Of a stretch of 64,000 nt of DNA, positions 1 to 64,000 are shown piece after piece. Made by a program: the position numbers and the translations under genes. How positions within the stretch are numbered: the stretch's first letter is position 1; each line of letters begins with the position of its first letter. Under the pieces are notes generated by a model that made no database searches, was not told the origin of the DNA, and saw only the letters and a list, made by a program, of their open reading frames with translations. The stretch is from Microbacterium terrisoli (lineage in GTDB: Bacteria; Actinomycetota; Actinomycetes; Actinomycetales; Microbacteriaceae), in the NCBI RefSeq assembly GCF_030866805.1, contig NZ_CP133019.1:1922001-1986000 (forward strand), written 5' to 3'.

Positions 1-1
1 G

Positions 2-448
2 TTCATCGCCGCATCGTGCACGGCTCTGCCCCGCGGTGCTGGCCTTGCGGCCTACCGTCTGCTGGCGCGGGGCATGAACGCGCTGCCCGACCGAGGCCAG
101 CGGCTGACCGACCGTGTGCTGGATGCGACGCTGCCGCCCGAGACCCGCGATGACTTCGGCGCCGGCGGATACGCGTACGCCGCGCAGGACACCGCGCTGG
201 CGTCGCTGTCGGTGCTCGACCTCGTGGCCGCGCTGCGGCGCATCCGCATTCCGATGTGGTTCGTCAACGGTCAGTACGACCAGCTGCGCGCGAACGAGAA
301 GCTGTTCACGAGCCTCGTGCCGCACGCCGAGCTGATCGTGGTGCCGCGCACGACCCACCTGGTGACGGCGATGCGGCCGCGGGTGTTCAACGCGGTGCTG
401 GATCTGGCTCTTGCGACGATGAACGCTCACGCGCACGCCCCGACATGA
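2..448 (+). CDS. alpha/beta hydrolase, C-terminal part (cut by window edge)
   Basis: The reading frame is open from the first bases of the window, so the start lies outside it; about 148 residues are present. Near the C-terminus a segment reads IPMWFVNGQYDQ, followed by a VVPRTTHL segment. These resemble the acid-bearing strand (D of GQYDQ) and the catalytic-histidine loop (H of TTHL) of alpha/beta hydrolases. The nucleophile elbow would be upstream and cannot be seen. The substrate cannot be predicted. The last 62 bases overlap the end of the convergent MFS gene. Confidence 0.65.
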   Translation, partial: FIAASCTALPRGAGLAAYRLLARGMNALPDRGQRLTDRVLDATLPPETRDDFGAGGYAYAAQDTALASLSVLDLVAALRRIRIPMWFVNGQYDQLRANEKLFTSLVPHAELIVVPRTTHLVTAMRPRVFNAVLDLALATMNAHAHAPT

Positions 449-1667
449 CGGCGCCGGCCGCCGACAGCACGGTGCTGACGATCAGCAGCAGCCAGAAGCC
501 GCCCACCAGGGCGACCAGCGTCGCCCCGACCAGCGGTCCGACCAGCTGGCCGAGCGCCGCCGAGGTGTTCACCAGCCCCAGATCGCGTGCGTTGTCGTCG
601 GGGTGCGGCAGCAGGTCGGTCGCGAACGCGAGCCCGACCGTCGAGAACGCACCGTAGCCCAGGCCCAGCACCGCGGCACCGATCATCGTCATCGTGAACG
701 ACGGGGCTACCACGATCACGACCATGGACGCCGCCTGCACGAGCGCGGAGACGACCGTGAGCGAGCGCCGGGCCCCGGTGCGGTCGGACCACCAGCCGGC
801 CAGGACCGAGGCTGCGACCACGAAGACGGTGTACACGACGATCACCAGCAGCAGGTTGTCTTCGGCTTCGGCCTTCTCCTGCCCCAACCCGTACATCAAG
901 AAGAACAGGAACAGGGTGGTGGGCAGGGCGTTGCCCACGTTCGTGACGAATCTGCCCCACACCACCCACGCGAAATCACGATCGCGCAGCGACTCCCAGG
1001 GCAAGCCGCGACGCGCACCCGGCGGGTGGGCGGGCGCTGCCGACGGCTCGGCGGGCGGGTCGGGCAGCAGCGCCGCCGTCGCCGTGCCGACGATCGCGAT
1101 GAACACCGCCAGGGCGAGGTAGCCGGCGAACACGCTCAGGCCCAGCAGCACGACGGCACCGACGCCGACGACGATTCCGACGGCCTGCGACGAACTGGTG
1201 GCCGCAGCCGCTGCGCCGCGCTGCGATTCGGGCAGCTGGTCGGCGATCAGAGCGGTGAAGGCGGCCGAGGCCACCGCGATGCCGATCGAGACCCCCGTCC
1301 ACGCCAGCCCGATCAGCCACGGGCCCTGGGCGAGCCCGGTGAACACCAGACACACCGCGGTCAGTCCACTCGCGCCCACCGCCCACGGACGGCGGCGTCC
1401 CCACCGTGTGCGGGTGCGGTCCGACAGCGCCCCGGACAGGGGCCCGGCGATGACTCCGGCAAGGCCGCCGACGCCCAGGACGATGCCGGAGTAGACGACT
1501 CCGTAGACCCACGTGTCGCGCGCGCCGGGAGTGTCGAGCTGCGACGGCAGCAGCAGCTGCACGGGGGTCAGCTGCACGGTCCAGATCGCGAGCCAGGCGA
1601 GAGTGAACAGCACGAACCATCCGGCGCCGACCTTGGAGGCGCGTGCGGGCGATCCTGTTGACGTCAC
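387..1667 (-). CDS. MFS transporter
   Basis: A roughly 426-residue polytopic membrane protein with about 12 hydrophobic segments. After the second helix it carries LSGALSDRTRTRWGRRRPW, a typical MFS loop 2-3 motif (G-x-L-S-D-R-x-G-R-R/K). A related copy, AGWWSDRTGARR, lies in the second half. I place the start at the GTG at 1667 because it forms a GTGA overlap with the stop of the upstream beta-glucosidase gene, which implies translational coupling; a longer start at 1700 would overlap that gene more. The loop sequence recalls sugar-type MFS carriers, so uptake of a glycoside for the coupled hydrolase is a reasonable inference. The substrate is not shown by the sequence. Confidence 0.85.
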   Translation of the reverse strand: MTSTGSPARASKVGAGWFVLFTLAWLAIWTVQLTPVQLLLPSQLDTPGARDTWVYGVVYSGIVLGVGGLAGVIAGPLSGALSDRTRTRWGRRRPWAVGASGLTAVCLVFTGLAQGPWLIGLAWTGVSIGIAVASAAFTALIADQLPESQRGAAAAATSSSQAVGIVVGVGAVVLLGLSVFAGYLALAVFIAIVGTATAALLPDPPAEPSAAPAHPPGARRGLPWESLRDRDFAWVVWGRFVTNVGNALPTTLFLFFLMYGLGQEKAEAEDNLLLVIVVYTVFVVAASVLAGWWSDRTGARRSLTVVSALVQAASMVVIVVAPSFTMTMIGAAVLGLGYGAFSTVGLAFATDLLPHPDDNARDLGLVNTSAALGQLVGPLVGATLVALVGGFWLLLIVSTVLSAAGAVMSGRARERSSSQEPDPAPR

Positions 1668-3028
1668 GGTCGTGCCCTTCCGATGAGCGACTTGTACCAC
1701 TCGAACGACGCCTTGGGGGTGCGCTCAGTCGTGCGGTGGTCGACGTGCACCAGTCCGAAGCGCTGCGTGAAGCCGTCGGCCCATTCGAAGTTGTCCAGCA
1801 GAGACCATACGGTGTACTCGTCCACGACCACACCCGCCTGGATCGCGTCGGCGACCGCTGCGATGTGCCCCGCCAGATACACGATGCGGTCCTCGTCCTG
1901 CACGCGGACGGCGTCGTCAGGTTCGGGGAACGACGCGCCGTTCTCGCCGATCACGATCCTCGGCATCCTCTCGCCGTATCGCGCGGCGAACTCGACGAGC
2001 AGCTCGCGCAGCGCGCTCGGATCGATCGGCCACTCCGGACCGAAGCCGGTCGTCGGCACGCCCGGCGTCGGCACGATCTCGAACGGCAGCGGACCGGGCT
2101 CGGCGGCGGCGGTCACCGTCGTCGGGTTGTAGAAGTTGATGCCGTAGAAGTCCTGCGGAGCGCCGATCAGTTCGAGATCCCCCGGCCTGACCGGCATCGG
2201 CGGCAGGCCGAACGATTCGAGGTCGGGGTACGCGCCGGTCAGCAGCGGGTCGGCGAACAGGCGGTTGTGCAGCAGATCGTAGGTCGCCGCTGCGGCCAGG
2301 TCGGCGGGCGTGTCGTGCAGGGGGCGCACGAGCGTGTGATTGTTCGGGATGCCGACGGCCCGGGCACCGTGTGCGTGCAGCACCTGTGCGGCGCGGGCGT
2401 GGGCCAGAAGCTGGTGGTGCACGGTCGGCAGGGCCTCGAACAGCAGCTGCCCGGCCGGGGCGAGAGTGCCCACACCGTAGCCCTGCAGCGCCATCGAGAC
2501 CGGTTCGTTGACTGTGTACCAGTCGGTGACGCGATCGCCCAGGCGCTGCGCGACGATCTGTGTGTAGTCGGCGAACCGGTCGGCCATCGTTCGCGAGAGC
2601 CATCCGCCCTCGGCTTCGAGCTGTACAGGGTGGTCCCAGTGGTACAGCGTCGGGAACGGCGTGATGCCCGCCGCCAGCAGTCCGTCCACGAGCCGGTCGT
2701 AGTAGTCCAGGCCGCGCTGTTCGGCGGGTCCTGTTCCGTCGGGCTGCACGCGCACCCACGACAGCGAGAACCGGTACCGGTCGACACCCAGCTCGCGCAG
2801 CAGCGCGATGTCGTCGAGGTATCGGTGGTAGCTGTCAGGTCCGGGTTCGGCGGTCGTTCCGTCTTTGACCCAGCCGCCCACCTCCACCTGCGCGTCCCAG
2901 ATGCTGCGACCGCGACCATCGCCTGTGCGCGCGCCCTCTATCTGGAAGGCCGACGTCGCCGCCGACCAGCGGAAGCCGGCCGGAAAGCGCGCTGCCAGAG
3001 CGTGCGGGTCGGTGACAGGATCCGTCAT
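1664..3028 (-). CDS. beta-glucosidase, glycoside hydrolase family 1
   Basis: A 454-residue cytoplasmic glycosidase that cleaves beta-linked glucosides or related sugars with retention of configuration. The N-terminal FPAGFRWSAATSAFQIEGA segment is the family 1 signature. The acid/base glutamate is in YTVNEP and the nucleophile glutamate in IVIGENGAS. The length matches the family (about 450). The ATG at 3028 is chosen because GAGGGAGC lies just upstream and the homologous region begins there; upstream codons are low quality. It is the first gene of a two-gene unit with the MFS transporter (GTGA overlap), suggesting import followed by hydrolysis. The exact substrate is unknown. Confidence 0.93.
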   Translation of the reverse strand: MTDPVTDPHALAARFPAGFRWSAATSAFQIEGARTGDGRGRSIWDAQVEVGGWVKDGTTAEPGPDSYHRYLDDIALLRELGVDRYRFSLSWVRVQPDGTGPAEQRGLDYYDRLVDGLLAAGITPFPTLYHWDHPVQLEAEGGWLSRTMADRFADYTQIVAQRLGDRVTDWYTVNEPVSMALQGYGVGTLAPAGQLLFEALPTVHHQLLAHARAAQVLHAHGARAVGIPNNHTLVRPLHDTPADLAAAATYDLLHNRLFADPLLTGAYPDLESFGLPPMPVRPGDLELIGAPQDFYGINFYNPTTVTAAAEPGPLPFEIVPTPGVPTTGFGPEWPIDPSALRELLVEFAARYGERMPRIVIGENGASFPEPDDAVRVQDEDRIVYLAGHIAAVADAIQAGVVVDEYTVWSLLDNFEWADGFTQRFGLVHVDHRTTERTPKASFEWYKSLIGRARP

Positions 3029-3262
3029 GGATGCTCCCTCGGACGTCGTCGTGCGAGTGTTTCGGGTGAGTCGATCTTCGTGCACGATCCCGCTTCGGCG
3101 CGAATCCGACGCGCCCGCCGTCCGTACGCGTCGGGAGCCGTGACCGGTTCCTGGTAGACTCGACCATTGGCTTGCGTGTGGGTTTTTCCCGCACACGCTG
3201 TGCAGCGCCCCTCTCGCGCTCACGGCACTCAACCGATCACCTCAACGAAAGAACGTCCACAC

Positions 3263-3523
3263 GTGGCAAACATCAAGTCGCAGATCAAGCGCAACAAGAC
3301 CAACGAGAAGGCGCGCGAGCGCAACAAGGCCGTCAAGAGCGCGCTGAAGACCGAGGTGCGCCGCACCCGCGAGGCCGTCTCCGCCGGTGACAAGGCTGCC
3401 GCCGAGAAGGCACTGGCCCGGGCGAGCAAGAAGCTCGACAAGGCAGTCAGCAAGGGTGTCATCCACCAGAACCAGGCCGCGAACCGCAAGTCGGCCATCG
3501 CGAAGCAGGTCGCCGCGCTCTGA
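3263..3523 (+). CDS. rpsT: 30S ribosomal protein S20
   Basis: An 86-residue, very Lys/Arg/Ala-rich protein beginning [20 protein letters not shown], a classic S20 N-terminus, and ending [14 protein letters not shown]20 binds 16S rRNA early in small-subunit assembly. The start is the GTG at 3263; earlier in-frame ATG codons would add a sequence with no S20 character. Only a weak purine stretch (cgaaagaacg) precedes it. It is followed by a strong hairpin terminator. Its neighbour holA runs convergently, as in many actinobacteria. Confidence 0.97.
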
Positions 3524-3538
3524 GCGCAACCGCTTTCT

Positions 3539-3572
3539 CGAAGCCCGTTCCGCCTCGGCGGGGCGGGCTTCG
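3539..3572 (+). terminator. rpsT terminator hairpin
   Basis: CGAAGCCCG pairs perfectly with CGGGCTTCG around a 16-base GC-rich loop, 16 bases after the rpsT stop. There is no long T-run, as is common in high-GC actinobacteria. It sits between convergent rpsT and holA and may serve both. Confidence 0.8.
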
Positions 3573-3604
3573 TCGTTGCGGTCACAGCCGCGGCAGATAT
3601 GGCG

Positions 3605-4651
3605 TCAGCCGCCGAAGGGCGCCCGGGTCGCGATCACGGTGATCATGCGCTCCAGCGCGAACACCGCGTCGCGTGAGGCGCCTTTGACATCGGCATCCGC
3701 TCGCGCCGTCGCCTGGATCGCCCGTCCCAGGCTCTGCTCGTTCCAGCCGTTCAGGTCGCGGCGGGCACGGTCGACCTGCCAGTCCTTCATCCCCACGTCG
3801 GCTGCGATGGCCGCCGACGATCCGCGCTTGCCCGCCACGCGCGCCATGGTGCGCAGCTTCATCGCGACGGCGGCCACCAGCGGCACCGGGTCGGCACCCG
3901 AAGCCAGCGCGTGTCGCAGCGCGATCAGCGCGTCGCCGTATCGCCCCGCGATCGCCGTGTCGGCGACGGTGAATGCCGACGTTTCGACGCGCCCGCCGTA
4001 ATAGCGGGTGATGACCTCGGTCGTGATGTCACCCGGTACATCGGCGATCAGCTGCTGGCAGGCGGCGGCCAGTTCTGTCAGATCATCGGTGAACGCGGCG
4101 ACCAGTGCCCGGAGCGCTGCCGGCGCGATCTTCTTGCGTGCTGCGTGGAATTCTCCGGCCGCGAAGTCCACACGGTCGCCGTCGCGCTTGACGGCAGGGC
4201 AGGGCACCTCGACTCCCCCACCGGTGCCTGCACGGATAGCGTCGAGCAGCTTCTTGCCGCGCACGGACGCGCCGGTGTGCCGCAGCAGCACGGTCGCGCC
4301 CTCCTGCGGGTGCCCGAGGTAGGCCAGCGCCTCGGTGAGGAACGCGTCAGTGGCCTTCTCGACCCCCGCCACCCGCACCAGACGCGGCTCGCCGAACAGC
4401 GACGGCGAGGACATCGCCATCAGCGTTCCCGCCTCGTAGTCGTCGGCGCGCAGGTCGGAGACCTCAAGGCTCGGGTCCTCGGCGCGCAGGTAGTCGCGCA
4501 CGCCGGCGATCGCCCGCTCTGCGCACACGTCTTCGGGCCCCGACACCAGCACGATCGGGGCCGGCTGCGGCGCGCGCCAGTCCAGCTGCGGGATCGCTGC
4601 GCGGCCGCCGGCGCCGCGCGACGTGCGGGCGGAGGTGCGGCGTGCAGGCAT
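3605..4651 (-). CDS. holA: DNA polymerase III subunit delta (intact copy)
   Basis: A 348-residue protein of the delta/HolA family, the clamp-loader subunit that opens the beta sliding clamp. The N-terminus has APIVLVSGPEDVCAERAI, resembling the P-loop-like start of delta subunits, followed by the conserved APALRALVAAFTDDL-type middle and a helical C-terminal collar domain (LRTMARVAGKRGSS). The length is normal for the family. The ATG at 4651 starts it. This is the complete copy. A second, truncated copy of its first 134 codons lies at 7724-8125, because the 5' half of the gene is inside a 945-bp direct repeat. Confidence 0.93.
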   Translation of the reverse strand: MPARRTSARTSRGAGGRAAIPQLDWRAPQPAPIVLVSGPEDVCAERAIAGVRDYLRAEDPSLEVSDLRADDYEAGTLMAMSSPSLFGEPRLVRVAGVEKATDAFLTEALAYLGHPQEGATVLLRHTGASVRGKKLLDAIRAGTGGGVEVPCPAVKRDGDRVDFAAGEFHAARKKIAPAALRALVAAFTDDLTELAAACQQLIADVPGDITTEVITRYYGGRVETSAFTVADTAIAGRYGDALIALRHALASGADPVPLVAAVAMKLRTMARVAGKRGSSAAIAADVGMKDWQVDRARRDLNGWNEQSLGRAIQATARADADVKGASRDAVFALERMITVIATRAPFGG

Positions 4652-5194
4652 GGTCCCAGCCTATCCAGCACCATCGACATCGTCGTTCGCATCATCGCCG
4701 CCGACGTGCGGTCGGCGCCCGGCACGGGGCCGGCGCCCCCGCTCACGACGGCCGCTCACGCCACACCCCGACCCCGTCGTGCGCGGGTGCGACCGTGACG
4801 ACACCGGAATGGTCGGTCCGCGCAATGACGTATCCGTCCGCGCGCAGAAAGGTCAGCGTCTTCTCGCGCGGATGACCGTAGTCGTTGCCGAGACCGACGG
4901 AGATCAGGGCCACCGCACCGGCCGCCGCACGGTACAGCTGGGGCGACTGGTCGGCCGAGCCGTGATGGGCGACTTTGACGACCGAGTACGGAGGCCGCAG
5001 CGCGCGCGTGCCCAGCAGAGCCCGCTGGGACGTGGCATCCAGGTCGGCGAGGAAGAGGGATGCCGGTACCCCGCCGCCACGCACGTCCCAGACGACACCG
5101 GCCTGGTTGCCCGCAGTGAACACCCGGTCCCCCTTCCGGGGCCACAGGACCGTCCAGGTCGCATCTCCGAGCCGCCCCGCCGTGCCGGCCCAGG
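4250..5194. repeat. 945-bp direct repeat, left copy (holA 5' half plus comEC 3' end)
   Basis: Bases 4250-5194 match 7724-8668 at a constant offset of 3474. I see seven substitutions, all between 4947 and 5164 (4947, 5079, 5082, 5114, 5135, 5163, 5164); the holA-side 697 bases look identical. The copy contains the first 134 codons of holA, the spacer and the last 150 or so codons of comEC. Outside the repeat the two copies diverge abruptly at both ends. Confidence 0.95.
4743..5194 (-). pseudogene. comEC: comEC 3' remnant
   Basis: This encodes only about the last 150 residues of ComEC, the end of its metallo-beta-lactamase domain (from the WTVLWP region to GVWRERPS). It is identical in protein sequence to the intact copy apart from a few changes such as TAGNQAG versus TSGNQAG. 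Its upstream part is replaced at 5194 by unrelated cassette DNA, so the motif HYDLDHVGG and all membrane segments are missing. No proper start or promoter is visible. It is best read as the by-product of the duplication, not a working gene. Confidence 0.9.
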
Positions 5195-5362
5195 TATGTA
5201 CTCGGTCGAATCGGGGTGATCGAGCCCTCCAGCGCGTCGATCTGGTGCTGCGTCAGGTTCACCGGACTTCGGACCTCGTACGGGCTAGAGTAAGGCACGA
5301 AGTCCCCGGCGAACGCCTCTGTCGAACTTGAGTCGGCACACAGCCGGGGTTTTTCTTTGCCA
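5195..5362 (-). pseudogene. unidentified coding fragment at cassette edge
   Basis: Between the comEC remnant and the next gene, one minus-strand frame reads sensibly for about 40 residues (including DFVPYSSPYEVRSPVNLTQ then HQIDALEGSITPI) before it runs out of frame into the comEC remnant at 5194. It looks like a piece of a gene carried by the incoming DNA and cut at the repeat boundary. I do not recognise a family. The 5304-5358 hairpin interrupts its upstream side. Confidence 0.35.
5304..5358 (+). terminator. hairpin with T-run inside the cassette
   Basis: CCCCGGC pairs with GCCGGGG across a 32-base loop and is followed directly by TTTTTCTTT. This is the only classical T-tract terminator I noticed in the window, and it points rightward. 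No convincing rightward gene ends here, so it may belong to a gene lost when the cassette was cut. Confidence 0.5.
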
Positions 5363-5944
5363 TCACCACGCCGGCAGCTTGCCATCGAGCCAGCGATGCT
5401 CCGGAGGAAGACCGACGCGGTCGCCCTCGGCCAGCCCGTGGTATCGCGCAGGGAGTAGCACAGGTGCATCGCCCTCGTCGCTGAACAGCAGATCCCACCG
5501 GTTCTCGTAGCTCTCGAAGGTCGGCAGATAGACCCGCGAGCTGCTCACCGGCGCATTGCGCTTGCCTTCGGGCACACCCTCTTCTGTCAGCCAGTCCATG
5601 TGCGCGATCCACGCGGCTGCGGCGACATGCGCGCGCGGGAGGACAAACAAGCGCGAGGCCAGCTCCAGGTCGCGGGGCACCGCGACCATGACGAAGTACT
5701 CGCGCTCGTGCGCGCTGGGCTTCTGTGACTTTTCACCCAGTGGCCAGTTCGTCTGCGACCAGCTGTGCGTTCGTGCGGTCTTCACCTGGACCTCGACCAT
5801 CCGTCGGTCCTCGCCGGTGTGCACAGCCAGGATGTCGGTGCGCTCAAGCCCGTCACGGGTGAGCGCCGGTGCCCAGCCGCGGCGCGCGAGCTCCGAGGCG
5901 ACGAGGTGCTCGCCGATGGTCTTGGTCTGCTTGGTGTCGGCCAT
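5363..5944 (-). CDS. PD-(D/E)XK-like (DUF4365-type) protein, possible nuclease
   Basis: About 193 residues from the ATG at 5944 (MADTKQTKTIGEHLVASELA). Starts at 5995 or 6103 are possible but add low-complexity sequence. The N-terminal half has the layout of a restriction-endonuclease-like fold: a helix GEHLVASELARRGW, then RTDILAVH with an Asp, then RRMVEVQVKTAR supplying E-x-Q-V-K. The second half contains a FVMVAVPR strand and a Trp-rich tail. In known families this fold cuts DNA or acts in repair or defence. Activity here is inference. It is the distal gene of the cassette, downstream of a membrane protein gene. Confidence 0.55.
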   Translation of the reverse strand: MADTKQTKTIGEHLVASELARRGWAPALTRDGLERTDILAVHTGEDRRMVEVQVKTARTHSWSQTNWPLGEKSQKPSAHEREYFVMVAVPRDLELASRLFVLPRAHVAAAAWIAHMDWLTEEGVPEGKRNAPVSSSRVYLPTFESYENRWDLLFSDEGDAPVLLPARYHGLAEGDRVGLPPEHRWLDGKLPAW

Positions 5945-6103
5945 GTGTCCGACTGTATCGACAGGGGCGGACGCGAGTGGCGCGATCGTCGTCATGCTGG
6001 CAGTTCCCTGTCTCGGAGCAGGCCGTCGGCGCCTGAGCGACGCCGAGCCTGCCGTCGATTGAGGCGCTACCACCGCTGATCCATAGAGCAGGACGTCGCC
6101 CAC

Positions 6104-7060
6104 TCACTTCTCGAGCTCGGGAGCGGCAATTGGGGCGTCATTCGGAACAGCGTCGCGTTTCTGCGGTTCTTTGCCCATCACAGCCGCACGTTCTGTTCGC
6201 ACCCGTTGATTTTGCAGTTCTCTCCCGGTGCGTTCCCTCTCTTTCAGGTTGCGTGCCTCTTCTCGCCTCTTGTACTCAGCCCTCAACTCCTCTGTGGTCT
6301 CTTTGATCACGTCGATCGTCGGAAACTGCGTCTCGCCAACGAACACGGCCTGATAGATTGCCTCGTTGCTTTCAGACGCCTTCGAAGTCGCGTCGCGGAG
6401 CAGTAGGATCACCGCCCCAATAGCGATCGGAACTGATATGAGATAGCCCCACCAGGGGGCACCAAGTCGTATTGGGATGAGAATCCCAATGAGGAGAATC
6501 GGGATGACTATGTTGTACCGGAACATGGCCTCTGCATCAGCACGGTCGTAACGGTCAAAAAGCTCACGGTGGTGCGCGAGCAGTCGCGTGGCGACCAAAG
6601 GGACGTCCTTCACCATGCCCTCGTATGCTGCTTCGATATCCTCCGTGCTGGGTTTTGCGGGATCACGGCTCATAAATTCGAGACTGAGGTCTCGCGAGTT
6701 CGAGACGTTCATTTTCGCCTGATTGCGGGCTCGTAGCGTCCGCTCGGCGAGCCTGTGTATCTGACTGTCCGTCGCATCGCTATACATATAGTTGGCGGCC
6801 GTCCTCAGCCGGTTGAGAATTGGATTCAGTATGGCGACCATCAGCATTCCAAGGAGATACGCGACGAATGTCACTGCAGCCGTCAGTCCGGCGGGTCCGA
6901 ATACGCCAAGGACCCGATATACCTCTGCCGCAAGCCCGGTAGCGCTTTCCTCGCTGGGGATCGCCGAGTAGAAGATGAGCCAAAGAACAACCAACCACAT
7001 GAAGCCCGCGGCGAGAGGAACGCGCACATCCCGTAGGCCGGGCAGCAGACTGGAAATCAT
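6104..7060 (-). CDS. membrane protein of unknown function (cassette)
   Basis: A 318-residue protein with a hydrophobic pair near residues 15-75 (GFMWLVVLWLIFYSA and a LTAAVTFVAYLLGMLMVAIL segment). A soluble loop of about 100 charged residues follows, then a second pair near 180-225 (IVIPILLIGILIPI; VPIAIGAVILLL) and a highly charged, coiled-coil-like tail rich in Glu/Arg/Lys. I do not recognise the family. The DNA is clearly less GC-rich than its neighbours, supporting foreign origin. It lies upstream of and in line with the nuclease-like gene, with a gap of about 160 bp. Confidence 0.7.
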   Translation of the reverse strand: MISSLLPGLRDVRVPLAAGFMWLVVLWLIFYSAIPSEESATGLAAEVYRVLGVFGPAGLTAAVTFVAYLLGMLMVAILNPILNRLRTAANYMYSDATDSQIHRLAERTLRARNQAKMNVSNSRDLSLEFMSRDPAKPSTEDIEAAYEGMVKDVPLVATRLLAHHRELFDRYDRADAEAMFRYNIVIPILLIGILIPIRLGAPWWGYLISVPIAIGAVILLLRDATSKASESNEAIYQAVFVGETQFPTIDVIKETTEELRAEYKRREEARNLKERERTGRELQNQRVRTERAAVMGKEPQKRDAVPNDAPIAAPELEK

Positions 7061-7093
7061 GCAGAAACCATAGCCCTAGGCGGTGAAGAGCCC

Positions 7094-7113
7094 GCCCCGG
7101 CTTGGAGCGGGGC
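7094..7113 (-). terminator. hairpin after the surface-protein remnant
   Basis: GCCCCG pairs with CGGGGC around an 8-base loop, 10 bases beyond the last in-frame stop (7124) of the surface-protein remnant read leftward. Confidence 0.5.
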
Positions 7114-7123
7114 CTGGTTCGGA

Positions 7124-7723
7124 TCAGTCGTCGTGCTCCTGCTTGCGACGTGCCAGCGGGACGATGCAGAGCGACACCGAGTGCGCAGGCTGTTCCGGCT
7201 ACGTCGACGCCTCGGGCTGAGTGAACTCAGCTTCAGGCTCATCCGGCTCAGTGACCGCGAGCTGTTGGGGCGCAGTCGTCGGTTTCGCGGTCGACGGCTC
7301 CTCAGGCTCCGGAGTGCACTCGGTGGTCGCGGGCTCCTCAGGGTCCTCTGGTTCCGGAGTGGGCTCGGTGACCACAGGCTCCGCGGGATCCGTCGGCTCA
7401 TCCGGCTCATCCACCGGAGGCGTCACCACGGGCTCGCACTCCTCGACGGCGGGGATCTAGATGGTCCACTCGGTCTGTGCACCCTCCTCGATCACGTAGC
7501 CGTCGTCAGCCGTGGCGGTCACCGTGATGGTGTCACCGTCGCGGGTCTGCTCGTGGACGACACCCTCCGTCTCCAGAGTGCTCACCGTCGCCTCGACATC
7601 GCACTCGTCTGCAGGGATCAGCTCGGGAGCTGAGGGGGTGACGCGCAGCAGCGACCGCGTCGCGGTATTGGTCACCGTGATCGCAGTCACGTCGTACTGC
7701 TGGCCGGAGACCGTCACCGTCGC
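7124..7723 (-). pseudogene. C-terminal remnant of a repeat-type surface protein, with two in-frame TAG codons
   Basis: Read leftward from 7723 the frame gives ATVTVSGQQYDVTAITVTN and later TVTATADDGYVIEEGAQTEW, a beta-rich segment of the kind found near the C-terminus of actinobacterial cell-surface proteins. A long Pro/Glu/Thr-rich stretch (units such as EPTPEPEDPEEP) follows, then a short basic tail ending RRKQEHDD. The frame is broken by TAG at 7457-7459 and again at 7199-7201, yet the composition continues unchanged across both. The N-terminus is missing; at 7723/7724 the frame joins, without a shift, the start of a truncated holA. Most simply this is a decaying gene fragment; stop-codon readthrough is possible but unproven. 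Confidence 0.6.
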
Positions 7724-8125
7724 CTTCTTGCCGCGCACGGACGCGCCGGTGTGCCGCAGCAGCACGGTCGCGCCCTCCTGCGGGTGCCCGAGGTAGGCCA
7801 GCGCCTCGGTGAGGAACGCGTCAGTGGCCTTCTCGACCCCCGCCACCCGCACCAGACGCGGCTCGCCGAACAGCGACGGCGAGGACATCGCCATCAGCGT
7901 TCCCGCCTCGTAGTCGTCGGCGCGCAGGTCGGAGACCTCAAGGCTCGGGTCCTCGGCGCGCAGGTAGTCGCGCACGCCGGCGATCGCCCGCTCTGCGCAC
8001 ACGTCTTCGGGCCCCGACACCAGCACGATCGGGGCCGGCTGCGGCGCGCGCCAGTCCAGCTGCGGGATCGCTGCGCGGCCGCCGGCGCCGCGCGACGTGC
8101 GGGCGGAGGTGCGGCGTGCAGGCAT
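7457..8125 (-). CDS. chimeric ORF: HolA residues 1-134 fused to surface-protein fragment
   Basis: This open frame starts at the holA ATG (8125) of the right-hand repeat copy, encodes 134 HolA residues up to VRGKK, then runs in frame into 88 foreign residues and stops at TAG 7457. The HolA part lacks the C-terminal collar domain, so it cannot act as a clamp-loader subunit; intact holA is at 3605-4651. Because the natural holA upstream region is duplicated too, the chimera may be transcribed. A product interfering with the clamp loader is conceivable but is speculation. Most likely it is an accident of integration. Confidence 0.6.
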   Translation of the reverse strand: MPARRTSARTSRGAGGRAAIPQLDWRAPQPAPIVLVSGPEDVCAERAIAGVRDYLRAEDPSLEVSDLRADDYEAGTLMAMSSPSLFGEPRLVRVAGVEKATDAFLTEALAYLGHPQEGATVLLRHTGASVRGKKATVTVSGQQYDVTAITVTNTATRSLLRVTPSAPELIPADECDVEATVSTLETEGVVHEQTRDGDTITVTATADDGYVIEEGAQTEWTI

Positions 8126-8668
8126 GGTCCCAGCCTATCCAGCACCATCGACATCGTCGTTCGCATCATCGCCGCCGACGTGCGGTCGGCGCCCGGCACG
8201 GGGCCGGCGCCCCCGCTCACGACGGCCGCTCACGCCACACCCCGACCCCGTCGTGCGCGGGTGCGACCGTGACGACACCGGAATGGTCGGTCCGCGCAAT
8301 GACGTATCCGTCCGCGCGCAGAAAGGTCAGCGTCTTCTCGCGCGGATGACCGTAGTCGTTGCCGAGACCGACGGAGATCAGGGCCACCGCACCGGCCGCC
8401 GCACGGTACAGCTGGGGCGATTGGTCGGCCGAGCCGTGATGGGCGACTTTGACGACCGAGTACGGAGGCCGCAGCGCGCGCGTGCCCAGCAGAGCCCGCT
8501 GGGACGTGGCATCCAGGTCGGCGAGGAAGAGGGATGCCGGTACCCCGCCGCCGCGGACGTCCCAGACGACACCGGCCTGGTTGCCCGAAGTGAACACCCG
8601 GTCCCCCTCCCGGGGCCACAGGACCGTCCAGGTCGCGCCTCCGAGCCGCCCCGCCGTGCCGGCCCAGG
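7724..8668. repeat. 945-bp direct repeat, right copy
   Basis: Counterpart of 4250-5194 (offset 3474). It carries the truncated holA 5' half and the 3' end of the intact comEC. Together with the left copy it frames 2529 bp of unique cassette DNA (5195-7723); cassette plus one repeat is a 3474-bp unit. Confidence 0.95.
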
Positions 8669-10541
8669 CGTCCACCACCTGCGCGCCACCACCGGCCAGC
8701 CGCGCGAGCGTGCGCCGATCGGTCGCCGAAGCGGGCGGCCCGTGCAGCACGATGTCCGCACGTCCGATGACCGCATCCACTCCGCCGACGTGGTCGAGGT
8801 CGTAGTGGGTGAGCACAAGGATGTCGATCCGCTCTATGCCGAATCTGTCCAGGCACGCTCGCAGCGCACCGGGGTCCGGCCCGGTGTCGATGAGGGCCAC
8901 CGCCGATGCAGAACGCACGAGCAAGGCGTCGCCCTGACCGACATCGCACGCTGCGATCGCCCACGTGCCCGGCAGGGTCAACGGTCCCACTGCCGCGCGC
9001 AGCGCCGCCGATCCGCCGCCCACTCCCAGCACCACGGCCATCAGCAACGCCGATGCGGCGCGAACAGCGCGCTGCCCGCGTCGGTGCCCGGGCGGCAGGA
9101 TCAGCACCCCGATGGCTGCCCCCACAACCGCAAGGAGCACTGCTCCGGGCCATCCTTCGATCCACGGCACGGCGCTCGCCGGCAGATCGACCGATGTCGC
9201 GGCGACCGCGGCGATCCACGCGGCCGGCACCCAGGTCAGAGCCACCAGTCCCGATGCGAGCAGCGGAATCGGCGCCGCCAGGCAGGCGGCCAGCCCCAGC
9301 ACGGTGGCCACGGGTGCCGCCGGTGCGGCGAGCAGGTTCGCGATCACGCCGTACAGCGGCACGGTGGGATTGATCACGATCAGCAGCGGCCCGCACGCCA
9401 GCTGCGCGGCCAACGGCACCGCCAGGGCCAGGGCCAGCGCGCGCGGCAGGCGCCTGCTCAGACCGCGGGTCAGCGGTGCCGCCAGTGTCAGCAGCGCCGC
9501 CGTGGCCACCACCGACAGCGCGAACCCCATCGAGGCGGCAAGCCACGGGTCGGCCACCACGCACACCACGACCGCTGCACACAGCAGCGACAGCCCGGCC
9601 CCGCGCCGCCCCAGCAGCACGCCGAGCATCGCGATGGCCGCCATGGCGGCGGCGCGCACCACGCTCGGCTCGGGTGTGACCAGCAGCACGAAGCCACCGA
9701 GGGCCAGCATCCCGACCCCCACGCGCACGCTGCGTCGAGCGCCGCAGAGTGCTGCCGCACCGAAGGCGAGCCCGACCACGATCGCGCAGTTGGCCCCCGA
9801 GACCGCCGTCAGATGCGAGAGCGAACTGGCCTTCATCTGAGAGTCGAGTTCGACGCTGACTCCCCCCGTGTCGCCGACGGCGAGCCCGGGAATCAGGCCT
9901 GCACCGGGCTGGGGCAGCCCCCGAGTCGCCCGCGCGAGCGCATGCCGCAGCTGTGCCGACACCGCCACGACGCCCGTCGGTGCGCGTGCGAGCGCCACGG
10001 CATCCCCGGCGCGCACGACCAGCACCGCGCGCTGGCCGGGCATGGACTGCGCCGCCGTACCCCGCACGACGATCTCGCTGCCGACGTCCGGTGCGGTGTG
10101 CGCGTCGCCGTCCCGAATCGACACCGGGACCTCGATCGTGTGTGGCGTCGGCCCGACGTCGATGCGGTGCGCGACCGCGTCGTACATGAGGTCGCCGCGG
10201 GCGGTGCGCTGCGCCTTGCCGACGACGCTCGCGTGCACGGTGATCGCGCGTCCGCCGTCGACGGCGAGCTCGACGGCCGCTGTGCGCTGCGGCAGGGCGA
10301 GAGCCGCAGAGGACGCCGCGGCTGCGGCGATCGCGGCTGTCACGGCTGCGATCGCCCACAGACCGGGCCCGTGCCGGTGCGTTCCCCTGGCCCACCATGC
10401 GGCCCACACGGTGAGCACCAGCGCCGCTGCCCACAGCACGATCGCCATCACCGCTGCCACATCCGCAACCAGCACCACCACCCCCGCGGCCGCCCACGCA
10501 GCAGCGGCGATCGGCACCGGACGAAGATCGCGCGCCCTCAC
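8217..10541 (-). CDS. comEC: ComEC/Rec2 DNA-uptake channel (intact copy)
   Basis: A 774-residue membrane protein forming the channel that moves single-stranded DNA across the membrane in natural transformation. An N-terminal hydrophobic pair and soluble OB-like region are followed by a central multi-helix competence domain (AVSGANCAIVVGLAFG and many later helices). The C-terminal metallo-beta-lactamase-like domain has ILVLTHYDLDHVGG near residue 553 (H-x-D-x-D-H) and a second metal motif in KVAHHGSADQS. I start it at the GTG at 10541, one base after the comEA stop; a start at 10586 would run deep into comEA. Together with comEA this suggests transformation capacity, though other machinery is not in the window. 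Confidence 0.93.
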   Translation of the reverse strand: MRARDLRPVPIAAAAWAAAGVVVLVADVAAVMAIVLWAAALVLTVWAAWWARGTHRHGPGLWAIAAVTAAIAAAAASSAALALPQRTAAVELAVDGGRAITVHASVVGKAQRTARGDLMYDAVAHRIDVGPTPHTIEVPVSIRDGDAHTAPDVGSEIVVRGTAAQSMPGQRAVLVVRAGDAVALARAPTGVVAVSAQLRHALARATRGLPQPGAGLIPGLAVGDTGGVSVELDSQMKASSLSHLTAVSGANCAIVVGLAFGAAALCGARRSVRVGVGMLALGGFVLLVTPEPSVVRAAAMAAIAMLGVLLGRRGAGLSLLCAAVVVCVVADPWLAASMGFALSVVATAALLTLAAPLTRGLSRRLPRALALALAVPLAAQLACGPLLIVINPTVPLYGVIANLLAAPAAPVATVLGLAACLAAPIPLLASGLVALTWVPAAWIAAVAATSVDLPASAVPWIEGWPGAVLLAVVGAAIGVLILPPGHRRGQRAVRAASALLMAVVLGVGGGSAALRAAVGPLTLPGTWAIAACDVGQGDALLVRSASAVALIDTGPDPGALRACLDRFGIERIDILVLTHYDLDHVGGVDAVIGRADIVLHGPPASATDRRTLARLAGGGAQVVDAWAGTAGRLGGATWTVLWPREGDRVFTSGNQAGVVWDVRGGGVPASLFLADLDATSQRALLGTRALRPPYSVVKVAHHGSADQSPQLYRAAAGAVALISVGLGNDYGHPREKTLTFLRADGYVIARTDHSGVVTVAPAHDGVGVWRERPS

Positions 10542-10542
10542 G

Positions 10543-11163
10543 TCACACCGTGACCAGATCGCGCAGCGACGCCAGCATCTTCTCACCGATGCCGGGCACC
10601 GCGAGGAGGTCTTCGACGCTGGTGAACCGGCCGTTCTGGGTGCGCCAGTCGATGATGCGCTGGGCGATCGCGGGCCCGACGCGCGGCAGCGAGTCGAGGG
10701 CGGCAGCGTCGGCGGTGTTCAGGTTCACCTTGCCGGCCGGGTGCGCGCCCGCGCCGACGGCGGGACCGGATGCCGCACCGCCTGCCGTCGCGGGCGGCGC
10801 CTCGCCTTTGCGGGGCACGATGACCTGCTCGCCGTCGGCCACCGGGCGAGCGAGGTTCACGCCGTCGCGCGCAGCATCCTTGGCGAAGCCGCCCGCAGCT
10901 GCCACCGCGTCCACCAGGCGGGCTGCCGCCGGCAGCACATACAGTCCTGGCTTGCGCACGGCCCCCGACACGTGCACGTACACGGCCACGCTCGCCGACG
11001 GTGTCGGCCGAGCGGTGACCGCCACCTCTTGCGTGGGCGCGGATCGTCCACGCAGGATGCCGATGCCCACCGTCACGGCGAGGGCGACCAGCATCACCAC
11101 GATCACCGCACCCAGGCCCAATCGCCGCCGCGGCGAGAGCGGAGGCGGCGACTCGGTGGACAC
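10543..11163 (-). CDS. comEA: ComEA DNA-binding competence protein
   Basis: A 206-residue protein with a single N-terminal membrane anchor (LGAVIVVMLVALAVTVGIGI) and an extracellular SLBB-like domain (VYVHVSGAVRKPGLYVLP, then VADGEQVIVP). The C-terminal double helix-hairpin-helix is VNLNTADAAALDSLPRVGP, RFTSVEDLLAVPGIGEKML. The HhH repeats bind double-stranded DNA at the cell surface and pass it to ComEC. It starts at a GTG at 11163. comEC follows after one base, so the two are co-translated. Confidence 0.95.
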   Translation of the reverse strand: MSTESPPPLSPRRRLGLGAVIVVMLVALAVTVGIGILRGRSAPTQEVAVTARPTPSASVAVYVHVSGAVRKPGLYVLPAAARLVDAVAAAGGFAKDAARDGVNLARPVADGEQVIVPRKGEAPPATAGGAASGPAVGAGAHPAGKVNLNTADAAALDSLPRVGPAIAQRIIDWRTQNGRFTSVEDLLAVPGIGEKMLASLRDLVTV

Positions 11164-11282
11164 TGCCCCACGCTATGCAGGCGTGAATGCCGGGACGTCG
11201 GTCGCGCAACGATCCGTGGACAACTCAGCGCCGGGCAGCGCCTGGGGAGGAGCCGCCGCGGCGAGGTGCCCGGCAGAGGCGG

Positions 11283-13808
11283 CTACTTCGTGCTGAAGCT
11301 GACCACCTTGGGGGCTCGCACCACGGCGCGCTGGATGTCGCGACCGGCCAGTGACCGCAGCACACGCTCGTCCGCCCGGGCCTGCGCCTCGAGTTCGTCG
11401 GCAGTGATCGCCGTGGGCACCTCGAGCGTCGCGCGCACCTTGCCGTCGATCTGCACGATGGCCGTCACGGTCTGCTCGACCAGCAGCGCCTCGTCGGCGG
11501 CGGGCCAGACGGCCAGGCCCACGAACGGCTCGTGGCCGAGGATCGACCACATCTCCTCCGCGGTGTGCGGCGCCACCATGTCCAGCACCAGCGCCGTGAC
11601 CTCGGCCGCCTCACGCACAGCCGCGTCGGCAGAACCCACGCCGCTGTCGATGGCCTTGCGCGTGGCGTTGACCAGCTCCATCAGCCGCGCCACGACCACA
11701 TTGAACTTCGTGTGCTCGACCAGTGCGGGCACGTCGGCCAGCACACGGTGGGCGATCCGCCGCAGCGCGGCGTCGCCGGTTGCGGCATCCACCCCCGCAG
11801 GGGTCGCCACGTCCTGGGCGACGCGCAGCGCTCGCGCCAGGAACTTCGTGGCACCGGTGGCCGAGACATCCGCCCAGTCCTTGTCGTCTTCCACGGGGCC
11901 GGCGAAGGCCAGCGCCGTGCGCAGCGCGTCGGCGCCGTGAGCGTCCAGCTCGTCTTGGAAGACGACCAGGTTGCCCTTCGACTTCGACATCTTCGCGCCG
12001 TCCAAGATCACCATGCCCTGGTTGATCAGGCTCGAGAACGGCTCGTCGAAATCGACCAGCCCCATGTCGTGCAGCACCTTCGTGATGAACCGCGCGTACA
12101 GCAGGTGCAAGATCGCGTGCTCGACGCCGCCGATGTAGAAGTCCACCGGAGCCCAGCGGGCGGCCTCGTCCGACGGGAAGGCGTGCGCGTCCGAGGCCGG
12201 CGACATGAAGCGCAGGAAGTACCACGAGCTGTCGACGAAGGTGTCCATCGTGTCGGGGTCCCGGCGGGCGGGCGCGCCGGTGGCGGGGTCGGTCGTGGTG
12301 ACCCATTCCGTGGCAGCGCCCAGCGGCGACTGGCCCTTGGGCTTGAGGTCGAGGTCCTTGGCCTGCGGCAGCACCACCGGCAGCTGATCGGCCGGGACCG
12401 GCACGATCTGGCCGTCGTCGGTGTGGATCATCGGAATGGGCGTGCCCCAGAACCGCTGTCGTGAGATCAGCCAGTCGCGCAGGCGGAACGTCGTGGTGCC
12501 GTGACCGGACTCGTGCTTCTCGAGCTCGGCGATCATGCCGGCGATGGCATCTTTCTTGCCCAGACCGTCCAGCGCACCGGAGTTGACCATGCGGCCTTCG
12601 CCGACGAGCGCCACGCCGGTGACAGCGGGGTCGAGGTCGGCGAGGGATGCCTCGCCCTCGACACCGGTGGTCGTGTCGACGACGACCTTCACCGGCAGGT
12701 CGAAGGCGCGGGCGAAGTCGAGGTCGCGCTGGTCGTGCGCAGGCACGGCCATGACAGCGCCGTGGCCGTAGTCGGCCAGCACATAGTCGGCCGCCCAGAT
12801 CGGCAGCCGCTCGCCGTTGACCGGGTTGATCGCGTAGCGGCCCAGGAACACGCCGGTCTTCGGCCGGTCGGTGCTCTGTCGCTCGATGTCGGTCTGCTTC
12901 TGCACGCGTCCGAGATATTCCTGGAACTGCATACGAACGTCTGACGGCGCCTCGCCGACCAGCTCGGCGGCCAGATCGGAGTCGGGTGCCACGACGAAGA
13001 ACGTCGCGCCGTAGAGCGTGTCGGGGCGCGTGGAGAACACCGTGACCTTCTCTGCCCGGCCTTCGATCTCGAAGTCGATGTCAGCGCCGACCGATCGGCC
13101 GATCCAGTTGCGCTGCATCTGCACGACCTTCGACGGCCAGTGGCCCTCAAGGGCGTCCAGGTCGTCCAGCAGCCGGTCGGCGTAGTCTGTGATGCGGAAG
13201 TACCACTGCGTCAGCTTCTTCTTCACGACCTCCGCGCCGCAGCGCTCGCAATGCCCGTCGACGACCTGCTCGTTGGCCAGCACCGTCTGATCGTTCGGGC
13301 ACCAGTTGACCGGGCTGGACTTGCGATAGGCCAGCCCCCGCTCGAACAGTCGCTGGAACAGCCACTGGTTCCACCGGTAGTACTCAGGGTCGCTGGTGTG
13401 CAGCTCGCGGCTCCAGTCGAACGAGACGCCGTACTGGTGAAAGCTCTCCTTCTGCTGGGCGATGTTCGCGTAGGTCCACTCACGCGGGTCGGCCCCGCGC
13501 AGGATCGCGGCATTCTCTGCGGGCAGCCCGAAGGAATCCCACCCGATCGGGTTGAGCACGTTGTAGCCGCGGTGCCGCCAGTAGCGGGCGACGATGTCCG
13601 AGTACAGATAGTTCTCGGCGTGCCCCATGTGCAGGTCGCCCGACGGGTACGGGAACATCGCCAGGATGTACTTGCGCGGGCGCTCATCGCCCTCGCCCCC
13701 GGCACGGAAAGGGTCCTGCTCGGACCAGAGCTTCTGCCACTTCGCCTGGATCGCATGCGGATCGAAGACGCCGTCAGCGGCGATATCAGAAGCAGTGATC
13801 TGAGACAC
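11283..13808 (-). CDS. leuS: leucyl-tRNA synthetase
   Basis: An 841-residue class I synthetase that charges tRNA-Leu. The HIGH motif appears as [16 protein letters not shown], the KMSKS motif as AKMSKSKGN. The connective editing region includes [19 protein letters not shown], the conserved threonine-rich editing motif. A zinc-site-like CPND...CERCG is in the insert after the Rossmann half. The only reasonable start is the GTG at 13808, and no Shine-Dalgarno sequence is visible on its strand just upstream, so initiation may be leaderless or weak. Confidence 0.97.
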
Positions 13809-13880
13809 GGAGGAAAGCCAATCGCAGGGTCGGGATGATGCGCGAAATGCGCATCCTTCAGAATACCCGACCGGCGGTTT

Positions 13881-15152
13881 TCACCATCCCGGCGGCACCG
13901 CCGCGCCCAGCGCCGCCAGCGGGGCCCGCGCCTTCAGCCCCACCTCCGCAACCTCGGCTGCAGCGTCCGATCGCCAGGTGATGCCGCCACCGGCGCCGAC
14001 GTACGCGCCACCCGGGTGCACGAGGATCGATCGGATGACCATCGCGAGGTCCAAGCCGCCGTCGGCGCCCACCCAGCCGAAGCACCCCGCGTACACCCCA
14101 CGCGGCCCGGTCTCGATCCCGTGCAGCAGCGTCATCGCCGACAGCTTCGGGGCGCCGGTCATGCTGCCGGCCGGAAACACGCCGTCCAGCACCTCTCCGA
14201 CGGTGGCCGCCTGCGGCAGCCGACCCGACACCGTGCTGACCAGCTGGTGCACCGCCGGGTAGCTCTCCACCTCGAGCAGCCGTTCTACCCGCACGGTGCC
14301 CGGCTCGCAGACCCGGGCGAGGTCGTTGCGCATCAGATCGACGATCATGATGTTCTCGGCGCGCTCCTTGACGCTGGCCAGCAGCTCTGCGGCTTGCGCG
14401 GCATCGTCGGCATCGTCGGCGCCCCGTGGCCGGGTGCCCTTGATCGGCCGGGTGCGCAGGCTGCGGCCGTGCACTTCCACGAAGCGCTCGGGGCTGGCGC
14501 TGAGCAGCGCAACGCCGCCACTGCGGATCACACCACCGTGATGGGTGGGGCTGTCGGCACGCAGTCGCAGGTATGCGTCGATCGGGTCGATCTCGCCGAC
14601 CACGTCGAACCGGGTCGTCAGACACAGCTGATAGGCGTCACCAGCCCGGATGGCCTCTCGGCAGCGGCCGATCATCTCGGCGTAGGCGCCGGGGTCGTCG
14701 CGCGAGCGGGCGGTGAGTCCGGGGGAGGATGCCTCCATCCGTGCGGGTGCGGCGGCCCCGAGGTCGATCTCGCCGGCGAGCCAGGCGTGCCCGGTCTCGT
14801 GGTCGAAGGCGACAAGCCCGCGCACACGCAGCCAGCGCTCGGCGGGAACGACGGGATCGTCTGCGGTCACCGGCGCCCCAGCTCGGGCCGCACCCGCCTC
14901 GTAGCCGATCCAGCCCACCCAGCCGGCGGTGAAGCGGTCCACGCCCGCGGCCCGCTCGTCGCCTGCGCAGCGCGCGGCGTGCACCACCTCGGGCGCCTCC
15001 GCCTCACCCCACCCGACCCAGCTGCACCCCGAGTCGGCATCGGGCCCGGCATCCAGCCAGAACACATCGGCATGGTCGGCCGCGACGGCGCAGAAGACGT
15101 CGGCGGGGTCGGGCCACACCGGCAGCGGCCGCAGGGTGAAGGGAGACGTCAT
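13881..15152 (-). CDS. pabB: chorismate-binding aminodeoxychorismate synthase component I (PabB-like)
   Basis: A 423-residue member of the chorismate-utilising family. The C-terminal domain shows PIKGTRPRG, the signature loop, plus ERAENIMIVDLMRNDLARVC, VFPAGSMTGAPKLSAM and GCFGWVGADGG, all active-site elements of anthranilate/ADC synthases. The N-terminal half is the shorter, less conserved domain. ADC synthase makes 4-amino-4-deoxychorismate for folate from chorismate and ammonia supplied by PabA. I prefer PabB to TrpE because the protein is short and stands alone, without trp genes. A salicylate/isochorismate role is less likely. The ATG at 15152 is preceded by weak purines. Confidence 0.85.
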   Translation of the reverse strand: MTSPFTLRPLPVWPDPADVFCAVAADHADVFWLDAGPDADSGCSWVGWGEAEAPEVVHAARCAGDERAAGVDRFTAGWVGWIGYEAGAARAGAPVTADDPVVPAERWLRVRGLVAFDHETGHAWLAGEIDLGAAAPARMEASSPGLTARSRDDPGAYAEMIGRCREAIRAGDAYQLCLTTRFDVVGEIDPIDAYLRLRADSPTHHGGVIRSGGVALLSASPERFVEVHGRSLRTRPIKGTRPRGADDADDAAQAAELLASVKERAENIMIVDLMRNDLARVCEPGTVRVERLLEVESYPAVHQLVSTVSGRLPQAATVGEVLDGVFPAGSMTGAPKLSAMTLLHGIETGPRGVYAGCFGWVGADGGLDLAMVIRSILVHPGGAYVGAGGGITWRSDAAAEVAEVGLKARAPLAALGAAVPPGW

Positions 15153-15284
15153 CCTCTCAGGCTAGAGGGAGCACGCCCGTCTGACCCACTGGCATGGCAA
15201 CGGGCGACCACGGCTCGCTGCCCTCACGATCGCGGTGCGGTACGCTCACAGCCTAAAACGAGCCACGATGTCTATGCTCGCCGT

Positions 15285-15944
15285 GTGAACGACGTCCTGA
15301 CGGGGATCCTCGACGCCATACAGGCCGTCGACCCGCTGCTGCGGGTGTTGCTCGCGGGCCTTGCGATGCTGCTCGAGACCAGCGTGCTAGTCGGCGTCGT
15401 GGTGCCGGGCGACACGATCGTGCTCGTGGCCGGCACCGCGACGGGCTCGTTCTGGCAGGGCCTGGCATTGGTCGCCGCGATCGTCGCCGGATCGATGATC
15501 GGCGAGAGCATCGGATTCTGGCTGGGTCGACTGCTGGGTCCCCGCATCCGTCACTCCCGTGTGGGCGGATGGCTCGGCGAACGCAACTGGGAGCGCGCCG
15601 AAGGGTATCTGCACCGGCGTGGGGGCCTCGCCATCTTCATCTCGAGGTTCTTGCCGGTGCTGCATTCGCTCGTCCCGCTGACGGTCGGTATGACCGGCTA
15701 CTCCTATCGACGGTTCCTCGCGTGGACGGCTCCGGCGTGCGTGATCTGGGCGAGCGCCTACGTCGCCGCCTCGGGGCTGGCCGCAGGCACCTACCGCGAA
15801 CTGGCCGCCCGCCTGCACTTCGCCGGGTATCTGTTCGTCGGATTCATCGTCGTGTTCCTCGTGGCCGTCGTGATCGTCAAGAAGGTGCTCGAACGCATCG
15901 AGCGGCGTCATTTCGTCGGCTCCGCGGACGAGCAGTCGCACTGA
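15285..15944 (+). CDS. DedA family membrane protein
   Basis: A 219-residue polytopic protein. It carries the DedA/VTT features VVPGDTIVLVAGTA, GESIGFWLGRLLGPRI and FISRFLPVLHSLVPLTVGMTGY, including the conserved arginine-containing FxxRFxP-type motif. Relatives are lipid scramblase-like proteins that recycle undecaprenyl phosphate or keep membrane homeostasis. The start is the GTG at 15285; upstream the frame is low complexity and overlaps the divergent pabB. The following App1-like gene is codirectional but 96 bp away. Confidence 0.88.
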   Translation: MNDVLTGILDAIQAVDPLLRVLLAGLAMLLETSVLVGVVVPGDTIVLVAGTATGSFWQGLALVAAIVAGSMIGESIGFWLGRLLGPRIRHSRVGGWLGERNWERAEGYLHRRGGLAIFISRFLPVLHSLVPLTVGMTGYSYRRFLAWTAPACVIWASAYVAASGLAAGTYRELAARLHFAGYLFVGFIVVFLVAVVIVKKVLERIERRHFVGSADEQSH

Positions 15945-16040
15945 CCCGGTCCGACCGCACGCCGCACGCCGCGGCATCCCGCCCCGCACGATCGGGACTC
16001 ACCCAGACAGTCGACATGCGCACATGCGAGACTTGCACGG

Positions 16041-17081
16041 ATGCCCGAGAACACCGCTGCGGCGCGTCGCGCCGATGTGCTGTGGCTGGCGCGGCTCGAA
16101 TACCGCTTTCATGCGTGGCGTGAGCGCCGTGCGCGCCGCCGTGGCCTGACCCCGACCGTCGCCGCCTTTCCGGGATACGGCGGTGAGAACTGGGTGCGCG
16201 TGCTCGGCCGAGTGCTGATCACTCCCCCCGCCCGCGGCAGCGCCGACGGCGAGTACGGCGGGGTGCGCGGCTGGCGCAGCTTCATGGCGGTTCCGATCGG
16301 GTTCGCCCAGGTCACCGTGACGATCGACGGCGTTGCGCACGACGTCGTCTCTGACCGCGGCGGCGTGGTCGACACGGTCCTGCCCACCTCGCTGGCGCCC
16401 GGCTGGCACACGATCTCGATGTCGGTCGAAGACGGAGAACCCGTCGACACCCGCGTCTTCATCGTCGGAGCGGATGTCGGCTTCGGCATCGTCTGCGATG
16501 TGGATGACACGGTGATGGTCACCGCCCTCCCCCGCCCGCTGGTGGCGGCCTGGAACTCGTTCGTCGTCGACGAGCACGCCCGCCAGCCGGTGCCGGGCAT
16601 GTCGGTGCTGCTGGAACGTCTGGTGCGCGAAAACCCCGGCGCCCCCGTGGTCTTCCTCTCGACCGGCGCGTGGAACGTGGGGCCGACCCTGCTGCGCTTT
16701 CTCGGCCGACACCTGTTCCCCGCTGGGGCACTGCTGCTCACCGACTGGGGCCCCACACACGATCGGTGGTTCCGCAGCGGAACAGCGCACAAGTCCGACA
16801 ACCTCGAGCGACTCGCCACCGAGTTCCCCGATCTCGCCTGGCTCCTCATCGGCGATGACGGCCAGCACGACGACATGATCTACACGCAGTTCGCCGTCCG
16901 CCACCCGCAGAGCGTGGCCGCCGTCGCGATTCGCCGACTCTCCTCCACCGAGGCGATGCTGGCCGGCGGTCGCACCACGGTGGATCCCCACGCCGCCGCG
17001 GCAGTGCCATGGGTCAGCGGCGACGACGGCGCCGCCCTGCTGCAACGCCTTGAAGAAGTCGGCGTCGCCCGCTCGTCCTGA
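16041..17081 (+). CDS. App1 family (DUF2183) phosphatase domain protein
   Basis: A 346-residue protein. A beta-rich N-terminal part (VRVLGRVLITPP ... VTVTIDGVAHDVVS) precedes a HAD-like domain with VCDVDDTVM, the D-x-D-x-T/V catalytic motif. Then come VVFLSTGAWN and ALLLTDWGPTH, and a final GDDGQHD acidic motif. This matches the DUF2183/App1 family, whose yeast member is a phosphatidate phosphatase. Lipid phosphatase activity is therefore plausible but not demonstrated for bacterial members. It starts at ATG 16041. Confidence 0.88.
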   Translation: MPENTAAARRADVLWLARLEYRFHAWRERRARRRGLTPTVAAFPGYGGENWVRVLGRVLITPPARGSADGEYGGVRGWRSFMAVPIGFAQVTVTIDGVAHDVVSDRGGVVDTVLPTSLAPGWHTISMSVEDGEPVDTRVFIVGADVGFGIVCDVDDTVMVTALPRPLVAAWNSFVVDEHARQPVPGMSVLLERLVRENPGAPVVFLSTGAWNVGPTLLRFLGRHLFPAGALLLTDWGPTHDRWFRSGTAHKSDNLERLATEFPDLAWLLIGDDGQHDDMIYTQFAVRHPQSVAAVAIRRLSSTEAMLAGGRTTVDPHAAAAVPWVSGDDGAALLQRLEEVGVARSS

Positions 17082-17190
17082 TCCCCCGCGCCCGTCGCGG
17101 TCCCGGCACCTCGCCAGGACCTCCTGGCGCCCGGAGCAGGCTCTCTCGCCCGCCCCTCGTCCGGCCCTCGCCCGGCCATTTTCGCCCATC

Positions 17191-17282
17191 CCTCGCCCGA
17201 GGCGAGGGGATCTCACGAAGCGAGGAGCGACACGCCGGATATTCCCCCTCGTTTCATCAGATCCCCTCGCCTGAAGCGAGGA
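17191..17282. repeat. dispersed palindromic repeat, copy 1
   Basis: About 92 bp: an outer CCTCGCCCGAGGCGAGGGG arm, then GATCTCACGAAGCGAGG, a variable centre, and the inverted counterpart CCTCGTTTCATCAGATCCCC plus TCGCCTGAAGCGAGG. Two further copies sit at 53746-53835 and 55625-55714. It lies in the gap between the App1-like gene and the SRAP gene. Confidence 0.85.
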
Positions 17283-17339
17283 CCAGCGAGGACCGACGAG
17301 GACGGACTGGTGTCGGTGCTACGACGTAGGCTGATCCGC

Positions 17340-18047
17340 ATGTGCGGACGGTTCGTAGTGGCCAATGTGGGATCTGAGCTCGTCGGTGTGCTGCGCGTGG
17401 ATGTGACCGGCGACGATCTGCCGGCTCCTTCGTACAACGTCGCACCCACCGATCACGCGGCGATCGTGCTCGACTCGATCAAGACCGAACCTCCCACGCG
17501 CCGACTCGAGTCCGCGCGCTGGGGACTGATCCCGCCGTGGGCGAAGGATGTCTCCATCGGTGCTCGCGCGATCAATGCCCGTGCCGAAGAGGTCGAAGAC
17601 AAGCCGATGTTCCGCAACGCCCTGATCAAACATCGCGCCGTGATTCCGGCATCCGGCTATTACGAATGGAAGAAGACCGACAGCGGCAAGATCCCGCACT
17701 TCATCCACCCTGCCGGCGACGAGCCGATGTTCTTCGCGGGACTCTATGAGTGGTGGAAGAACCCGGCCGCCACGGACGACGCCTCGCGCTGGGTGCTCAG
17801 CTTCACGATCCTGACTCGCGATGCCATCGGCCACCTGGGGTCGATCCACGACCGCATGCCCCTGTTCCTCGACCCCGACTTCGCCGATGCGTGGCTCGAC
17901 CCCACGACCGAGAACGTGGGCGACATCCTCGACGCGGCCGTCGACGCGGCCCCCGACGTCGCCGCCACGCTCACCGACCACGTGGTCTCGTCAGCCGTCG
18001 GCAACGTCCGCAACAACTCGCCCGAACTGATCGAGCCCGTCGAATGA
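17340..18047 (+). CDS. SRAP (SOS response-associated peptidase/HMCES) protein
   Basis: A 235-residue SRAP-domain protein. Start at ATG 17340 leaves Cys2 (MCGRFVVAN), the residue that crosslinks to abasic sites in single-stranded DNA after Met removal. Other active-site elements are YNVAPTD (Asn), WGLIPPWAKD, NARAEEV, ASGYYEWKK (Glu) and IHDRMPLFL (His). The family shields abasic sites and later self-reverses the crosslink. No LexA box is evident directly upstream. A frameshifted Nudix gene starts with ATGA overlap at its stop. Confidence 0.95.
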   Translation: MCGRFVVANVGSELVGVLRVDVTGDDLPAPSYNVAPTDHAAIVLDSIKTEPPTRRLESARWGLIPPWAKDVSIGARAINARAEEVEDKPMFRNALIKHRAVIPASGYYEWKKTDSGKIPHFIHPAGDEPMFFAGLYEWWKNPAATDDASRWVLSFTILTRDAIGHLGSIHDRMPLFLDPDFADAWLDPTTENVGDILDAAVDAAPDVAATLTDHVVSSAVGNVRNNSPELIEPVE

Positions 18048-18220
18048 CCGACCTCTGCGTCATTCGGGCGAAGGCGATGGTTCATCTGGTGGATGCCTCC
18101 ACCGGCTGCTCGGCGGCAACATCGAGTTCGGCGAGACCGCACGCGATGCAACCGTACGGGAGATCTCCGAGGAGATCGGTCTGACGTTGCCGCACGCCGA
18201 GCTGGTCCGGGGCGTCGAGA
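18044..18220 (+). pseudogene. frameshifted Nudix hydrolase remnant
   Basis: The first frame from ATG 18044 (overlapping the SRAP stop as ATGA) reads CVIRAKAMVHLVDASTG, typical of the strand before a Nudix box. At about 18105 the sense moves to another frame, giving LLGGNIEFGETARDATVREI then SEEIGL, a near-perfect Nudix box (G-x5-E-x7-R-E-x2-E-E-x-G). A one-base loss explains the switch. After about 18220 the second frame loses similarity and runs to a stop inside the next start codon. So both a frameshift and a 3' truncation are present. A sequencing error at 18105 would not restore the missing C-terminus. Confidence 0.75.
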
Positions 18221-18305
18221 CGCATGAACAGCGGCCACGCGCCTCGGACACTGACATCCCAGCGTTGTACGGTGGGACAACCCCTTCACCTCGAGGAGCC
18301 GAATC

Positions 18306-19094
18306 GTGAGCACCACCCCTTCGACATCGCCCGGCGATCTGCCACCCGCCGGCTGGTACCCCGACCCTCAGGGCGGCGACGGACAGCGCTGGTGGAACGG
18401 CGCCGGCTGGTCCACGCAGACGCGTCCTGCGCAGGCTCCTCCGGCACCGCCGGCTCCCCCGACCCATCAGGCTGACGCTCCCTACGGCAATGCCGCGGGG
18501 TACGGCGCGACACCGGGGTACGGCGCGACACCGGGGTACGGCACCGCGCCGGGATACGGCACGACGCCGGGCTACACGCAGAGCGGCGCCGGCGCCGGAG
18601 GTTACGGGGCGAGCGGGTACGGCGCCGGATACACCGGCGCTCCCGGCTACGCCGTGGCACCGCCGATCGGCACATGGCGATCGGCGGCCGACGACCGCCC
18701 GCTGGTGACCGGCATCGGCAGTGCCATCCGCACCATCTTCAGCAAGTACGCGCGCTTCGACGGCCGGGCCGGTCGCCCCGAGTTCTGGTACTGGTCGCTG
18801 TTCGAGGGCATCATCTTCGTGGGTGTGTACCTGCTCATGATCTTCACCGTCTTCGGTTCGATGGCGGCGATGAACGGGCCGAGGATGTTCTACACCGGTT
18901 TCGGCGGTTTCAGCGGACTATTCATCGTGCTCCTGTGGTTGTGGGCGCTGGCGACACTCGTCCCCGGTCTCGCCGTGACCGTGCGGCGGCTTCGCGACGC
19001 CGGCTACCACTGGGCTCTGATCTTCATCGCACTCATCCCGTTCGGTGCCATCGCCGTACTGGTGCTGTGCGCGATGCCGAGCAAGTACCCCTGA
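18306..19094 (+). CDS. DUF2510/DUF805 membrane protein
   Basis: A 262-residue protein starting at GTG 18306. The N-terminal PPAGWYPDPQ...RWWNGAGWS is a DUF2510 domain. A low-complexity Gly-Tyr-Ala-Thr-Pro linker with near-perfect 18-bp tandem repeats (GYGATP units, about 18498-18570) follows. The C-terminal third is DUF805: FSKYARFDGRAGRPEFWYW, three hydrophobic segments and VRRLRDAGYHW. DUF805 proteins are small inner-membrane proteins of unknown role; the DUF2510 head is common in actinobacterial membrane proteins. Confidence 0.9.
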   Translation: MSTTPSTSPGDLPPAGWYPDPQGGDGQRWWNGAGWSTQTRPAQAPPAPPAPPTHQADAPYGNAAGYGATPGYGATPGYGTAPGYGTTPGYTQSGAGAGGYGASGYGAGYTGAPGYAVAPPIGTWRSAADDRPLVTGIGSAIRTIFSKYARFDGRAGRPEFWYWSLFEGIIFVGVYLLMIFTVFGSMAAMNGPRMFYTGFGGFSGLFIVLLWLWALATLVPGLAVTVRRLRDAGYHWALIFIALIPFGAIAVLVLCAMPSKYP

Positions 19095-19114
19095 GCCCCT
19101 GCCGAGCGCGCGCC

Positions 19115-20788
19115 TCAGTGCCGGGCCACGATGGCTGCGGCATCCGTGCCCTGCGGAAGCACGCCGTACTGCCAGCCGCGGTCATCACCCAGCCGTGCAC
19201 CGATGAACGCCTCGGCGTCGACAGTCGGCGCATGACGCACCATGACGCTCGACTGCAGCGACAGCGCGAGTTCCTCGGTGAGCCTGCGCGCCTGCCCTTG
19301 CGCGACGTCCAGGTCGGTGCGAGACACCGCGTGCAGCAGTGACAGCGTGCGCCGGTTGTGCTCATCCAGCAGCGGGTGGGCGCCGGCGACGCTCTCGATC
19401 TCGGCGCGCACCGCCTCGGCCGACTCAGGATCACGGGCGAGGGCCCGCAGCACGTCCAACGCGATGACGTTGCCCGAGCCCTCCCAGATGGCCATCACCG
19501 GCTGTTCGCGAAAGCGCCGGCCCAGCGGGAACGACTCGATGTAGCCGTTGCCGCCCAAGCACTCCATGGCTTCGTAGGCGTGCTGCGGACCGCGCTTGCA
19601 CACCCAGTACTTCGACACCGGCGTGGCCAGGCGCCGGAAGGCCTCGTCCTGTTCGGTGGCGTCGGCTTCGAACGACTGCGCGAGCCGCATGCCCATCAGC
19701 ATCGCCGCCTCGGCCTCGAGCGCGAGGTCTGCCAGCACCGAGGTCATCGCAGGCTGGTCGACCAGCAGCGCGCCGAACGCACGCCGGTCGCGGGCGTGCC
19801 ACACCGCTTCGGCGACGCTCTGGCGCATGCCGGCTGCCGTGCCCAGCACGCAGTCCAGCCGTGTGCGCTGCACCATCTCGATGATCGTGCGCACGCCCCG
19901 GCCCGGCTCGCCCACCAGCACGCCGACAGTGCCGTCGAATTCGATCTCCGCCGACGCATTCGAGCGGTTGCCGACCTTGTCCTTCAGTCGCTGGATGCGG
20001 AACACGTTCCGCTCGCCGTGCGCGAGAACGCGGGGCACGAACAGGCACGACAGCCCTTCGTCGTTGGCCCCGCGACGGGTCTGCGCGAGCACCAGGAACG
20101 CGTCTGACATCGGCGCCGAGCAGAACCATTTGTGCCCGGTCAGCTGATAGCTGTGCCCGCTCACATGCACGCCGCTCGTGGTGTTGGCGCGCACGTCCGA
20201 GCCGCCCTGCTTCTCGGTCATAGCCATGCCGACAAGGGCACCAGGCTTGTCCTCCGGCGGGAGCAGGCGCCGTTCGTACTGCCGTGAATACAGTCGCGGC
20301 AGCCACTCGTCCGCGATCCACGGAGAGTCGCGCAGAGAAGCCACGGCCGCGTGCGTCATCGAGATCGGGCAGGCATGCCCGGGCTCGATCTGGGCGAAGA
20401 GCATGAACGCCGCGGCCCGGGCGACGGCTGCGCCCGGGCGCGGCTCCGCCCACGCGGAGGTGTGTGCGCCGGCGGCCACGGCCGCGGAGATCACGCGATG
20501 GTACGCGTCGTGGTATTCCACTTCGTCGAGCCGGAAGCCCCAGCGGTCGAAGACGTGCGCGACGGGGGGATGCTGGTCGGCCAGCTGTGCGTCACGCTGG
20601 AACTCCCGCGTTCCCACGTGGGCGCCGATCTCGTGCAGGCGCGCGTGGGCCCACCCCGCGCCGAAGCCGGTCACCGCCTCGGCCAGCGGCGTGTTCAGCG
20701 CATACTCGTCGAGGTCGACGCGCCAGGCCGGCTGGTTCTCGACGATGTGCGTGCCGCCCGGCTGCCGGCCGCGACCCAGGGTGCTCAT
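19115..20788 (-). CDS. acyl-CoA dehydrogenase, AidB type
   Basis: A 557-residue flavoprotein of the acyl-CoA dehydrogenase superfamily. MTEKQGGSDVRANTT and HKWFCSAPMSDAFLVLAQT are the FAD-site segments characteristic of the AidB/DNA-alkylation-response branch. The C-terminal half includes ECLGGNGYIESFPLGRRFRE and WEGSGNVIALDVLRAL, also AidB-like. The length (about 540) fits AidB rather than shorter fatty-acid enzymes. AidB in E. coli is linked to protection from alkylation damage; the true substrate is unclear. It begins at ATG 20788. Confidence 0.9.
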   Translation of the reverse strand: MSTLGRGRQPGGTHIVENQPAWRVDLDEYALNTPLAEAVTGFGAGWAHARLHEIGAHVGTREFQRDAQLADQHPPVAHVFDRWGFRLDEVEYHDAYHRVISAAVAAGAHTSAWAEPRPGAAVARAAAFMLFAQIEPGHACPISMTHAAVASLRDSPWIADEWLPRLYSRQYERRLLPPEDKPGALVGMAMTEKQGGSDVRANTTSGVHVSGHSYQLTGHKWFCSAPMSDAFLVLAQTRRGANDEGLSCLFVPRVLAHGERNVFRIQRLKDKVGNRSNASAEIEFDGTVGVLVGEPGRGVRTIIEMVQRTRLDCVLGTAAGMRQSVAEAVWHARDRRAFGALLVDQPAMTSVLADLALEAEAAMLMGMRLAQSFEADATEQDEAFRRLATPVSKYWVCKRGPQHAYEAMECLGGNGYIESFPLGRRFREQPVMAIWEGSGNVIALDVLRALARDPESAEAVRAEIESVAGAHPLLDEHNRRTLSLLHAVSRTDLDVAQGQARRLTEELALSLQSSVMVRHAPTVDAEAFIGARLGDDRGWQYGVLPQGTDAAAIVARH

Positions 20789-20853
20789 GGCCCCACGCTA
20801 CTGCGCCGCCGCCTTGCTGTGCCGCTGTGTGCGGCGCGCTCAAACCGGTGGGA

Positions 20854-21984
20854 TTACCCCTGGGGATCCACCGCGATGCGCAGCAGGTGGTCGTCGCCCG
20901 AGCGCGGGGTGCCGCGTCCGTCGGTGTTGTTCGTCAGCACCCACAGGTCACCGGACGGGCCGGTCACGACATCACGAAGGCGGCCGCGACCATCCAGCGC
21001 GACCGCCGGGCTGCCCACCACGGTCGCCCCTGCCGTGCGCACCTGCCAGAGGCGTTCGCCGCGCAGTGCCGCCGCGTAGAGCATCCAGCCGTGCGCGGCC
21101 AGGCCGCTGGGACTGGCCTGGTCTGTGCGCCACTGCACGAGCGGGTCGCGAAAGCGCGAATCGCCCGCACGTCCCTCCACGATCGGCCAGCCGTAGTCGC
21201 CGCCGGGCACGATGACGTTCAACTCGTCCCAGGTGTTCTGACCGAACTCGGTGGCCCACATCGTGCCGTCCGGCGTCCACGCGATGCCCTGCACGTTGCG
21301 ATGCCCGTAGCTGTACACGGGAGAGTCGATCGGGTTGCCCGGCGCGGGCTCTCCGGTGGGCGTCACCCGCAGGATCTTGCCGTTCAGGCTCGACCTGTCC
21401 TGGGCGTCGGCGGAGTCACCGGCATCCCCTGTCGTGACGTACAGCATCCCGTCGGGGCCGAAGGCGAGCCGTCCGCCGTTGTGGAATCCCGCCGCCCTGA
21501 TGCCGTCGATCACCACGTGGGGTGCGCCCAGCCGTCGCGAGCCGGCGGCGCCGAGCAGCGGCATCCGCACGACGCGGTTGTCGGAATCGGTCGCGTAGTA
21601 GGCGTACAGCCAGGTGCTGCCGTCCCCACGCCACACGGCGATGCCGTTCAGTCCGGCCTCGGAGCGGTGCACGACGTCCGTGATCCGCCCCACGACGCGC
21701 GCATGACCGTCCACATCCAATTCGAGGATCGCTCCATCGTCCCGCTGCGACACCAGGGCGCCGCCGTCGGCGAGCGGCACGACCGACCAGGGTGCCCGCA
21801 GCCCGGTGGCGAACACGGTGGGTTGCGCGAGCGTCTCACCCGGCGCGTCCGCCGCGGGCGAGGAGACGGATGCCGTCGGCTGGGCACTCCGGTGCGTGTC
21901 AGGGGTGTCCGGGGCGCAGGCGGCCACCACGAGGATCAGCCCCGCGACGATCGCGGAGCCGCAGGTTCTGATGGCTGTCGGCAT
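20854..21984 (-). CDS. PQQ-dependent sugar dehydrogenase-like lipoprotein
   Basis: A 376-residue secreted protein. The ATG at 21984 gives a lipoprotein signal (IVAGLILVVAACAPD) with lipidation cysteine at about residue 22. The body is a six-bladed beta-propeller of the glucose/sorbosone dehydrogenase family: TGLRAPWSVVPLADGGALVS, GLNGIAV, HNGGRLAFGPDGMLYVTTGD, SYGHRNVQGIAW, EFGQNTWDELNVI. Such enzymes oxidise aldoses using pyrroloquinoline quinone. No PQQ synthesis genes are in view. Confidence 0.9.
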   Translation of the reverse strand: MPTAIRTCGSAIVAGLILVVAACAPDTPDTHRSAQPTASVSSPAADAPGETLAQPTVFATGLRAPWSVVPLADGGALVSQRDDGAILELDVDGHARVVGRITDVVHRSEAGLNGIAVWRGDGSTWLYAYYATDSDNRVVRMPLLGAAGSRRLGAPHVVIDGIRAAGFHNGGRLAFGPDGMLYVTTGDAGDSADAQDRSSLNGKILRVTPTGEPAPGNPIDSPVYSYGHRNVQGIAWTPDGTMWATEFGQNTWDELNVIVPGGDYGWPIVEGRAGDSRFRDPLVQWRTDQASPSGLAAHGWMLYAAALRGERLWQVRTAGATVVGSPAVALDGRGRLRDVVTGPSGDLWVLTNNTDGRGTPRSGDDHLLRIAVDPQG

Positions 21985-22135
21985 GCGCGCTCCGTTCGGG
22001 CCCCAGCCTGACGTGCACGTGCGCGCCGCGCAACCCCGGACAAATATCCTGGTCACAACCACCCCGCATCTGCCCTGTCGATGCCAGGATGGTGACGACC
22101 AGAGCACACCCGAAAGCGGTCACCAGGAGGACTCC

Positions 22136-23617
22136 ATGCCCGCAGCAAGCCCCGCACCCGTCAAGGACGAGGTTTCCGCGTCCACGCTCATCGAGCACAC
22201 CGGCATCGAGATCATCCCCGAATCCCTACGCACCGCCAAGCCGCGCGATCTGTTCTGGCCGTGGTTCGCCGCGAACGTGTCGGTGTTCGGCATGTCGTAC
22301 GGCTCGTTCGTGCTCGGCTTCGGCATCTCGCTGTGGCAGGCGACGGTGGTCTCGGTGATCGGGATCGTCGTGTCGTTCTTCTTGTGCGGTCTGATCGCCA
22401 TCGCCGGCAAACGAGGGTCGGCGCCGACCATGATCCTGTCGCGGTCCGCGTTCGGCGTGCAGGGTCAGAAGCTGCCGGGCATCGTGTCGTGGCTGACCTC
22501 GATCGGCTGGGAGACGTCTCTGGCCATCACCGCGGTGCTGGCCACCACCACCGTGCTGCACGAGCTGGGCTGGGTGGGCCAGGACGGCGACGTCGGTGTG
22601 AAGATCGTCGCCACGATCGTGGTGGCCGCGCTGATCGTGGCCGCCTCGGTACTCGGGTATCACACGATCATGAAGCTGCAGTCGGTGTTGACCTGGCTCA
22701 CCGGCGGCATGACGATCCTGTTCCTGATCCTCACGTTCCAATCGATCGACTGGAACGCCGCGTTCTCGCACCCCAACGGAACGCTCGCCCAGACGATCGG
22801 CGCGCTCGTGATGGTGATGACCGGCTTCGGCCTGGGCTGGATCAACATCGCCGCCGACTGGTCGCGCTACCAGAAGCGCACGGCGTCGGATGGTCGGATC
22901 ATCGGGTGGAACACGCTCGGCGGATCGGTCGCCCCGGTCGTGCTGGTGTTCTTCGGTCTGCTGCTGGCGGGCTCCAACGACAAGCTGCTGGCGGCCGTCG
23001 GCAACGACCCGATCGGCGCCCTGGCGGTGCTCCTGCCGCAGTGGGCGCTGTTCCCGTTCCTGATCGTCGCGATCCTCACCCTGATCTCGGGCGCGGTGCT
23101 GGGCATCTACTCGTCGGGTCTGACGCTGCTGAGCCTGGGCATCCGCATCCCGCGCCCCGCCGCCGCCGGTATCGACGGCATCATCCTCACGGCCGGCACG
23201 ATCCTCGTCGTCTTCTTCGCGACGAGCTTCATCGGTCCGTTCCAGTCGTTCCTGATCACGCTCGGGGTGCCCATGGCCTCATGGGCGGGCATTCTCATCG
23301 CCGACATCCTGCGCCGCAAGAAGGACTACGACGACGTAGCGCTGTTCGATTCGGCCGGCCGCTACGGTGCCTTCGATTGGACCTCGATCATCACGATGCT
23401 GGTGGCGACCGGCATCGGATGGGGCTTCGTCATGAACCAGATTCCCGACACGCCGTGGAACGACTGGCAGGGCTACTTCCTCGACCTGTTCGGCTGGCGC
23501 GATGACTGGGGTTACGCGAACCTCGGCGTGCTGTTCGCACTCGTGGGCTCGTTCCTGGTGACCTGGTTCGTGCGCGCGGCGAAGATCCGGGCGCAAGAGG
23601 CGGAGGCCGCCCGTTGA
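22136..23617 (+). CDS. NCS1 family purine/cytosine permease
   Basis: A 493-residue polytopic transporter with about 12 hydrophobic segments, placed behind a strong AGGAGG at 22125-22130. Family marks include the N-terminal GIEIIPESLRTAKPRDLFWPWFAANVSV region (written here only in outline), SRSAFGVQGQKLPGIVSW and GWINIAADWSRY, all typical of the cytosine/purine permease branch of NCS1. Substrates in the family are nucleobases, allantoin, hydantoins or thiamine-like compounds, taken up with Na+ or H+. The downstream hydrolase starts on its last codon (TTGA overlap), so the pair probably handles one compound. Confidence 0.92.
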   Translation: MPAASPAPVKDEVSASTLIEHTGIEIIPESLRTAKPRDLFWPWFAANVSVFGMSYGSFVLGFGISLWQATVVSVIGIVVSFFLCGLIAIAGKRGSAPTMILSRSAFGVQGQKLPGIVSWLTSIGWETSLAITAVLATTTVLHELGWVGQDGDVGVKIVATIVVAALIVAASVLGYHTIMKLQSVLTWLTGGMTILFLILTFQSIDWNAAFSHPNGTLAQTIGALVMVMTGFGLGWINIAADWSRYQKRTASDGRIIGWNTLGGSVAPVVLVFFGLLLAGSNDKLLAAVGNDPIGALAVLLPQWALFPFLIVAILTLISGAVLGIYSSGLTLLSLGIRIPRPAAAGIDGIILTAGTILVVFFATSFIGPFQSFLITLGVPMASWAGILIADILRRKKDYDDVALFDSAGRYGAFDWTSIITMLVATGIGWGFVMNQIPDTPWNDWQGYFLDLFGWRDDWGYANLGVLFALVGSFLVTWFVRAAKIRAQEAEAAR

Positions 23618-24192
23618 GCGAGCCTGCCGCAGGCCCGGGCGTCGAAACGCCGTGGCTGGTCGTCATCGATCCGCAGGCGATCTTCGCCTCGCCCGATTCC
23701 CCTTGGGGTTCGCCGTACTTCGCGCAAGCGATGGTGAACATCGGGCGTCTCGCCGACGCGTTCGAGGACCGCGTGATCATCACCCGGTGGCTGCCGACCG
23801 CCGATCGAGACACGTCATGGGGCGCATACTTCGCCGCCTGGCCGTTCGCGGATGTGCCGGCCGACGACCCGCTCTACGCCCTGGTTCCGGATGCCGCGGC
23901 CCTCATGCCGCGGGCGATCATCGACCGCCCGACCTTCGGCAAGTGGGGTCCTGAGCTCCAGGCGCTCACCGGGCCGGCACCGCACCTCGTGCTCACGGGT
24001 GTCTCGACCGACTGCTGCGTGATCTCCACAGCTCTCCCCGCGGCCGACGCCGGAGCGACCGTGACGGTCGTCGCCGACGCGTGCGCAGGATCGACCGCCG
24101 AGAACCAGGCGGCGGCGCTGCACGTGATGGGGTTGTATCCGCCGCAGATCACGGTCAGCGACACCGCCGCAGTCCTCGCTTCGCAGAACTGA
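23614..24192 (+). CDS. isochorismatase-like cysteine hydrolase
   Basis: A 192-residue protein beginning with TTG at 23614, overlapping the permease stop. The catalytic triad can be followed: D in VVIDPQAIF, K in RPTFGKWGPEL, C in GVSTDCCVIST. This is the isochorismatase/nicotinamidase fold, which hydrolyses amides, ureido acids or enol ethers. Coupled to an NCS1 permease, a role in degrading an imported nucleobase or pyridine-type amide is likely. The exact substrate is inference. Confidence 0.92.
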   Translation: MSEPAAGPGVETPWLVVIDPQAIFASPDSPWGSPYFAQAMVNIGRLADAFEDRVIITRWLPTADRDTSWGAYFAAWPFADVPADDPLYALVPDAAALMPRAIIDRPTFGKWGPELQALTGPAPHLVLTGVSTDCCVISTALPAADAGATVTVVADACAGSTAENQAAALHVMGLYPPQITVSDTAAVLASQN

Positions 24193-24203
24193 GCCGCCCG
24201 CGA

Positions 24204-24551
24204 TCAGACCGCGGTGTGCGTCGGCTCGTCGACGCCGAACTCGGCGACGAGTTCTGTCATGGTGCGTGCGACGCAGTCGGCGTCGCAGCGACCGGCGCGG
24301 AATCCTCCACCGCACGCCATCAGTTCCCGCAGCACCGGGAAGAGCTGCGCCGACTCCTCCCCCAGCGGTGCGCCATCGCGCCCATCCGTCTGCTCGTCTG
24401 CGACGTAGCCTTGCACGGCCGCGACCATCGCCTGCGTCATCACGTCGACGCTGACGTCTCCGCGCAGGAATCCCGGTCCGAGGGCGACCGCGCCGTCCAC
24501 GGCCGCCTTCATCCGCTGCGCCTGCTGAGTCGATGCGACTGCCTGCGACAT
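24204..24551 (-). CDS. conserved hypothetical small protein
   Basis: About 115 residues, mostly helical, rich in Ala/Val/Met (AVASTQQAQRMKAAVDGAVAL ... VMTQAMVAAVQGYVADEQT). Cys residues occur in LMACGGGF and RCDADCVARTM. GGAGGAG precedes the tandem ATGs at 24554 and 24551; I take the second. I do not recognise a family; no membrane segment or known motif is seen. It is convergent with the hydrolase and divergent from the DUF1918 gene. Confidence 0.65.
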   Translation of the reverse strand: MSQAVASTQQAQRMKAAVDGAVALGPGFLRGDVSVDVMTQAMVAAVQGYVADEQTDGRDGAPLGEESAQLFPVLRELMACGGGFRAGRCDADCVARTMTELVAEFGVDEPTHTAV

Positions 24552-24678
24552 CATGCTCTCCTCCACATCCGTCTGTGCGGTTCCATTGTCCTCCCGTCAC
24601 AGACGGCAGGGACGACCAAGCAACGCCCTACCCCATGGACCGGCGCCGGCGTATCCTGGGCCTCACGAGGTGAGCGAG

Positions 24679-24864
24679 ATGAACCCGACTGCAGGCGACC
24701 GCATCCGCATCCATGGCACGTCCGTCGGCGCTGCCGACCGCGACGGCGAGATCCTCGAGGTCCGCGCGGACGACGAGGTCACAACGCTGGTGGTCCGTTT
24801 CGACGACGGTCACCAGGCTGTGCTCGCCCCCGGCACAGACTGCGAGATCCTTCCGGCTCAGTGA
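24679..24864 (+). CDS. DUF1918 domain protein
   Basis: A 61-residue protein (MNPTAGDRIRIHGTSVGAAD...) with a GAGGTGA ribosome site just upstream. The G-D-R-I-x-I-H start, the DGEILEVRADD turn and the FDDGHQAVLAPGTDCEI end match DUF1918, a small SH3-like beta-barrel common in actinobacteria. The function is unknown. Its stop overlaps the GTG of the next gene (GTGA), so the two are coupled. Confidence 0.85.
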   Translation: MNPTAGDRIRIHGTSVGAADRDGEILEVRADDEVTTLVVRFDDGHQAVLAPGTDCEILPAQ

Positions 24865-25253
24865 CCCGGCGCGCTCGCGCTCCGGAGCAGGCCATGGGCG
24901 AGATCAGCGACGACGACATGCGCCGTGAGCTGGCTGCGAGCAGGACCTACACCCTGCTCATCCTTCATCGCGCCCCGGGCGCGGCGGCTTCGGGCGCGCG
25001 CGACGTCGTGCGCGAGCATGCCCGACGCAACTTCGCGCTGCGGGCCGACGGCGTCCTGCCCATCGTCTGCCCGATCGCCGAGGACGGCCCGTACGCCGGC
25101 ATCGGTCTGTTCGACACCACGGTCAACGAAGCAGACCTGATCATGCGCGAGGACCCGGCCGTCATCGCGGGGATCCTCACTTACGAACTGCATCCGGTGC
25201 GCAGTTTTCCCGGCGACAGCCTGCCGGGCGGTGCGTCTGACGACGGTCGGTGA
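24861..25253 (+). CDS. YciI-like protein
   Basis: A 130-residue protein from the GTG at 24861; an ATG at 24894 is the alternative. The core TYTLLILHRAPG, HARRNFALRADGVLPIVCPI, GIGLFD and the REDPAVIAG...FPGDSLP tail match the YCII-related (ferredoxin-like) family. Members include chlorinated-muconolactone dehalogenase-type enzymes, but most have no known activity. It is the last gene before the accessory island. Confidence 0.8.
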   Translation: MTRRARAPEQAMGEISDDDMRRELAASRTYTLLILHRAPGAAASGARDVVREHARRNFALRADGVLPIVCPIAEDGPYAGIGLFDTTVNEADLIMREDPAVIAGILTYELHPVRSFPGDSLPGGASDDGR

Positions 25254-25539
25254 CGGCGCACCCGAAACCCCGACGAATCGGCGGATCAAGGGCAGCGGGT
25301 CGTCCGTCGCCGTCGACGATGCCCACTGCCGCGTCGACGATCGCGCCGGCCGGACGGGTACCCATTGAGAAAGAAGAAGGCAGATCAGGCATGTTTCTCA
25401 CGTCTGATCTACCGCATTCTTGGTGGGCGTGAGGGCAGTGGCACTGATCGTGGTCGTGTGATCGATGTACGCTGCCGCCGACATCCGACGACCGCGGCAG
25501 ACGACACCGGAGACCGTGAATGGGGCAGTGCAAGGCATG

Positions 25540-25660
25540 CCTGGCACGGATCGTTTCATGCAAACACCTGATCACATGGCTAAACGGCGCATTAACGCGC
25601 TCTGCGTGCCACCCCTGCCAGGCCCTGGCACGGCAGGGCCCGGCATGGCCTGGCACGCAG
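25540..25660. repeat. CCTGGCACG direct repeats and nested hairpin
   Basis: CCTGGCACG occurs at 25540, 25624 and 25649. CTGCGTGCCA (25602-25611) and TGGCACGCAG (25651-25660) form perfect 10-bp inverted arms, and inside them CCCTGCC (25613-25619) pairs with GGCAGGG (25632-25638). AGGCATGCCT near 25533 is a 10-bp palindrome. No gene explains them. Confidence 0.6.
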
Positions 25661-25723
25661 CCCCCAAAATCCGGCACAGCGGGCGCTAATCGCGCATCCT
25701 TTCTACACTGTATGATCACAACT

Positions 25724-25737
25724 AGAACACCTGTTCT
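25724..25737. promoter_or_regulatory. LexA (SOS)-like box
   Basis: AGAACACCTGTTCT is a perfect palindrome around a two-base centre and fits GAAC-N4-GTTC, the core of the LexA site in actinobacteria. It sits in the gene-poor stretch; no clear gene starts close by on either side, so it may be an orphan of a lost SOS-controlled gene or chance. Confidence 0.4.
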
Positions 25738-26021
25738 GGTCGACAATCAGCGTGGCTGCGGTCAACGCCCCCACGTACCGCATCTGACCGTATCCAGCTC
25801 GTGACTCCATGGGGCGACGAGCTCGGCTCGCAAGAACCGGCCACAGCGAATCTCGGCGGAGTCCGATGGACTCGCCGCCATGGTCGCGCATGCTCAGGCG
25901 GCACGGCTCGCACATCTGGAAGCAGAGGAAGCCGCCCGCACTGACTCGGGGGCGAACAGGTGCGGTTGTTTTTCGACAGATAATCATCGATAATCAATAG
26001 AGGCGTACGCAGACTAAGGCC

Positions 26022-26480
26022 TTGGGCGCCCTTGCTTGGCTTACCTGGCTGGCGCTCAGCGCACTCTTGATGCTCGTCACAGTGGCGGTGATCGGCGCGT
26101 TCGCAATCGTCGAATTGCTTGCGCAATTCCTCCCGGTCCTGGCGCCAACCCAGTATCAGCTCACCGCTGTCAGCATGGGCTTCGGGATCTGCGTCGCAGT
26201 CGCGCTCGTATCCACCGGTGTCCTCGTCGGCTACGTTCGTGCCGACCGCATATTCCGGTCTTCTGCTTCGCGGTGGGTCGATGTTCTCGTAGCCGCAGCG
26301 GCAGTCGGATCCGCCCTGAACGTCCTCGCTCTCTTCTTCATTCCTGGTCCGCCGCAGCTGTTCTTGCTCGTCGAGGCGGGCGTGCCGGCAGGCGTCGCGA
26401 TCACGCTCGTCCTGTTGGTGATGCGAGCGCTCCTTCGACGCGCTGCGTCTATGCACGTTGAGCTTGATGCGGTGGTGTGA
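26022..26480 (+). CDS. DUF2975-like membrane protein
   Basis: A 152-residue protein with four hydrophobic segments (about residues 5-35, 48-72, 88-108, 115-137). It starts at TTG 26022. It is followed one codon later by a small XRE regulator. The four-helix protein plus YozG-like HTH protein is the common arrangement of the DUF2975 family. The role is unknown; such pairs are thought to form small membrane-signal regulatory units. Confidence 0.7.
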   Translation: MGALAWLTWLALSALLMLVTVAVIGAFAIVELLAQFLPVLAPTQYQLTAVSMGFGICVAVALVSTGVLVGYVRADRIFRSSASRWVDVLVAAAAVGSALNVLALFFIPGPPQLFLLVEAGVPAGVAITLVLLVMRALLRRAASMHVELDAVV

Positions 26481-26726
26481 GTGGCGATTCATATCCACAT
26501 TGACCGCCTTCTTGTCGAGCGCAACATGGCGGTCGGTGACTTCGCAGACGACGTTGGCATCACCCCGTCAAACGTTGCCGTTTTGAAGAACGGTCGAGCG
26601 CGCGCGGTGAGATTCACGACTCTCGACGCGATGTGCCGTGTTCTCAAATGTCAGCCTGGCGACATCTTGAGTTGGGGCGATGACGACACCGTTCCGACTC
26701 AAGAACGAGGCGGTGAGGTCTCTTGA
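26481..26726 (+). CDS. small XRE/Cro-type HTH regulator (YozG-like)
   Basis: An 81-residue protein from GTG 26481. The helix-turn-helix reads LLVERNMAVGDFADDVGI then TPSNVAVLKNGRARAVRFT and ends DAMCRVLKCQPGDIL, the usual ending of YozG/Cro-CI type regulators. It directly abuts the DUF2975-like gene and is probably co-expressed with it. Confidence 0.88.
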   Translation: MAIHIHIDRLLVERNMAVGDFADDVGITPSNVAVLKNGRARAVRFTTLDAMCRVLKCQPGDILSWGDDDTVPTQERGGEVS

Positions 26727-26977
26727 GAGTGCCTCGTGGTCCGTGGGATGGGTGACGACCCACCGCCCGTCAACGGTCGCATCATCGGAACATTCACCAC
26801 GCGTAAGACTCGGGCGCTGTGCCGGGTGCGGGCCAGATGTGGTCCAGCTCGGCGCCGACCTCGTCTTCTGCGGAGTACGACTCGCGAGGGTTCGGCATTT
26901 CATCTCCTTGCCGAGGGCGCACCGGTCTTCATCACAGACATCGTCTCGACCCATTTCCGTGCCGATAGCATGTGCTC

Positions 26978-27139
26978 ATGGATCCGCTTACCAGTCTCGC
27001 GTTGACCGTAGCTCTGTCAGCGGTCGGGTACTACGTGCTGTTTCTCGTGGTGCGCTCGGCCGTGCTCTCGGCGCTGCGCAAGAACAGAGAAGAACTGCGC
27101 AAGGACAGGGAAGAAGAGGGCCAGCGGTCCGAACGTTGA
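26978..27139 (+). CDS. small single-pass membrane peptide
   Basis: A 53-residue open frame from ATG 26978: a hydrophobic helix (LALTVALSAVGYYVLFLVV) followed by a highly charged tail of Lys, Arg and Glu (ALRKNREELRKDREEE). Its codon use fits coding sequence and it stands alone between divergent and convergent neighbours. No family is recognised. No strong ribosome site is visible, so it remains a candidate. Confidence 0.5.
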   Translation: MDPLTSLALTVALSAVGYYVLFLVVRSAVLSALRKNREELRKDREEEGQRSER

Positions 27140-27208
27140 CACCGAACGTTCGTGAAGATGCTATAGGCGTCTACGGATCGAGATATTGCATTCCGATCCG
27201 CACGCGTA

Positions 27209-27694
27209 TCAGGGCTGGGCGACAAGGCTCATGCCTGAACTGACGATCAGAGCCAGCACGTCCAGAGCGGCTACCGCCGCGAGCACGATACTGACCCATC
27301 GCCGATGAGCTGCTATCTGCGACAGCAAGCTTGTTGCGATCACCAGAGGCACGCCAATCATGGTCATCACGATGATCCCGAACAGTGCCGCCCCCGACGT
27401 ATCAAAGGGCAGTGACACGACACAGAACACGACCACGATCAGTCCGAAGACGCAGAGGTCTCCGACAACCGCCTCCTTCATACCCTGTCGACCTCGTCGG
27501 AGTCGGACGACGCAGGCGCGCAACAGGAATGCCGCAGCGAACACTGCGAGATTCTGCATCGGAAGGTTAAGGTGCAGCGCATGCTGGAGGCCGCTCGGTG
27601 GATTGCGTAGCAGCTCAATCACGGCGAGGACGACGGCACCAAAGTGGTATGCCAGTGCGGCGGAAAGCGCGCTGGCATACAACTTTGTGTGCAT
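27209..27694 (-). CDS. small polytopic membrane protein
   Basis: About 161 residues from the ATG at 27694, 12 bases after the stop of the upstream secreted-protein gene. There are four hydrophobic segments (for example LALSAALAYHFGAVVLAVIEL-like start, AVFAAAFLLRACVV, FGLIVVVFCVVSLPF, VLAAVAALDVLALIV). The ribosome site is poor, suggesting coupling to the gene before it. Family not recognised. Confidence 0.6.
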   Translation of the reverse strand: MHTKLYASALSAALAYHFGAVVLAVIELLRNPPSGLQHALHLNLPMQNLAVFAAAFLLRACVVRLRRGRQGMKEAVVGDLCVFGLIVVVFCVVSLPFDTSGAALFGIIVMTMIGVPLVIATSLLSQIAAHRRWVSIVLAAVAALDVLALIVSSGMSLVAQP

Positions 27695-27705
27695 CGTTGG
27701 GAGAG

Positions 27706-29028
27706 TCAATATGAGGCGCTGTTCTGGTAGAAGTCCATCCCACATGCGCCATTCCCAAGGAGGCATAGGAAACCCTCGTTCGGACGCTGAGCGATCGTCT
27801 TCCAGATCTCTGCTCCTGAGGTTGTATTGAAACGGCCATACATCTCGTGCCGCGGCGCCTTGAAACGATAGCCATCGATCGCAACAGTGCCGCTTCGATA
27901 ATACTCGACCCACTCCGCATATCGGATGGAGCCAGCGTAGCTGGCGTCGAGCCATAGGCAAAGCGGGTTGCGCGCCGTGTGGTTGAAGTAAGCCTTGGCG
28001 TACGTGCTACCCACCTGTACCGACTGAACCAGCATGTCATTCATGCTGGCATAGAGCGTCTTGTTGAGGACTCCATTCTTGTAGAGCTTCGACGCACCGA
28101 CGTTTTTCGTCCAAACGAAATCATATGGAGCAGTGTTGTCCCAATTGACGTTCGCGAACATCATGGTGCGATAATTTGGTGGGTCGGTTGGCGTGGCGAA
28201 ACTCGGGAGATGGTACCCGCGCCCGTCTCCACCGAACGTATATTGGCTGTTATACCCGCAGTAGACCGCAGAAACTGACGACTCCTGGATGAAGGCCTTG
28301 TGAACGTACGCCGTGGTGTACTCCTGGTAGGTCATGGGTGACACTGTTCCTGTCGCGAGAGTGCTTCCCTGAACGATTCGCTCACGCTGGTACTCGCTGC
28401 CGTCGCCCTCGTCGGACGTGGCGGTCAGTTCCGCAGTGAAGGCCATGTTTGGCTTAAGATTGGTGAGCACAACCTGGCCGTTATTGCTTCGCGCAGCGGA
28501 CCCATCCGATAGCTTCGCGGTGAACTTCGACTCTGTCCACGAGATGGACACAGTGTCGTCGGTCGATGCGACGACGCTGACAGGAGTCCATCTCAAGTTC
28601 TTGGCAAGCGGAGCCGCCGTGACGCGATGCGTCTCAGGCTCCGGCCGAGTCTCCGAGTACATTGGCTTGGGCAGCGGCTGGAGGAGCGACGCCCTCATAG
28701 CTGCGCGGTCGGCCTCTGTCACACTCGTGGACTGGATCCGGTACCTCACGAGATCACCGGCGGCAGACTTGGCAACCACAGTTCGTTCGCCATCCACATT
28801 GTCGTCCGATACGACCTTGAGATGCTCCCCAGTCGCCGTCTGGAACGTGCCGTGAAGGGCGGCGTTAGCGTTAGGAACTAGACCGCTGGACTTGGCTGCA
28901 TCCGGAGAGAGACCATCCGCCGACGGCCCCATCGCGGCACCGGCGGCAGCGGGCATTGCCAGTGACACCATCGCTGCCACGCTGAGCACCGCGAGGGTCG
29001 TGCGTGTCGCTGAACGTGATCTGTTCAT
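27706..29028 (-). CDS. secreted protein with fibronectin-III-like segment
   Basis: A 440-residue protein whose ATG at 29028 follows GAGGAGG. It has a Sec signal peptide (RTTLAVLSVAAMVSLAMPAA then GAA) and a propeptide-like region. A domain with TDDTVSISWTESKF and LTNLKPNMAFTAELTATSDE resembles a fibronectin type III fold. The C-terminal 200 residues are rich in Tyr, Asn and Trp, with paired Cys (LCLWLDASY; FLCLLGNGACGMDF). No catalytic motif is recognised. It lies downstream of the response regulator on the same strand. Confidence 0.75.
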   Translation of the reverse strand: MNRSRSATRTTLAVLSVAAMVSLAMPAAAGAAMGPSADGLSPDAAKSSGLVPNANAALHGTFQTATGEHLKVVSDDNVDGERTVVAKSAAGDLVRYRIQSTSVTEADRAAMRASLLQPLPKPMYSETRPEPETHRVTAAPLAKNLRWTPVSVVASTDDTVSISWTESKFTAKLSDGSAARSNNGQVVLTNLKPNMAFTAELTATSDEGDGSEYQRERIVQGSTLATGTVSPMTYQEYTTAYVHKAFIQESSVSAVYCGYNSQYTFGGDGRGYHLPSFATPTDPPNYRTMMFANVNWDNTAPYDFVWTKNVGASKLYKNGVLNKTLYASMNDMLVQSVQVGSTYAKAYFNHTARNPLCLWLDASYAGSIRYAEWVEYYRSGTVAIDGYRFKAPRHEMYGRFNTTSGAEIWKTIAQRPNEGFLCLLGNGACGMDFYQNSASY

Positions 29029-29198
29029 CTGTGTACCTCCTCGTACGCAATCACATGGCATTCGCACTGCTCCGGTTCGGCGGGTGTTCGTGCCTGGATT
29101 GATGGTCCCGAGAGGCCGAGTTCCGGTGATAAGACGAAAGTGCAGAGGTTGCTGGACAGAGGTCTAGGGCCCGGGCGCCAGGTTGCACGCGTGTGGGA

Positions 29199-29852
29199 TC
29201 AGATGAAGGTGACCAACCCCGAGCGCGCCGCGCGGATCAAGACCTGCAGGCGGTCGCGCACACCCCACTTGGCGATGATGCTCCCCAGATGAGCCTTCAC
29301 CGTGCCCTCGGAGACGTGTATCTCGGCGGCGATCTCGGCATTGGAGAGTCCGGCTGCCAGTAGCCGGACGATGTCGGCTTCGCGTTGAGACAGCATTTCG
29401 AACTCCGCGAGTGGCTCGACGGCGGGCGGCGCGGTCTCGCGGATCGAGGCGATGAGCCTAGTGGTCACGCGCGGCGACAACACGGCGCTACCTGCGAGGA
29501 CGTCACGCACGGCAGTGATGATGTCCTCGGGCTCGGTGTCCTTGAGTAGGTATCCAGACGCCCCGGCCCGCAGCATCGGCATGATCGATTCGATTGTCCC
29601 GAATGTGGTGATCGCGAGGACCTTCGTCCCCGGTGACTGCTGGATGATGCCTGCGGTCGCTTCGACGCCGTCGACGCCAGGCATCTGCACGTCGACCAGT
29701 GCGATGTCCGGGTGCAGCCTCCGTGCCGCGGCGATCGCGTGCGATCCGTCCGGAGCCTCAGCCACGACGTCGATGCCGGCGCTGCCCAGGAAAACCACAA
29801 GGGCCCGCCGCACCAGTGGATCGTCGTCTGCGATCAGGGCAGTGGTTGACAT
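29199..29852 (-). CDS. NarL/LuxR-type response regulator
   Basis: A 217-residue two-domain regulator. The receiver has TALIADDDPLVRR, the phospho-acceptor D in IALVDVQMPG, the T in VLAITTF and the K in GYLLKD. The C-terminal LuxR HTH reads LSQREADIVRLLAAGLSNAE then IAAEIHVSEGTVKAHL. GGAG precedes tandem ATGs (29855, 29852). No kinase gene is adjacent; the only histidine kinase in the window is the truncated one at 33.3-34.1 kb, also of the HisKA_3 class that pairs with this regulator type. It is divergent from the peptide/secreted-protein locus at 30 kb, a possible target. Confidence 0.95.
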   Translation of the reverse strand: MSTTALIADDDPLVRRALVVFLGSAGIDVVAEAPDGSHAIAAARRLHPDIALVDVQMPGVDGVEATAGIIQQSPGTKVLAITTFGTIESIMPMLRAGASGYLLKDTEPEDIITAVRDVLAGSAVLSPRVTTRLIASIRETAPPAVEPLAEFEMLSQREADIVRLLAAGLSNAEIAAEIHVSEGTVKAHLGSIIAKWGVRDRLQVLIRAARSGLVTFI

Positions 29853-30000
29853 CATGCTCCGAGAATACGCGCGCACTCGCTGGCCGAAGGTCGAAAAAGG
29901 AGTGGTCGAAAGTTCAATGTGCGAAGTCCCCTATGCATCGACCATGCAGAAACACGGCTCGGCGGGACGACGCCAGCTCAATCTGCGAAGGAAGTGCGCG

Positions 30001-30069
30001 ATGATCATGTTCCAGCCCTACTCCGGAATCTGGGACTGGATCTGCAAGGCGCTCGGCGTCTGCAACTAG
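30001..30069 (+). CDS. candidate 22-residue peptide
   Basis: A short open frame from ATG 30001, beginning MIMFQPYSG, with a WDW centre and ending CKALGVCN. It is hydrophobic and Trp-rich, with two cysteines six residues apart. GAAGGAAG lies at a good distance before the ATG. It is transcribed divergently from the response regulator and 168 bp upstream of a secreted-protein gene. Size, hydrophobicity and Cys pair are compatible with a signalling peptide or small bacteriocin. I know of no matching family, and so short a frame could be chance. Confidence 0.4.
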   Translation: MIMFQPYSGIWDWICKALGVCN

Positions 30070-30237
30070 AGATCGAGCCCACAGGCGGGCGCAGGTGGCC
30101 ACCAGTAGGTCGACTACTCACCCAAAACTGCGTCGAAGAACTATCCAGCATTTCGAAAGGGGGTGCCGAATAGGTCCGAAGCAGAACGAACGATACAACA
30201 GCACCATTCTCAGTTCGCTCTCGAAAGGAGCACTAGC

Positions 30238-30882
30238 ATGCGCAAAAGTATTCGAATCGTGTTCACAGCCTTGGTGTGCGCCACGTTGGCTGTCCTACCG
30301 GCATCCCTCGCCTCAGCTAACGACGTGGCTGTCCCTCAGCCCGTCAGTACCCCGATCGCAGACCACCTTGTGATTGATGGCGCTGAGCTAAGTGTCGCTG
30401 TGATGTCCGACTTTCCGTCAAGCGGCGATGTCGTGATCACAGATGGGACTCGCGCAGAGACGGGCGTCATCACAAAACGCGGTCATGTCACAACGGACCG
30501 AGCTGCAGGCAAGTTGCAGTCGCAGGCAGCGCTGGCAGCGTGCGGTTGGACGAACTGGACCGCCCCGTTCACCTGGCCGGTCAAATGGTGGCTAACGAGG
30601 GGCTGTTCACTGATTGGAACGACGGCCAGCGCGACGGCCGGATATACCATCGACGTTGATATCAACAGTCTGGGTGGCGCCTGCCATCAGGTCTACGGCT
30701 ACCACCTGACTCCCGTCTCCTCGGGCGGCTACCAGTACACCGGGTTCTGGACAGGCACCGGATGTATAAACCCGGGCGGTGACAGCGGCTGGACCGTACC
30801 GTGGGGAAATGTCGCGGCCGTGAAACAGCTCTATGCGAAGACAACGGGCGGAGCCGCAGGTTCAGCCGGCATGTTCAAGTAA
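30238..30882 (+). CDS. secreted Cys/Trp/Gly-rich protein
   Basis: A 214-residue protein; the ATG at 30238 follows GAAAGGAG. The signal peptide is RKSIRIVFTALVCATLAVLP then ASLASA, followed by a propeptide-like region to about residue 95. The mature part carries four Cys (AACGWTNWTAPFTWP, TRGCSLIG, GGACHQVYGYHL, TGTGCINPGGDSGW) and many aromatic residues, suggesting two disulfides in a compact beta-rich domain. I do not recognise a family. Possible roles are a secreted toxin, antimicrobial or surface factor. It probably shares a transcript with the candidate peptide. Confidence 0.75.
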   Translation: MRKSIRIVFTALVCATLAVLPASLASANDVAVPQPVSTPIADHLVIDGAELSVAVMSDFPSSGDVVITDGTRAETGVITKRGHVTTDRAAGKLQSQAALAACGWTNWTAPFTWPVKWWLTRGCSLIGTTASATAGYTIDVDINSLGGACHQVYGYHLTPVSSGGYQYTGFWTGTGCINPGGDSGWTVPWGNVAAVKQLYAKTTGGAAGSAGMFK

Positions 30883-30893
30883 GGCAAACGATC

Positions 30894-30931
30894 TGGCCCT
30901 GCTCCCATAGACCAGTTGCGGAGCAGGGCCA
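30894..30931. terminator. bidirectional hairpin terminator
   Basis: TGGCCCTGCTCC pairs perfectly (12 bp) with GGAGCAGGGCCA around a 14-base loop, between the convergent ends of the secreted-protein gene (30882) and the membrane-protein gene (30936). Confidence 0.8.
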
Positions 30932-30935
30932 TCTG

Positions 30936-31265
30936 CTACTGTGGCGTATCCGACGGGTACGCCGAATATTCATTCGCTGACTTCACTGGCGGGCTATTGA
31001 ACACGCGGCCGTCGAGCATCGCATTCACTTCTTCCGCGATCTGATCGTTCCTCTTGCCCCGAACGCACCGCCTTCGGGTCGCCACCCTCAGAACGGAGCC
31101 TATGGCCACTGTGCTCCAAAAAGACCACACCAGACATTGATAGATGACACCAGCGACATCTCCGCGTCCGATGAGGGTCGTGAAGACCATCGCAAGGATG
31201 CAGATCGCAGCGATGACGCCGATACTTGAGCCGAGGAAACGGGAAAGAAACGCTAGCTTTTGCAT
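30936..31265 (-). CDS. small membrane protein
   Basis: About 109 residues from the ATG at 31265, with AGGAGC upstream. There are two hydrophobic segments (SSIGVIAAICILAMVFTTLIG; VIYQCLVWSFWSTVAIGSVL) and a basic, then acidic, soluble tail (TRRRCVRGKRNDQIAEEV). Family not recognised. It may be the last gene of the sigma-factor unit that runs in the same direction, about 90 bp downstream of it. Confidence 0.6.
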   Translation of the reverse strand: MQKLAFLSRFLGSSIGVIAAICILAMVFTTLIGRGDVAGVIYQCLVWSFWSTVAIGSVLRVATRRRCVRGKRNDQIAEEVNAMLDGRVFNSPPVKSANEYSAYPSDTPQ

Positions 31266-31356
31266 CTTGGCTCCTGTAGCTGATGGCCCGTCGTGTACAG
31301 GTGCATCACGATCCCGGACAATGCCCAGTGGACATCCCATGCTTGGCGGATTCGAT

Positions 31357-31998
31357 TCATTGCCACCACGCGCCTGGAGATTGCCCCGGGTGGGACCAGT
31401 CGTGCGATTGGTAGTCGGTGTGGATGGGCGGTGTGTTGGGGTCAGCCGCTATCGCGTCGGAGTCGATTGGGCCCCAGGCTTCGACCGTCAAGGTGGCCAG
31501 TGACGAAGGGGTAGCGACGGCGATGGCTGCTGCGATCGCATTGCCTGCCTCCACGAGATCGTCGCGCGTGACACCCTCACCGCAGATTCGAACAGTGGCT
31601 TCGAGGGCTCCCGGTTTCGTTGCCGAGGCGACCACGCTGACACCTGGACTGAGGACGACCCCGGGAGGGAGGTTCGCGGAGGCGGCTGCCGCCACAATCC
31701 CGGCGCCACCAGGTGCGTTGTCGGTTATGCCGTCTTCGTACTTCGTGCACTGTGCGGGAACGATGCTGCTGGGTGTGCCATTGCGCGTGGCAGCGGGCCC
31801 AACGTTCGTCGGCCGGCCGTTGAGTGCGAAGCCCGCAATTCCGCCGACGACGGCTCCGACGAGGATCAAGCCAACACCGCCTGCGATGAATTGCGTCCGG
31901 CTCGCGGAGGTGCGCCGGAATGACCCAACAGCGGCCAGCAGTTCGTTACGCATCTCGAGTTGCTCGCGCGACGTCAGCTCGTCGTCCTTGATGCTCAT
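31357..31998 (-). CDS. single-pass membrane protein coupled to ECF sigma factor (candidate anti-sigma)
   Basis: A 213-residue protein: about 35 cytoplasmic residues, one membrane helix (FIAGGVGLILVGAVVGGIAGF) and a roughly 150-residue extracellular part with two Cys (PAQCTKYED, TVRICGEG). The gene overlaps the stop of the sigma-factor gene by ATGA, the standard arrangement of an ECF sigma with its anti-sigma. The cytoplasmic part is short and lacks a recognisable zinc-binding ZAS motif, so the anti-sigma role rests on context and topology. Confidence 0.65.
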   Translation of the reverse strand: MSIKDDELTSREQLEMRNELLAAVGSFRRTSASRTQFIAGGVGLILVGAVVGGIAGFALNGRPTNVGPAATRNGTPSSIVPAQCTKYEDGITDNAPGGAGIVAAAASANLPPGVVLSPGVSVVASATKPGALEATVRICGEGVTRDDLVEAGNAIAAAIAVATPSSLATLTVEAWGPIDSDAIAADPNTPPIHTDYQSHDWSHPGQSPGAWWQ

Positions 31999-32525
31999 GA
32001 CTCCTCCATCAATTCCAACTGGTCCCGGAGGCGTTCCTTGGCGCGGGCGAGACGCGACTTCACCGTGCCGACAGGAATTCCCAGGGCTTGAGCGGCGGCT
32101 CGTTCCGGGTATCCTTCAAGCACGGTCAGGACGATGACTCCCTGCTCTCGGTCAGGTAGTTGCTTGAGAGCAGCCAGAACACCACTCTCGTCGGCAGCAA
32201 CGACCTCAGGCGCGGGCTTTGGAGGCTGCGCCCGATGGGCGAGCGCCCTGTAGCGGCGACTCGATCGTTCAAGATTTCTCGCCGCATACGCCACAGTGTT
32301 CAACAGCCACGGCAACGGAGAACCGTCGACCAACCGGACCTTGCCCCGCTTCCGCCACAGCTCGAAGAACGCAATTGAGACAGCGTCCTTCGCATCCTCA
32401 CGCGCTCCAAGAAGCCGGCGAGCGTGGTCGAATGCTCGCCACTGATGGCGATCGAACAACTCAGCGAGGGCGCCCGGATCGTCTGAGAGGACCCTCGTCC
32501 ACAGTTCTTCGTCAGGAACGTCCAT
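31995..32525 (-). CDS. ECF RNA polymerase sigma factor
   Basis: A 176-residue sigma-70 family protein with regions 2 and 4 only. Region 2 is DPGALAELFDRHQWRAFDHA, EDAKDAVSIAFFELWRK (in place of the usual D-x-x-Q-x-x-F motif) and LPWLLNTVAYAARNLERS. Region 4 is LKQLPDREQGVIVLTVLEGY and AAAQALGIPVGTVKSRLARA, a standard sigma4 helix-turn-helix. The ATG at 32525 (MDVPDEELW) is preferred over the upstream ATG. It is coupled to the downstream membrane protein. Its targets are unknown; the secreted and membrane proteins of the island are candidates. Confidence 0.93.
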   Translation of the reverse strand: MDVPDEELWTRVLSDDPGALAELFDRHQWRAFDHARRLLGAREDAKDAVSIAFFELWRKRGKVRLVDGSPLPWLLNTVAYAARNLERSSRRYRALAHRAQPPKPAPEVVAADESGVLAALKQLPDREQGVIVLTVLEGYPERAAAQALGIPVGTVKSRLARAKERLRDQLELMEES

Positions 32526-32656
32526 ACCTAGTAGTGTCCGGCATTCCCAAAAAGGTTCATGCAGCACACGCACGTTGGCCGCGCCGCCCAGGACGCAGCA
32601 ATGGCGTGACGCCGGTCAGGTGTCACCGCTACCCCGGACCATGATTATTCGACGCC

Positions 32657-33297
32657 AGACAGGCTGTCGGCGGCGCTCGAAAACTGGTCAGTTCCGGCGG
32701 TGAAAAGTGAACACTCGACGATTGGAGAGTGATCACTTTGGAGGACTGGGCGTTGATCCGGAGGCTGGCTGCCGAGGGTGTGCCGAAGGCGCGTATCGCG
32801 GCGAGGTTGGGTATCTCGAGGACGACGGTGTTGAAGGCGGTCAGATCGGATTCGCCGCCGCAGTATGAGCGGACCCCGACGGACTCCTCGTTCGTCGCGT
32901 TCGAGCCGCGGGTGCGGGCGTTGTTGGAGGAGACTCCTGACATGCCCGCGACTGTGCTCGCTGAGCGGGTCGGCTGGACCGGGTCGATCACCTGGTTCCG
33001 GGCGGGAGTGAAGCGGCTGCGACCGGAGTTCCGGCCGATCGATCCCGCGGATCGGTTGACATGGGGTCCGGGTGATGCGGCGCAGTGTGATCTCTGGTTC
33101 CCGCCGAAGAAGATCCCGCTCGAGGACGGGTCGGCCAAGCTGTTGCCGGTGCTGGTGATCACCGCCGCGCACTCGAGGTTCATGCTCGGTCGGATGATCC
33201 CGACCCGGACGACCGAGGATCTGTTGCAAGCCTCGTGGGAGCTGATCCAGCAACTCGGGCGGGTCCCGCGCCGACTGATCTGGGACAACGAACGGGG
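32657..33297 (+). mobile_element. IS21-family remnant (left part)
   Basis: The 5' portion of an IS21-type element. It starts near TGTCGGCGGCGC (about 32657), includes the first two-thirds or less of istA, and ends abruptly near 33297 where kinase sequence begins. istB, the rest of istA and the right terminal repeat are absent. The right part was therefore lost by deletion, joining it directly to a histidine kinase gene. Confidence 0.75.
32729..33297 (+). pseudogene. istA: truncated IS21-type transposase (IstA)
   Basis: From GTG 32729 about 190 residues are transposase-like: an N-terminal HTH (LIRRLAAEGVPKARIAARLG ... ISRTTVLKAV) and the start of the DDE domain with D in GDAAQCDLWFPP and D in PRRLIWDNE. 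The frame then leaves transposase sequence and stops at 33385 in another frame of the kinase gene. The third catalytic acid is missing, so it is inactive. Confidence 0.85.
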
Positions 33298-34125
33298 ACG
33301 CCACCGCTCATCACGATCTTCATCGGCGGTTTCCTCCTCTCCGGGGCCGCGGCAGCGCGCTACGCGGTGCCCGGGATCTCGTTGACGAACTTCGCAGCGG
33401 CACTGCTGGTCGCGACCGTCTCCGGTGCTGTCGGCCTGCTGCTCACGGTGGGGACCGCGCGGGAGCGGCGACTCCAGGAGAGGCTGCAGGCGCAGGAGAA
33501 GGCGGAGCTGGAGGCGACACTCGCCGAGCGGCAGCGCATCGCCGACGAGTTGCATGAGGTGATCGCACACGACCTCACGGTGATCGCGATGTATTCACGA
33601 GTGCTGGAGCAGCCCATCGACGCGGAGCTCCGCGAACAGTCGCAGCAGACGATCCGCGATGCGGCGCACAAGGCGCTCGGTGACCTGCGCCGTGTGGTCG
33701 AGCAAGCGCGTGGGCCCGAGGTGCTCGTCGAAGCTCCACGGGAGGGTCTTGCCGATGCCTTCGACAGTGCCCGCGCGGAGCTGAAGGGCGTGGGAGACGA
33801 GCTCGTCGTCGACGGCGACCCAGCGGACGAGCGCGTGCCGCGCCTCCTCGACGGCGCGCTCGCGCGCATCGTCCGGGAGTCCGTGACCAACGTGCTCAAG
33901 CACGGAGGCCGTGGAACCGTCGAAGTCACCCTCCGCGTTACGACCGGGACAGTCACGATGTCGATTCGCAGTCCACTTGCCGCCCGAGCCCGACGTGACG
34001 ATCTTCCGTCAGGCGGGTACGGCATCATGCGGATGACTGCCCGCGCAAAGCAACTCGGCGGCGAGCTCAACGCCGGAGCGAGAAACGGCATGTGGACCGT
34101 CGAGGTGGGCTTTCCGATCGCGTAG
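33298..34125 (+). pseudogene. histidine kinase lacking its N-terminus
   Basis: About 275 residues of a NarX/DesK-type sensor kinase: the last membrane helices (FIGGFLLSGAAAARYAV, ALLVATVSGAVGLLLTV) and the HisKA_3 box ERQRIADELHEVIAHDLTVI with the phospho-acceptor His. The ATPase domain has RIVRESVTNVLKHGGRG (N box) and GGYGIMRMTARAKQLGG (G box). The start and earlier helices are replaced by the IS21 remnant; the frame opens in IS DNA, and expression would need a fortuitous start. It is the natural class of partner for the LuxR-type regulator at 29.2-29.9 kb. Confidence 0.85.
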
Positions 34126-34412
34126 CGAACACGTGCGAAACGGCTGTCTTGCGATCCCAGCCAGCATCTGCGTTGCATCCGGTCTCGGCACCCATCTCTT
34201 GCGGGGTGGGGGAACGCGCGGAGGTCGCGATGCGAAAGACGGTGCGAGATCCCAGCGGCACGAGAGGGTCGCGACGGGGCCGGGGAGAGCCCGCGACCGC
34301 GACGGCATCCTGTTGGGCGTCAATGTCCTCAACGCGGGCACGACGATGGACGCCTTCTCTCGCAGACGCGGAAGGACTCGATCGGTTACCCGCAGCTCGC
34401 CCGGCGCGCAGT
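34126..34412. other. intergenic, no gene seen
   Basis: 287 bp between the kinase remnant and the convergent end of the integrase gene. Short frames on both strands lack starts or recognisable sequence. Confidence 0.4.
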
Positions 34413-35690
34413 TCACGCGTCCGGGGCGTTGCCGGCCCAGAGGACGAGCCCGGGTGTGATGTCGCGGACGTCGGGGGCGAGAGCTGGCCGGTCGACGTAG
34501 TGTGTCTCGGTGACGCCGGTTTCACGATGGCCGAGCAGTCTGGATGCCTTCGACAGCCCATCGGTGGCCTTCGCGGTGACCTCGCTGGCGACGGATTTCC
34601 GTAGCGCGTGCGGGATCATCTCCGTGTCGATCGTCTGGACCGCGTCGGTGGTGGCCGACCACGCCTTGACCACGCGCAGGCTGCGATGCACGTCGTGCAT
34701 CCCCACCATTTGACCGGACGATGAGGAGAATACATACACCTCACCAGGCCTGCGCTCCTTCAGCCGGCGGCGGAGTGTCTCCACCAAGTAGTCCGGGATC
34801 GGGATCGTGCGCGGCCCACCGTCGACCTTGGTGAACGGCTGGTAGTACTTCGGCTTGCCCCTGCCCTCGATCACTGTGCCGCGAACGGTCCCTGTAGGGA
34901 TCTCGGCGAACAGATCAGCGTCCGCCCACTTCAGCCCCAACACTTCACCGATCCGCAACGATGTCCCGCATATCGTCTCGACGGCGTCCTCCAACACACG
35001 CCGAGGAGCCGGGCCCATCCAGTCAGGGCGGGTGCGGTAGGCGACGAGCACCGTGTGGAACTGGTCCAGCCCCAGCGCCCCGGGCGCGTACTTGTGGGGC
35101 CGCTTCTTCGGGATCATCCCCCGGAACTCCCTCGCGGGATTGGCGTCCGCGTGGCCGAGCTGCTGGGCGGTGTCGAAGACCTTCCGTAGTTCGATGATCG
35201 TGTTGCGCGCCTGAGGGCGGGTGTCCAGCATCGATCGGTAGAGCTCGTCGACGTCCTGGACGGTCACGGTCCGCACCATCTTCCCGCCGAGCGCGGATGA
35301 CATGATGTTGCTTCGGATCAGCCGGGTCTGCTCGTAGATGGTGCCTTCCGGGATGTGGTCACCGTCGGCACGTCGCACGGCGACGATCTCTGCAGCACGG
35401 TCGAGGTGCATCTCACCCGCCTCGCGCACTGTCACCCCACGTGCGGACGACTTCCGGCCGCTCTCCTTGTTGTCGTGCACCGTCGCCGCGGGTGTACTGT
35501 CCGCGAGCGATTGCAGGTACGTCAGGAGCGCGTTGCGGGCAGCGGTCCGCGTGCGGCCGTTCCGCTTGACGCGGCGACCAGGACCACCATCGGTCGGCAC
35601 GTACCACGCCCGAGCCTGCATCTGACCGTTCTCGAGCTTGGCGAACTTGACCTCGCCCCACGTCCCGGGGGTGTGCCCGGGGCGGCTCAC
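34413..35690 (-). CDS. tyrosine recombinase/integrase
   Basis: A 425-residue phage-type integrase. An N-terminal arm-binding region (GEVKFAKLENGQMQARAWYV) and a SAM-like core-binding region are followed by the catalytic domain with R in CGTSLRIGEVLGLKWAD. Next come HALR with H and the second R in IPHALRKSVASEVTAK, H in LLGHRETGVTETHY, and the nucleophile Y in HYVDR. The GTG at 35690 overlaps the excisionase stop (GTGA), so I use it rather than the longer frame to 35978. Its place 440 bp from the tRNA-Ala 3' end is typical of a tRNA-integrated element. Confidence 0.95.
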   Translation of the reverse strand: MSRPGHTPGTWGEVKFAKLENGQMQARAWYVPTDGGPGRRVKRNGRTRTAARNALLTYLQSLADSTPAATVHDNKESGRKSSARGVTVREAGEMHLDRAAEIVAVRRADGDHIPEGTIYEQTRLIRSNIMSSALGGKMVRTVTVQDVDELYRSMLDTRPQARNTIIELRKVFDTAQQLGHADANPAREFRGMIPKKRPHKYAPGALGLDQFHTVLVAYRTRPDWMGPAPRRVLEDAVETICGTSLRIGEVLGLKWADADLFAEIPTGTVRGTVIEGRGKPKYYQPFTKVDGGPRTIPIPDYLVETLRRRLKERRPGEVYVFSSSSGQMVGMHDVHRSLRVVKAWSATTDAVQTIDTEMIPHALRKSVASEVTAKATDGLSKASRLLGHRETGVTETHYVDRPALAPDVRDITPGLVLWAGNAPDA

Positions 35691-35908
35691 AGGATCTCCC
35701 GAGCGGCGAGCCACCCGGCCAGGCTCTGCTTCGGGAAGCGCAGGTGCTTCCCGAGCATCACCGCGTCGGGCGCCAGCCCCTCGCGGCGCCAGAAGTAGAC
35801 CGTGTTCTTGCTCACCTGCATGTAGTCGGCGAGCTCGTCGATCGTCAGGAAGTCGGGGAGATCGTCGATCCGCCAGTTCGCGGGCTCGACAGTGCCAGTC
35901 ATTGTCAT
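35687..35908 (-). CDS. excisionase/AlpA-type helix-turn-helix protein
   Basis: A 73-residue protein from ATG 35908. The winged-helix DNA-binding motif is LTIDELADYMQVSKNTVYFW then RREGLAPDAVMLGKHLRF, typical of Xis/MerR-like excisionase proteins. Its stop overlaps the integrase start. It should bind near the attachment site and steer the integrase toward excision. Confidence 0.9.
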   Translation of the reverse strand: MTMTGTVEPANWRIDDLPDFLTIDELADYMQVSKNTVYFWRREGLAPDAVMLGKHLRFPKQSLAGWLAAREIL

Positions 35909-36043
35909 GGCATGTATATGCGCGGCTGAGCAAATTCGACGTTTCGGCGGCGTCGAGCGCGAACGGGCCACAGCCCACGGAACGGCAGATTGTGATGGTT
36001 CTTTATGGTTCGCTACGGCTGGTCGCGGTTGCCCAGGTGAATA

Positions 36044-36075
36044 AACTGACCCTGGACACCCGGATCGGGTCAGTT
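36044..36075. repeat. 9-bp inverted repeat between excisionase and tRNA-Ala
   Basis: AACTGACCC (36044-36052) and GGGTCAGTT (36067-36075) form a perfect stem with a 14-base loop. It could be the tRNA-Ala terminator (the tRNA is read leftward) or a binding site for Int/Xis near the attachment site. Confidence 0.5.
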
Positions 36076-36133
36076 CATCTGCCGGCCGGATACGGTGCGC
36101 ACCCCGACGATCCCAGTCGTGGTGCGGAAGATT

Positions 36134-36209
36134 TGGTGGACCTGAGGGGACTCGAACCCCTGACCCCCTGCATGCCATGCAGGTGCGCTACCAGCTGCGC
36201 CACAGGCCC
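36134..36209 (-). tRNA. tRNA-Ala (anticodon GGC)
   Basis: A 76-nt cloverleaf on the minus strand with encoded CCA. The acceptor stem GGGCCTG/CAGGTCC has the G3:U70 pair, the identity mark of alanine tRNA. The anticodon arm CTGCATGGCATGCAG gives GGC. The T-arm is GGGGTTCGAGTCCCC and the D-arm GCGCAGCTGGTAGCGC. It reads GCC codons. It is the likely integration site of the adjacent island; its 3' end faces the integrase. Confidence 0.97.
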
Positions 36210-36285
36210 AGATTTCGGCTCCGGATCCCTCCGAAGCAACCCGTTCAGCGTACTACATCGCCAGGGTCGAGTGAAATCGACACGG

Positions 36286-36663
36286 TCATTGCGCGGGTGC
36301 TGGCTCGAGCTGTTCGATGGGCACGATCGGGCAGTCTTTCCACAGCCGCTCAAGCCCGTAGTAGACGCGTTCCTGCTCGTGGAAGACGTGCACGACGAGG
36401 TCGCCGAAGTCCAGCAGAATCCAGCGCGCCTCCTGTCGGCCCTCGCGACGAAGACGCTTGTGCCCGGCCTCGAGCAACTGCTCTTCGACCTCGTCGGCGA
36501 TGGCAGCCACGTTGCGCTCGCTGCGGCCAGAGACGATCAGGAACACGTCGACCAGCGGCAGCGGTTCGGACACGTCGAGCGCAACCAGGTCCTCGCCGCC
36601 CTTGGCGTGTGCCGCACGAGCGGCAAGCTGCGCCATCTGGACACCCTGCGCGCTCGCGGTCAC
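36286..36663 (-). CDS. rsfS: ribosomal silencing factor RsfS
   Basis: A 125-residue RsfS/Iojap protein. The core is KGGEDLVALDVSEPLPLVDV, FLIVSGRSERNVAAIADEVE and WILLDFGDLVVHVFHEQERVYY, ending in the conserved ERLWKD. It binds large-subunit protein L14 and blocks subunit joining when nutrients are scarce. It starts at GTG 36663 with a GTGA overlap on the upstream gene. The nadD - unknown - rsfS order is the common actinobacterial arrangement. Confidence 0.96.
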   Translation of the reverse strand: MTASAQGVQMAQLAARAAHAKGGEDLVALDVSEPLPLVDVFLIVSGRSERNVAAIADEVEEQLLEAGHKRLRREGRQEARWILLDFGDLVVHVFHEQERVYYGLERLWKDCPIVPIEQLEPAPAQ

Positions 36664-37973
36664 GAGACGGCTCCGCTCGCCAGGGCATAGACCAGCACAC
36701 CCACCAGTGCCAACGCCAGCACACCGGCGGTGATCGCCAGCGACACCATGAGCTTTCCGCCCCGTTCTGGTGTCGGAGGCTGGATGATCTCGTCTGCTGT
36801 CTTGATCGTGCTGACGGCCGCACTCGCGGCGATCGGCGTCGGTGACGAATGCGCCGGCAGTTCGCCGTCGACGAGCACAGCGTCGACGTCCCTGCCGTCG
36901 GTGACACCGGGTGCATGCCCGGTGGAGCCGAGCCCCTCGGGCAGCCTCAGAGTGCCGGTGACCAGCAGCTCGCCCGTGCCGGCGATGGGCGCGACCAGAG
37001 GCGCACCGGACGCATGCGACAGGATCAGTGCGTGGGATGCCGTCGCCGTCCCGGATGTCGAGGTGTCACGCGTGAGCAGCTGCTCGAATGACGCGGTGGT
37101 GTCGACGTCCTTGGCGCTGTCTGCGGCGAGAAGGCCCGCCCCGAACATCGGGTTCAGCACCGCCCGTTCGGCGGGGGCAGCGGCAACGACCGGGGCCGGC
37201 TCGTCATCCTCTTGCTCTGACACGACCGCACGAAGCCAGCCCGTGTCGGATGTCGGTGCATCGTCGGCGACGTGCTGGGTGGTCCACGACGACAAGTCGT
37301 GGTCCGCCTGTACCGCGGCAGCGGATGCCGGAGGCTGTGCAGCGGACGTCTTCACCGCTGCGGCCGGTTCAGGCCGAGCGGCAGGAGCGGGGAAGGCCGG
37401 AGGAGCGAACGGGCTCTGCGCACTCGGCGCCACCTGCTCGCGGGGAACCTGTGCAGTGGCGGCCGGTGCCGTGGAGGCCTGCGCCGCCGCGGTCGGCGTG
37501 CTCTGCGCGACGAATGCACCCGGTCCGATCAGATCGGGTCCGATGACCGGAACCGAGGCCGTGCGAATGCGCTCCTGCTGCCGCGCCTGGCGGCGTGTCA
37601 GCGGCGAGGCACCGAGGTCGACACTGGCATCGGGAACGGGAGCGGTGTGCAGGGGCGCCGGGTCCGCTGCTCGCGGCAGCGGTGCGACAGGTGCGGTCGC
37701 GTCGGCCGGGGGCGCAAACGGCGACGGTGCCGGCGTCGGCACCGCGGTCAGAGTGGGCGCGAACGCCGGGGAACCAGCTGGGGCGCGGCCAGGCGCGGAC
37801 TCCGGCTGCGACTCACTCCCTCCGGCGCGGGAAGGGTCGATCGAGTCTGAGCCGTCGTGGGCCGGCATGATCGTTGTCGTCGGCGCGACAATCGGGGTCG
37901 CGCCGGTGTTCCGCAGCTCACGCAGCTGCTTGCGGGTGAGCTGCGGAGTGCTCGGCTGATCGGATGTGCTCAT
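36660..37973 (-). CDS. Pro/Ala-rich protein with C-terminal membrane anchor
   Basis: A 437-residue protein between nadD and rsfS, overlapping both neighbours by 4 bp. It starts [20 protein letters not shown], repeated once in outline as [20 protein letters not shown] at about residue 125. A long low-complexity Pro/Ala/Ser region follows, and it ends in one hydrophobic helix ([20 protein letters not shown]). It is probably membrane anchored with a cytoplasmic disordered body. Proteins at this locus are known in Microbacteriaceae but their function is not. Confidence 0.8.
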
Positions 37974-38566
37974 GCCTTGCTCCGGTAAAGATGATGCTTA
38001 GCGATGTACTGGACGACGCCATCCGGTACCAGGTACCAGACCGGGTGGCCGTCACGGACGCGTTCTCGGCAGTCGGTAGACGAGATCGCCAGGGCGGGAA
38101 TCTCAAGTTGGCTGACGTCGTCGCTCGGGAGACCGTCCGTGCTCAGCACATGACCGGGCCTCGAGACCGCAACGAAATGGGCGAGATCCCATAGTTCATC
38201 ATGGTCCCTCCAACTGAGAATTTGCGCTACGGCATCAGCACCGGTGATGAAGAACAGCTCCGCGCCGGGCCGTTCCGCCTTCAGCTCGCGCAACGTGTCG
38301 ATCGTGTACGTGGGACCCTTGCGGTCGATGTCCACCCGACTGACCGTGAACCGCGGGTTCGACGCCGTCGCGATCACGGTCATCAGGTAGCGATGCTCGC
38401 TCTCGCTGACAACACTCTTCTGCCACGGCTGCCCGGTCGGAACGAACACGACCTCGTCGAGGTCGAAGGACTCCGCCGCCTCGGACGCCGCCACCAGGTG
38501 TCCGTGATGGATCGGGTCGAACGTCCCGCCCATCACCCCGATGCGCAGGGCTCGCGTGGCCGTCAT
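37970..38566 (-). CDS. nadD: nicotinate-nucleotide adenylyltransferase
   Basis: A 198-residue nucleotidyltransferase that makes deamido-NAD from NaMN and ATP. The N-terminal [19 protein letters not shown] contains the H-x-G-H motif. Later ones are [41 protein letters not shown] and [16 protein letters not shown], the C-terminal S-S/T-x-x-R motif. The length is normal. Confidence 0.96.
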
Positions 38567-38575
38567 TCGCTGGGC

Positions 38576-38800
38576 CTAGTGGCCATGTCCCGTCTGTGCG
38601 AGGTCTGCGGCATGCTCCTGCGCATATGCGGCCGCCTTCTGCGAGTGTCGGTTCGAGACATTGCGGTATGACAGCGTCACCAGCGCGAGCGCGCCGAAGA
38701 CCACGAGTGCCACGACCGGGTACCACCACGTCTCGAGCATCACGTTGCCGGACCCACCGGCTTCCTCGGCAGCGAAGGCGATCAATGGGGCGAAGGACAT
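38576..38800 (-). CDS. small membrane protein upstream of nadD
   Basis: A 74-residue protein from ATG 38800 with AGGAGT upstream. One membrane helix (WWYPVVALVVFGALALVTLSY) is followed by a basic, His-rich tail ending TGHGH. It is a small conserved-looking actinobacterial protein of unknown function, between proA and nadD in the same direction. Confidence 0.75.
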   Translation of the reverse strand: MSFAPLIAFAAEEAGGSGNVMLETWWYPVVALVVFGALALVTLSYRNVSNRHSQKAAAYAQEHAADLAQTGHGH

Positions 38801-38870
38801 CGGGACTCCTGTCACGGTTATGGCTCGCAAGCACTGGTGCGCGAAACGCGCTGCTGAACAGTTTAGGCGC

Positions 38871-40130
38871 TCACCCGCGGACTTGCCCGGTGCCGCGCGC
38901 GAGCCACTTCGTGCTCGTCAACTCGGCTAGGCCCATCGGCCCTCGCGCGTGCAGCTTCTGCGTCGAGATGCCGACCTCTGCGCCGAAGCCGAATTCACCG
39001 CCGTCTGTGAACCTGGTCGACGCGTTGGCCATCACCACCGCCGAGTCCACTTCGGCCAGGAACCGCTCGGCGCTGGCGTCGTCCGTCGTGATGATCGACT
39101 CTGTGTGATGAGTCGAGTACCGACGGATGTGCGCAAGCGCCTCGTCCAGATCGTCCACCACGCGCATCGACAGATCCAGGCTCAGGTGCTCCAACGACCA
39201 GTCCTCCTCGGTCGCCGCCACCACGTGCGCAGCGAGGGACGCAACCTGCTCGTCACCGTGCACCGTGACGCCGGCGTCCTGCAGCGCGCCCACGACCGGT
39301 CCGACCAGACGCGATGCGGCGTCTCGATGCACGAGGACGGTTTCGACCGCGTTGCACACGCTGGGGCGCTGCACCTTGGCGTTGACGACGATGTCGCGCG
39401 CCCAGTCCAGGGGTGCAGAGGCATCCAGCACGATGTGCACCACTCCCGCTCCGGTCTCGATCACCGGCACGGACGACTCCGTGACGACCGTTTCGATCAG
39501 CTGGGCGCTCCCCCGCGGGACGAGCACGTCGATGAGACCGCGCGCTTGCATGAGCTCCCGCGCGCCCTCGCGTCCGAAGTCGTCGACCGTCTGCACCGCT
39601 TCGCCGTCTGCGCCGGCCGACTCGAGCGCTGCGCGCATGACGTCGACCAGGGCACGGTTGGTGTGCAGTGCCGCTGTCCCGCCGCGCAGCACCACCGCGT
39701 TGCCCGAGCGCAGCGCGAGCGCGGTGATGTCCACAGTGACGTTGGGGCGGGCCTCGTAGATGGCACCCACCACGCCGAACGGCACCGAGACCTTCTGCAG
39801 GCGCACACCGCTGGGCAGAGTGCGCTCGTCCAGTACGCGCCCGACGGGGTCTGGGAGCGCCGCTATCTCGCGCACTGCCTGGGCCAGGGCCGCCACGCGA
39901 ACCTCGTCCAGACGCAGCCGATCCTGCAGCGCCTCGGAGAGACCCTGCTCGCGGCCTCGTGACAGGTCCTCGTCGTTGGCTGCCACGACGTCGGCTGCGG
40001 CAGCGACTATCGCGTCCGCAATGGCCAGCAGCAGTTCGCGCTTGCGCGCGTCATCGAGCAGACCGACCGAGCGCGCGGCATCCTTCGCCCGTGACATGCG
40101 TTCGTGGGCTGTGGCCGGTGCCTGGGTCAT
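38871..40130 (-). CDS. proA: gamma-glutamyl phosphate reductase
   Basis: A 419-residue aldehyde dehydrogenase superfamily enzyme reducing glutamyl-5-phosphate to glutamate semialdehyde in proline synthesis. Family segments include VSVPFGVVGAIYEARPNVTV, LRSGNAVVLRGGTAA and VQRPSVCNAVETVLVH with the catalytic Cys, plus FGFGAEVGISTQKLHARGPM near the end. It follows proB after 9 bp. Confidence 0.97.
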   Translation of the reverse strand: MTQAPATAHERMSRAKDAARSVGLLDDARKRELLLAIADAIVAAAADVVAANDEDLSRGREQGLSEALQDRLRLDEVRVAALAQAVREIAALPDPVGRVLDERTLPSGVRLQKVSVPFGVVGAIYEARPNVTVDITALALRSGNAVVLRGGTAALHTNRALVDVMRAALESAGADGEAVQTVDDFGREGARELMQARGLIDVLVPRGSAQLIETVVTESSVPVIETGAGVVHIVLDASAPLDWARDIVVNAKVQRPSVCNAVETVLVHRDAASRLVGPVVGALQDAGVTVHGDEQVASLAAHVVAATEEDWSLEHLSLDLSMRVVDDLDEALAHIRRYSTHHTESIITTDDASAERFLAEVDSAVVMANASTRFTDGGEFGFGAEVGISTQKLHARGPMGLAELTSTKWLARGTGQVRG

Positions 40131-40139
40131 GCGGCCAGT

Positions 40140-42607
<2,468 letters not shown>

Positions 42608-42865
42608 CTACTCCGCGGCCGCCACGATGTTGACGACCTTGCGGCCGCCCTTCGTGCCGAACTCAACGTCGCCCGCCGAGAGGGCGAACAGCGTGTCGTC
42701 GCCACCGCGCCCGACGTTCACGCCGGGGTGGAAGTGGGTGCCGCGCTGGCGGACGATGATCTCGCCGGCGCTGACGGACTGACCGCCGAAGCGCTTCACG
42801 CCCAGTCGCTGGGCGTTGGAGTCGCGACCGTTACGGGTAGAGCTCGCGCCCTTCTTGTGTGCCAT
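42608..42865 (-). CDS. rpmA: 50S ribosomal protein L27
   Basis: An 85-residue L27: [20 protein letters not shown] then [20 protein letters not shown], the standard N-terminus that reaches the peptidyl-transferase centre. No Firmicutes-type N-terminal extension is present. It is 20 bp downstream of rplU. Confidence 0.98.
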
Positions 42866-42885
42866 CTGAAGCGTCTCCTCTGGGC

Positions 42886-43194
42886 TTACTTGATGCCGGT
42901 GACCTTGACGCGCGTGAGGTCCTGACGGTGCCCCTGGCGCTTCTTGTAGCCGGTCTTGTTCTTGAACTTCTGGATCACGATCTTCGGGCCGCGCTCCTCA
43001 CCGAGCACCTCGGCCGTCACGGTCACCTTGGCGAGCTTGTCGGCGTCGCTGGTCACGGCATCGCCGTCGACCAGGAGCACGGCGGGCAGCTCGAGGGTGT
43101 CGCCGATCTGGGCCTGCTGACGATCCAGAACGACGATCGAGCCGACCTCGACCTTCTCCTGCCGGCCACCGGCGCGCACGACTGCGTAAACCAC
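42886..43194 (-). CDS. rplU: 50S ribosomal protein L21
   Basis: A 102-residue L21 from the GTG at 43194 ([18 protein letters not shown]); the frame extends upstream but loses L21 character. The end [20 protein letters not shown] is the typical rRNA-binding tail. It forms an operon with rpmA. The leader of about 220 bp upstream is gene-free and could carry regulation, but I see no recognised motif. Confidence 0.97.
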
Positions 43195-43413
43195 TTCACA
43201 CCTGTTTCGTCTGGGAGCGCACGGCTCCGGTTGTCTTGGCGAGACTCTGCTCTTTGGGAAAGATGAAGTCTGTGGTGCTCGGTCGCCCGGGTCTTCCGGA
43301 GCGCCTGCGCGCGCCATACGAGGGCGAGGCGCAACGCACCAGGGGTCTACTTTACCGGATGCGGCCAACATCGGCAAAAGCGCGGCCGCGCGTGTCGCCC
43401 CTAGGATCGAGCC

Positions 43414-43692
43414 GTGACGATCCTCATCGATGATCCACGCTGGCCGGCGCACGGGCGACTGTGGGCACATCTGGTCTCGGACTCGTCGTTGGACGAGCTG
43501 CACGCCTTCGCGCGGAGGCAGGGACTCCCCCGACGCGCGTTCGACCGCGACCACTACGACGTGCCCGAAGACGCACATGCCCGGCTCATCGCGGCCGGCG
43601 CGACGCATGTCGACGGACATGAGCTCGTGCGGCGTCTGATCGCATCGGGGCTGCGGGTCACGGCACGCGAGCGTCGGCAGGAGACGCGATGA
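43414..43692 (+). CDS. DUF4031 domain protein
   Basis: A 92-residue protein from GTG 43414. The sequence [40 protein letters not shown] and RDHYDVPE matches DUF4031, a small actinobacterial family of unknown function with conserved Asp, His and Tyr. Its stop overlaps the next gene (ATGA). Confidence 0.88.
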
Positions 43693-44285
43693 CGTCGTCG
43701 CGGCTCGAGGCCTTCAGTGACGGGGTGCTGGCCATCATCATCACCGTGATGGTGCTCGGCCTCGCCGTCCCCCGCGGCGACCAGTGGAGCGACCTGGTGC
43801 ACACCTCCGGACTCGGTCTGCTCACATACCTGCTCAGCTTCGTCTACATCGGCATCTACTGGAACAACCACCACCACCTGTTCCAGCTTCACCCGTCGGT
43901 CGAGGGCCGGGTGCTCTGGGCGAATCTGCATCTGCTGTTCTGGCTGTCGCTGTATCCGTTCACGACCGCCTGGCTGACCGAGTCTCGCGTCGCGCTGGTG
44001 CCCACGGTCGTCTACGGGCTCAACCTGCTGGGCGCGGCTCTCGCGTACTTCCTGCTGGAGGCCGCCATCATCCGGCTGCCGGGGGGCGAGCGGCTGCGTC
44101 AGGCCATCGGGCGTGATCTGAAGGGCTGGCTGTCACCGGTCCTGTACCTGGTGGGCATCGGGCTGGCCTTCGTCGTCCCGTGGCTGGGATTGGTCCCCTT
44201 CGTCGTGGTCGCGCTCATGTGGCTGATCCCCGACCGGCGCGTCGAGCGCTTCATCAGCTCACATCCCGACTCCGCTGACGACTGA
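43689..44285 (+). CDS. TMEM175 family potassium-channel-like membrane protein
   Basis: A 198-residue six-helix membrane protein. The first helix, [20 protein letters not shown], contains the FSDG(V/A)xAI filter-like motif of the TMEM175/DUF1211 family, whose members form tetrameric K+ channels. [16 protein letters not shown] is another family mark. The bacterial physiological role is not settled. Confidence 0.9.
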
Positions 44286-44319
44286 TCCCCCGCCCGTCGC
44301 AGTGACGGGCGAGGGATCG
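44285..44319. terminator. hairpin between convergent genes
   Basis: GATCCCCCGCCCGTC pairs with GACGGGCGAGGGATC (one mismatch) around a five-base loop, between the TMEM175-like gene and rne. Confidence 0.8.
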
Positions 44320-44339
44320 ACGCTCAGGCGACGCCCCCG

Positions 44340-46754
44340 CTACTGCCCGTCGGGCGTGTAGACCACCGGCGTGCCCGGCAGGCCCGCGGTGGTGACGCGG
44401 CGGCGCGAACGGCCCTGGCCCGGTGCCTTGGGCTCAGGCAGTGCGTCGAGCACGGAGTCCAGGAGCAGCTGCTTCTCGGACTTCGGCTCGCGGCCGGCCG
44501 CGGCATCCTTGTCCTTGCGCTTCTTGCGCTTTTTCGGACGTTCCGCCGGGGCGGGCTCGGGTGCGGCGACCTGCTCCGCCTCGGACTCCTCGCCCTCGAC
44601 GGCGTGAAGAGTGGATGCCGCGATCTGGGCCAATGCGGACTTCGCACTCTCCGTGATCACGTGCGTGCCGCCGGCAGGCGTGGTGGTGGGCACCACCGGG
44701 CGCGCGCGCCGCGAGGGGGCGCCGCTCGTCTGCGGGCGGTGCTTGACGACCGGGTCGTGGTGCACGATGATCCCGCGGCCCGCGCAGACCTCGCACGGCT
44801 CGCTGAAGGTCTCCACGAGGCCCAGACCGATCTTCTTGCGCGTCATCTGCACGAGGCCGAGCGAGGTCACCTCGGCGACCTGATGCTTCGTACGGTCTCG
44901 GCTGAGGCATTCGACCAGGCGACGCAGCACGAGGTCGCGGTTGGACTCGAGCACCATGTCGATGAAGTCGACCACGATGATGCCGCCGATGTCGCGCAGA
45001 CGCAGCTGGCGCACGATCTCTTCGGCGGCTTCGAGGTTGTTCTTCGTGACCGTCTCTTCGAGGTTGCCGCCGGTGCCCACGAACTTGCCGGTGTTCACGT
45101 CGATGACCGTCATCGCCTCGGTGCGGTCGATCACCAGCGAACCGCCCGAGGGCAGCCATACCTTGCGGTCCAGCGCCTTCTCGATCTGCTCCGTGATCCG
45201 GAACGAGTCGAACGGATCGCCGTCTCCGTCGAAGCGCTCGACGCGCTCGAGCAGGTCGGGGGCGACCGCCTGCAGATAGCTCTCGATCGTGTTCTGCGCG
45301 TCTTCGCCCTGGATGAGCATCTTCGAGAAGTCCTCGTTGAACACATCCCGCACGATCTTCACGAGCAGGTCCGGCTCCGAGTGCAGCAGCGCGGGAGCCT
45401 GCTGCGTCTCCACCAGCCGGTTGATGTGCTCCCACTGCGAGGTGAGGCGCTGCACATCGCGCGTCAGCTGCTCTTCGGTCGCGCCTTCGGCGGCCGTGCG
45501 CACGATGACGCCGGACGACTCGGGCAGCACCTCTTTGAGGATGCGCTTCAGGCGTGCCCGCTCGGTGTCGGGGAGCTTGCGCGAGATGCCGTTCATCGCC
45601 CCGCCCGGCACGTACACCAGGTAGCGGCCCGGCAGCGAGATCTGGCTCGTCAGACGCGCGCCCTTATGGCCGACCGGGTCTTTGGTGACCTGCACCAGCA
45701 CACGGTCGCCGGACTTCAGCGCCAGCTCGATACGTCGTGGCTGGTTGCCCGTCTCGACGGCGTTCCAGTCGACCTCACCCGAGTACAGCACGGCGTTGCG
45801 GCCGCGTCCGATGTCGACGAACGCGGCCTCCATGCTCGGCAGCACGTTCTGCACGCGGCCGAGGTAGACGTTGCCGATCAGCGAAGCATCCTGGCTGCGG
45901 GCCACGTAATGCTCGGCGAGCACCTTGTCTTCGAGCACAGCGATCTGGACCCGACCGTTCTTGGAACGGACGATCATCTCACGGTCGACCGACTCACGCC
46001 GTGCGAGGAACTCCGCCTCAGTCACCACGGGGCGGCGCCGGCCGGCGTCACGGCCGTCACGGCGGCGCTGCTTCTTGGCTTCCAGCCGCGTTGAACCCTT
46101 GATCCGCTGCGGCTCGGTGATGATCTCAACGGTGTGCTCGCGCGGCGCGTGCTCTTCTGCCGACTCGCTGCGCTCGGAACCGCGACGGCGGTTGCGTCGC
46201 CGGCTGCTGCCGGCGCTCTCCGTGGGCACCTCGGGGCTCGGCGCAGCCGGCAGCGCGCTGATCTCGGGTGCGTAGAAGTGCAGCGCCGTCGAGACCGACG
46301 AGACGAACTCGGCGGGCAAGAAGCCCAGGCTCACCGCGGTGAGGGCCTCAGGCTCCGGCTGCGCTGCCGGCTCGGGCTGCGCTGCCGGCTCTGCCTGCGC
46401 CTCAGGTTCGGGCTGCGCCTCAGGCTCGGGCTGCGCTGTCATCGGCTCCTCAGCCGTCTGCGGCTCAGCTGCAGCCACGGGCCGAGCGTCCGATTCGGGC
46501 TCAGCCTGTCCCGCCGACTGCGACGGGGTGGATGCCTCAGCCTCAGCGTCGACGTCCACCGGCTCGTCCGGTGCCTCAGCGGCCTCGGCGTCCGACGCAC
46601 TCGGCTGCTGCGAAGCGTCCACACTCTGCGGCACATCGACGTCCTGTACCACTTCGACGGGGCCCGTCGCCGTCGCATCCTCGGATGTCAGCGGCGACGC
46701 CGCATCCGAAGGCTGCTGGCTGTCACGGGGCCCGTTGTTCTCATCGACCGTCAC
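44340..46754 (-). CDS. rne: ribonuclease E/G
   Basis: A roughly 804-residue endoribonuclease central to RNA decay and processing. I start it at GTG 46754 (VTVDENNGPRDSQQ) behind AGGGAG. The first 230 or so residues are acidic and disordered with Pro-Glu-Ala repeats (QPEPEAQPEPEAQAEP). The S1 domain is LEDKVLAEHYVARSQDASLI, GNVYLGRVQNVLPSMEAAFV. The catalytic DNase I-like part has VIDVNTGKFVGTG and GGIIVVDFIDM (Asp residues binding Mg). The zinc-link is CEVCAGRG. The layout, with long tails on both sides of the core, is the actinobacterial one. Confidence 0.96.
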   Translation of the reverse strand: MTVDENNGPRDSQQPSDAASPLTSEDATATGPVEVVQDVDVPQSVDASQQPSASDAEAAEAPDEPVDVDAEAEASTPSQSAGQAEPESDARPVAAAEPQTAEEPMTAQPEPEAQPEPEAQAEPAAQPEPAAQPEPEALTAVSLGFLPAEFVSSVSTALHFYAPEISALPAAPSPEVPTESAGSSRRRNRRRGSERSESAEEHAPREHTVEIITEPQRIKGSTRLEAKKQRRRDGRDAGRRRPVVTEAEFLARRESVDREMIVRSKNGRVQIAVLEDKVLAEHYVARSQDASLIGNVYLGRVQNVLPSMEAAFVDIGRGRNAVLYSGEVDWNAVETGNQPRRIELALKSGDRVLVQVTKDPVGHKGARLTSQISLPGRYLVYVPGGAMNGISRKLPDTERARLKRILKEVLPESSGVIVRTAAEGATEEQLTRDVQRLTSQWEHINRLVETQQAPALLHSEPDLLVKIVRDVFNEDFSKMLIQGEDAQNTIESYLQAVAPDLLERVERFDGDGDPFDSFRITEQIEKALDRKVWLPSGGSLVIDRTEAMTVIDVNTGKFVGTGGNLEETVTKNNLEAAEEIVRQLRLRDIGGIIVVDFIDMVLESNRDLVLRRLVECLSRDRTKHQVAEVTSLGLVQMTRKKIGLGLVETFSEPCEVCAGRGIIVHHDPVVKHRPQTSGAPSRRARPVVPTTTPAGGTHVITESAKSALAQIAASTLHAVEGEESEAEQVAAPEPAPAERPKKRKKRKDKDAAAGREPKSEKQLLLDSVLDALPEPKAPGQGRSRRRVTTAGLPGTPVVYTPDGQ

Positions 46755-47078
46755 CGGCGTACTCCCTGGCGGGTGACACCGCGCGTCACCCGGCAAAATC
46801 TCGTGCGGCGCCGCTCCGTGCCCTTCCGGTACGGTGCGGGGCCGCGAACTCATTCGGTCTGCAGCCGGCTCTCGGCGCGTGCTGCGAAGGCGTTCATCGC
46901 CCGAAGTCTTCGTTGATGCTGCTCACGGCGCGGCCGCAAGAACATCACACAGCAGTATCGCACTGATATGCCGGATTCCGCGAAGCGGCGCCGACACGGG
47001 TGCGTTCCCGGCCCGGCCGCACGCCCAATCTCGGCCGTCCCGCCCCGACCCATAGCCGCGGATGCCATAATCCGAGCC
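46755..47078. other. intergenic region between rne and VKOR gene
   Basis: 324 bp separating two divergent genes, so it should carry both promoters and the rne leader. I see no repeat, RNA motif or small gene I can support. Confidence 0.4.
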
Positions 47079-47717
47079 ATGCCGCAATCGCAGACGCACA
47101 CGCATCCGAAGGGTCTTGCCATCTGGTTGATCATCGGGGGCGTGATCGGCTGGTGGGCGGCGTTCCAACTCACGGTGGAGAAGATCCTCCTGCTGCAGAA
47201 TCCCGGCACGAACGCATCCTGCGACTTCAGCGTGCTCGTGCAGTGCGGCAAGAACATCGACTCGTGGCAGGGCAACGTCTTCGGGTTCGCCAACCCGATC
47301 ATCGGCGTGGCGTGCTGGGTCGCGCCCATCGTGGTCGGGATGGCGATCCTGGCCGGCGCCCGGTTCGCACGATGGTTCTGGGTGCTGTTCTGGCTGGGCT
47401 TCGTGTTCGCCATCGCGTTCGTGATCTGGCTGATCGCACAGAGCATCTTCGCGCCGAACCTGCACACGCTGTGCCCGTGGTGCATGGTGACCTGGGCGGT
47501 GACGATTCCCTCGTTCTTCGTGGTCACCATCCACGTGCTGCGCTCGGGCGTGGTGCCTCTGCCGGGCAGAGCCCGCGAGATCGCCGGCAAGCTCATGACG
47601 TGGGTGCCGCTGATGACGATCGTCGCCTACGGCATCGTCATCCTGCTCGCACAGATCGAACTGAACGCGATCCCCAACGTCTGGCACACGATCCAGATCC
47701 AGTTCGGCTGGGCCTGA
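47079..47717 (+). CDS. vitamin K epoxide reductase family protein
   Basis: A 212-residue membrane protein with about five helices. The redox cysteines are visible: ASCDFSVLVQCGKN gives the loop pair and HTLCPWCMVTW the catalytic C-x-x-C next to the quinone. Bacterial VKOR reoxidises DsbA-like proteins for disulfide formation, using menaquinone. No thioredoxin domain is fused. It starts at ATG 47079. Confidence 0.93.
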   Translation: MPQSQTHTHPKGLAIWLIIGGVIGWWAAFQLTVEKILLLQNPGTNASCDFSVLVQCGKNIDSWQGNVFGFANPIIGVACWVAPIVVGMAILAGARFARWFWVLFWLGFVFAIAFVIWLIAQSIFAPNLHTLCPWCMVTWAVTIPSFFVVTIHVLRSGVVPLPGRAREIAGKLMTWVPLMTIVAYGIVILLAQIELNAIPNVWHTIQIQFGWA

Positions 47718-47781
47718 TCGCCCGGCCAGATCTCCCGCAGCGCGCGGGCGTCCGCACTCGCCGACCTCCTCGCGCACGCAG

Positions 47782-47820
47782 ACTCACGTGTTGATGCGTC
47801 AGGAGCATCAACACGTGAGT
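47782..47820. terminator. perfect 16-bp hairpin between convergent genes
   Basis: ACTCACGTGTTGATGC and its exact complement flank a seven-base loop (GTCAGGA). It lies between the VKOR-family gene and ndk, which converge, and likely ends both transcripts. Its lower GC content is unlike the GC-rich terminators nearby. Confidence 0.85.
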
Positions 47821-47866
47821 CGCGGAAACTGAGAAGTATCGGCCGACGGGCCGACGGACATCCCGC

Positions 47867-48283
47867 TCAGCGGAACCAGATGCCCAGTTCGCGCTGCGCC
47901 GACTCGGGGCTGTCGGACCCGTGCACGAGGTTCTGCTGAACCTTCAGGCCCCAGTCCCGGCCGAAATCACCGCGAATGGTGCCGGGAGCCGCCGTCGTCG
48001 GGTCGGTCGTACCGGCCAGCGACCGGAATCCCTCGATCACGCGCTCGCCCGCGAGCCGGATCGCCACCGACGGCCCCGACATCATGAACTCGAGCAGCGG
48101 CTCGTAGAACGGCTTGCCCTCGTGCTCGGCGTAGTGGCGCTCGAGGCGCTCGCGGTCGGGCTCGACCAGACGCAGGTCGACCAGTGAATAGCCCTTGGCC
48201 TCAATGCGGGCCAGGATCGTCCCGGTCAGTCCCCGGGCGACCCCGTCGGGCTTGACGAGCACGAGGGTCTCTTCGGTGGCCAT
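47867..48283 (-). CDS. ndk: nucleoside diphosphate kinase
   Basis: A 138-residue NDK: TLVLVKPDGVARGLTGTI at the N-terminus and the active-site histidine in NLVHGSDSPESAQRELGIWF. It balances NTP pools by phosphate transfer. It begins at ATG 48283; the upstream frame belongs to the DUF4233 gene. Confidence 0.98.
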   Translation of the reverse strand: MATEETLVLVKPDGVARGLTGTILARIEAKGYSLVDLRLVEPDRERLERHYAEHEGKPFYEPLLEFMMSGPSVAIRLAGERVIEGFRSLAGTTDPTTAAPGTIRGDFGRDWGLKVQQNLVHGSDSPESAQRELGIWFR

Positions 48284-48284
48284 G

Positions 48285-48698
48285 TCAGTCTCCATTCGAT
48301 GAATCTGCTTCTCGCATGAGTCGGGCATTGCGGCGGTCCAGCGACGCCCCCTTGATGGTGGCATATGCCCACATTCCGCCGAAAACCACGACGACGACGA
48401 GCACAGCGGGCAACAGGAACGCCGACAGTGCGACGACCGCCTGCAGCATCCAGCCCAAGACGATCCCCCACCGGTGCCGCAGCACCATCGAGACGGCGAG
48501 CATGAGCACCGCCAGCACCGCTGCGCCCACGATGGCCCACCACGGCGGAATCGACGTCGGCAGCGCCTTCAGACCGAAGGCGACCAGTCCGCCCAGAAAG
48601 ACGATGACCGACTCGAACACGAGCACGATCTGGCCGAGCGATTCGGCCGCGCCGCGCTGACGGCGGGGCCGACGCGGTGTCTGCTCGGCGCTGGTCAC
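48285..48698 (-). CDS. DUF4233 membrane protein
   Basis: A 137-residue protein with four hydrophobic segments (VLVFESVIVFLGGLVAFGL, WAIVGAAVLAVLMLAVSMVL, WGIVLGWMLQAVVALSAFLL, VLVVVVVFGGMWAYATIKG). Start at GTG 48698 overlaps the folC stop (GTGA). DUF4233 is regularly found between folC and ndk in actinobacteria; its function is unknown. Confidence 0.9.
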   Translation of the reverse strand: MTSAEQTPRRPRRQRGAAESLGQIVLVFESVIVFLGGLVAFGLKALPTSIPPWWAIVGAAVLAVLMLAVSMVLRHRWGIVLGWMLQAVVALSAFLLPAVLVVVVVFGGMWAYATIKGASLDRRNARLMREADSSNGD

Positions 48699-50053
48699 GA
48701 CGACCACCCGGCCATCCAGTCCTCGTCCTTCGACAGCGTGATGGCCTCCCCGGCCAGCACGATGGAGCCGGCGATCACGACGGCGCGACGATCGGATGCC
48801 GCCGCCCATTCGCGTGCGGCATCGACGGCCTCGTCCAGGTCACGATGCACGGTCACCGGCACGCCGGCGGCCTCCACCAGGTCGGCTGCGGCATCCGCAT
48901 CCAACGCACGCGGAGAGTCGGGTGACGTCGCGAACACCTGCGCGGCGATCGGTGCGAACTCGGCGACGATCCCGGCGGCGTCCTTGTCGGCGAACACCCC
49001 GAACACGAAGCCCCACTCGTCGAAGTCGAAGGACTCGTTCAGCGCCGCCACCAGCGCGTGGGCGCCGTGCGGATTGTGCGCGGCATCCACGAGCACCGTC
49101 GGCGCCGCACCGACCAGCTGCAGCCGCCCCGGTGAGGTCGCCTCTGCCAGTCCTTCGGTCACGATGTCGGCCGGGATCGAGGTCGCAGTCTCGCCGATCA
49201 GCGACTCGACCGCAGCGATCGCCAGGGCAGCGTTGAAGCCCTGGTGCGCGCCGTACAGCGGCAGGTAGGTCGCCTCGTACACCCCGCCCTGGCCGCGGAC
49301 GACGATCTGCTGCCCGCCGACGGCCAGCCGCTGCTCGACGAGCGCGAACTCCTCGCCCTCGAACGCGATGGTGGCTCCGTGCGCCGCCGCTGCGGCACGC
49401 AGCACGCGCTCGGCCTCGGGCGTCTGCCGCGACGAGACGACGGCGGCACCGTCCTTGATGATGCCCGATTTGACCGTGGCGATCGCCTCGATCGTGTTGC
49501 CGAGGCGGTCGGCGTGATCCATCGCGATCGGCGCGAACACGGCGACCTCGCCGTCGGCGGTGTTCGTCGAATCCCACGAACCGCCCATCCCGACCTCGAG
49601 CACCAGCACATCCACCGGCGCATCGGCGGCGACGACGAAGGCGAGCACGGTGAGGATCTCGAAGAACGTCAGCGGAGCGTCGCCCGCTGACTGAAGCTCG
49701 GCGTCGACGATGCCCAGGAAGGGCTCGATCTCATCCCAGGCGTCAGCGACGGCTCCGTCGTCGGCCGGCTCGCCGTCGATCATGATCCGCTCGGTGAACC
49801 GCTCCAAGTGCGGGCTCGTGAACAGCCCCGTGCGCAGGCCGTGGGCGCGTACGAGGCTCTCGATCATCCGCGCCGTCGAGGTCTTGCCGTTCGTGCCGGT
49901 GATGTGCACGACGCGGTAGGTGCGCTGGGGATCATCGAGCAGCTCGAGCACCCGCCGGGTGCGCTCCACGCGCGGCTGAACCCAACGCTCACCCTGCCGC
50001 TTGAGCAGCTCGGCGTAGACGGCGTCTGCCCGCTCGCGATCGCTCATACTCAT
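48695..50053 (-). CDS. folC: folylpolyglutamate/dihydrofolate synthase
   Basis: A 452-residue Mur-ligase-type enzyme that adds glutamate to (dihydro)folates. Motifs are [20 protein letters not shown] (P-loop), [27 protein letters not shown] and [19 protein letters not shown]. Its ATG overlaps the ileS stop (ATGA), so it is co-translated with ileS. Confidence 0.97.
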
Positions 50054-53000
50054 GCCTCGACCTTCGTGACACCGACCCAGAACGGGCCGGCATTGGCGAA
50101 TGCGCGCGCCGCGAAGGACGCGACGTGCTGTGGTGTGCGATCGAACGCGACGCCGGCAAGCGTCTCGGCCGACCAGTCGTCAGGCCGTTCGGCCAGATCG
50201 TCGGCGACCTGCACGTCGCGCCCGACGACCGTCAGAGCGTGTTCGACAGCCAGCGTCTCGCCGGCGACATCGGCCAGCTCGAACGCGGCGGCCACCGCAT
50301 CGCCGTCGGCGGTGTCGGCGAACAGCAGCTGCAGCCGGATGCGGTCGCTCACGTCGAACCCGGCGGCCTTGCGCGTGTCCTGCACGGCGCGGATCACATC
50401 GCGTGCCAGCCCTTCGGCTTCGAGCTCGGGAGTGGTCGCCGTCTGCAGCAGCACGAACCCCCCGGTCGAGACGAGCGCGAGCGCTTCGCCCTCGGGGCGG
50501 CCGGTCGTCTCGAGCACCAGATCGTATTCGGCCCGCTCCAGTGGAATGCCACCGGCGACCACCTCGCCGTCGATCTCGGTCCAGTCCCCCGCCTTCGCCG
50601 CCCGGATCACCTGCTGCACCTGCTTGCCCAGACGCGGCCCGGCGGCACGCGCATTGACCGAGAGACGGTGGGTGATGCCGTACTCGGCAGCGGTGTCGTC
50701 GCCGAGAGAGACCAGCGCCACGGCTTTGACGTTGAGCTCGTCGCGCAGGATGTCCTCATACGGCGCCAGGGATGCGGCATCCGGCACCACCACGGTCAGC
50801 TGCGCGAGCGGCAGCCGCACGCGCTTGCCCTCCTTCTTGCGCAGTGCGTTGGCCACACTCGACACGTTGCGCACGGCATCCATCGCTTCGCGGATGTCCG
50901 AGGCCTGCGGGAAGGCTGCGGCGTCGGGCCAGTCGGTCAGATGCACGCTGCGCCCGCCGGTCAGCCCCTGCCACACCCGCTCCGAGACGAGCGGGATCAA
51001 GGGCGCCGCCACTCGGGAGAGCGTCTCGAGCACCGTGTAGAGCGTGTCGAAGGCTTCGGTCGTGCGCGGGTCGGCGGCATCCACCCCCACCCAGAACCGG
51101 TCGCGAGAGCGCCGGATGTACCAGTTGGTCAGCGCCTCGGCGAAATCGCGCAACCGCTCCGTGGCGGTGGTCGAATCCAGACCCTCGAGGTCGGCGGCCA
51201 CGTCGGCCACCAGCCGTCCGGTGAGAGAGAGGATGTAGCGGTCGAGCACATCGGTCGAATCGGTGCGCCAGCGCGCCTCGTAGCCGGCAGCCGCTTCGTC
51301 TGCCTTCGCGCGCTCCACGACCGGAAGCGCGGCGTTCGCATACGTCGCGAAGAAGTACCACGCGTTCCACAGCGGCAGCAGGAACTCACGCACGCCGGCG
51401 CGGATCCCCTCTTCAGTGACGACCAGATTGCCGCCGCGCAGCACCGAGCTGGACATGAGGAACCAGCGCATCGCATCGGAGCCGTCGCGGTCGAAGACCT
51501 CGGACACGTCCGGGTAGTTGCGCAGCGACTTGGACATCTTCTGCCCGTCACTGCCCAGCACGATGCCGTGACAGCTCACGCCCGTGAAGGCCGGCCGGTC
51601 GAACAGCGCCGTGGACAGCACATGCATGAGATAGAACCAGCCGCGGGTCTGACCGATGTACTCGACGATGAAATCGGCCGGCGAGTGCGTGTCGAACCAC
51701 TCCTGGTTCTCGAACGGGTAGTGCACCTGCGCATAGGGCATCGAACCCGAGTCGAACCAGACGTCGAACACGTCCTCGATGCGCCGCATGACGCTCTGCC
51801 CCGTCGGGTCGTCGGGGTTCGGGCGGGTCAGCTCGTCGATGTACGGACGGTGCAGGTCGACCGCGCCGTCGGGATTGCGCGGCAGCGTGCCGAAGTCGCG
51901 CTCGAGCTCGGCCAGCGACCCGTACACATCGATGCGCGGGTGCGCGGGATCCGAGCTCAGCCACACCGGGATCGGCGAACCCCAGTAGCGGTTGCGGCTG
52001 ATCGACCAGTCTCGCGCGCCCTCGAGCCACTTGCCGAACTGGCCGTGCTTGACGTTCTCGGGCACCCAGTCGATCAGCTCATTGTTGGCGAGCATCCGGT
52101 CTTTGAAGTCGGTCACCCGCACGAACCAGCTCGAGACCGCGCGGTAGATCAGGGGGTTGCGGCACCGCCAGCAGTGCGGGTACGAGTGCTCGTAGCTCTG
52201 CTCACGCAGCAGGCGCCCGTTCTTGTGCAGCAGGCGGATCAGCGGACGGTTCGCGTCCATCCACAGCTCGCCCGCGACATCGGTCACCTGCGGCAGGAAT
52301 CGGCCGCCGTCGTCCAGGCTCAAGATGACCGGGATGCCGTTGGCCTCGGTGACCCGCTGGTCGTCTTCGCCGTACGCCGGGGCCTGGTGGACGATGCCCG
52401 TGCCGTCGGTGGTGGTCACGTAGTCGTCGACGAGGATCCGCCAGGCGTTCTGGGTCCCCCACGTCTCGGTGTCGGCGTAGTAGTCGAAGAGCCGGTCGTA
52501 CGCGATGCCTTCCAGGTCGGCACCGGCGAAGGTCTTCTCGACCGCGGCGGTCGCGGCATCCGGCGTCTCATAGCCGAGATCCTTCGCATAGCCGGGCAGG
52601 AGATCCCGCGCGAGCAGATAGCGTTCGCCGCCGTCGCGCGCACCGCCGGGGCCGGCGGGCAGGACCGAATAGTGGATGCCGGGGCCGACCACCAGGGCCA
52701 TGTTGGTCGGAAGCGTCCAGGGCGTGGTCGTCCACGCCAGCGCCCGCACGCCGGCAAGGCCCAAAGCCTCGGCCTTGTCGCCGGTCAGCGGGAACGAGAC
52801 CGTCACGGACGGGTCCTGACGCATCTTGTACACGTCGTCGTCCATGCGCAGCTCGTGGTTGGACAACGGGGTCTCATCACGCCAGCAGTACGGCAGCACA
52901 CGGTAGCCCTCATAGGCCAGACCCTTGTCATACAGCGTCTTGAACGCCCAGAGCACGGACTCCATGTACGTGATGTCGAGCGTCTTGTAGCCGCGCTCGA

Positions 53001-53463
53001 AGTCGACCCAGCGCGCCTGACGGGTGACGTATTCCTGCCACTCCTGCGTGTACTCCAGCACAGACGATCGTGCCTTCGCGTTGAAGGTCGCGATGCCCAT
53101 CCTCTCGATCTCTTCCTTCTCGGTGATGCCGAGCTGCTTCATCGCCTCGAGCTCGGCGGGAAGACCGTGCGTGTCCCACCCGAACACGCGGTCGACCTTC
53201 TTGCCGCGCATGGTCTGGAACCGCGGGAAGAGGTCCTTCGCGTAGCCGGTGAGCAGGTGGCCGTAGTGCGGCAGCCCGTTGGCGAACGGCGGACCGTCGT
53301 AGAACACCCACTCCTCGGCGCCGTCGCGCTGGGCGATCGAGGCTCGGAAGGTGTCGTCGCGCTGCCAGAAGTCGAGCGTGTCGCGCTCGATCGCGGGAAA
53401 GCGGGGGCTCGGAACGACGGGTTCGGCGGCAGGGCCGAAGGCGGATTCGCGGGGATAGGTCAT
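50050..53463 (-). CDS. ileS: isoleucyl-tRNA synthetase
   Basis: A 1137-residue class I synthetase. The HIGH motif is [17 protein letters not shown] and the KMSKS motif [12 protein letters not shown]. The editing region has [19 protein letters not shown]. The long C-terminus without the bacterial zinc finger places it in the eukaryote-like (type 2) group usual in actinobacteria. A T-box leader precedes it. Confidence 0.97.
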
Positions 53464-53489
53464 GGCGTCTCGCAGTGTGTCGTGGTGGT

Positions 53490-53697
53490 GGTGCTGACCG
53501 CTGGGACGACCCTCGCGGACCGCGTTACCACCCTGCGTTGTCGCCCTGTGCGCCTGACGGCGTCGGGACGACCGCTCTCACTGCGGCTGTGACGGGCCTG
53601 ACCCGTTCGGTTCTAGTGAGCCGGGCCTCTGATGAGGCCCGCCGTTCTTCCGAAGACTCCCCGGTGATGGCCGGATCGATGTCTGTCCAGCCATTCT
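53490..53697 (-). promoter_or_regulatory. ileS T-box riboswitch
   Basis: The leader of ileS read on the minus strand has the order of an actinobacterial T-box. An ATC specifier (53678-53680) is followed by GGCCATCACCGGGGAG, then CTTCGGAAGAACGG, AGAACCGAACGGGT and AGGCCCGTCACAGCCG. The T-box bulge AGGGTGGTAACGCGG (53520-53534) is followed by a short CGTCCC stem near the start codon. ATC is an isoleucine codon, matching the gene. Such leaders bind uncharged tRNA-Ile and, in actinobacteria, usually control translation. The bulge differs from the usual GGTACCGCGG by one base. Confidence 0.85.
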
Positions 53698-53745
53698 ACG
53701 CGGTTCGGGGCTGCTTTTTCGCCGCGGACAGCGCGCCGGCGCGCT

Positions 53746-53835
53746 CCTCGCCCGAGGCGAGGGGATCTCACGAAACGAGGGCGACACCCCGCGATCCGGC
53801 CCTCGCGTGGCGAGATCCCCTCGCGTGGCGCGAGG
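53746..53835. repeat. dispersed palindromic repeat, copy 2
   Basis: CCTCGCCCGAGGCGAGGGG, GATCTCACGAAACGAGGG, variable centre, CCCTCGCGTGGCGAGATCCC and CTCGCGTGGCGCGAGG. Related to 17191-17282 and 55625-55714. It lies between the ileS leader and the pentapeptide-like gene. Confidence 0.85.
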
Positions 53836-53871
53836 GCGCTGACGTCGGCGGCGGCCGATAGCGTGGTCGGC

Positions 53872-54537
53872 ATGCCTCGATGCCCCCGCAGCGAACACTC
53901 CACCGGACCGAAGGCGCCGGTCATCTCACCCCCTGACCTGCCGGATCGTTTCGACCTCGGTCGCCCGGCGCCCCACGCCGACCTGTTCGCCGCACGCATT
54001 GAGCTGGACGGCAGTGCAGACGCCGCGCACGCGTCGATCGAGCAGAGCCTGATCGCCGGCGCCGGCGAGGAGCTGGACCTCACGGGCGCCACGCTCATCG
54101 ACGTCGACGTGACCGATCTGCGGTTCGGCAGCGTGCGCGCGAGATCGGCCTCCCTTCGCCGCGTGCGCTTCACGGGCGGCCGCATCGGCACCCTGGATCT
54201 CAGCGACACGCGCATCGGCGAACTCGAACTGCGGCACGTGCGCATCGACTACCTGACGTTGGCAGGCGCACAGATCGAAGACGTCATGATCGGCGACTGC
54301 GTGCTCACCACGCTCGACCTCCCGCAGGCGAAGGTCTCACGCGCGGCTTTCGCTTCGAGCCGGGTGGATGACGTGGACACCCGCGGGATGCGGGCCGAGC
54401 ATCTCGACCTGCGGGGTCTTGAGGCACTCGCCTACCTCGACGTCACCGCATTGCGCGGTGCGACCCTGGCGCCGCACCAGGTCGAGCTTCTCGCGCCCGC
54501 TTTCGCTGCCGCCTTCGGCATTCGGGTCAGCGACTGA
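53872..54537 (+). CDS. pentapeptide-repeat-like protein
   Basis: About 221 residues from ATG 53872 (or GTG 53863). From residue 60 on it shows spaced Leu/Phe at five-residue intervals (ELDLTGATLIDVDVTDLRFG, SVRARSASLRRVRFTG, GTLDLSDTRIGELELRHVRI), as in right-handed beta-helix pentapeptide proteins, though degenerate. The C-terminus is helical. The function is unknown; some relatives mimic DNA. Confidence 0.75.
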   Translation: MPRCPRSEHSTGPKAPVISPPDLPDRFDLGRPAPHADLFAARIELDGSADAAHASIEQSLIAGAGEELDLTGATLIDVDVTDLRFGSVRARSASLRRVRFTGGRIGTLDLSDTRIGELELRHVRIDYLTLAGAQIEDVMIGDCVLTTLDLPQAKVSRAAFASSRVDDVDTRGMRAEHLDLRGLEALAYLDVTALRGATLAPHQVELLAPAFAAAFGIRVSD

Positions 54538-54633
54538 AACGCTCCCGAAGCGCCACACCCCCGAACGTCAGCACGCAACTGTCGCTCTCACGCTCAACGC
54601 TCCGCACCGATGACGTCCCCGGCTGACCGCGCG

Positions 54634-55473
54634 TCAGGCTGCGCGATGCAGTCCCTGCGCAACCGCCTGCATGATGAGATCCTGCACCTCGGGCCAGTGG
54701 TTCACGACCTGGTCATAGGTGACGCGGATGACGTGATAGCCACGCAGCATGAGCTCTGCATCGTGCGCGATGTCTTCGGCGCGCTGGGCGCCGACGTGGT
54801 GGCCTCCGTCTATCTGAAGCACCAGTCGCTCGCCGATCAGCTGATCGACTCGATGACCGAACAGCCAGACCTGCGATCGGATGGGCAGCCGCATCCATCT
54901 CAGACGTGGCTCGATGAACGTCTCCAGTCCGGAGTCACGGAACGGACTCGCATCCGAGAGCAGCGTCAGCGCCTGTCCCTTCAGCGGCAGGCGCTCCAGC
55001 GCCGCCTTGTCGACCAGACCCTTGTTCAGAGCGCTGTCCCACACCGCCAGCGCGGCTTCGTACGGTTGACAGGCTGCCACGGTCTGCAAGACGACCTCGA
55101 CACCGTCCACCAGCGCATTCGGGTCGCGAGCGACGAGAGGCGACGGCCGGTGCAGCACAGCCTTGGGCGGTTTGACACACCCCGCATGCGGATGGCACGC
55201 CACATGGAAACCGTCCGCTTCGAGCACCCACAGCCCCAGACGCGTCGCCTGCGTCACGCACGTGAGGACGACGCCATGCCGCGCCGCGAAACGCAGCTGC
55301 GGGTCGGCATCCGTCGTGGCGACCCACACGCGTCGTTCCCGCACCAGAAGGCCGCTCTGCACAGCCGCGGCAATGTCGTGCGTCGACAGGCCGGCCTCGA
55401 CCAGCCGCCTGCTTCGCACGATCCCGCCCGCATTGCGCACCGCTCGGGCCACGGCATCCACTCGCGTTCTCAT
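54634..55473 (-). CDS. DUF559-type protein (Vsr-like nuclease fold)
   Basis: About 279 residues from ATG 55473 (a start at 55485 is possible). The N-terminal winged-helix-like part is AGGIVRSRRLVEAGLSTHDI then AAAVQSGLLVRERRVWV, as in AbiEi-like transcriptional regulators. The C-terminal part has LVLQIDGGHHVGAQRAEDIA and LMLRGYHVIRVTYDQVVN, the Vsr/DUF559 pattern with D and nearby E. In actinobacteria this combined architecture is frequent; antitoxin or defence roles have been proposed but are not established. Confidence 0.85.
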   Translation of the reverse strand: MRTRVDAVARAVRNAGGIVRSRRLVEAGLSTHDIAAAVQSGLLVRERRVWVATTDADPQLRFAARHGVVLTCVTQATRLGLWVLEADGFHVACHPHAGCVKPPKAVLHRPSPLVARDPNALVDGVEVVLQTVAACQPYEAALAVWDSALNKGLVDKAALERLPLKGQALTLLSDASPFRDSGLETFIEPRLRWMRLPIRSQVWLFGHRVDQLIGERLVLQIDGGHHVGAQRAEDIAHDAELMLRGYHVIRVTYDQVVNHWPEVQDLIMQAVAQGLHRAA

Positions 55474-55624
55474 GAAGACGAGCATGCCGATGATCCGACG
55501 TCGTGGAGATGGCTCGACGCCGCACTGTGGACAGAACGCGTGAATGGTCCGAAACACGGTGCTTGGGGAGGAGGCGGTGCGCTCGCGCTGCCCCGCCGCG
55601 CCTACGGACGCGTCCGACGCCGCG

Positions 55625-55714
55625 CCCCTCGCCTGAGCCGAGGGGATCTGACGGAACGAGGGCCGAAATCAGCCATTCGATCCTCGTTTCGTGAGATCCC
55701 CTCGCTTCGTGCGA
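55625..55714. repeat. dispersed palindromic repeat, copy 3
   Basis: CCTCGCCTGAGCCGAGGGG, GATCTGACGGAACGAGGG, centre, TCCTCGTTTCGTGAGATCCC and CTCGCTTCGTGCGAGG. Third member of the family at 17.2 and 53.7 kb. Confidence 0.85.
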
Positions 55715-55736
55715 GGGATGGGCTGATTGTGTGGGA

Positions 55737-55799
55737 ACGCGGGATGCCGCAGCTCAGACGCGGGATGCCGCAGCCCAGACGCGAGGTGCCGCAGCCACG
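55737..55799 (+). repeat. three 21-bp tandem repeats upstream of valS
   Basis: ACGCGGGATGCCGCAGCTCAG is followed by two near copies (the third reads ACGCGAGGTGCCGCAGCCAC). They lie about 105 bp before the valS start. Confidence 0.8.
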
Positions 55800-55903
55800 G
55801 TGCGAGCCGCGTCAGGATGCAGGCCCAGCCCTGTAGAATGGCCGCACAATCCACACTCAGGCACGCTCACACAGTGCCGCATACATCGCTCAAGGAGACC
55901 CTG

Positions 55904-58480
55904 ATGTCCGACGCGCACATTCCCGACAAGCCCGCCCTCGAGGGTCTCGAGTCGAAGTGGGATGCCGCATGGCGGCAACAGGGCACGTACGTGTTCGATC
56001 GGGATGCCGCCAAGGCCAAGGGCCGCGCCGGAGTGTTCTCGGTCGACACGCCGCCGCCGACCGCGTCGGGCAGCCTGCACATCGGCCACGTGTTCAGCTA
56101 CACGCACACCGACATCAAGGTGCGCTTCGAGCGCATGCGCGGCAAGACGGTGTTCTACCCGCTCGGGTGGGACGACAACGGCCTTCCCACCGAGCGACGC
56201 GTGCAGAACTACTACGGCGTGCGCTGTGACCCGTCGCTCCACTACGACGCCGAATTCACTCCCCCGTTCCGGGGCGATGCGAAGAGCCTGAAGCCGGCCG
56301 ACCAGGTGCCGATCAGCCGTCGCAACTTCATCGAACTGTGCGAGACGCTCACCGAAGAGGACGAGAAGCAGTTCGAGAGCCTGTTCCGTCAGCTGGGCCT
56401 GTCGGTGGACTGGAGCCAGACATACCGCACGATCTCGGACCACACCATCCGCACGAGCCAGCTCGCGTTCCTGCGCAACCTCGAGCGCGGCGAGGCTTAC
56501 CAGGCCATGGCGCCGACCCTGTGGGACATCGACTTCCGCTCGGCGATCGCGCAGGCCGAGCTCGAAGACCGCGAGCAGCAGGCGGCGTACCACCGGGTCG
56601 CTTTCCATCGCACCGACGGCGGCGGCGATGTGCTGATCGAGACGACGCGGCCCGAGCTGTTGGCGGCGTGTGTGGCCCTCGTGGCCAACCCCGACGACGA
56701 GCGCTACAAGCCGCTGTTCGGCACGACCGTGCGCACTCCCCTGTTCGACGTCGAGGTGCCGATCCTCGCCCACCCGCTCGCCCAGCAGGACAAGGGCTCG
56801 GGCATCGCGATGATCTGCACGTTCGGCGACGTGACCGACATCATCTGGTGGCGCGAGCTTCAGCTGCCCAACCGCACGATCCTGGGCAAGGACGGCCGCA
56901 TCATCGCCGAGGCCCCCGATGTGATCGTCACGGATGCCGCGAAGGCGGCGTATGCGGAGCTGGCGGGCAAGACCGTCTTCAGCGCGAAGAAGCGCATCGC
57001 CGAACTGCTGCAGGAATCGGGCGACCTCAAGGAGATCTCCAAGCCGTTCAGCCACCCGGTGAAGTTCTTCGAGAAGGGCGACCGCCCGCTCGAGATCGTC
57101 TCCACGCGCCAGTGGTATCTGCGCAACGGTGCTCGTGACGAGGCCCTGCGCGACCGGCTCATCGCTCTCGGCCAGCAGATGTCGTGGCATCCCGACTTCA
57201 TGCGCGTGCGGTACGAGAACTGGACGAACGGCCTCACCGGCGACTGGCTCGTCTCGCGTCAGCGCTTCTTCGGCGTGCCGATTCCGCTCTGGTACGCGTT
57301 GGATGAGAACGGCGAACGCGACTACGACCGCGTGCTGATTCCGGATGCCGCGACCCTGCCGATCGATCCCACGATCGACGTGCCGGCCGGCTACCGCGAA
57401 GACCAGCGCGGAGTGCCCGGCGGGTTCGACGCCGAGAAGGACATCTTCGACACATGGGCGACCTCGTCGCTGACCCCGCAGCTGGCCGGCGGCTGGCAGC
57501 GCGACGATGAGCTGTGGAACCTGGTCGCACCGTTCGACCTGCGGCCTCAGGGTCAGGACATCATTCGCACGTGGCTGTTCTCGACCATGGTGCGCAGTGC
57601 GCTCGAAGACGGTCGTGCGCCGTGGTCGGATGCCGCGATCTCGGGCTTCATCGTCGACCCCGACCGCAAGAAGATGTCCAAGTCCAAGGGCAACGTGGTC
57701 ACGCCTGCCGACATCCTCGACGCACACGGCACCGACGCAGTGCGGTATTGGTCGGCCTCCAGCCGGCTCGGCGCCGACGCGGCATTCGACCCGCAGAACC
57801 CGACCCAGGTCAAGATCGGGCGACGACTGGCGATCAAGGTCCTCAACGCTGCGAAGTTCGTGCTGTCGTTCCCCGTTCCCGAGGGCGCCGAGGTGACGCA
57901 TGCGCTGGATGCCTCGATGCTGGCCACCCTGGACGGCGTCGTGCGCGAAGCCACGAGGGCGTTCGACGCCTACGACCACGCCCGCGCTCTGGAGCTGACC
58001 GAGTCGTTCTTCTGGACGTTCTGCGACGACTACCTCGAGCTGGTCAAGGAGCGCGCATACGACCGCACCGACGTCGGGCAGGCCTCGGCGGCGCTCGCGC
58101 TGCGACTGGCGCTGTCGACGTTGCTGCGGCTGCTGGCCCCCGTGCTGTCGTTCGCGACGGAGGAGGCCTGGTCGTGGTTCGAGGACGGTTCGATCCACAC
58201 CGCACAGTGGCCCGCCCCTCTCGAGATCGCCGGCGACGCCCACGTGCTGTCGGCCGTGGGCGGGGCGCTGGTGGGGATCCGCCGCGCGAAGACCGAGGCC
58301 AAGGCATCCCAGAAGACGCCGGTCTCGCACGTGACCGTGGCCGGTCCCGCCGAGGTGATCGACGCGATCCGCCTTGCCGAGGGCGACCTGAAGGCGGTCG
58401 GACGCATCGCCGAGATCACCTACGCCGAGGCCGATGAGCTGACCGTGTCAGACATCGTGCTGACTGCGCAGGAGGCCTGA
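55904..58480 (+). CDS. valS: valyl-tRNA synthetase
   Basis: An 858-residue class I synthetase from ATG 55904 with AAGGAG upstream. The HIGH motif is TPPPTASGSLHIGHVFSYTH, followed by LGWDDNGLPTERRVQNYYG, the actinobacterial/archaeal-like form, and [13 protein letters not shown]. Editing-domain segments include VLIETTRPELLAACVALVAN. The coiled-coil C-terminal arm of E. coli ValRS is short or absent. Confidence 0.97.
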   Translation: MSDAHIPDKPALEGLESKWDAAWRQQGTYVFDRDAAKAKGRAGVFSVDTPPPTASGSLHIGHVFSYTHTDIKVRFERMRGKTVFYPLGWDDNGLPTERRVQNYYGVRCDPSLHYDAEFTPPFRGDAKSLKPADQVPISRRNFIELCETLTEEDEKQFESLFRQLGLSVDWSQTYRTISDHTIRTSQLAFLRNLERGEAYQAMAPTLWDIDFRSAIAQAELEDREQQAAYHRVAFHRTDGGGDVLIETTRPELLAACVALVANPDDERYKPLFGTTVRTPLFDVEVPILAHPLAQQDKGSGIAMICTFGDVTDIIWWRELQLPNRTILGKDGRIIAEAPDVIVTDAAKAAYAELAGKTVFSAKKRIAELLQESGDLKEISKPFSHPVKFFEKGDRPLEIVSTRQWYLRNGARDEALRDRLIALGQQMSWHPDFMRVRYENWTNGLTGDWLVSRQRFFGVPIPLWYALDENGERDYDRVLIPDAATLPIDPTIDVPAGYREDQRGVPGGFDAEKDIFDTWATSSLTPQLAGGWQRDDELWNLVAPFDLRPQGQDIIRTWLFSTMVRSALEDGRAPWSDAAISGFIVDPDRKKMSKSKGNVVTPADILDAHGTDAVRYWSASSRLGADAAFDPQNPTQVKIGRRLAIKVLNAAKFVLSFPVPEGAEVTHALDASMLATLDGVVREATRAFDAYDHARALELTESFFWTFCDDYLELVKERAYDRTDVGQASAALALRLALSTLLRLLAPVLSFATEEAWSWFEDGSIHTAQWPAPLEIAGDAHVLSAVGGALVGIRRAKTEAKASQKTPVSHVTVAGPAEVIDAIRLAEGDLKAVGRIAEITYAEADELTVSDIVLTAQEA

Positions 58481-58481
58481 C

Positions 58482-58724
58482 ATGCAGTTGGGCACACGCT
58501 GGGCGGTCGGCGCCGAGCCGCCGGCCCGGCTCTCCTCCGAGGTCGTCGCCGAGCTGCGCAGCGTCGAGGCGGGGTTGCCGGCGAGCGAACGGGGCGTCGC
58601 GAGGTGGACGCTGACGTGGTTGGAGGGAAGACCCGTCGCCGAACTCGACCTCGGCATCGTCGTGACTGTCGATCACGCCGGCACCGTCGTCGTGCGGCAT
58701 GACGACCAGGATCAGTCGGACTGA
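58482..58724 (+). CDS. conserved hypothetical small protein after valS
   Basis: An 80-residue protein one base after the valS stop, with GGAGG inside the end of valS, so probably co-translated. It is acidic, with [20 protein letters not shown] and [15 protein letters not shown]. Family not recognised; it overlaps the end of the convergent MFS gene by 13 bp. Confidence 0.7.
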
Positions 58725-60064
58725 CGCACCGGCGCTACGGCCTCGGCTTCGGCTTCGGCTTCGGCTTCGGCACGGTCGCGCTCATCCGCCTCGGCTTCGG
58801 CCGTCTGCGTGCCGCGCGTCAGCAGCTGCCACCCCATCAGCGAGACGACGAGCATGACGACGCCGGCGGAGATGAACGGCAGTCGCAGGTCGAACCGCGA
58901 GACCCAGCCGCCCAGCAATGTGGCCAAGGGATACAGTCCCCACGTCAGCATGCGGGTGATGCCCAGCACTCGACCGAACAGTCGTCCGGGGATGATCTGC
59001 TGACGCAGCGCTCCCCACGGCACGTTCCACACTGCGACCGCGAACGCCGCCACGGCATAGGCGGCCATGGCGCTGAACGCCTCGGGGGCGATCCCCGCCA
59101 GGCTCATTCCGACGGCGGCGGTCAGATTGGCGGCGAGCATGACCGGTCCGCGACCGAATCGAGCAACGATCCGCGCCGACACGAGCGACCCGCACAGCGC
59201 TCCGGCACCGACGACCGCCGTGGCGAAGCCGATCGCGGCAGGCACGACGTGCAAGTGGTCCAGCAGGAACAGGACCGTCACGGCCTGCGCGAACGTCAGG
59301 CACGATCCGGTGATCGCCGTGAACACGATCATGGTGCGCAGGTACCGGTGGTGCCACAGGAACGAGACGGCCGTGCGGGTGCTGATGTGCTCAGCAGCCC
59401 CGACCGCGGCATCCATTCGCCCTTCACCGGACTCAGGCGAGGGCGGGACGTCGGCGCGCAGTGCGTGTGCCGCCGACAACGGCAGCATCAGCGCAAGGGC
59501 GATGGGCACGAGGTACCCCGCAGCCCCTGCCCACAGCGGCAGAGCCAGAGCGATCGCGAACAGCACTCCCCCGATCGGGGTGGCGATGAAGCTGTCGATC
59601 GTGATCTGGGCTGCCTGGATGCGCCCGTTGGCCCGGTCGAGCTGCCGCCTGGCCACCACCGACGGGATCATGGCGGTGGTCGCGTTGTCGAACAGCGTCT
59701 CGCCGAGACCGAAGGCCAGCGTTCCCACCAGCAGCGCCCAGAAGCTCAGCGTGCCGGTGACCGTCATGATCGCCAACCCCAGCGCGACGCCGCCGCGGAT
59801 GGTGTTGGCGCACGCCATGACGTGACGGCGATCGCACCGATCGACGATCATGCCGGCCGGCAGACCGAACACCAGCCACGGCAGGAAGGCGAAGGCCGTG
59901 ATCAGCGAGATCGCGATGGGGTCATGCGTCAGCGTCGTCGCGATCAGCGGAACCGCGGTGCGACCCAGCCCATCGGCCATGTTGCTGAACGCTGCGGCAC
60001 CCCACAGCGTTGTGAACGGACGGCCGAGGCGGTCGCGCGCACGCGCGGGCCGCGTGGAGTTCAC
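58712..60064 (-). CDS. MFS transporter (efflux type)
   Basis: A 450-residue protein with 12 hydrophobic segments. The loop 2-3 motif is [37 protein letters not shown] and [20 protein letters not shown] are typical of MFS_3/enterobactin-exporter-like drug efflux proteins. The tail is a low-complexity Glu/Ala repeat ([17 protein letters not shown]). It starts at GTG 60064, overlapping the small gene before it, and is last in an operon behind its HTH regulator. Drug or metabolite export is inferred. Confidence 0.9.
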
Positions 60065-60288
60065 CGCAGGAACCGCCCGCGGTAGGCGGCGGCGATGTGC
60101 TCGCGTCGCGCGGTGGCCAGGTCGGCGGCTCCCGATGCGATGCGCTCGGCCTCGTGCTGACGGTGCTGCATGCGTCGCCGGGCGGCGGTCTCGAGGCTGT
60201 CGGCGAGGGCCAGCAGCAGTCGTTCGATTCGAGTCGGCGCCCCGAACAGCGACGCGGTTGCGGTCGGACGGGTCGTCAGAGCGGTCAT
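60061..60288 (-). CDS. small hypothetical protein in exporter operon
   Basis: A 75-residue Arg/Ala-rich, helical protein from ATG 60288 ([20 protein letters not shown]). It has one base between it and the regulator stop, and a GTGA overlap with the exporter. No family or membrane segment is seen. Confidence 0.7.
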
Positions 60289-60289
60289 G

Positions 60290-60889
60290 TCAGTGTCCTT
60301 CCTCGGGGAGTGGGAAGATGTCGGCACGGATGCTCACCGCGCGCACTCCATCTCCGGTCTGGTCGCGATACGCATCGACGTATTCGTCGATGATGGCCAT
60401 CACGCGCGTGCTCAGTTCGCCCATCTGCGCATCGGTCAACCGCGCGGTGGCGGTCGTGATCACCGCTGGGGAGTCATCGACCGGATGAGCGATGCCGTCG
60501 GCGATGTACTGCATCAGCTGCTGGTGACGACGGTTGAAGAACTCGGTCATCACGACCTGTGTCGCAGCCCGTCCCGAGGGCGTCTTCAGTCCCTCGGCGC
60601 TGCCGAACGTCACCGAGCCGCGCGGGCGCTCCCACCACCGCTCGCGGGCATTTCCACGGCCTTCGACCTCTTGGATCAGTTCGTGCTTGGCCAGGGCCCG
60701 CAGGTGGTAGCTGGTGGACCCTGTCGACTCCCCCGTCATCTGCGCCAGGCTGCTGGCGGTCTGCGGACCGTACTGCGCCAAGATGTCGTAGATCTGCACC
60801 CGCAGGGGATGCGCGAGGGCACGCAGTGCGTTGCCTTCGACGATGCGCCGCACGCGAACCGGCCCATTCGGAGTCTCGTTCTCGCTCAT
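60290..60889 (-). CDS. ArsR-like winged-helix transcriptional regulator
   Basis: A 199-residue regulator from ATG 60889. The winged helix is NALRALAHPLRVQIYDILAQ, TASSLAQMTGESTGSTSYHL and RALAKHELIQEVEG, as in ArsR-type (HTH_20) proteins. The C-terminal half is helical with no Cys-based metal site. It heads the operon with the MFS exporter. Just upstream are a perfect GCAAAGATATCTTTGC palindrome and CTTTGC boxes, likely its operators. Confidence 0.9.
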   Translation of the reverse strand: MSENETPNGPVRVRRIVEGNALRALAHPLRVQIYDILAQYGPQTASSLAQMTGESTGSTSYHLRALAKHELIQEVEGRGNARERWWERPRGSVTFGSAEGLKTPSGRAATQVVMTEFFNRRHQQLMQYIADGIAHPVDDSPAVITTATARLTDAQMGELSTRVMAIIDEYVDAYRDQTGDGVRAVSIRADIFPLPEEGH

Positions 60890-60893
60890 GACT

Positions 60894-60966
60894 GCAAAGA
60901 TATCTTTGCGAACAACGCTTTGCAAGCATTTCTTTGCAATCAATCCTTTGCAGATGCTTCTTTGCT
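60894..60966. promoter_or_regulatory. phased CTTTGC operator array
   Basis: Five CTTTGC boxes begin at 60904, 60918, 60932, 60946 and 60960, exactly 14 bp apart; three continue as CTTTGCA. The first is the right half of the perfect palindrome GCAAAGATATCTTTGC (60894-60909). The array fills the space between the divergent regulator (60889) and M3 peptidase (60995) genes. It is A/T-rich against the GC-rich surroundings. Confidence 0.8.
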
Positions 60967-60994
60967 CACCAGGCGCGGCGATTACGCTGGAGGG

Positions 60995-63079
60995 ATGACG
61001 GATGCCTCGGCCAACCCTCTCCTGTTCCCCAGCCCGCTCCCCTACAGCCTTCCGCCGTATGCACAGATCCGGCCCGAGCACTATCTGCCGGCGTTCGAGG
61101 TCGCATTCGACGAGCATCTGCAAGAGATCGCGGCGATCACCCGCGTGCGCTCCGTGCCCACGTTCGAGAACACCATGGAGCCGTTGGAGTCGAGCGGACG
61201 ATTGCTGCACGACATCGCCACGGCGTTCTACACCGTCTCCTCTGCCGACGCGACCGAGGCGATCCAGCAGATCGAAGAGCAGCTCGCACCGCTGATGGCA
61301 GCCCACGAAGACGCCGTCATGCTCGACGGTGCGCTGTACCAGCGCATCAAGACCCTGCACGACGCTGTGGATGCCGCGCCCTCCGACGCCGCTGACGCCG
61401 ACGCCGACGTCGCTGCCGAGAAGCGTTACCTCGTGCAGCGCTGGTATCGCGAGATGACCCATGCCGGTGCCGGACTCGACGACGAGGCCAAGGCGACGCT
61501 CACCTCGCTGAACACGCAGCTGTCGACTCTGACCACGACGTTCGAGAAGAACCTGCTTGCCGACACGAACGAACTCGCCGTGCACACCACCGACGCCGCC
61601 GACCTGGCGGGCCTCAGCGACGGCGAGCTCTCGGCGGCCGCGCAGGCTGCCAGCGACCGCGGCCTGGACGGCGGCTACCTCGTGACGCTGCCTCTGTTCA
61701 CCGGCCACCCTTACCTGGCGTCGCTGCGCGACCGTTCCGTCCGGGAACGCATCATGACGGCATCCCGCTCCCGCGGCATGCGCGGCGATGCGAACGACAA
61801 CCGCGCCGCCCTGCTGCAGATCGTCCGGCTGCGTGCCCAGCGCGCGGCGCTGCTCGGCTACCCCTCGCACGCGGCCTACGTCACCGCCGACGAAACCGCC
61901 GGCGACCCGCAGGCGGTGAGCGACCTGCTGCATCGGCTGGCCGTCCCCGCCGCGCGCAACGCGCACCGCGAGCAGCAGGCGCTGCAGGCCTCGATCGACG
62001 CCGGTGCGGACCGGTTCGACCTCGCTGCCCACGACTGGGCCTTCTACACCGAGAAGGTTCGCCAAGCCGAGTACGCGATCGACACCGCCGCCCTCCGGCC
62101 CTGGTTCGAGGCCGAACGCGTGCTGAAGGACGGGGTGTTCTACGCCGCAAACCGCCTGTACGGCGTCACCTTCACCGAACGCCCGGATCTGCACGCCTAC
62201 CACCCGGAGGCACGCGTATTCGAAGTCCACAACGAGGACGGCTCGGCTCAGGGGCTGTACGTCCTGGACCTCTACACGCGTGATTCCAAACGCGGCGGCG
62301 CGTGGATGAACTCCATCGTCAGTCAGTCGCTGCTGCGCGGCACGAAGGCCGTCGTCGTGAACAATCTCAACGTCTCCAAGCCGGCAGACGGGATGCCGAC
62401 GCTGCTCTCGCTCGACGAGGCGAACACGCTGTTCCACGAATTCGGCCACGCACTGCACGGCCTGTTCGCGACCGTGACCTATCCGCACTTCGCCGGCACC
62501 GCCGTGTTCCGTGACTTCGTGGAGTTTCCCAGCCAGGTCAACGAGATGTGGATGTTCTGGCCCGAGATCCTGGACAACTACGCCCGGCACATCGACACCG
62601 GCGAGCCGCTGCCGGCCGAGGTCGTACACAAGCTGCAGTCGACCGAGTCGTTCAACCAGGGCTTCGCCACCAGCGAGTATCTCGCCGCGGCGTGGCTCGA
62701 CCAGGCGTGGCATGCCCTCAGCGCCGACGAGGCCGCGCAGGACATCGACGTCGTCGGGTTCGAGGCATCCGCCCTCGCCGGAATCGGGCTCGACAACCCG
62801 GCCGTGCCCACGCGCTACTCCTCGACCTACTTCCAGCACGTCTTCTCGGGCGGATACAGCGCCGGCTACTACTCGTACATCTGGAGCGAGGTGCTCGACG
62901 CCGACACCGTCGAGTGGTTCCGCGAGAACGGCGGGCTCACCCGCGAGAACGGCGACCGTTTCCGCGACCGGTTGCTGGGCGTCGGCGGTTCGAAGGACCC
63001 GCTCGAGGCGTACCGTGACTTCCGCGGCCGGGACGCCGAGATCGCCCCGCTGCTCAAGCGCCGCGGCCTCGACGACTGA
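60995..63079 (+). CDS. M3 family metallopeptidase (peptidyl-dipeptidase Dcp-like)
   Basis: A 694-residue zinc peptidase with HEFGHALHGLFATVTY (H-E-x-x-H) near residue 482 and the downstream Glu ligand in FVEFPSQVNEMW. The C-terminal substrate-binding FSGGYSAGYYSYIWSEVLDAD is typical of M3A. It cleaves short peptides in the cytoplasm. GGAGGG sits almost directly against the ATG at 60995, an unusually short spacing. The CTTTGC array lies at its promoter. Confidence 0.95.
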   Translation: MTDASANPLLFPSPLPYSLPPYAQIRPEHYLPAFEVAFDEHLQEIAAITRVRSVPTFENTMEPLESSGRLLHDIATAFYTVSSADATEAIQQIEEQLAPLMAAHEDAVMLDGALYQRIKTLHDAVDAAPSDAADADADVAAEKRYLVQRWYREMTHAGAGLDDEAKATLTSLNTQLSTLTTTFEKNLLADTNELAVHTTDAADLAGLSDGELSAAAQAASDRGLDGGYLVTLPLFTGHPYLASLRDRSVRERIMTASRSRGMRGDANDNRAALLQIVRLRAQRAALLGYPSHAAYVTADETAGDPQAVSDLLHRLAVPAARNAHREQQALQASIDAGADRFDLAAHDWAFYTEKVRQAEYAIDTAALRPWFEAERVLKDGVFYAANRLYGVTFTERPDLHAYHPEARVFEVHNEDGSAQGLYVLDLYTRDSKRGGAWMNSIVSQSLLRGTKAVVVNNLNVSKPADGMPTLLSLDEANTLFHEFGHALHGLFATVTYPHFAGTAVFRDFVEFPSQVNEMWMFWPEILDNYARHIDTGEPLPAEVVHKLQSTESFNQGFATSEYLAAAWLDQAWHALSADEAAQDIDVVGFEASALAGIGLDNPAVPTRYSSTYFQHVFSGGYSAGYYSYIWSEVLDADTVEWFRENGGLTRENGDRFRDRLLGVGGSKDPLEAYRDFRGRDAEIAPLLKRRGLDD

Positions 63080-63276
63080 GCAGCGCGGCCGCACAGCAGC
63101 GGCCGGCCGCAGCAGGGCGTGCGCACAGCGGCGGGGATTTCGGCGACACGCCGGTTACGGCGTCGACACGTCGGGGTGTCGGACACGATCCCCGCAGATG
63201 TGCACGGCCGCGGGGCGACTATGGAGGAACCACGCGCGGCTGCGGGGCGACCAAGAGTGAAGGATCGGGAGCAGGC

Positions 63277-63942
63277 ATGAGCAGAGCAGACGAGCAGCGC
63301 GATGCGGTACGGGCGGCGTTCGACGAACGCGCTCCGTACTACGACCAGAGCACGATGCACCACCTGCTCGCCGCCTCTGTGGCACGGTTCGCGACCGTGC
63401 CCGAGGGCGGCACCGCGGTCGATGTGGCCACCGGCACCGGATTGGTCGTGCGCGCGCTCACCCGAGCCCGTCCCGATGTGACGGCGATCGGGGTGGACCT
63501 GTCGGCGGGCATGCTCGCCGTTGCCCGCGCCGAACTGCCGTCGGCCCAGTGGGTCCAGGCGGATGCTGCGGCCCTGCCGCTGCCTGATGGTTCGGTCGAT
63601 CTCGTCACGTGCGTGGCGGCGCTGCACCTGTTCCCCGAGCCGGACGCCGCCATCGCCGAGTGGGCCCGCGTCCTGCGCCCCGGCGGCCGGGTGATAACCG
63701 CGACGTTCGCCGGTGCCGGGCACACTGCCCACGCGCACGCCGCCCACGCAGACGCCCATGCCGGGCGCGAGCACGGCGCACGCGCAGGCGAGCACCCGTA
63801 CCTGCGCAACCATGAGCCGTTCGCCACTCTTGACCGCCTCCTGGGCCGGCTGGCGCCGGTCGGGCTGCGCATCCAGCGCGTGGCCACGTGGGTGCGCACC
63901 GACGACAGGGTCTTGATCGCCCTGACGCGTCTCGCGTCCTGA
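63277..63942 (+). CDS. SAM-dependent methyltransferase
   Basis: A 221-residue class I methyltransferase of the UbiE/Methyltransf_11 type. VDVATGTGLVVRALTRARPD (SAM-binding Gly motif), IGVDLSAGMLAVARAELPSA, DLVTCVAALHLFPEPDA and WARVLRPGGRVITATFAG are all present. A His/Ala-rich insert (HTAHAHAAHADAHAGREHGA) after the core is unusual. The substrate is unknown. Confidence 0.9.
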   Translation: MSRADEQRDAVRAAFDERAPYYDQSTMHHLLAASVARFATVPEGGTAVDVATGTGLVVRALTRARPDVTAIGVDLSAGMLAVARAELPSAQWVQADAAALPLPDGSVDLVTCVAALHLFPEPDAAIAEWARVLRPGGRVITATFAGAGHTAHAHAAHADAHAGREHGARAGEHPYLRNHEPFATLDRLLGRLAPVGLRIQRVATWVRTDDRVLIALTRLAS

Positions 63943-64000
63943 CAGCGCAGACGCATCTCGTGCCCTGATCGGGCTCCGCAGCCGGAAGGACAAGCCGCCG

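Follow-up and report, generated by a model that had tools for sequence, protein, structure and literature searches.

Introduction

Two kinds of recombination event that bring non-homologous DNA into bacterial chromosomes provide the closest described counterparts of the locus reported here. In Escherichia coli integrants of cut DNA (pJA2), partial duplication was indicated by PCR in 56 of 60 atypical integrants, and 14 sequenced integrants had 109-950 bp duplicated; the authors read these as products of a single crossover with a circle lacking part of the homology, which more likely arose via degradation and re-circularisation (PMC3240628). Homology-facilitated illegitimate recombination, known from S. 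pneumoniae, A. baylyi and P. stutzeri, has been seen in competent species, with 3-10 bp of microhomology at the joint in most cases (PMC3240628). Our literature search, judged by title and the start of the abstract, found no relevant paper among those listed on single-crossover insertions in natural isolates, and the search for natural competence in Microbacterium likewise returned no paper.

In this study, we analysed a 64-kb window of the Microbacterium terrisoli chromosome (a single-contig genome of 3,625,519 bp), and all coordinates below are positions in that window. As in the pJA2 integrants, a homologous locus is partly duplicated beside non-homologous DNA, over 945 bp here as against 109-950 bp there; however, pJA2 was a laboratory plasmid with a selected marker, whereas the present case concerns a natural chromosome and apparently random fragments with no vector-like gene (PMC3240628). 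With homology-facilitated illegitimate recombination the locus shares foreign DNA devoid of mobile genes and homology on one side, but that process generally, if not invariably, deletes sequence at the join, and here sequence is duplicated and none is lost (PMC3240628). We consider it somewhat probable (roughly 0.6) that a chimeric piece of DNA with no mobility of its own entered here by single-crossover insertion-duplication.

Architecture of the locus

The window contains two direct copies of 945 bp, at 4250-5194 and 7724-8668, with an offset of 3474 bp; they match at 938 of 945 positions, and their identity ends sharply on both sides. Between them lie 2529 bp of foreign DNA (5195-7723), of which this genome has a single copy; its GC content is 62.9%, whereas the two repeat copies have 73.4 and 73.7%. 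Copy 1 comprises the 5' part of holA, 91 bp of intergenic sequence and a 3' stub of comEC (4743-5194). Copy 2 comprises a 5' stub of holA (7724-8125), the intergenic sequence and the 3' end of the intact comEC. On the reverse strand, holA, encoding the delta subunit of DNA polymerase III, is whole on the left (3605-4651, 348 aa, its first 402 bp inside the left copy), and comEC is whole on the right (8217-10553, also reverse strand; 778 aa, or 789 aa, to 10586, with the first listed start). Each interrupted gene is thus represented by one whole and one partial copy in reciprocal order, and the chromosome has lost nothing at the site, since both genes are complete and sequence was duplicated instead of deleted. 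The duplication, its spacing, the order of whole and partial genes and the retention of both functions had all been reported in a preliminary description of this DNA and hold as given there, except that the seven mismatches had been overlooked. Its one-crossover topology is also correct, the repeat copies and reciprocal genes being what such an exchange would leave.

A search of the genome with 4250-8668 returned this site and one further match of 75 bp at 77% identity, which was rejected as a second copy: the open frame that contains it is unrelated, and such a match is likely to be fortuitous where GC is high. Nor is the holA/comEC pair a chance occurrence. When the surrounding 464 kb of chromosome were compared with themselves by megablast (word 24), only five repeat pairs reached a length of 100 bp and 85% identity, and the four besides this one fall inside two short tandem arrays.

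Among relatives, all of other species (21 distinct genomes), 23 of 23 loci have an empty site with a single holA-comEC copy; the repeat-insert-repeat arrangement occurs in none, and the insert is missing at this position. The comparison of relatives that had been suggested earlier thus turned up the cassette without its duplication in 0 of 23 loci. The two genes adjoin in all 23, and 1.9 kb separates them in four. Because holA and comEC are neighbours in every locus read, a fragment from here would carry comEC anyway, so the position beside a competence gene, previously singled out as notable, carries no weight and is probably a coincidence.

The insert and its broken edges

Both edges of the insert lie inside genes, a breakage that the preliminary description had missed. 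The left edge, on the reverse strand, tentatively corresponds to the first 23 codons (GTG start) of an Abi_2-like gene (5195-5262) cut at the comEC joint; counted by eye, this fragment has 11 of 23 residues in common with a gene in each of two relatives (G043 and G208), and the protein of the former scores under the cut-off for Pfam Abi_2. Just upstream of its start, on the same strand, lies a 63-bp stem-loop element (5299-5361), 89-90% identical in both relatives and with no match in Rfam. The stem-loop and the Abi_2-like start recall Abi_2/AbiF systems with an associated RNA (PMC12373285), whereas the insert holds a fragment only. Since the stem-loop has no Rfam match and the relative's protein is below the Abi_2 cut-off, the two features may be linked to those systems by analogy alone. 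At the right edge, also on the reverse strand, the 3' remnant of a surface-protein gene (7199-7723), with an in-frame TAG at 7457-7459, is cut at the holA joint, and a fusion open frame of 222 aa (7457-8125) joins holA residues 1-134 in frame to this remnant.

Two intact genes, both on the reverse strand, lie between these edges. The first (5363-5944) encodes a protein of 193 aa, some relatives of which bear the name PD(D/E)XK endonuclease domain protein. The core of the PD-(D/E)XK nuclease superfamily is D ... (E/Q)xK. In the 193-aa protein, D37, E51, Q53 and K55 are invariant across 24 sequences and conform to this core, which marks it as a putative PD-(D/E)XK-type protein, and it has no match in Pfam, PADLOC, NCBIfam or PDB sequences. 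Compared with its relative in another genome (G094, 89% DNA identity), the gene differs by 43 silent and 16 amino-acid codon changes, and so has evolved under selection. The second gene (6104-7060) encodes a membrane-type protein of 318 aa with no family assignment; a relative in another genome (G047) is 45% identical, and a search for solved relatives of the family gave only two non-convincing matches (E 0.62 and 0.78). Its third-position GC is 65%, against 83-87% in holA, comEC and the 193-aa gene, and because it differs from its neighbours in this respect, the insert itself may consist of more than one fragment. Within the genus, relatives of the two intact genes sit at separate places, and two different insert pieces occurred together in 0 of 38 relative loci tested. 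A known defence family was also considered for the cargo and set aside, as PADLOC gave no match.

Many foreign genes come on self-moving elements. Four frames of the insert were scanned with Pfam, three of them also with PADLOC and NCBIfam, and no gene for replication, mobilisation or transfer, integrase or transposase exceeded its cut-off; one sub-threshold match, of 15.9 bits where the cut-off is 70, concerned a 'mobilome CxxC' model. The frames scanned therefore contain no mobility gene of the insert's own, such as would mark an integrative mobile element (plasmid, ICE, IS or prophage). A phage source was rejected, with no DNA match to the insert and no phage protein match for the PD-(D/E)XK gene, the only cargo protein compared, and searches of viral contigs confirmed no relative for either of the two intact cargo proteins. 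A plasmid source fared no better, for no plasmid matched across the whole 3474-bp unit and only parts did: DNA matches in 2 records concern the holA part and the 193-aa gene, the membrane protein is 32% identical to proteins on 3 Streptomyces plasmids, and the 193-aa protein is 54% identical to a protein on 1 Frondihabitans plasmid. Hence the natural circle carrying holA and comEC that had been proposed earlier finds no support as a replicating unit, either in the frames scanned for mobility genes or in the phage, plasmid and viral searches made, and the comEC-holA piece is more simply taken as one broken fragment joined to another.

Mismatches between the repeat copies

The seven mismatches (4947, 5079, 5082, 5114, 5135, 5163 and 5164) affect 6 codons, 3 of them silently, and introduce no stop. 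None falls in the first 697 bp of the repeat and all fall in the last 248 bp, with a probability of 8.6e-5 under a uniform distribution and of 2.4e-4 to 4.9e-4 under block rates taken from relatives. Compared with relatives, the stub has the commoner base at 3 sites and the intact gene at 4; at 4947, 28 of 33 rows of relatives agree with the stub and not with the intact gene. The clustering of the mismatches suggests recombination of two alleles and not decay of a dead stub. No same-species strain that could polarise the alleles was seen among the best 120 of 1383 holA proteins, the best others being 86-87% identical over the shared 60%. Given 697 bp of perfect identity between the copies, the unit should disappear by repeat recombination at some rate.

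Origin of the arrangement

In its make-up, the 3474-bp unit resembles a pair of broken fragments that were joined and then integrated by one crossover. A broken holA-comEC fragment of ~945 bp, whose source was this strain or a close relative of it, would have been linked end to end to a broken piece, 2.5 kb long, of a Microbacterium-type accessory region, and one homologous crossover inside holA-comEC would then have placed the unit in the chromosome. Joining would have preceded the crossover, the joined molecule may have been a ligated circle, and Ku/LigD could have made the joints; the genome encodes Ku and, ~1.7 kb from it, a LigD-type ligase domain. In favour of insertion-duplication we counted the abrupt repeat edges, the single-copy insert, the empty relatives, the cut genes and the lack of mobility genes, together with the dispersed cargo relatives, the presence of Ku/LigD, the E. 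coli precedent and the clustered mismatches. Counted against it was that an evenly divergent 945-bp donor on a circle should give mismatches throughout the repeat, so their clustering would call for a donor that was itself mosaic, for heteroduplex repair at the crossover, or for gene conversion at a later time.

Such clustering would also result if a linear donor (comEC end plus foreign DNA) recombined homologously on one side and was joined to holA at 4250 at its other end with no circle, or if the whole arrangement had formed in a different strain and came in from there by ordinary recombination. Either version predicts identity up to the crossover point and divergence from there to the foreign joint, as seen, and the stub bases at the seven sites are as natural-looking as the intact ones. 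On the other hand, published homology-facilitated illegitimate recombination generally deletes beside the insert (PMC3240628), in contrast to the duplication here, and the ligated-circle model yields the same final sequence; a transient ligated molecule and a direct end join give the same product. We regard one-sided or copied-in entry as possible, if rather unlikely.

If more of holA-comEC had first been duplicated in tandem and the redundant middle later replaced by foreign DNA, the same topology would result, and redundant copies would presumably tolerate such loss; mismatches would then be later mutations in the free copy, with gene conversion elsewhere. Two independent events are required, however, and a stub free to mutate should collect its changes along its whole length, contrary to the low clustering probabilities and to the relatives' base in the stub at 4947, which makes this course of events improbable. 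Template switching, in which replication or break repair left comEC for a foreign molecule and resumed in holA 945 bp further back, would produce repeat-insert-repeat in a single event with no need for long homology at the joints, where base 5194 may be assigned to either side and at most a few bases can be common. The copies would have been identical at the start, though, so clustered mismatches need further events, and we give this route very little credence. An assembly error or chimeric library molecule is hardly to be believed, given a single-contig genome that is 100% complete with 0.54% contamination, seven mismatches that tell the copies apart, a 193-aa gene shaped by selection and no further such pair in 464 kb.

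Implications

The event is real and ordinary in kind, as the entry of stray DNA by a single recombination is already known. The locus is a clean scar in which broken genes enclose two intact ones and the fragments seem to be random. It shows how stray DNA can enter together with a short homologous piece, and the position of the crossover can be mapped in part from the allele change within the repeat. A more specific proposal, which we put forward tentatively and consider doubtful as it stands, is that an actinobacterium equipped with Ku/LigD acquired accessory genes in intact form when unrelated fragments were ligated to a homologous chromosomal handle for a single crossover. If true, this would be gene gain from random scraps without a mobile element, caught before the repeats deleted it, and the locus could serve to examine whether actinobacteria gain genes through end joining.

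Structure of the duplicated comEC-holA junction

The 945-bp direct repeat proposed in the preliminary description is present at 4250-5194 and 7724-8668 with an offset of 3474 bp, and 938 of 945 positions are identical between the copies; the seven mismatches, unnoticed until now, all fall within 4947-5164. The proposed gene order holds as well, since holA (348 aa) is whole at the left and comEC is whole at the right, with a comEC 3' stub and a holA 5' stub inside. The 2529-bp spacer likewise has the length given there, and it was found once in its own genome (search of the single contig, 3,625,519 bp). When 464 kb surrounding the site, or 12.8% of the chromosome, was compared with itself by megablast, five repeat pairs came up with a length of 100 bp or more and an identity of 85% or more, and the four besides this one lie within two short tandem arrays. 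Each edge of the insert, and each end of the duplicated chromosomal segment, lies within a gene, as expected of random breaks.

The comEC-holA site in relatives

In the comparison with relatives that the preliminary description had proposed, comEC and holA occur once each and in order in all 23 loci read (20 named records and three others, from 21 distinct genomes), each gene being matched as two pieces in M. elymi. These 23 comEC-holA loci yielded no relative of any of three parts of the insert, namely the Abi-like fragment, the 193-aa gene and the membrane gene. Among the 20 named loci, all Microbacterium, M. elymi and M. luticocti come closest by comEC, at 72% and 68%. A search with the repeat matched 147 of 149 genomes, own included, and two full-length repeat matches were seen in the own genome only, among the matches listed. 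Approximately 1.9 kb separates comEC and holA in four of the 20 named loci (L101, L105, L109 and L110), each gap containing a plus-strand open stretch of 384-395 codons from stop to stop; thus, the junction tolerates insertions. Separately, in one relative (G128, contig C32, 81991-85453), holA and comEC match on different strands, with about 3 kb between the two matches, and these match positions suggest a local rearrangement.

Gene content of the insert

At the comEC joint, the insert begins with a truncated Abi_2-like gene (5195-5262, minus strand), of which the joint leaves the first 23 codons. By a by-eye count, the fragment has 11 of 23 residues in common with the start of each of the full genes in the relatives G208 and G043; the name is tentative because the G043 protein falls short of the Pfam Abi_2 cut-off (23.0 bits against 25.6). 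A 63-bp element (5299-5361, minus strand) has a predicted stem-loop fold with an energy of −28.5 kcal/mol and a z of −2.18, and 7 of 200 shuffled sequences did at least as well; 89-90% identical counterparts (loci L007, 1501-1563, and L145, 1746-1808) stand directly 5' of the Abi_2-like genes in two other Microbacterium genomes, G043 and G208 respectively. The window copy matched no Rfam family, and by analogy with AbiF systems (PMC12373285), the element could be an uncatalogued RNA partner.

The 193-aa gene follows (5363-5944, minus strand). Residues D37, E51, Q53 and K55 of its protein are invariant across 24 aligned sequences, and some relatives are named PD(D/E)XK endonuclease domain in UniRef. 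The gene is 89% identical in DNA to its counterpart in another relative, G094, and over 192 codons the two differ by 43 silent vs 16 amino-acid changes, so its evolution was that of a functional gene. The counterpart in G094 adjoins a DUF4839 gene (L064, 6203-7627), and in G208 a 62% identical relative of that DUF4839 gene adjoins the Abi-like gene (L145, 991-2630). We infer that a single type of accessory neighbourhood seems to have supplied both the Abi-like and the 193-aa gene, and a DUF4839-type gene beside an Abi-like or PD-(D/E)XK gene is possibly a recurrent one.

A 318-aa membrane-type protein (6104-7060, minus strand) matches no family over a cut-off, its weak NCBIfam matches being 'mobilome CxxCx(11)CxxC' (15.9 bits, cut-off 70) and PspD (13.5 bits, cut-off 79). 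It is matched by 37 proteins, itself included, and in 6 of 247 genus genomes, own included. Third-position GC is 65% in the membrane gene vs 83-87% in holA, comEC and the 193-aa gene, so it may have a separate origin. In the relative G047 (L067, 2820-8331), a related gene has a SMODS nucleotidyltransferase gene on one side and, on the other, one with an NPHP3_N/NACHT-like match; by these predicted neighbours, the setting is defence-like. The insert closes with a surface-protein gene of which the 3' end is present (7199-7723, minus strand); this tail carries an in-frame TAG at 7457-7459 and is joined in frame to 134 codons of holA. Its relatives were detected in 2 of 247 genomes of the genus and 10 of 299 family-sample genomes, own included in both.

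A DNA search with 4743-7723 against the genus set (366 genomes, own included; E 1e-15) picked up the 193-aa gene in 13 other genomes and the 63-bp element in two; neither the membrane gene nor the surface-protein tail gave a match. A search with the insert at E 0.001 hit 28 of 149 genomes, for the most part over stretches shorter than 60 bp. A piece of the insert was matched in 37 of the 38 relative loci tested (most 2-4 kb, some overlapping), and two different pieces occurred together in none of the 38.

Mismatches between the copies and origin of the arrangement

Mismatches number zero in the first 697 bp of the repeat and seven in the last 248 bp, a clustering with a probability of 8.6e-5 under even spread, and of 2.4e-4 to 4.9e-4 with block rates from six relative loci, two of which have identical counts and are seemingly one genome. 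The seven fall in six codons; the encoded amino acid changes in three of these and stays the same in the other three, and no stop arises. Across 33 relative rows (some from duplicate genomes, and one with no base at 5135), the stub base is more frequent than the intact base at 5164, 5114 and 4947, and the reverse holds at 5163, 5135, 5082 and 5079. In this small sample, two natural alleles account for the pattern better than a decaying dead stub would; two alleles would place the crossover at or left of 4947.

The preliminary description had invoked a Campbell-type crossover between the chromosome and a circle. The structure does match the product of one homologous crossover, but the simple circle model with an evenly divergent donor does not directly fit the mismatches. 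Their clustering would follow directly from one-sided entry, or from a later transfer in which another strain passed on the arrangement whole. A circle carrying one evenly divergent donor segment and recombining once predicts mismatches across the whole repeat, and needs an extra step, namely a mosaic donor, heteroduplex repair or gene conversion. The suggested coincidence with competence genes finds no support, as comEC simply adjoins holA in the loci read.

In the simplest history, two DNA fragments would first be joined by end joining, and one homologous crossover would then integrate the joined molecule. A Ku gene is present in the genome (176 bits against a cut-off of 25), and a LigD-type ligase domain is encoded about 1.7 kb away (257 bits, cut-off 228). 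A precedent is reported in E. coli, where 60 atypical integrants obtained with a non-replicating plasmid that had been cut beforehand were described and a PCR product indicated partial duplication of the homologous locus in 56; the 14 integrants sequenced had 109-950 bp duplicated (PMC3240628). The authors concluded that a single crossover had occurred with a circular molecule missing some homology, holding degradation and re-circularisation to be the likelier cause of the loss, and the remaining four were homology-facilitated illegitimate events with deletions (PMC3240628). The Microbacterium locus resembles the class of 56 as reported there, and is a natural example of an already known kind of event, explained in outline.
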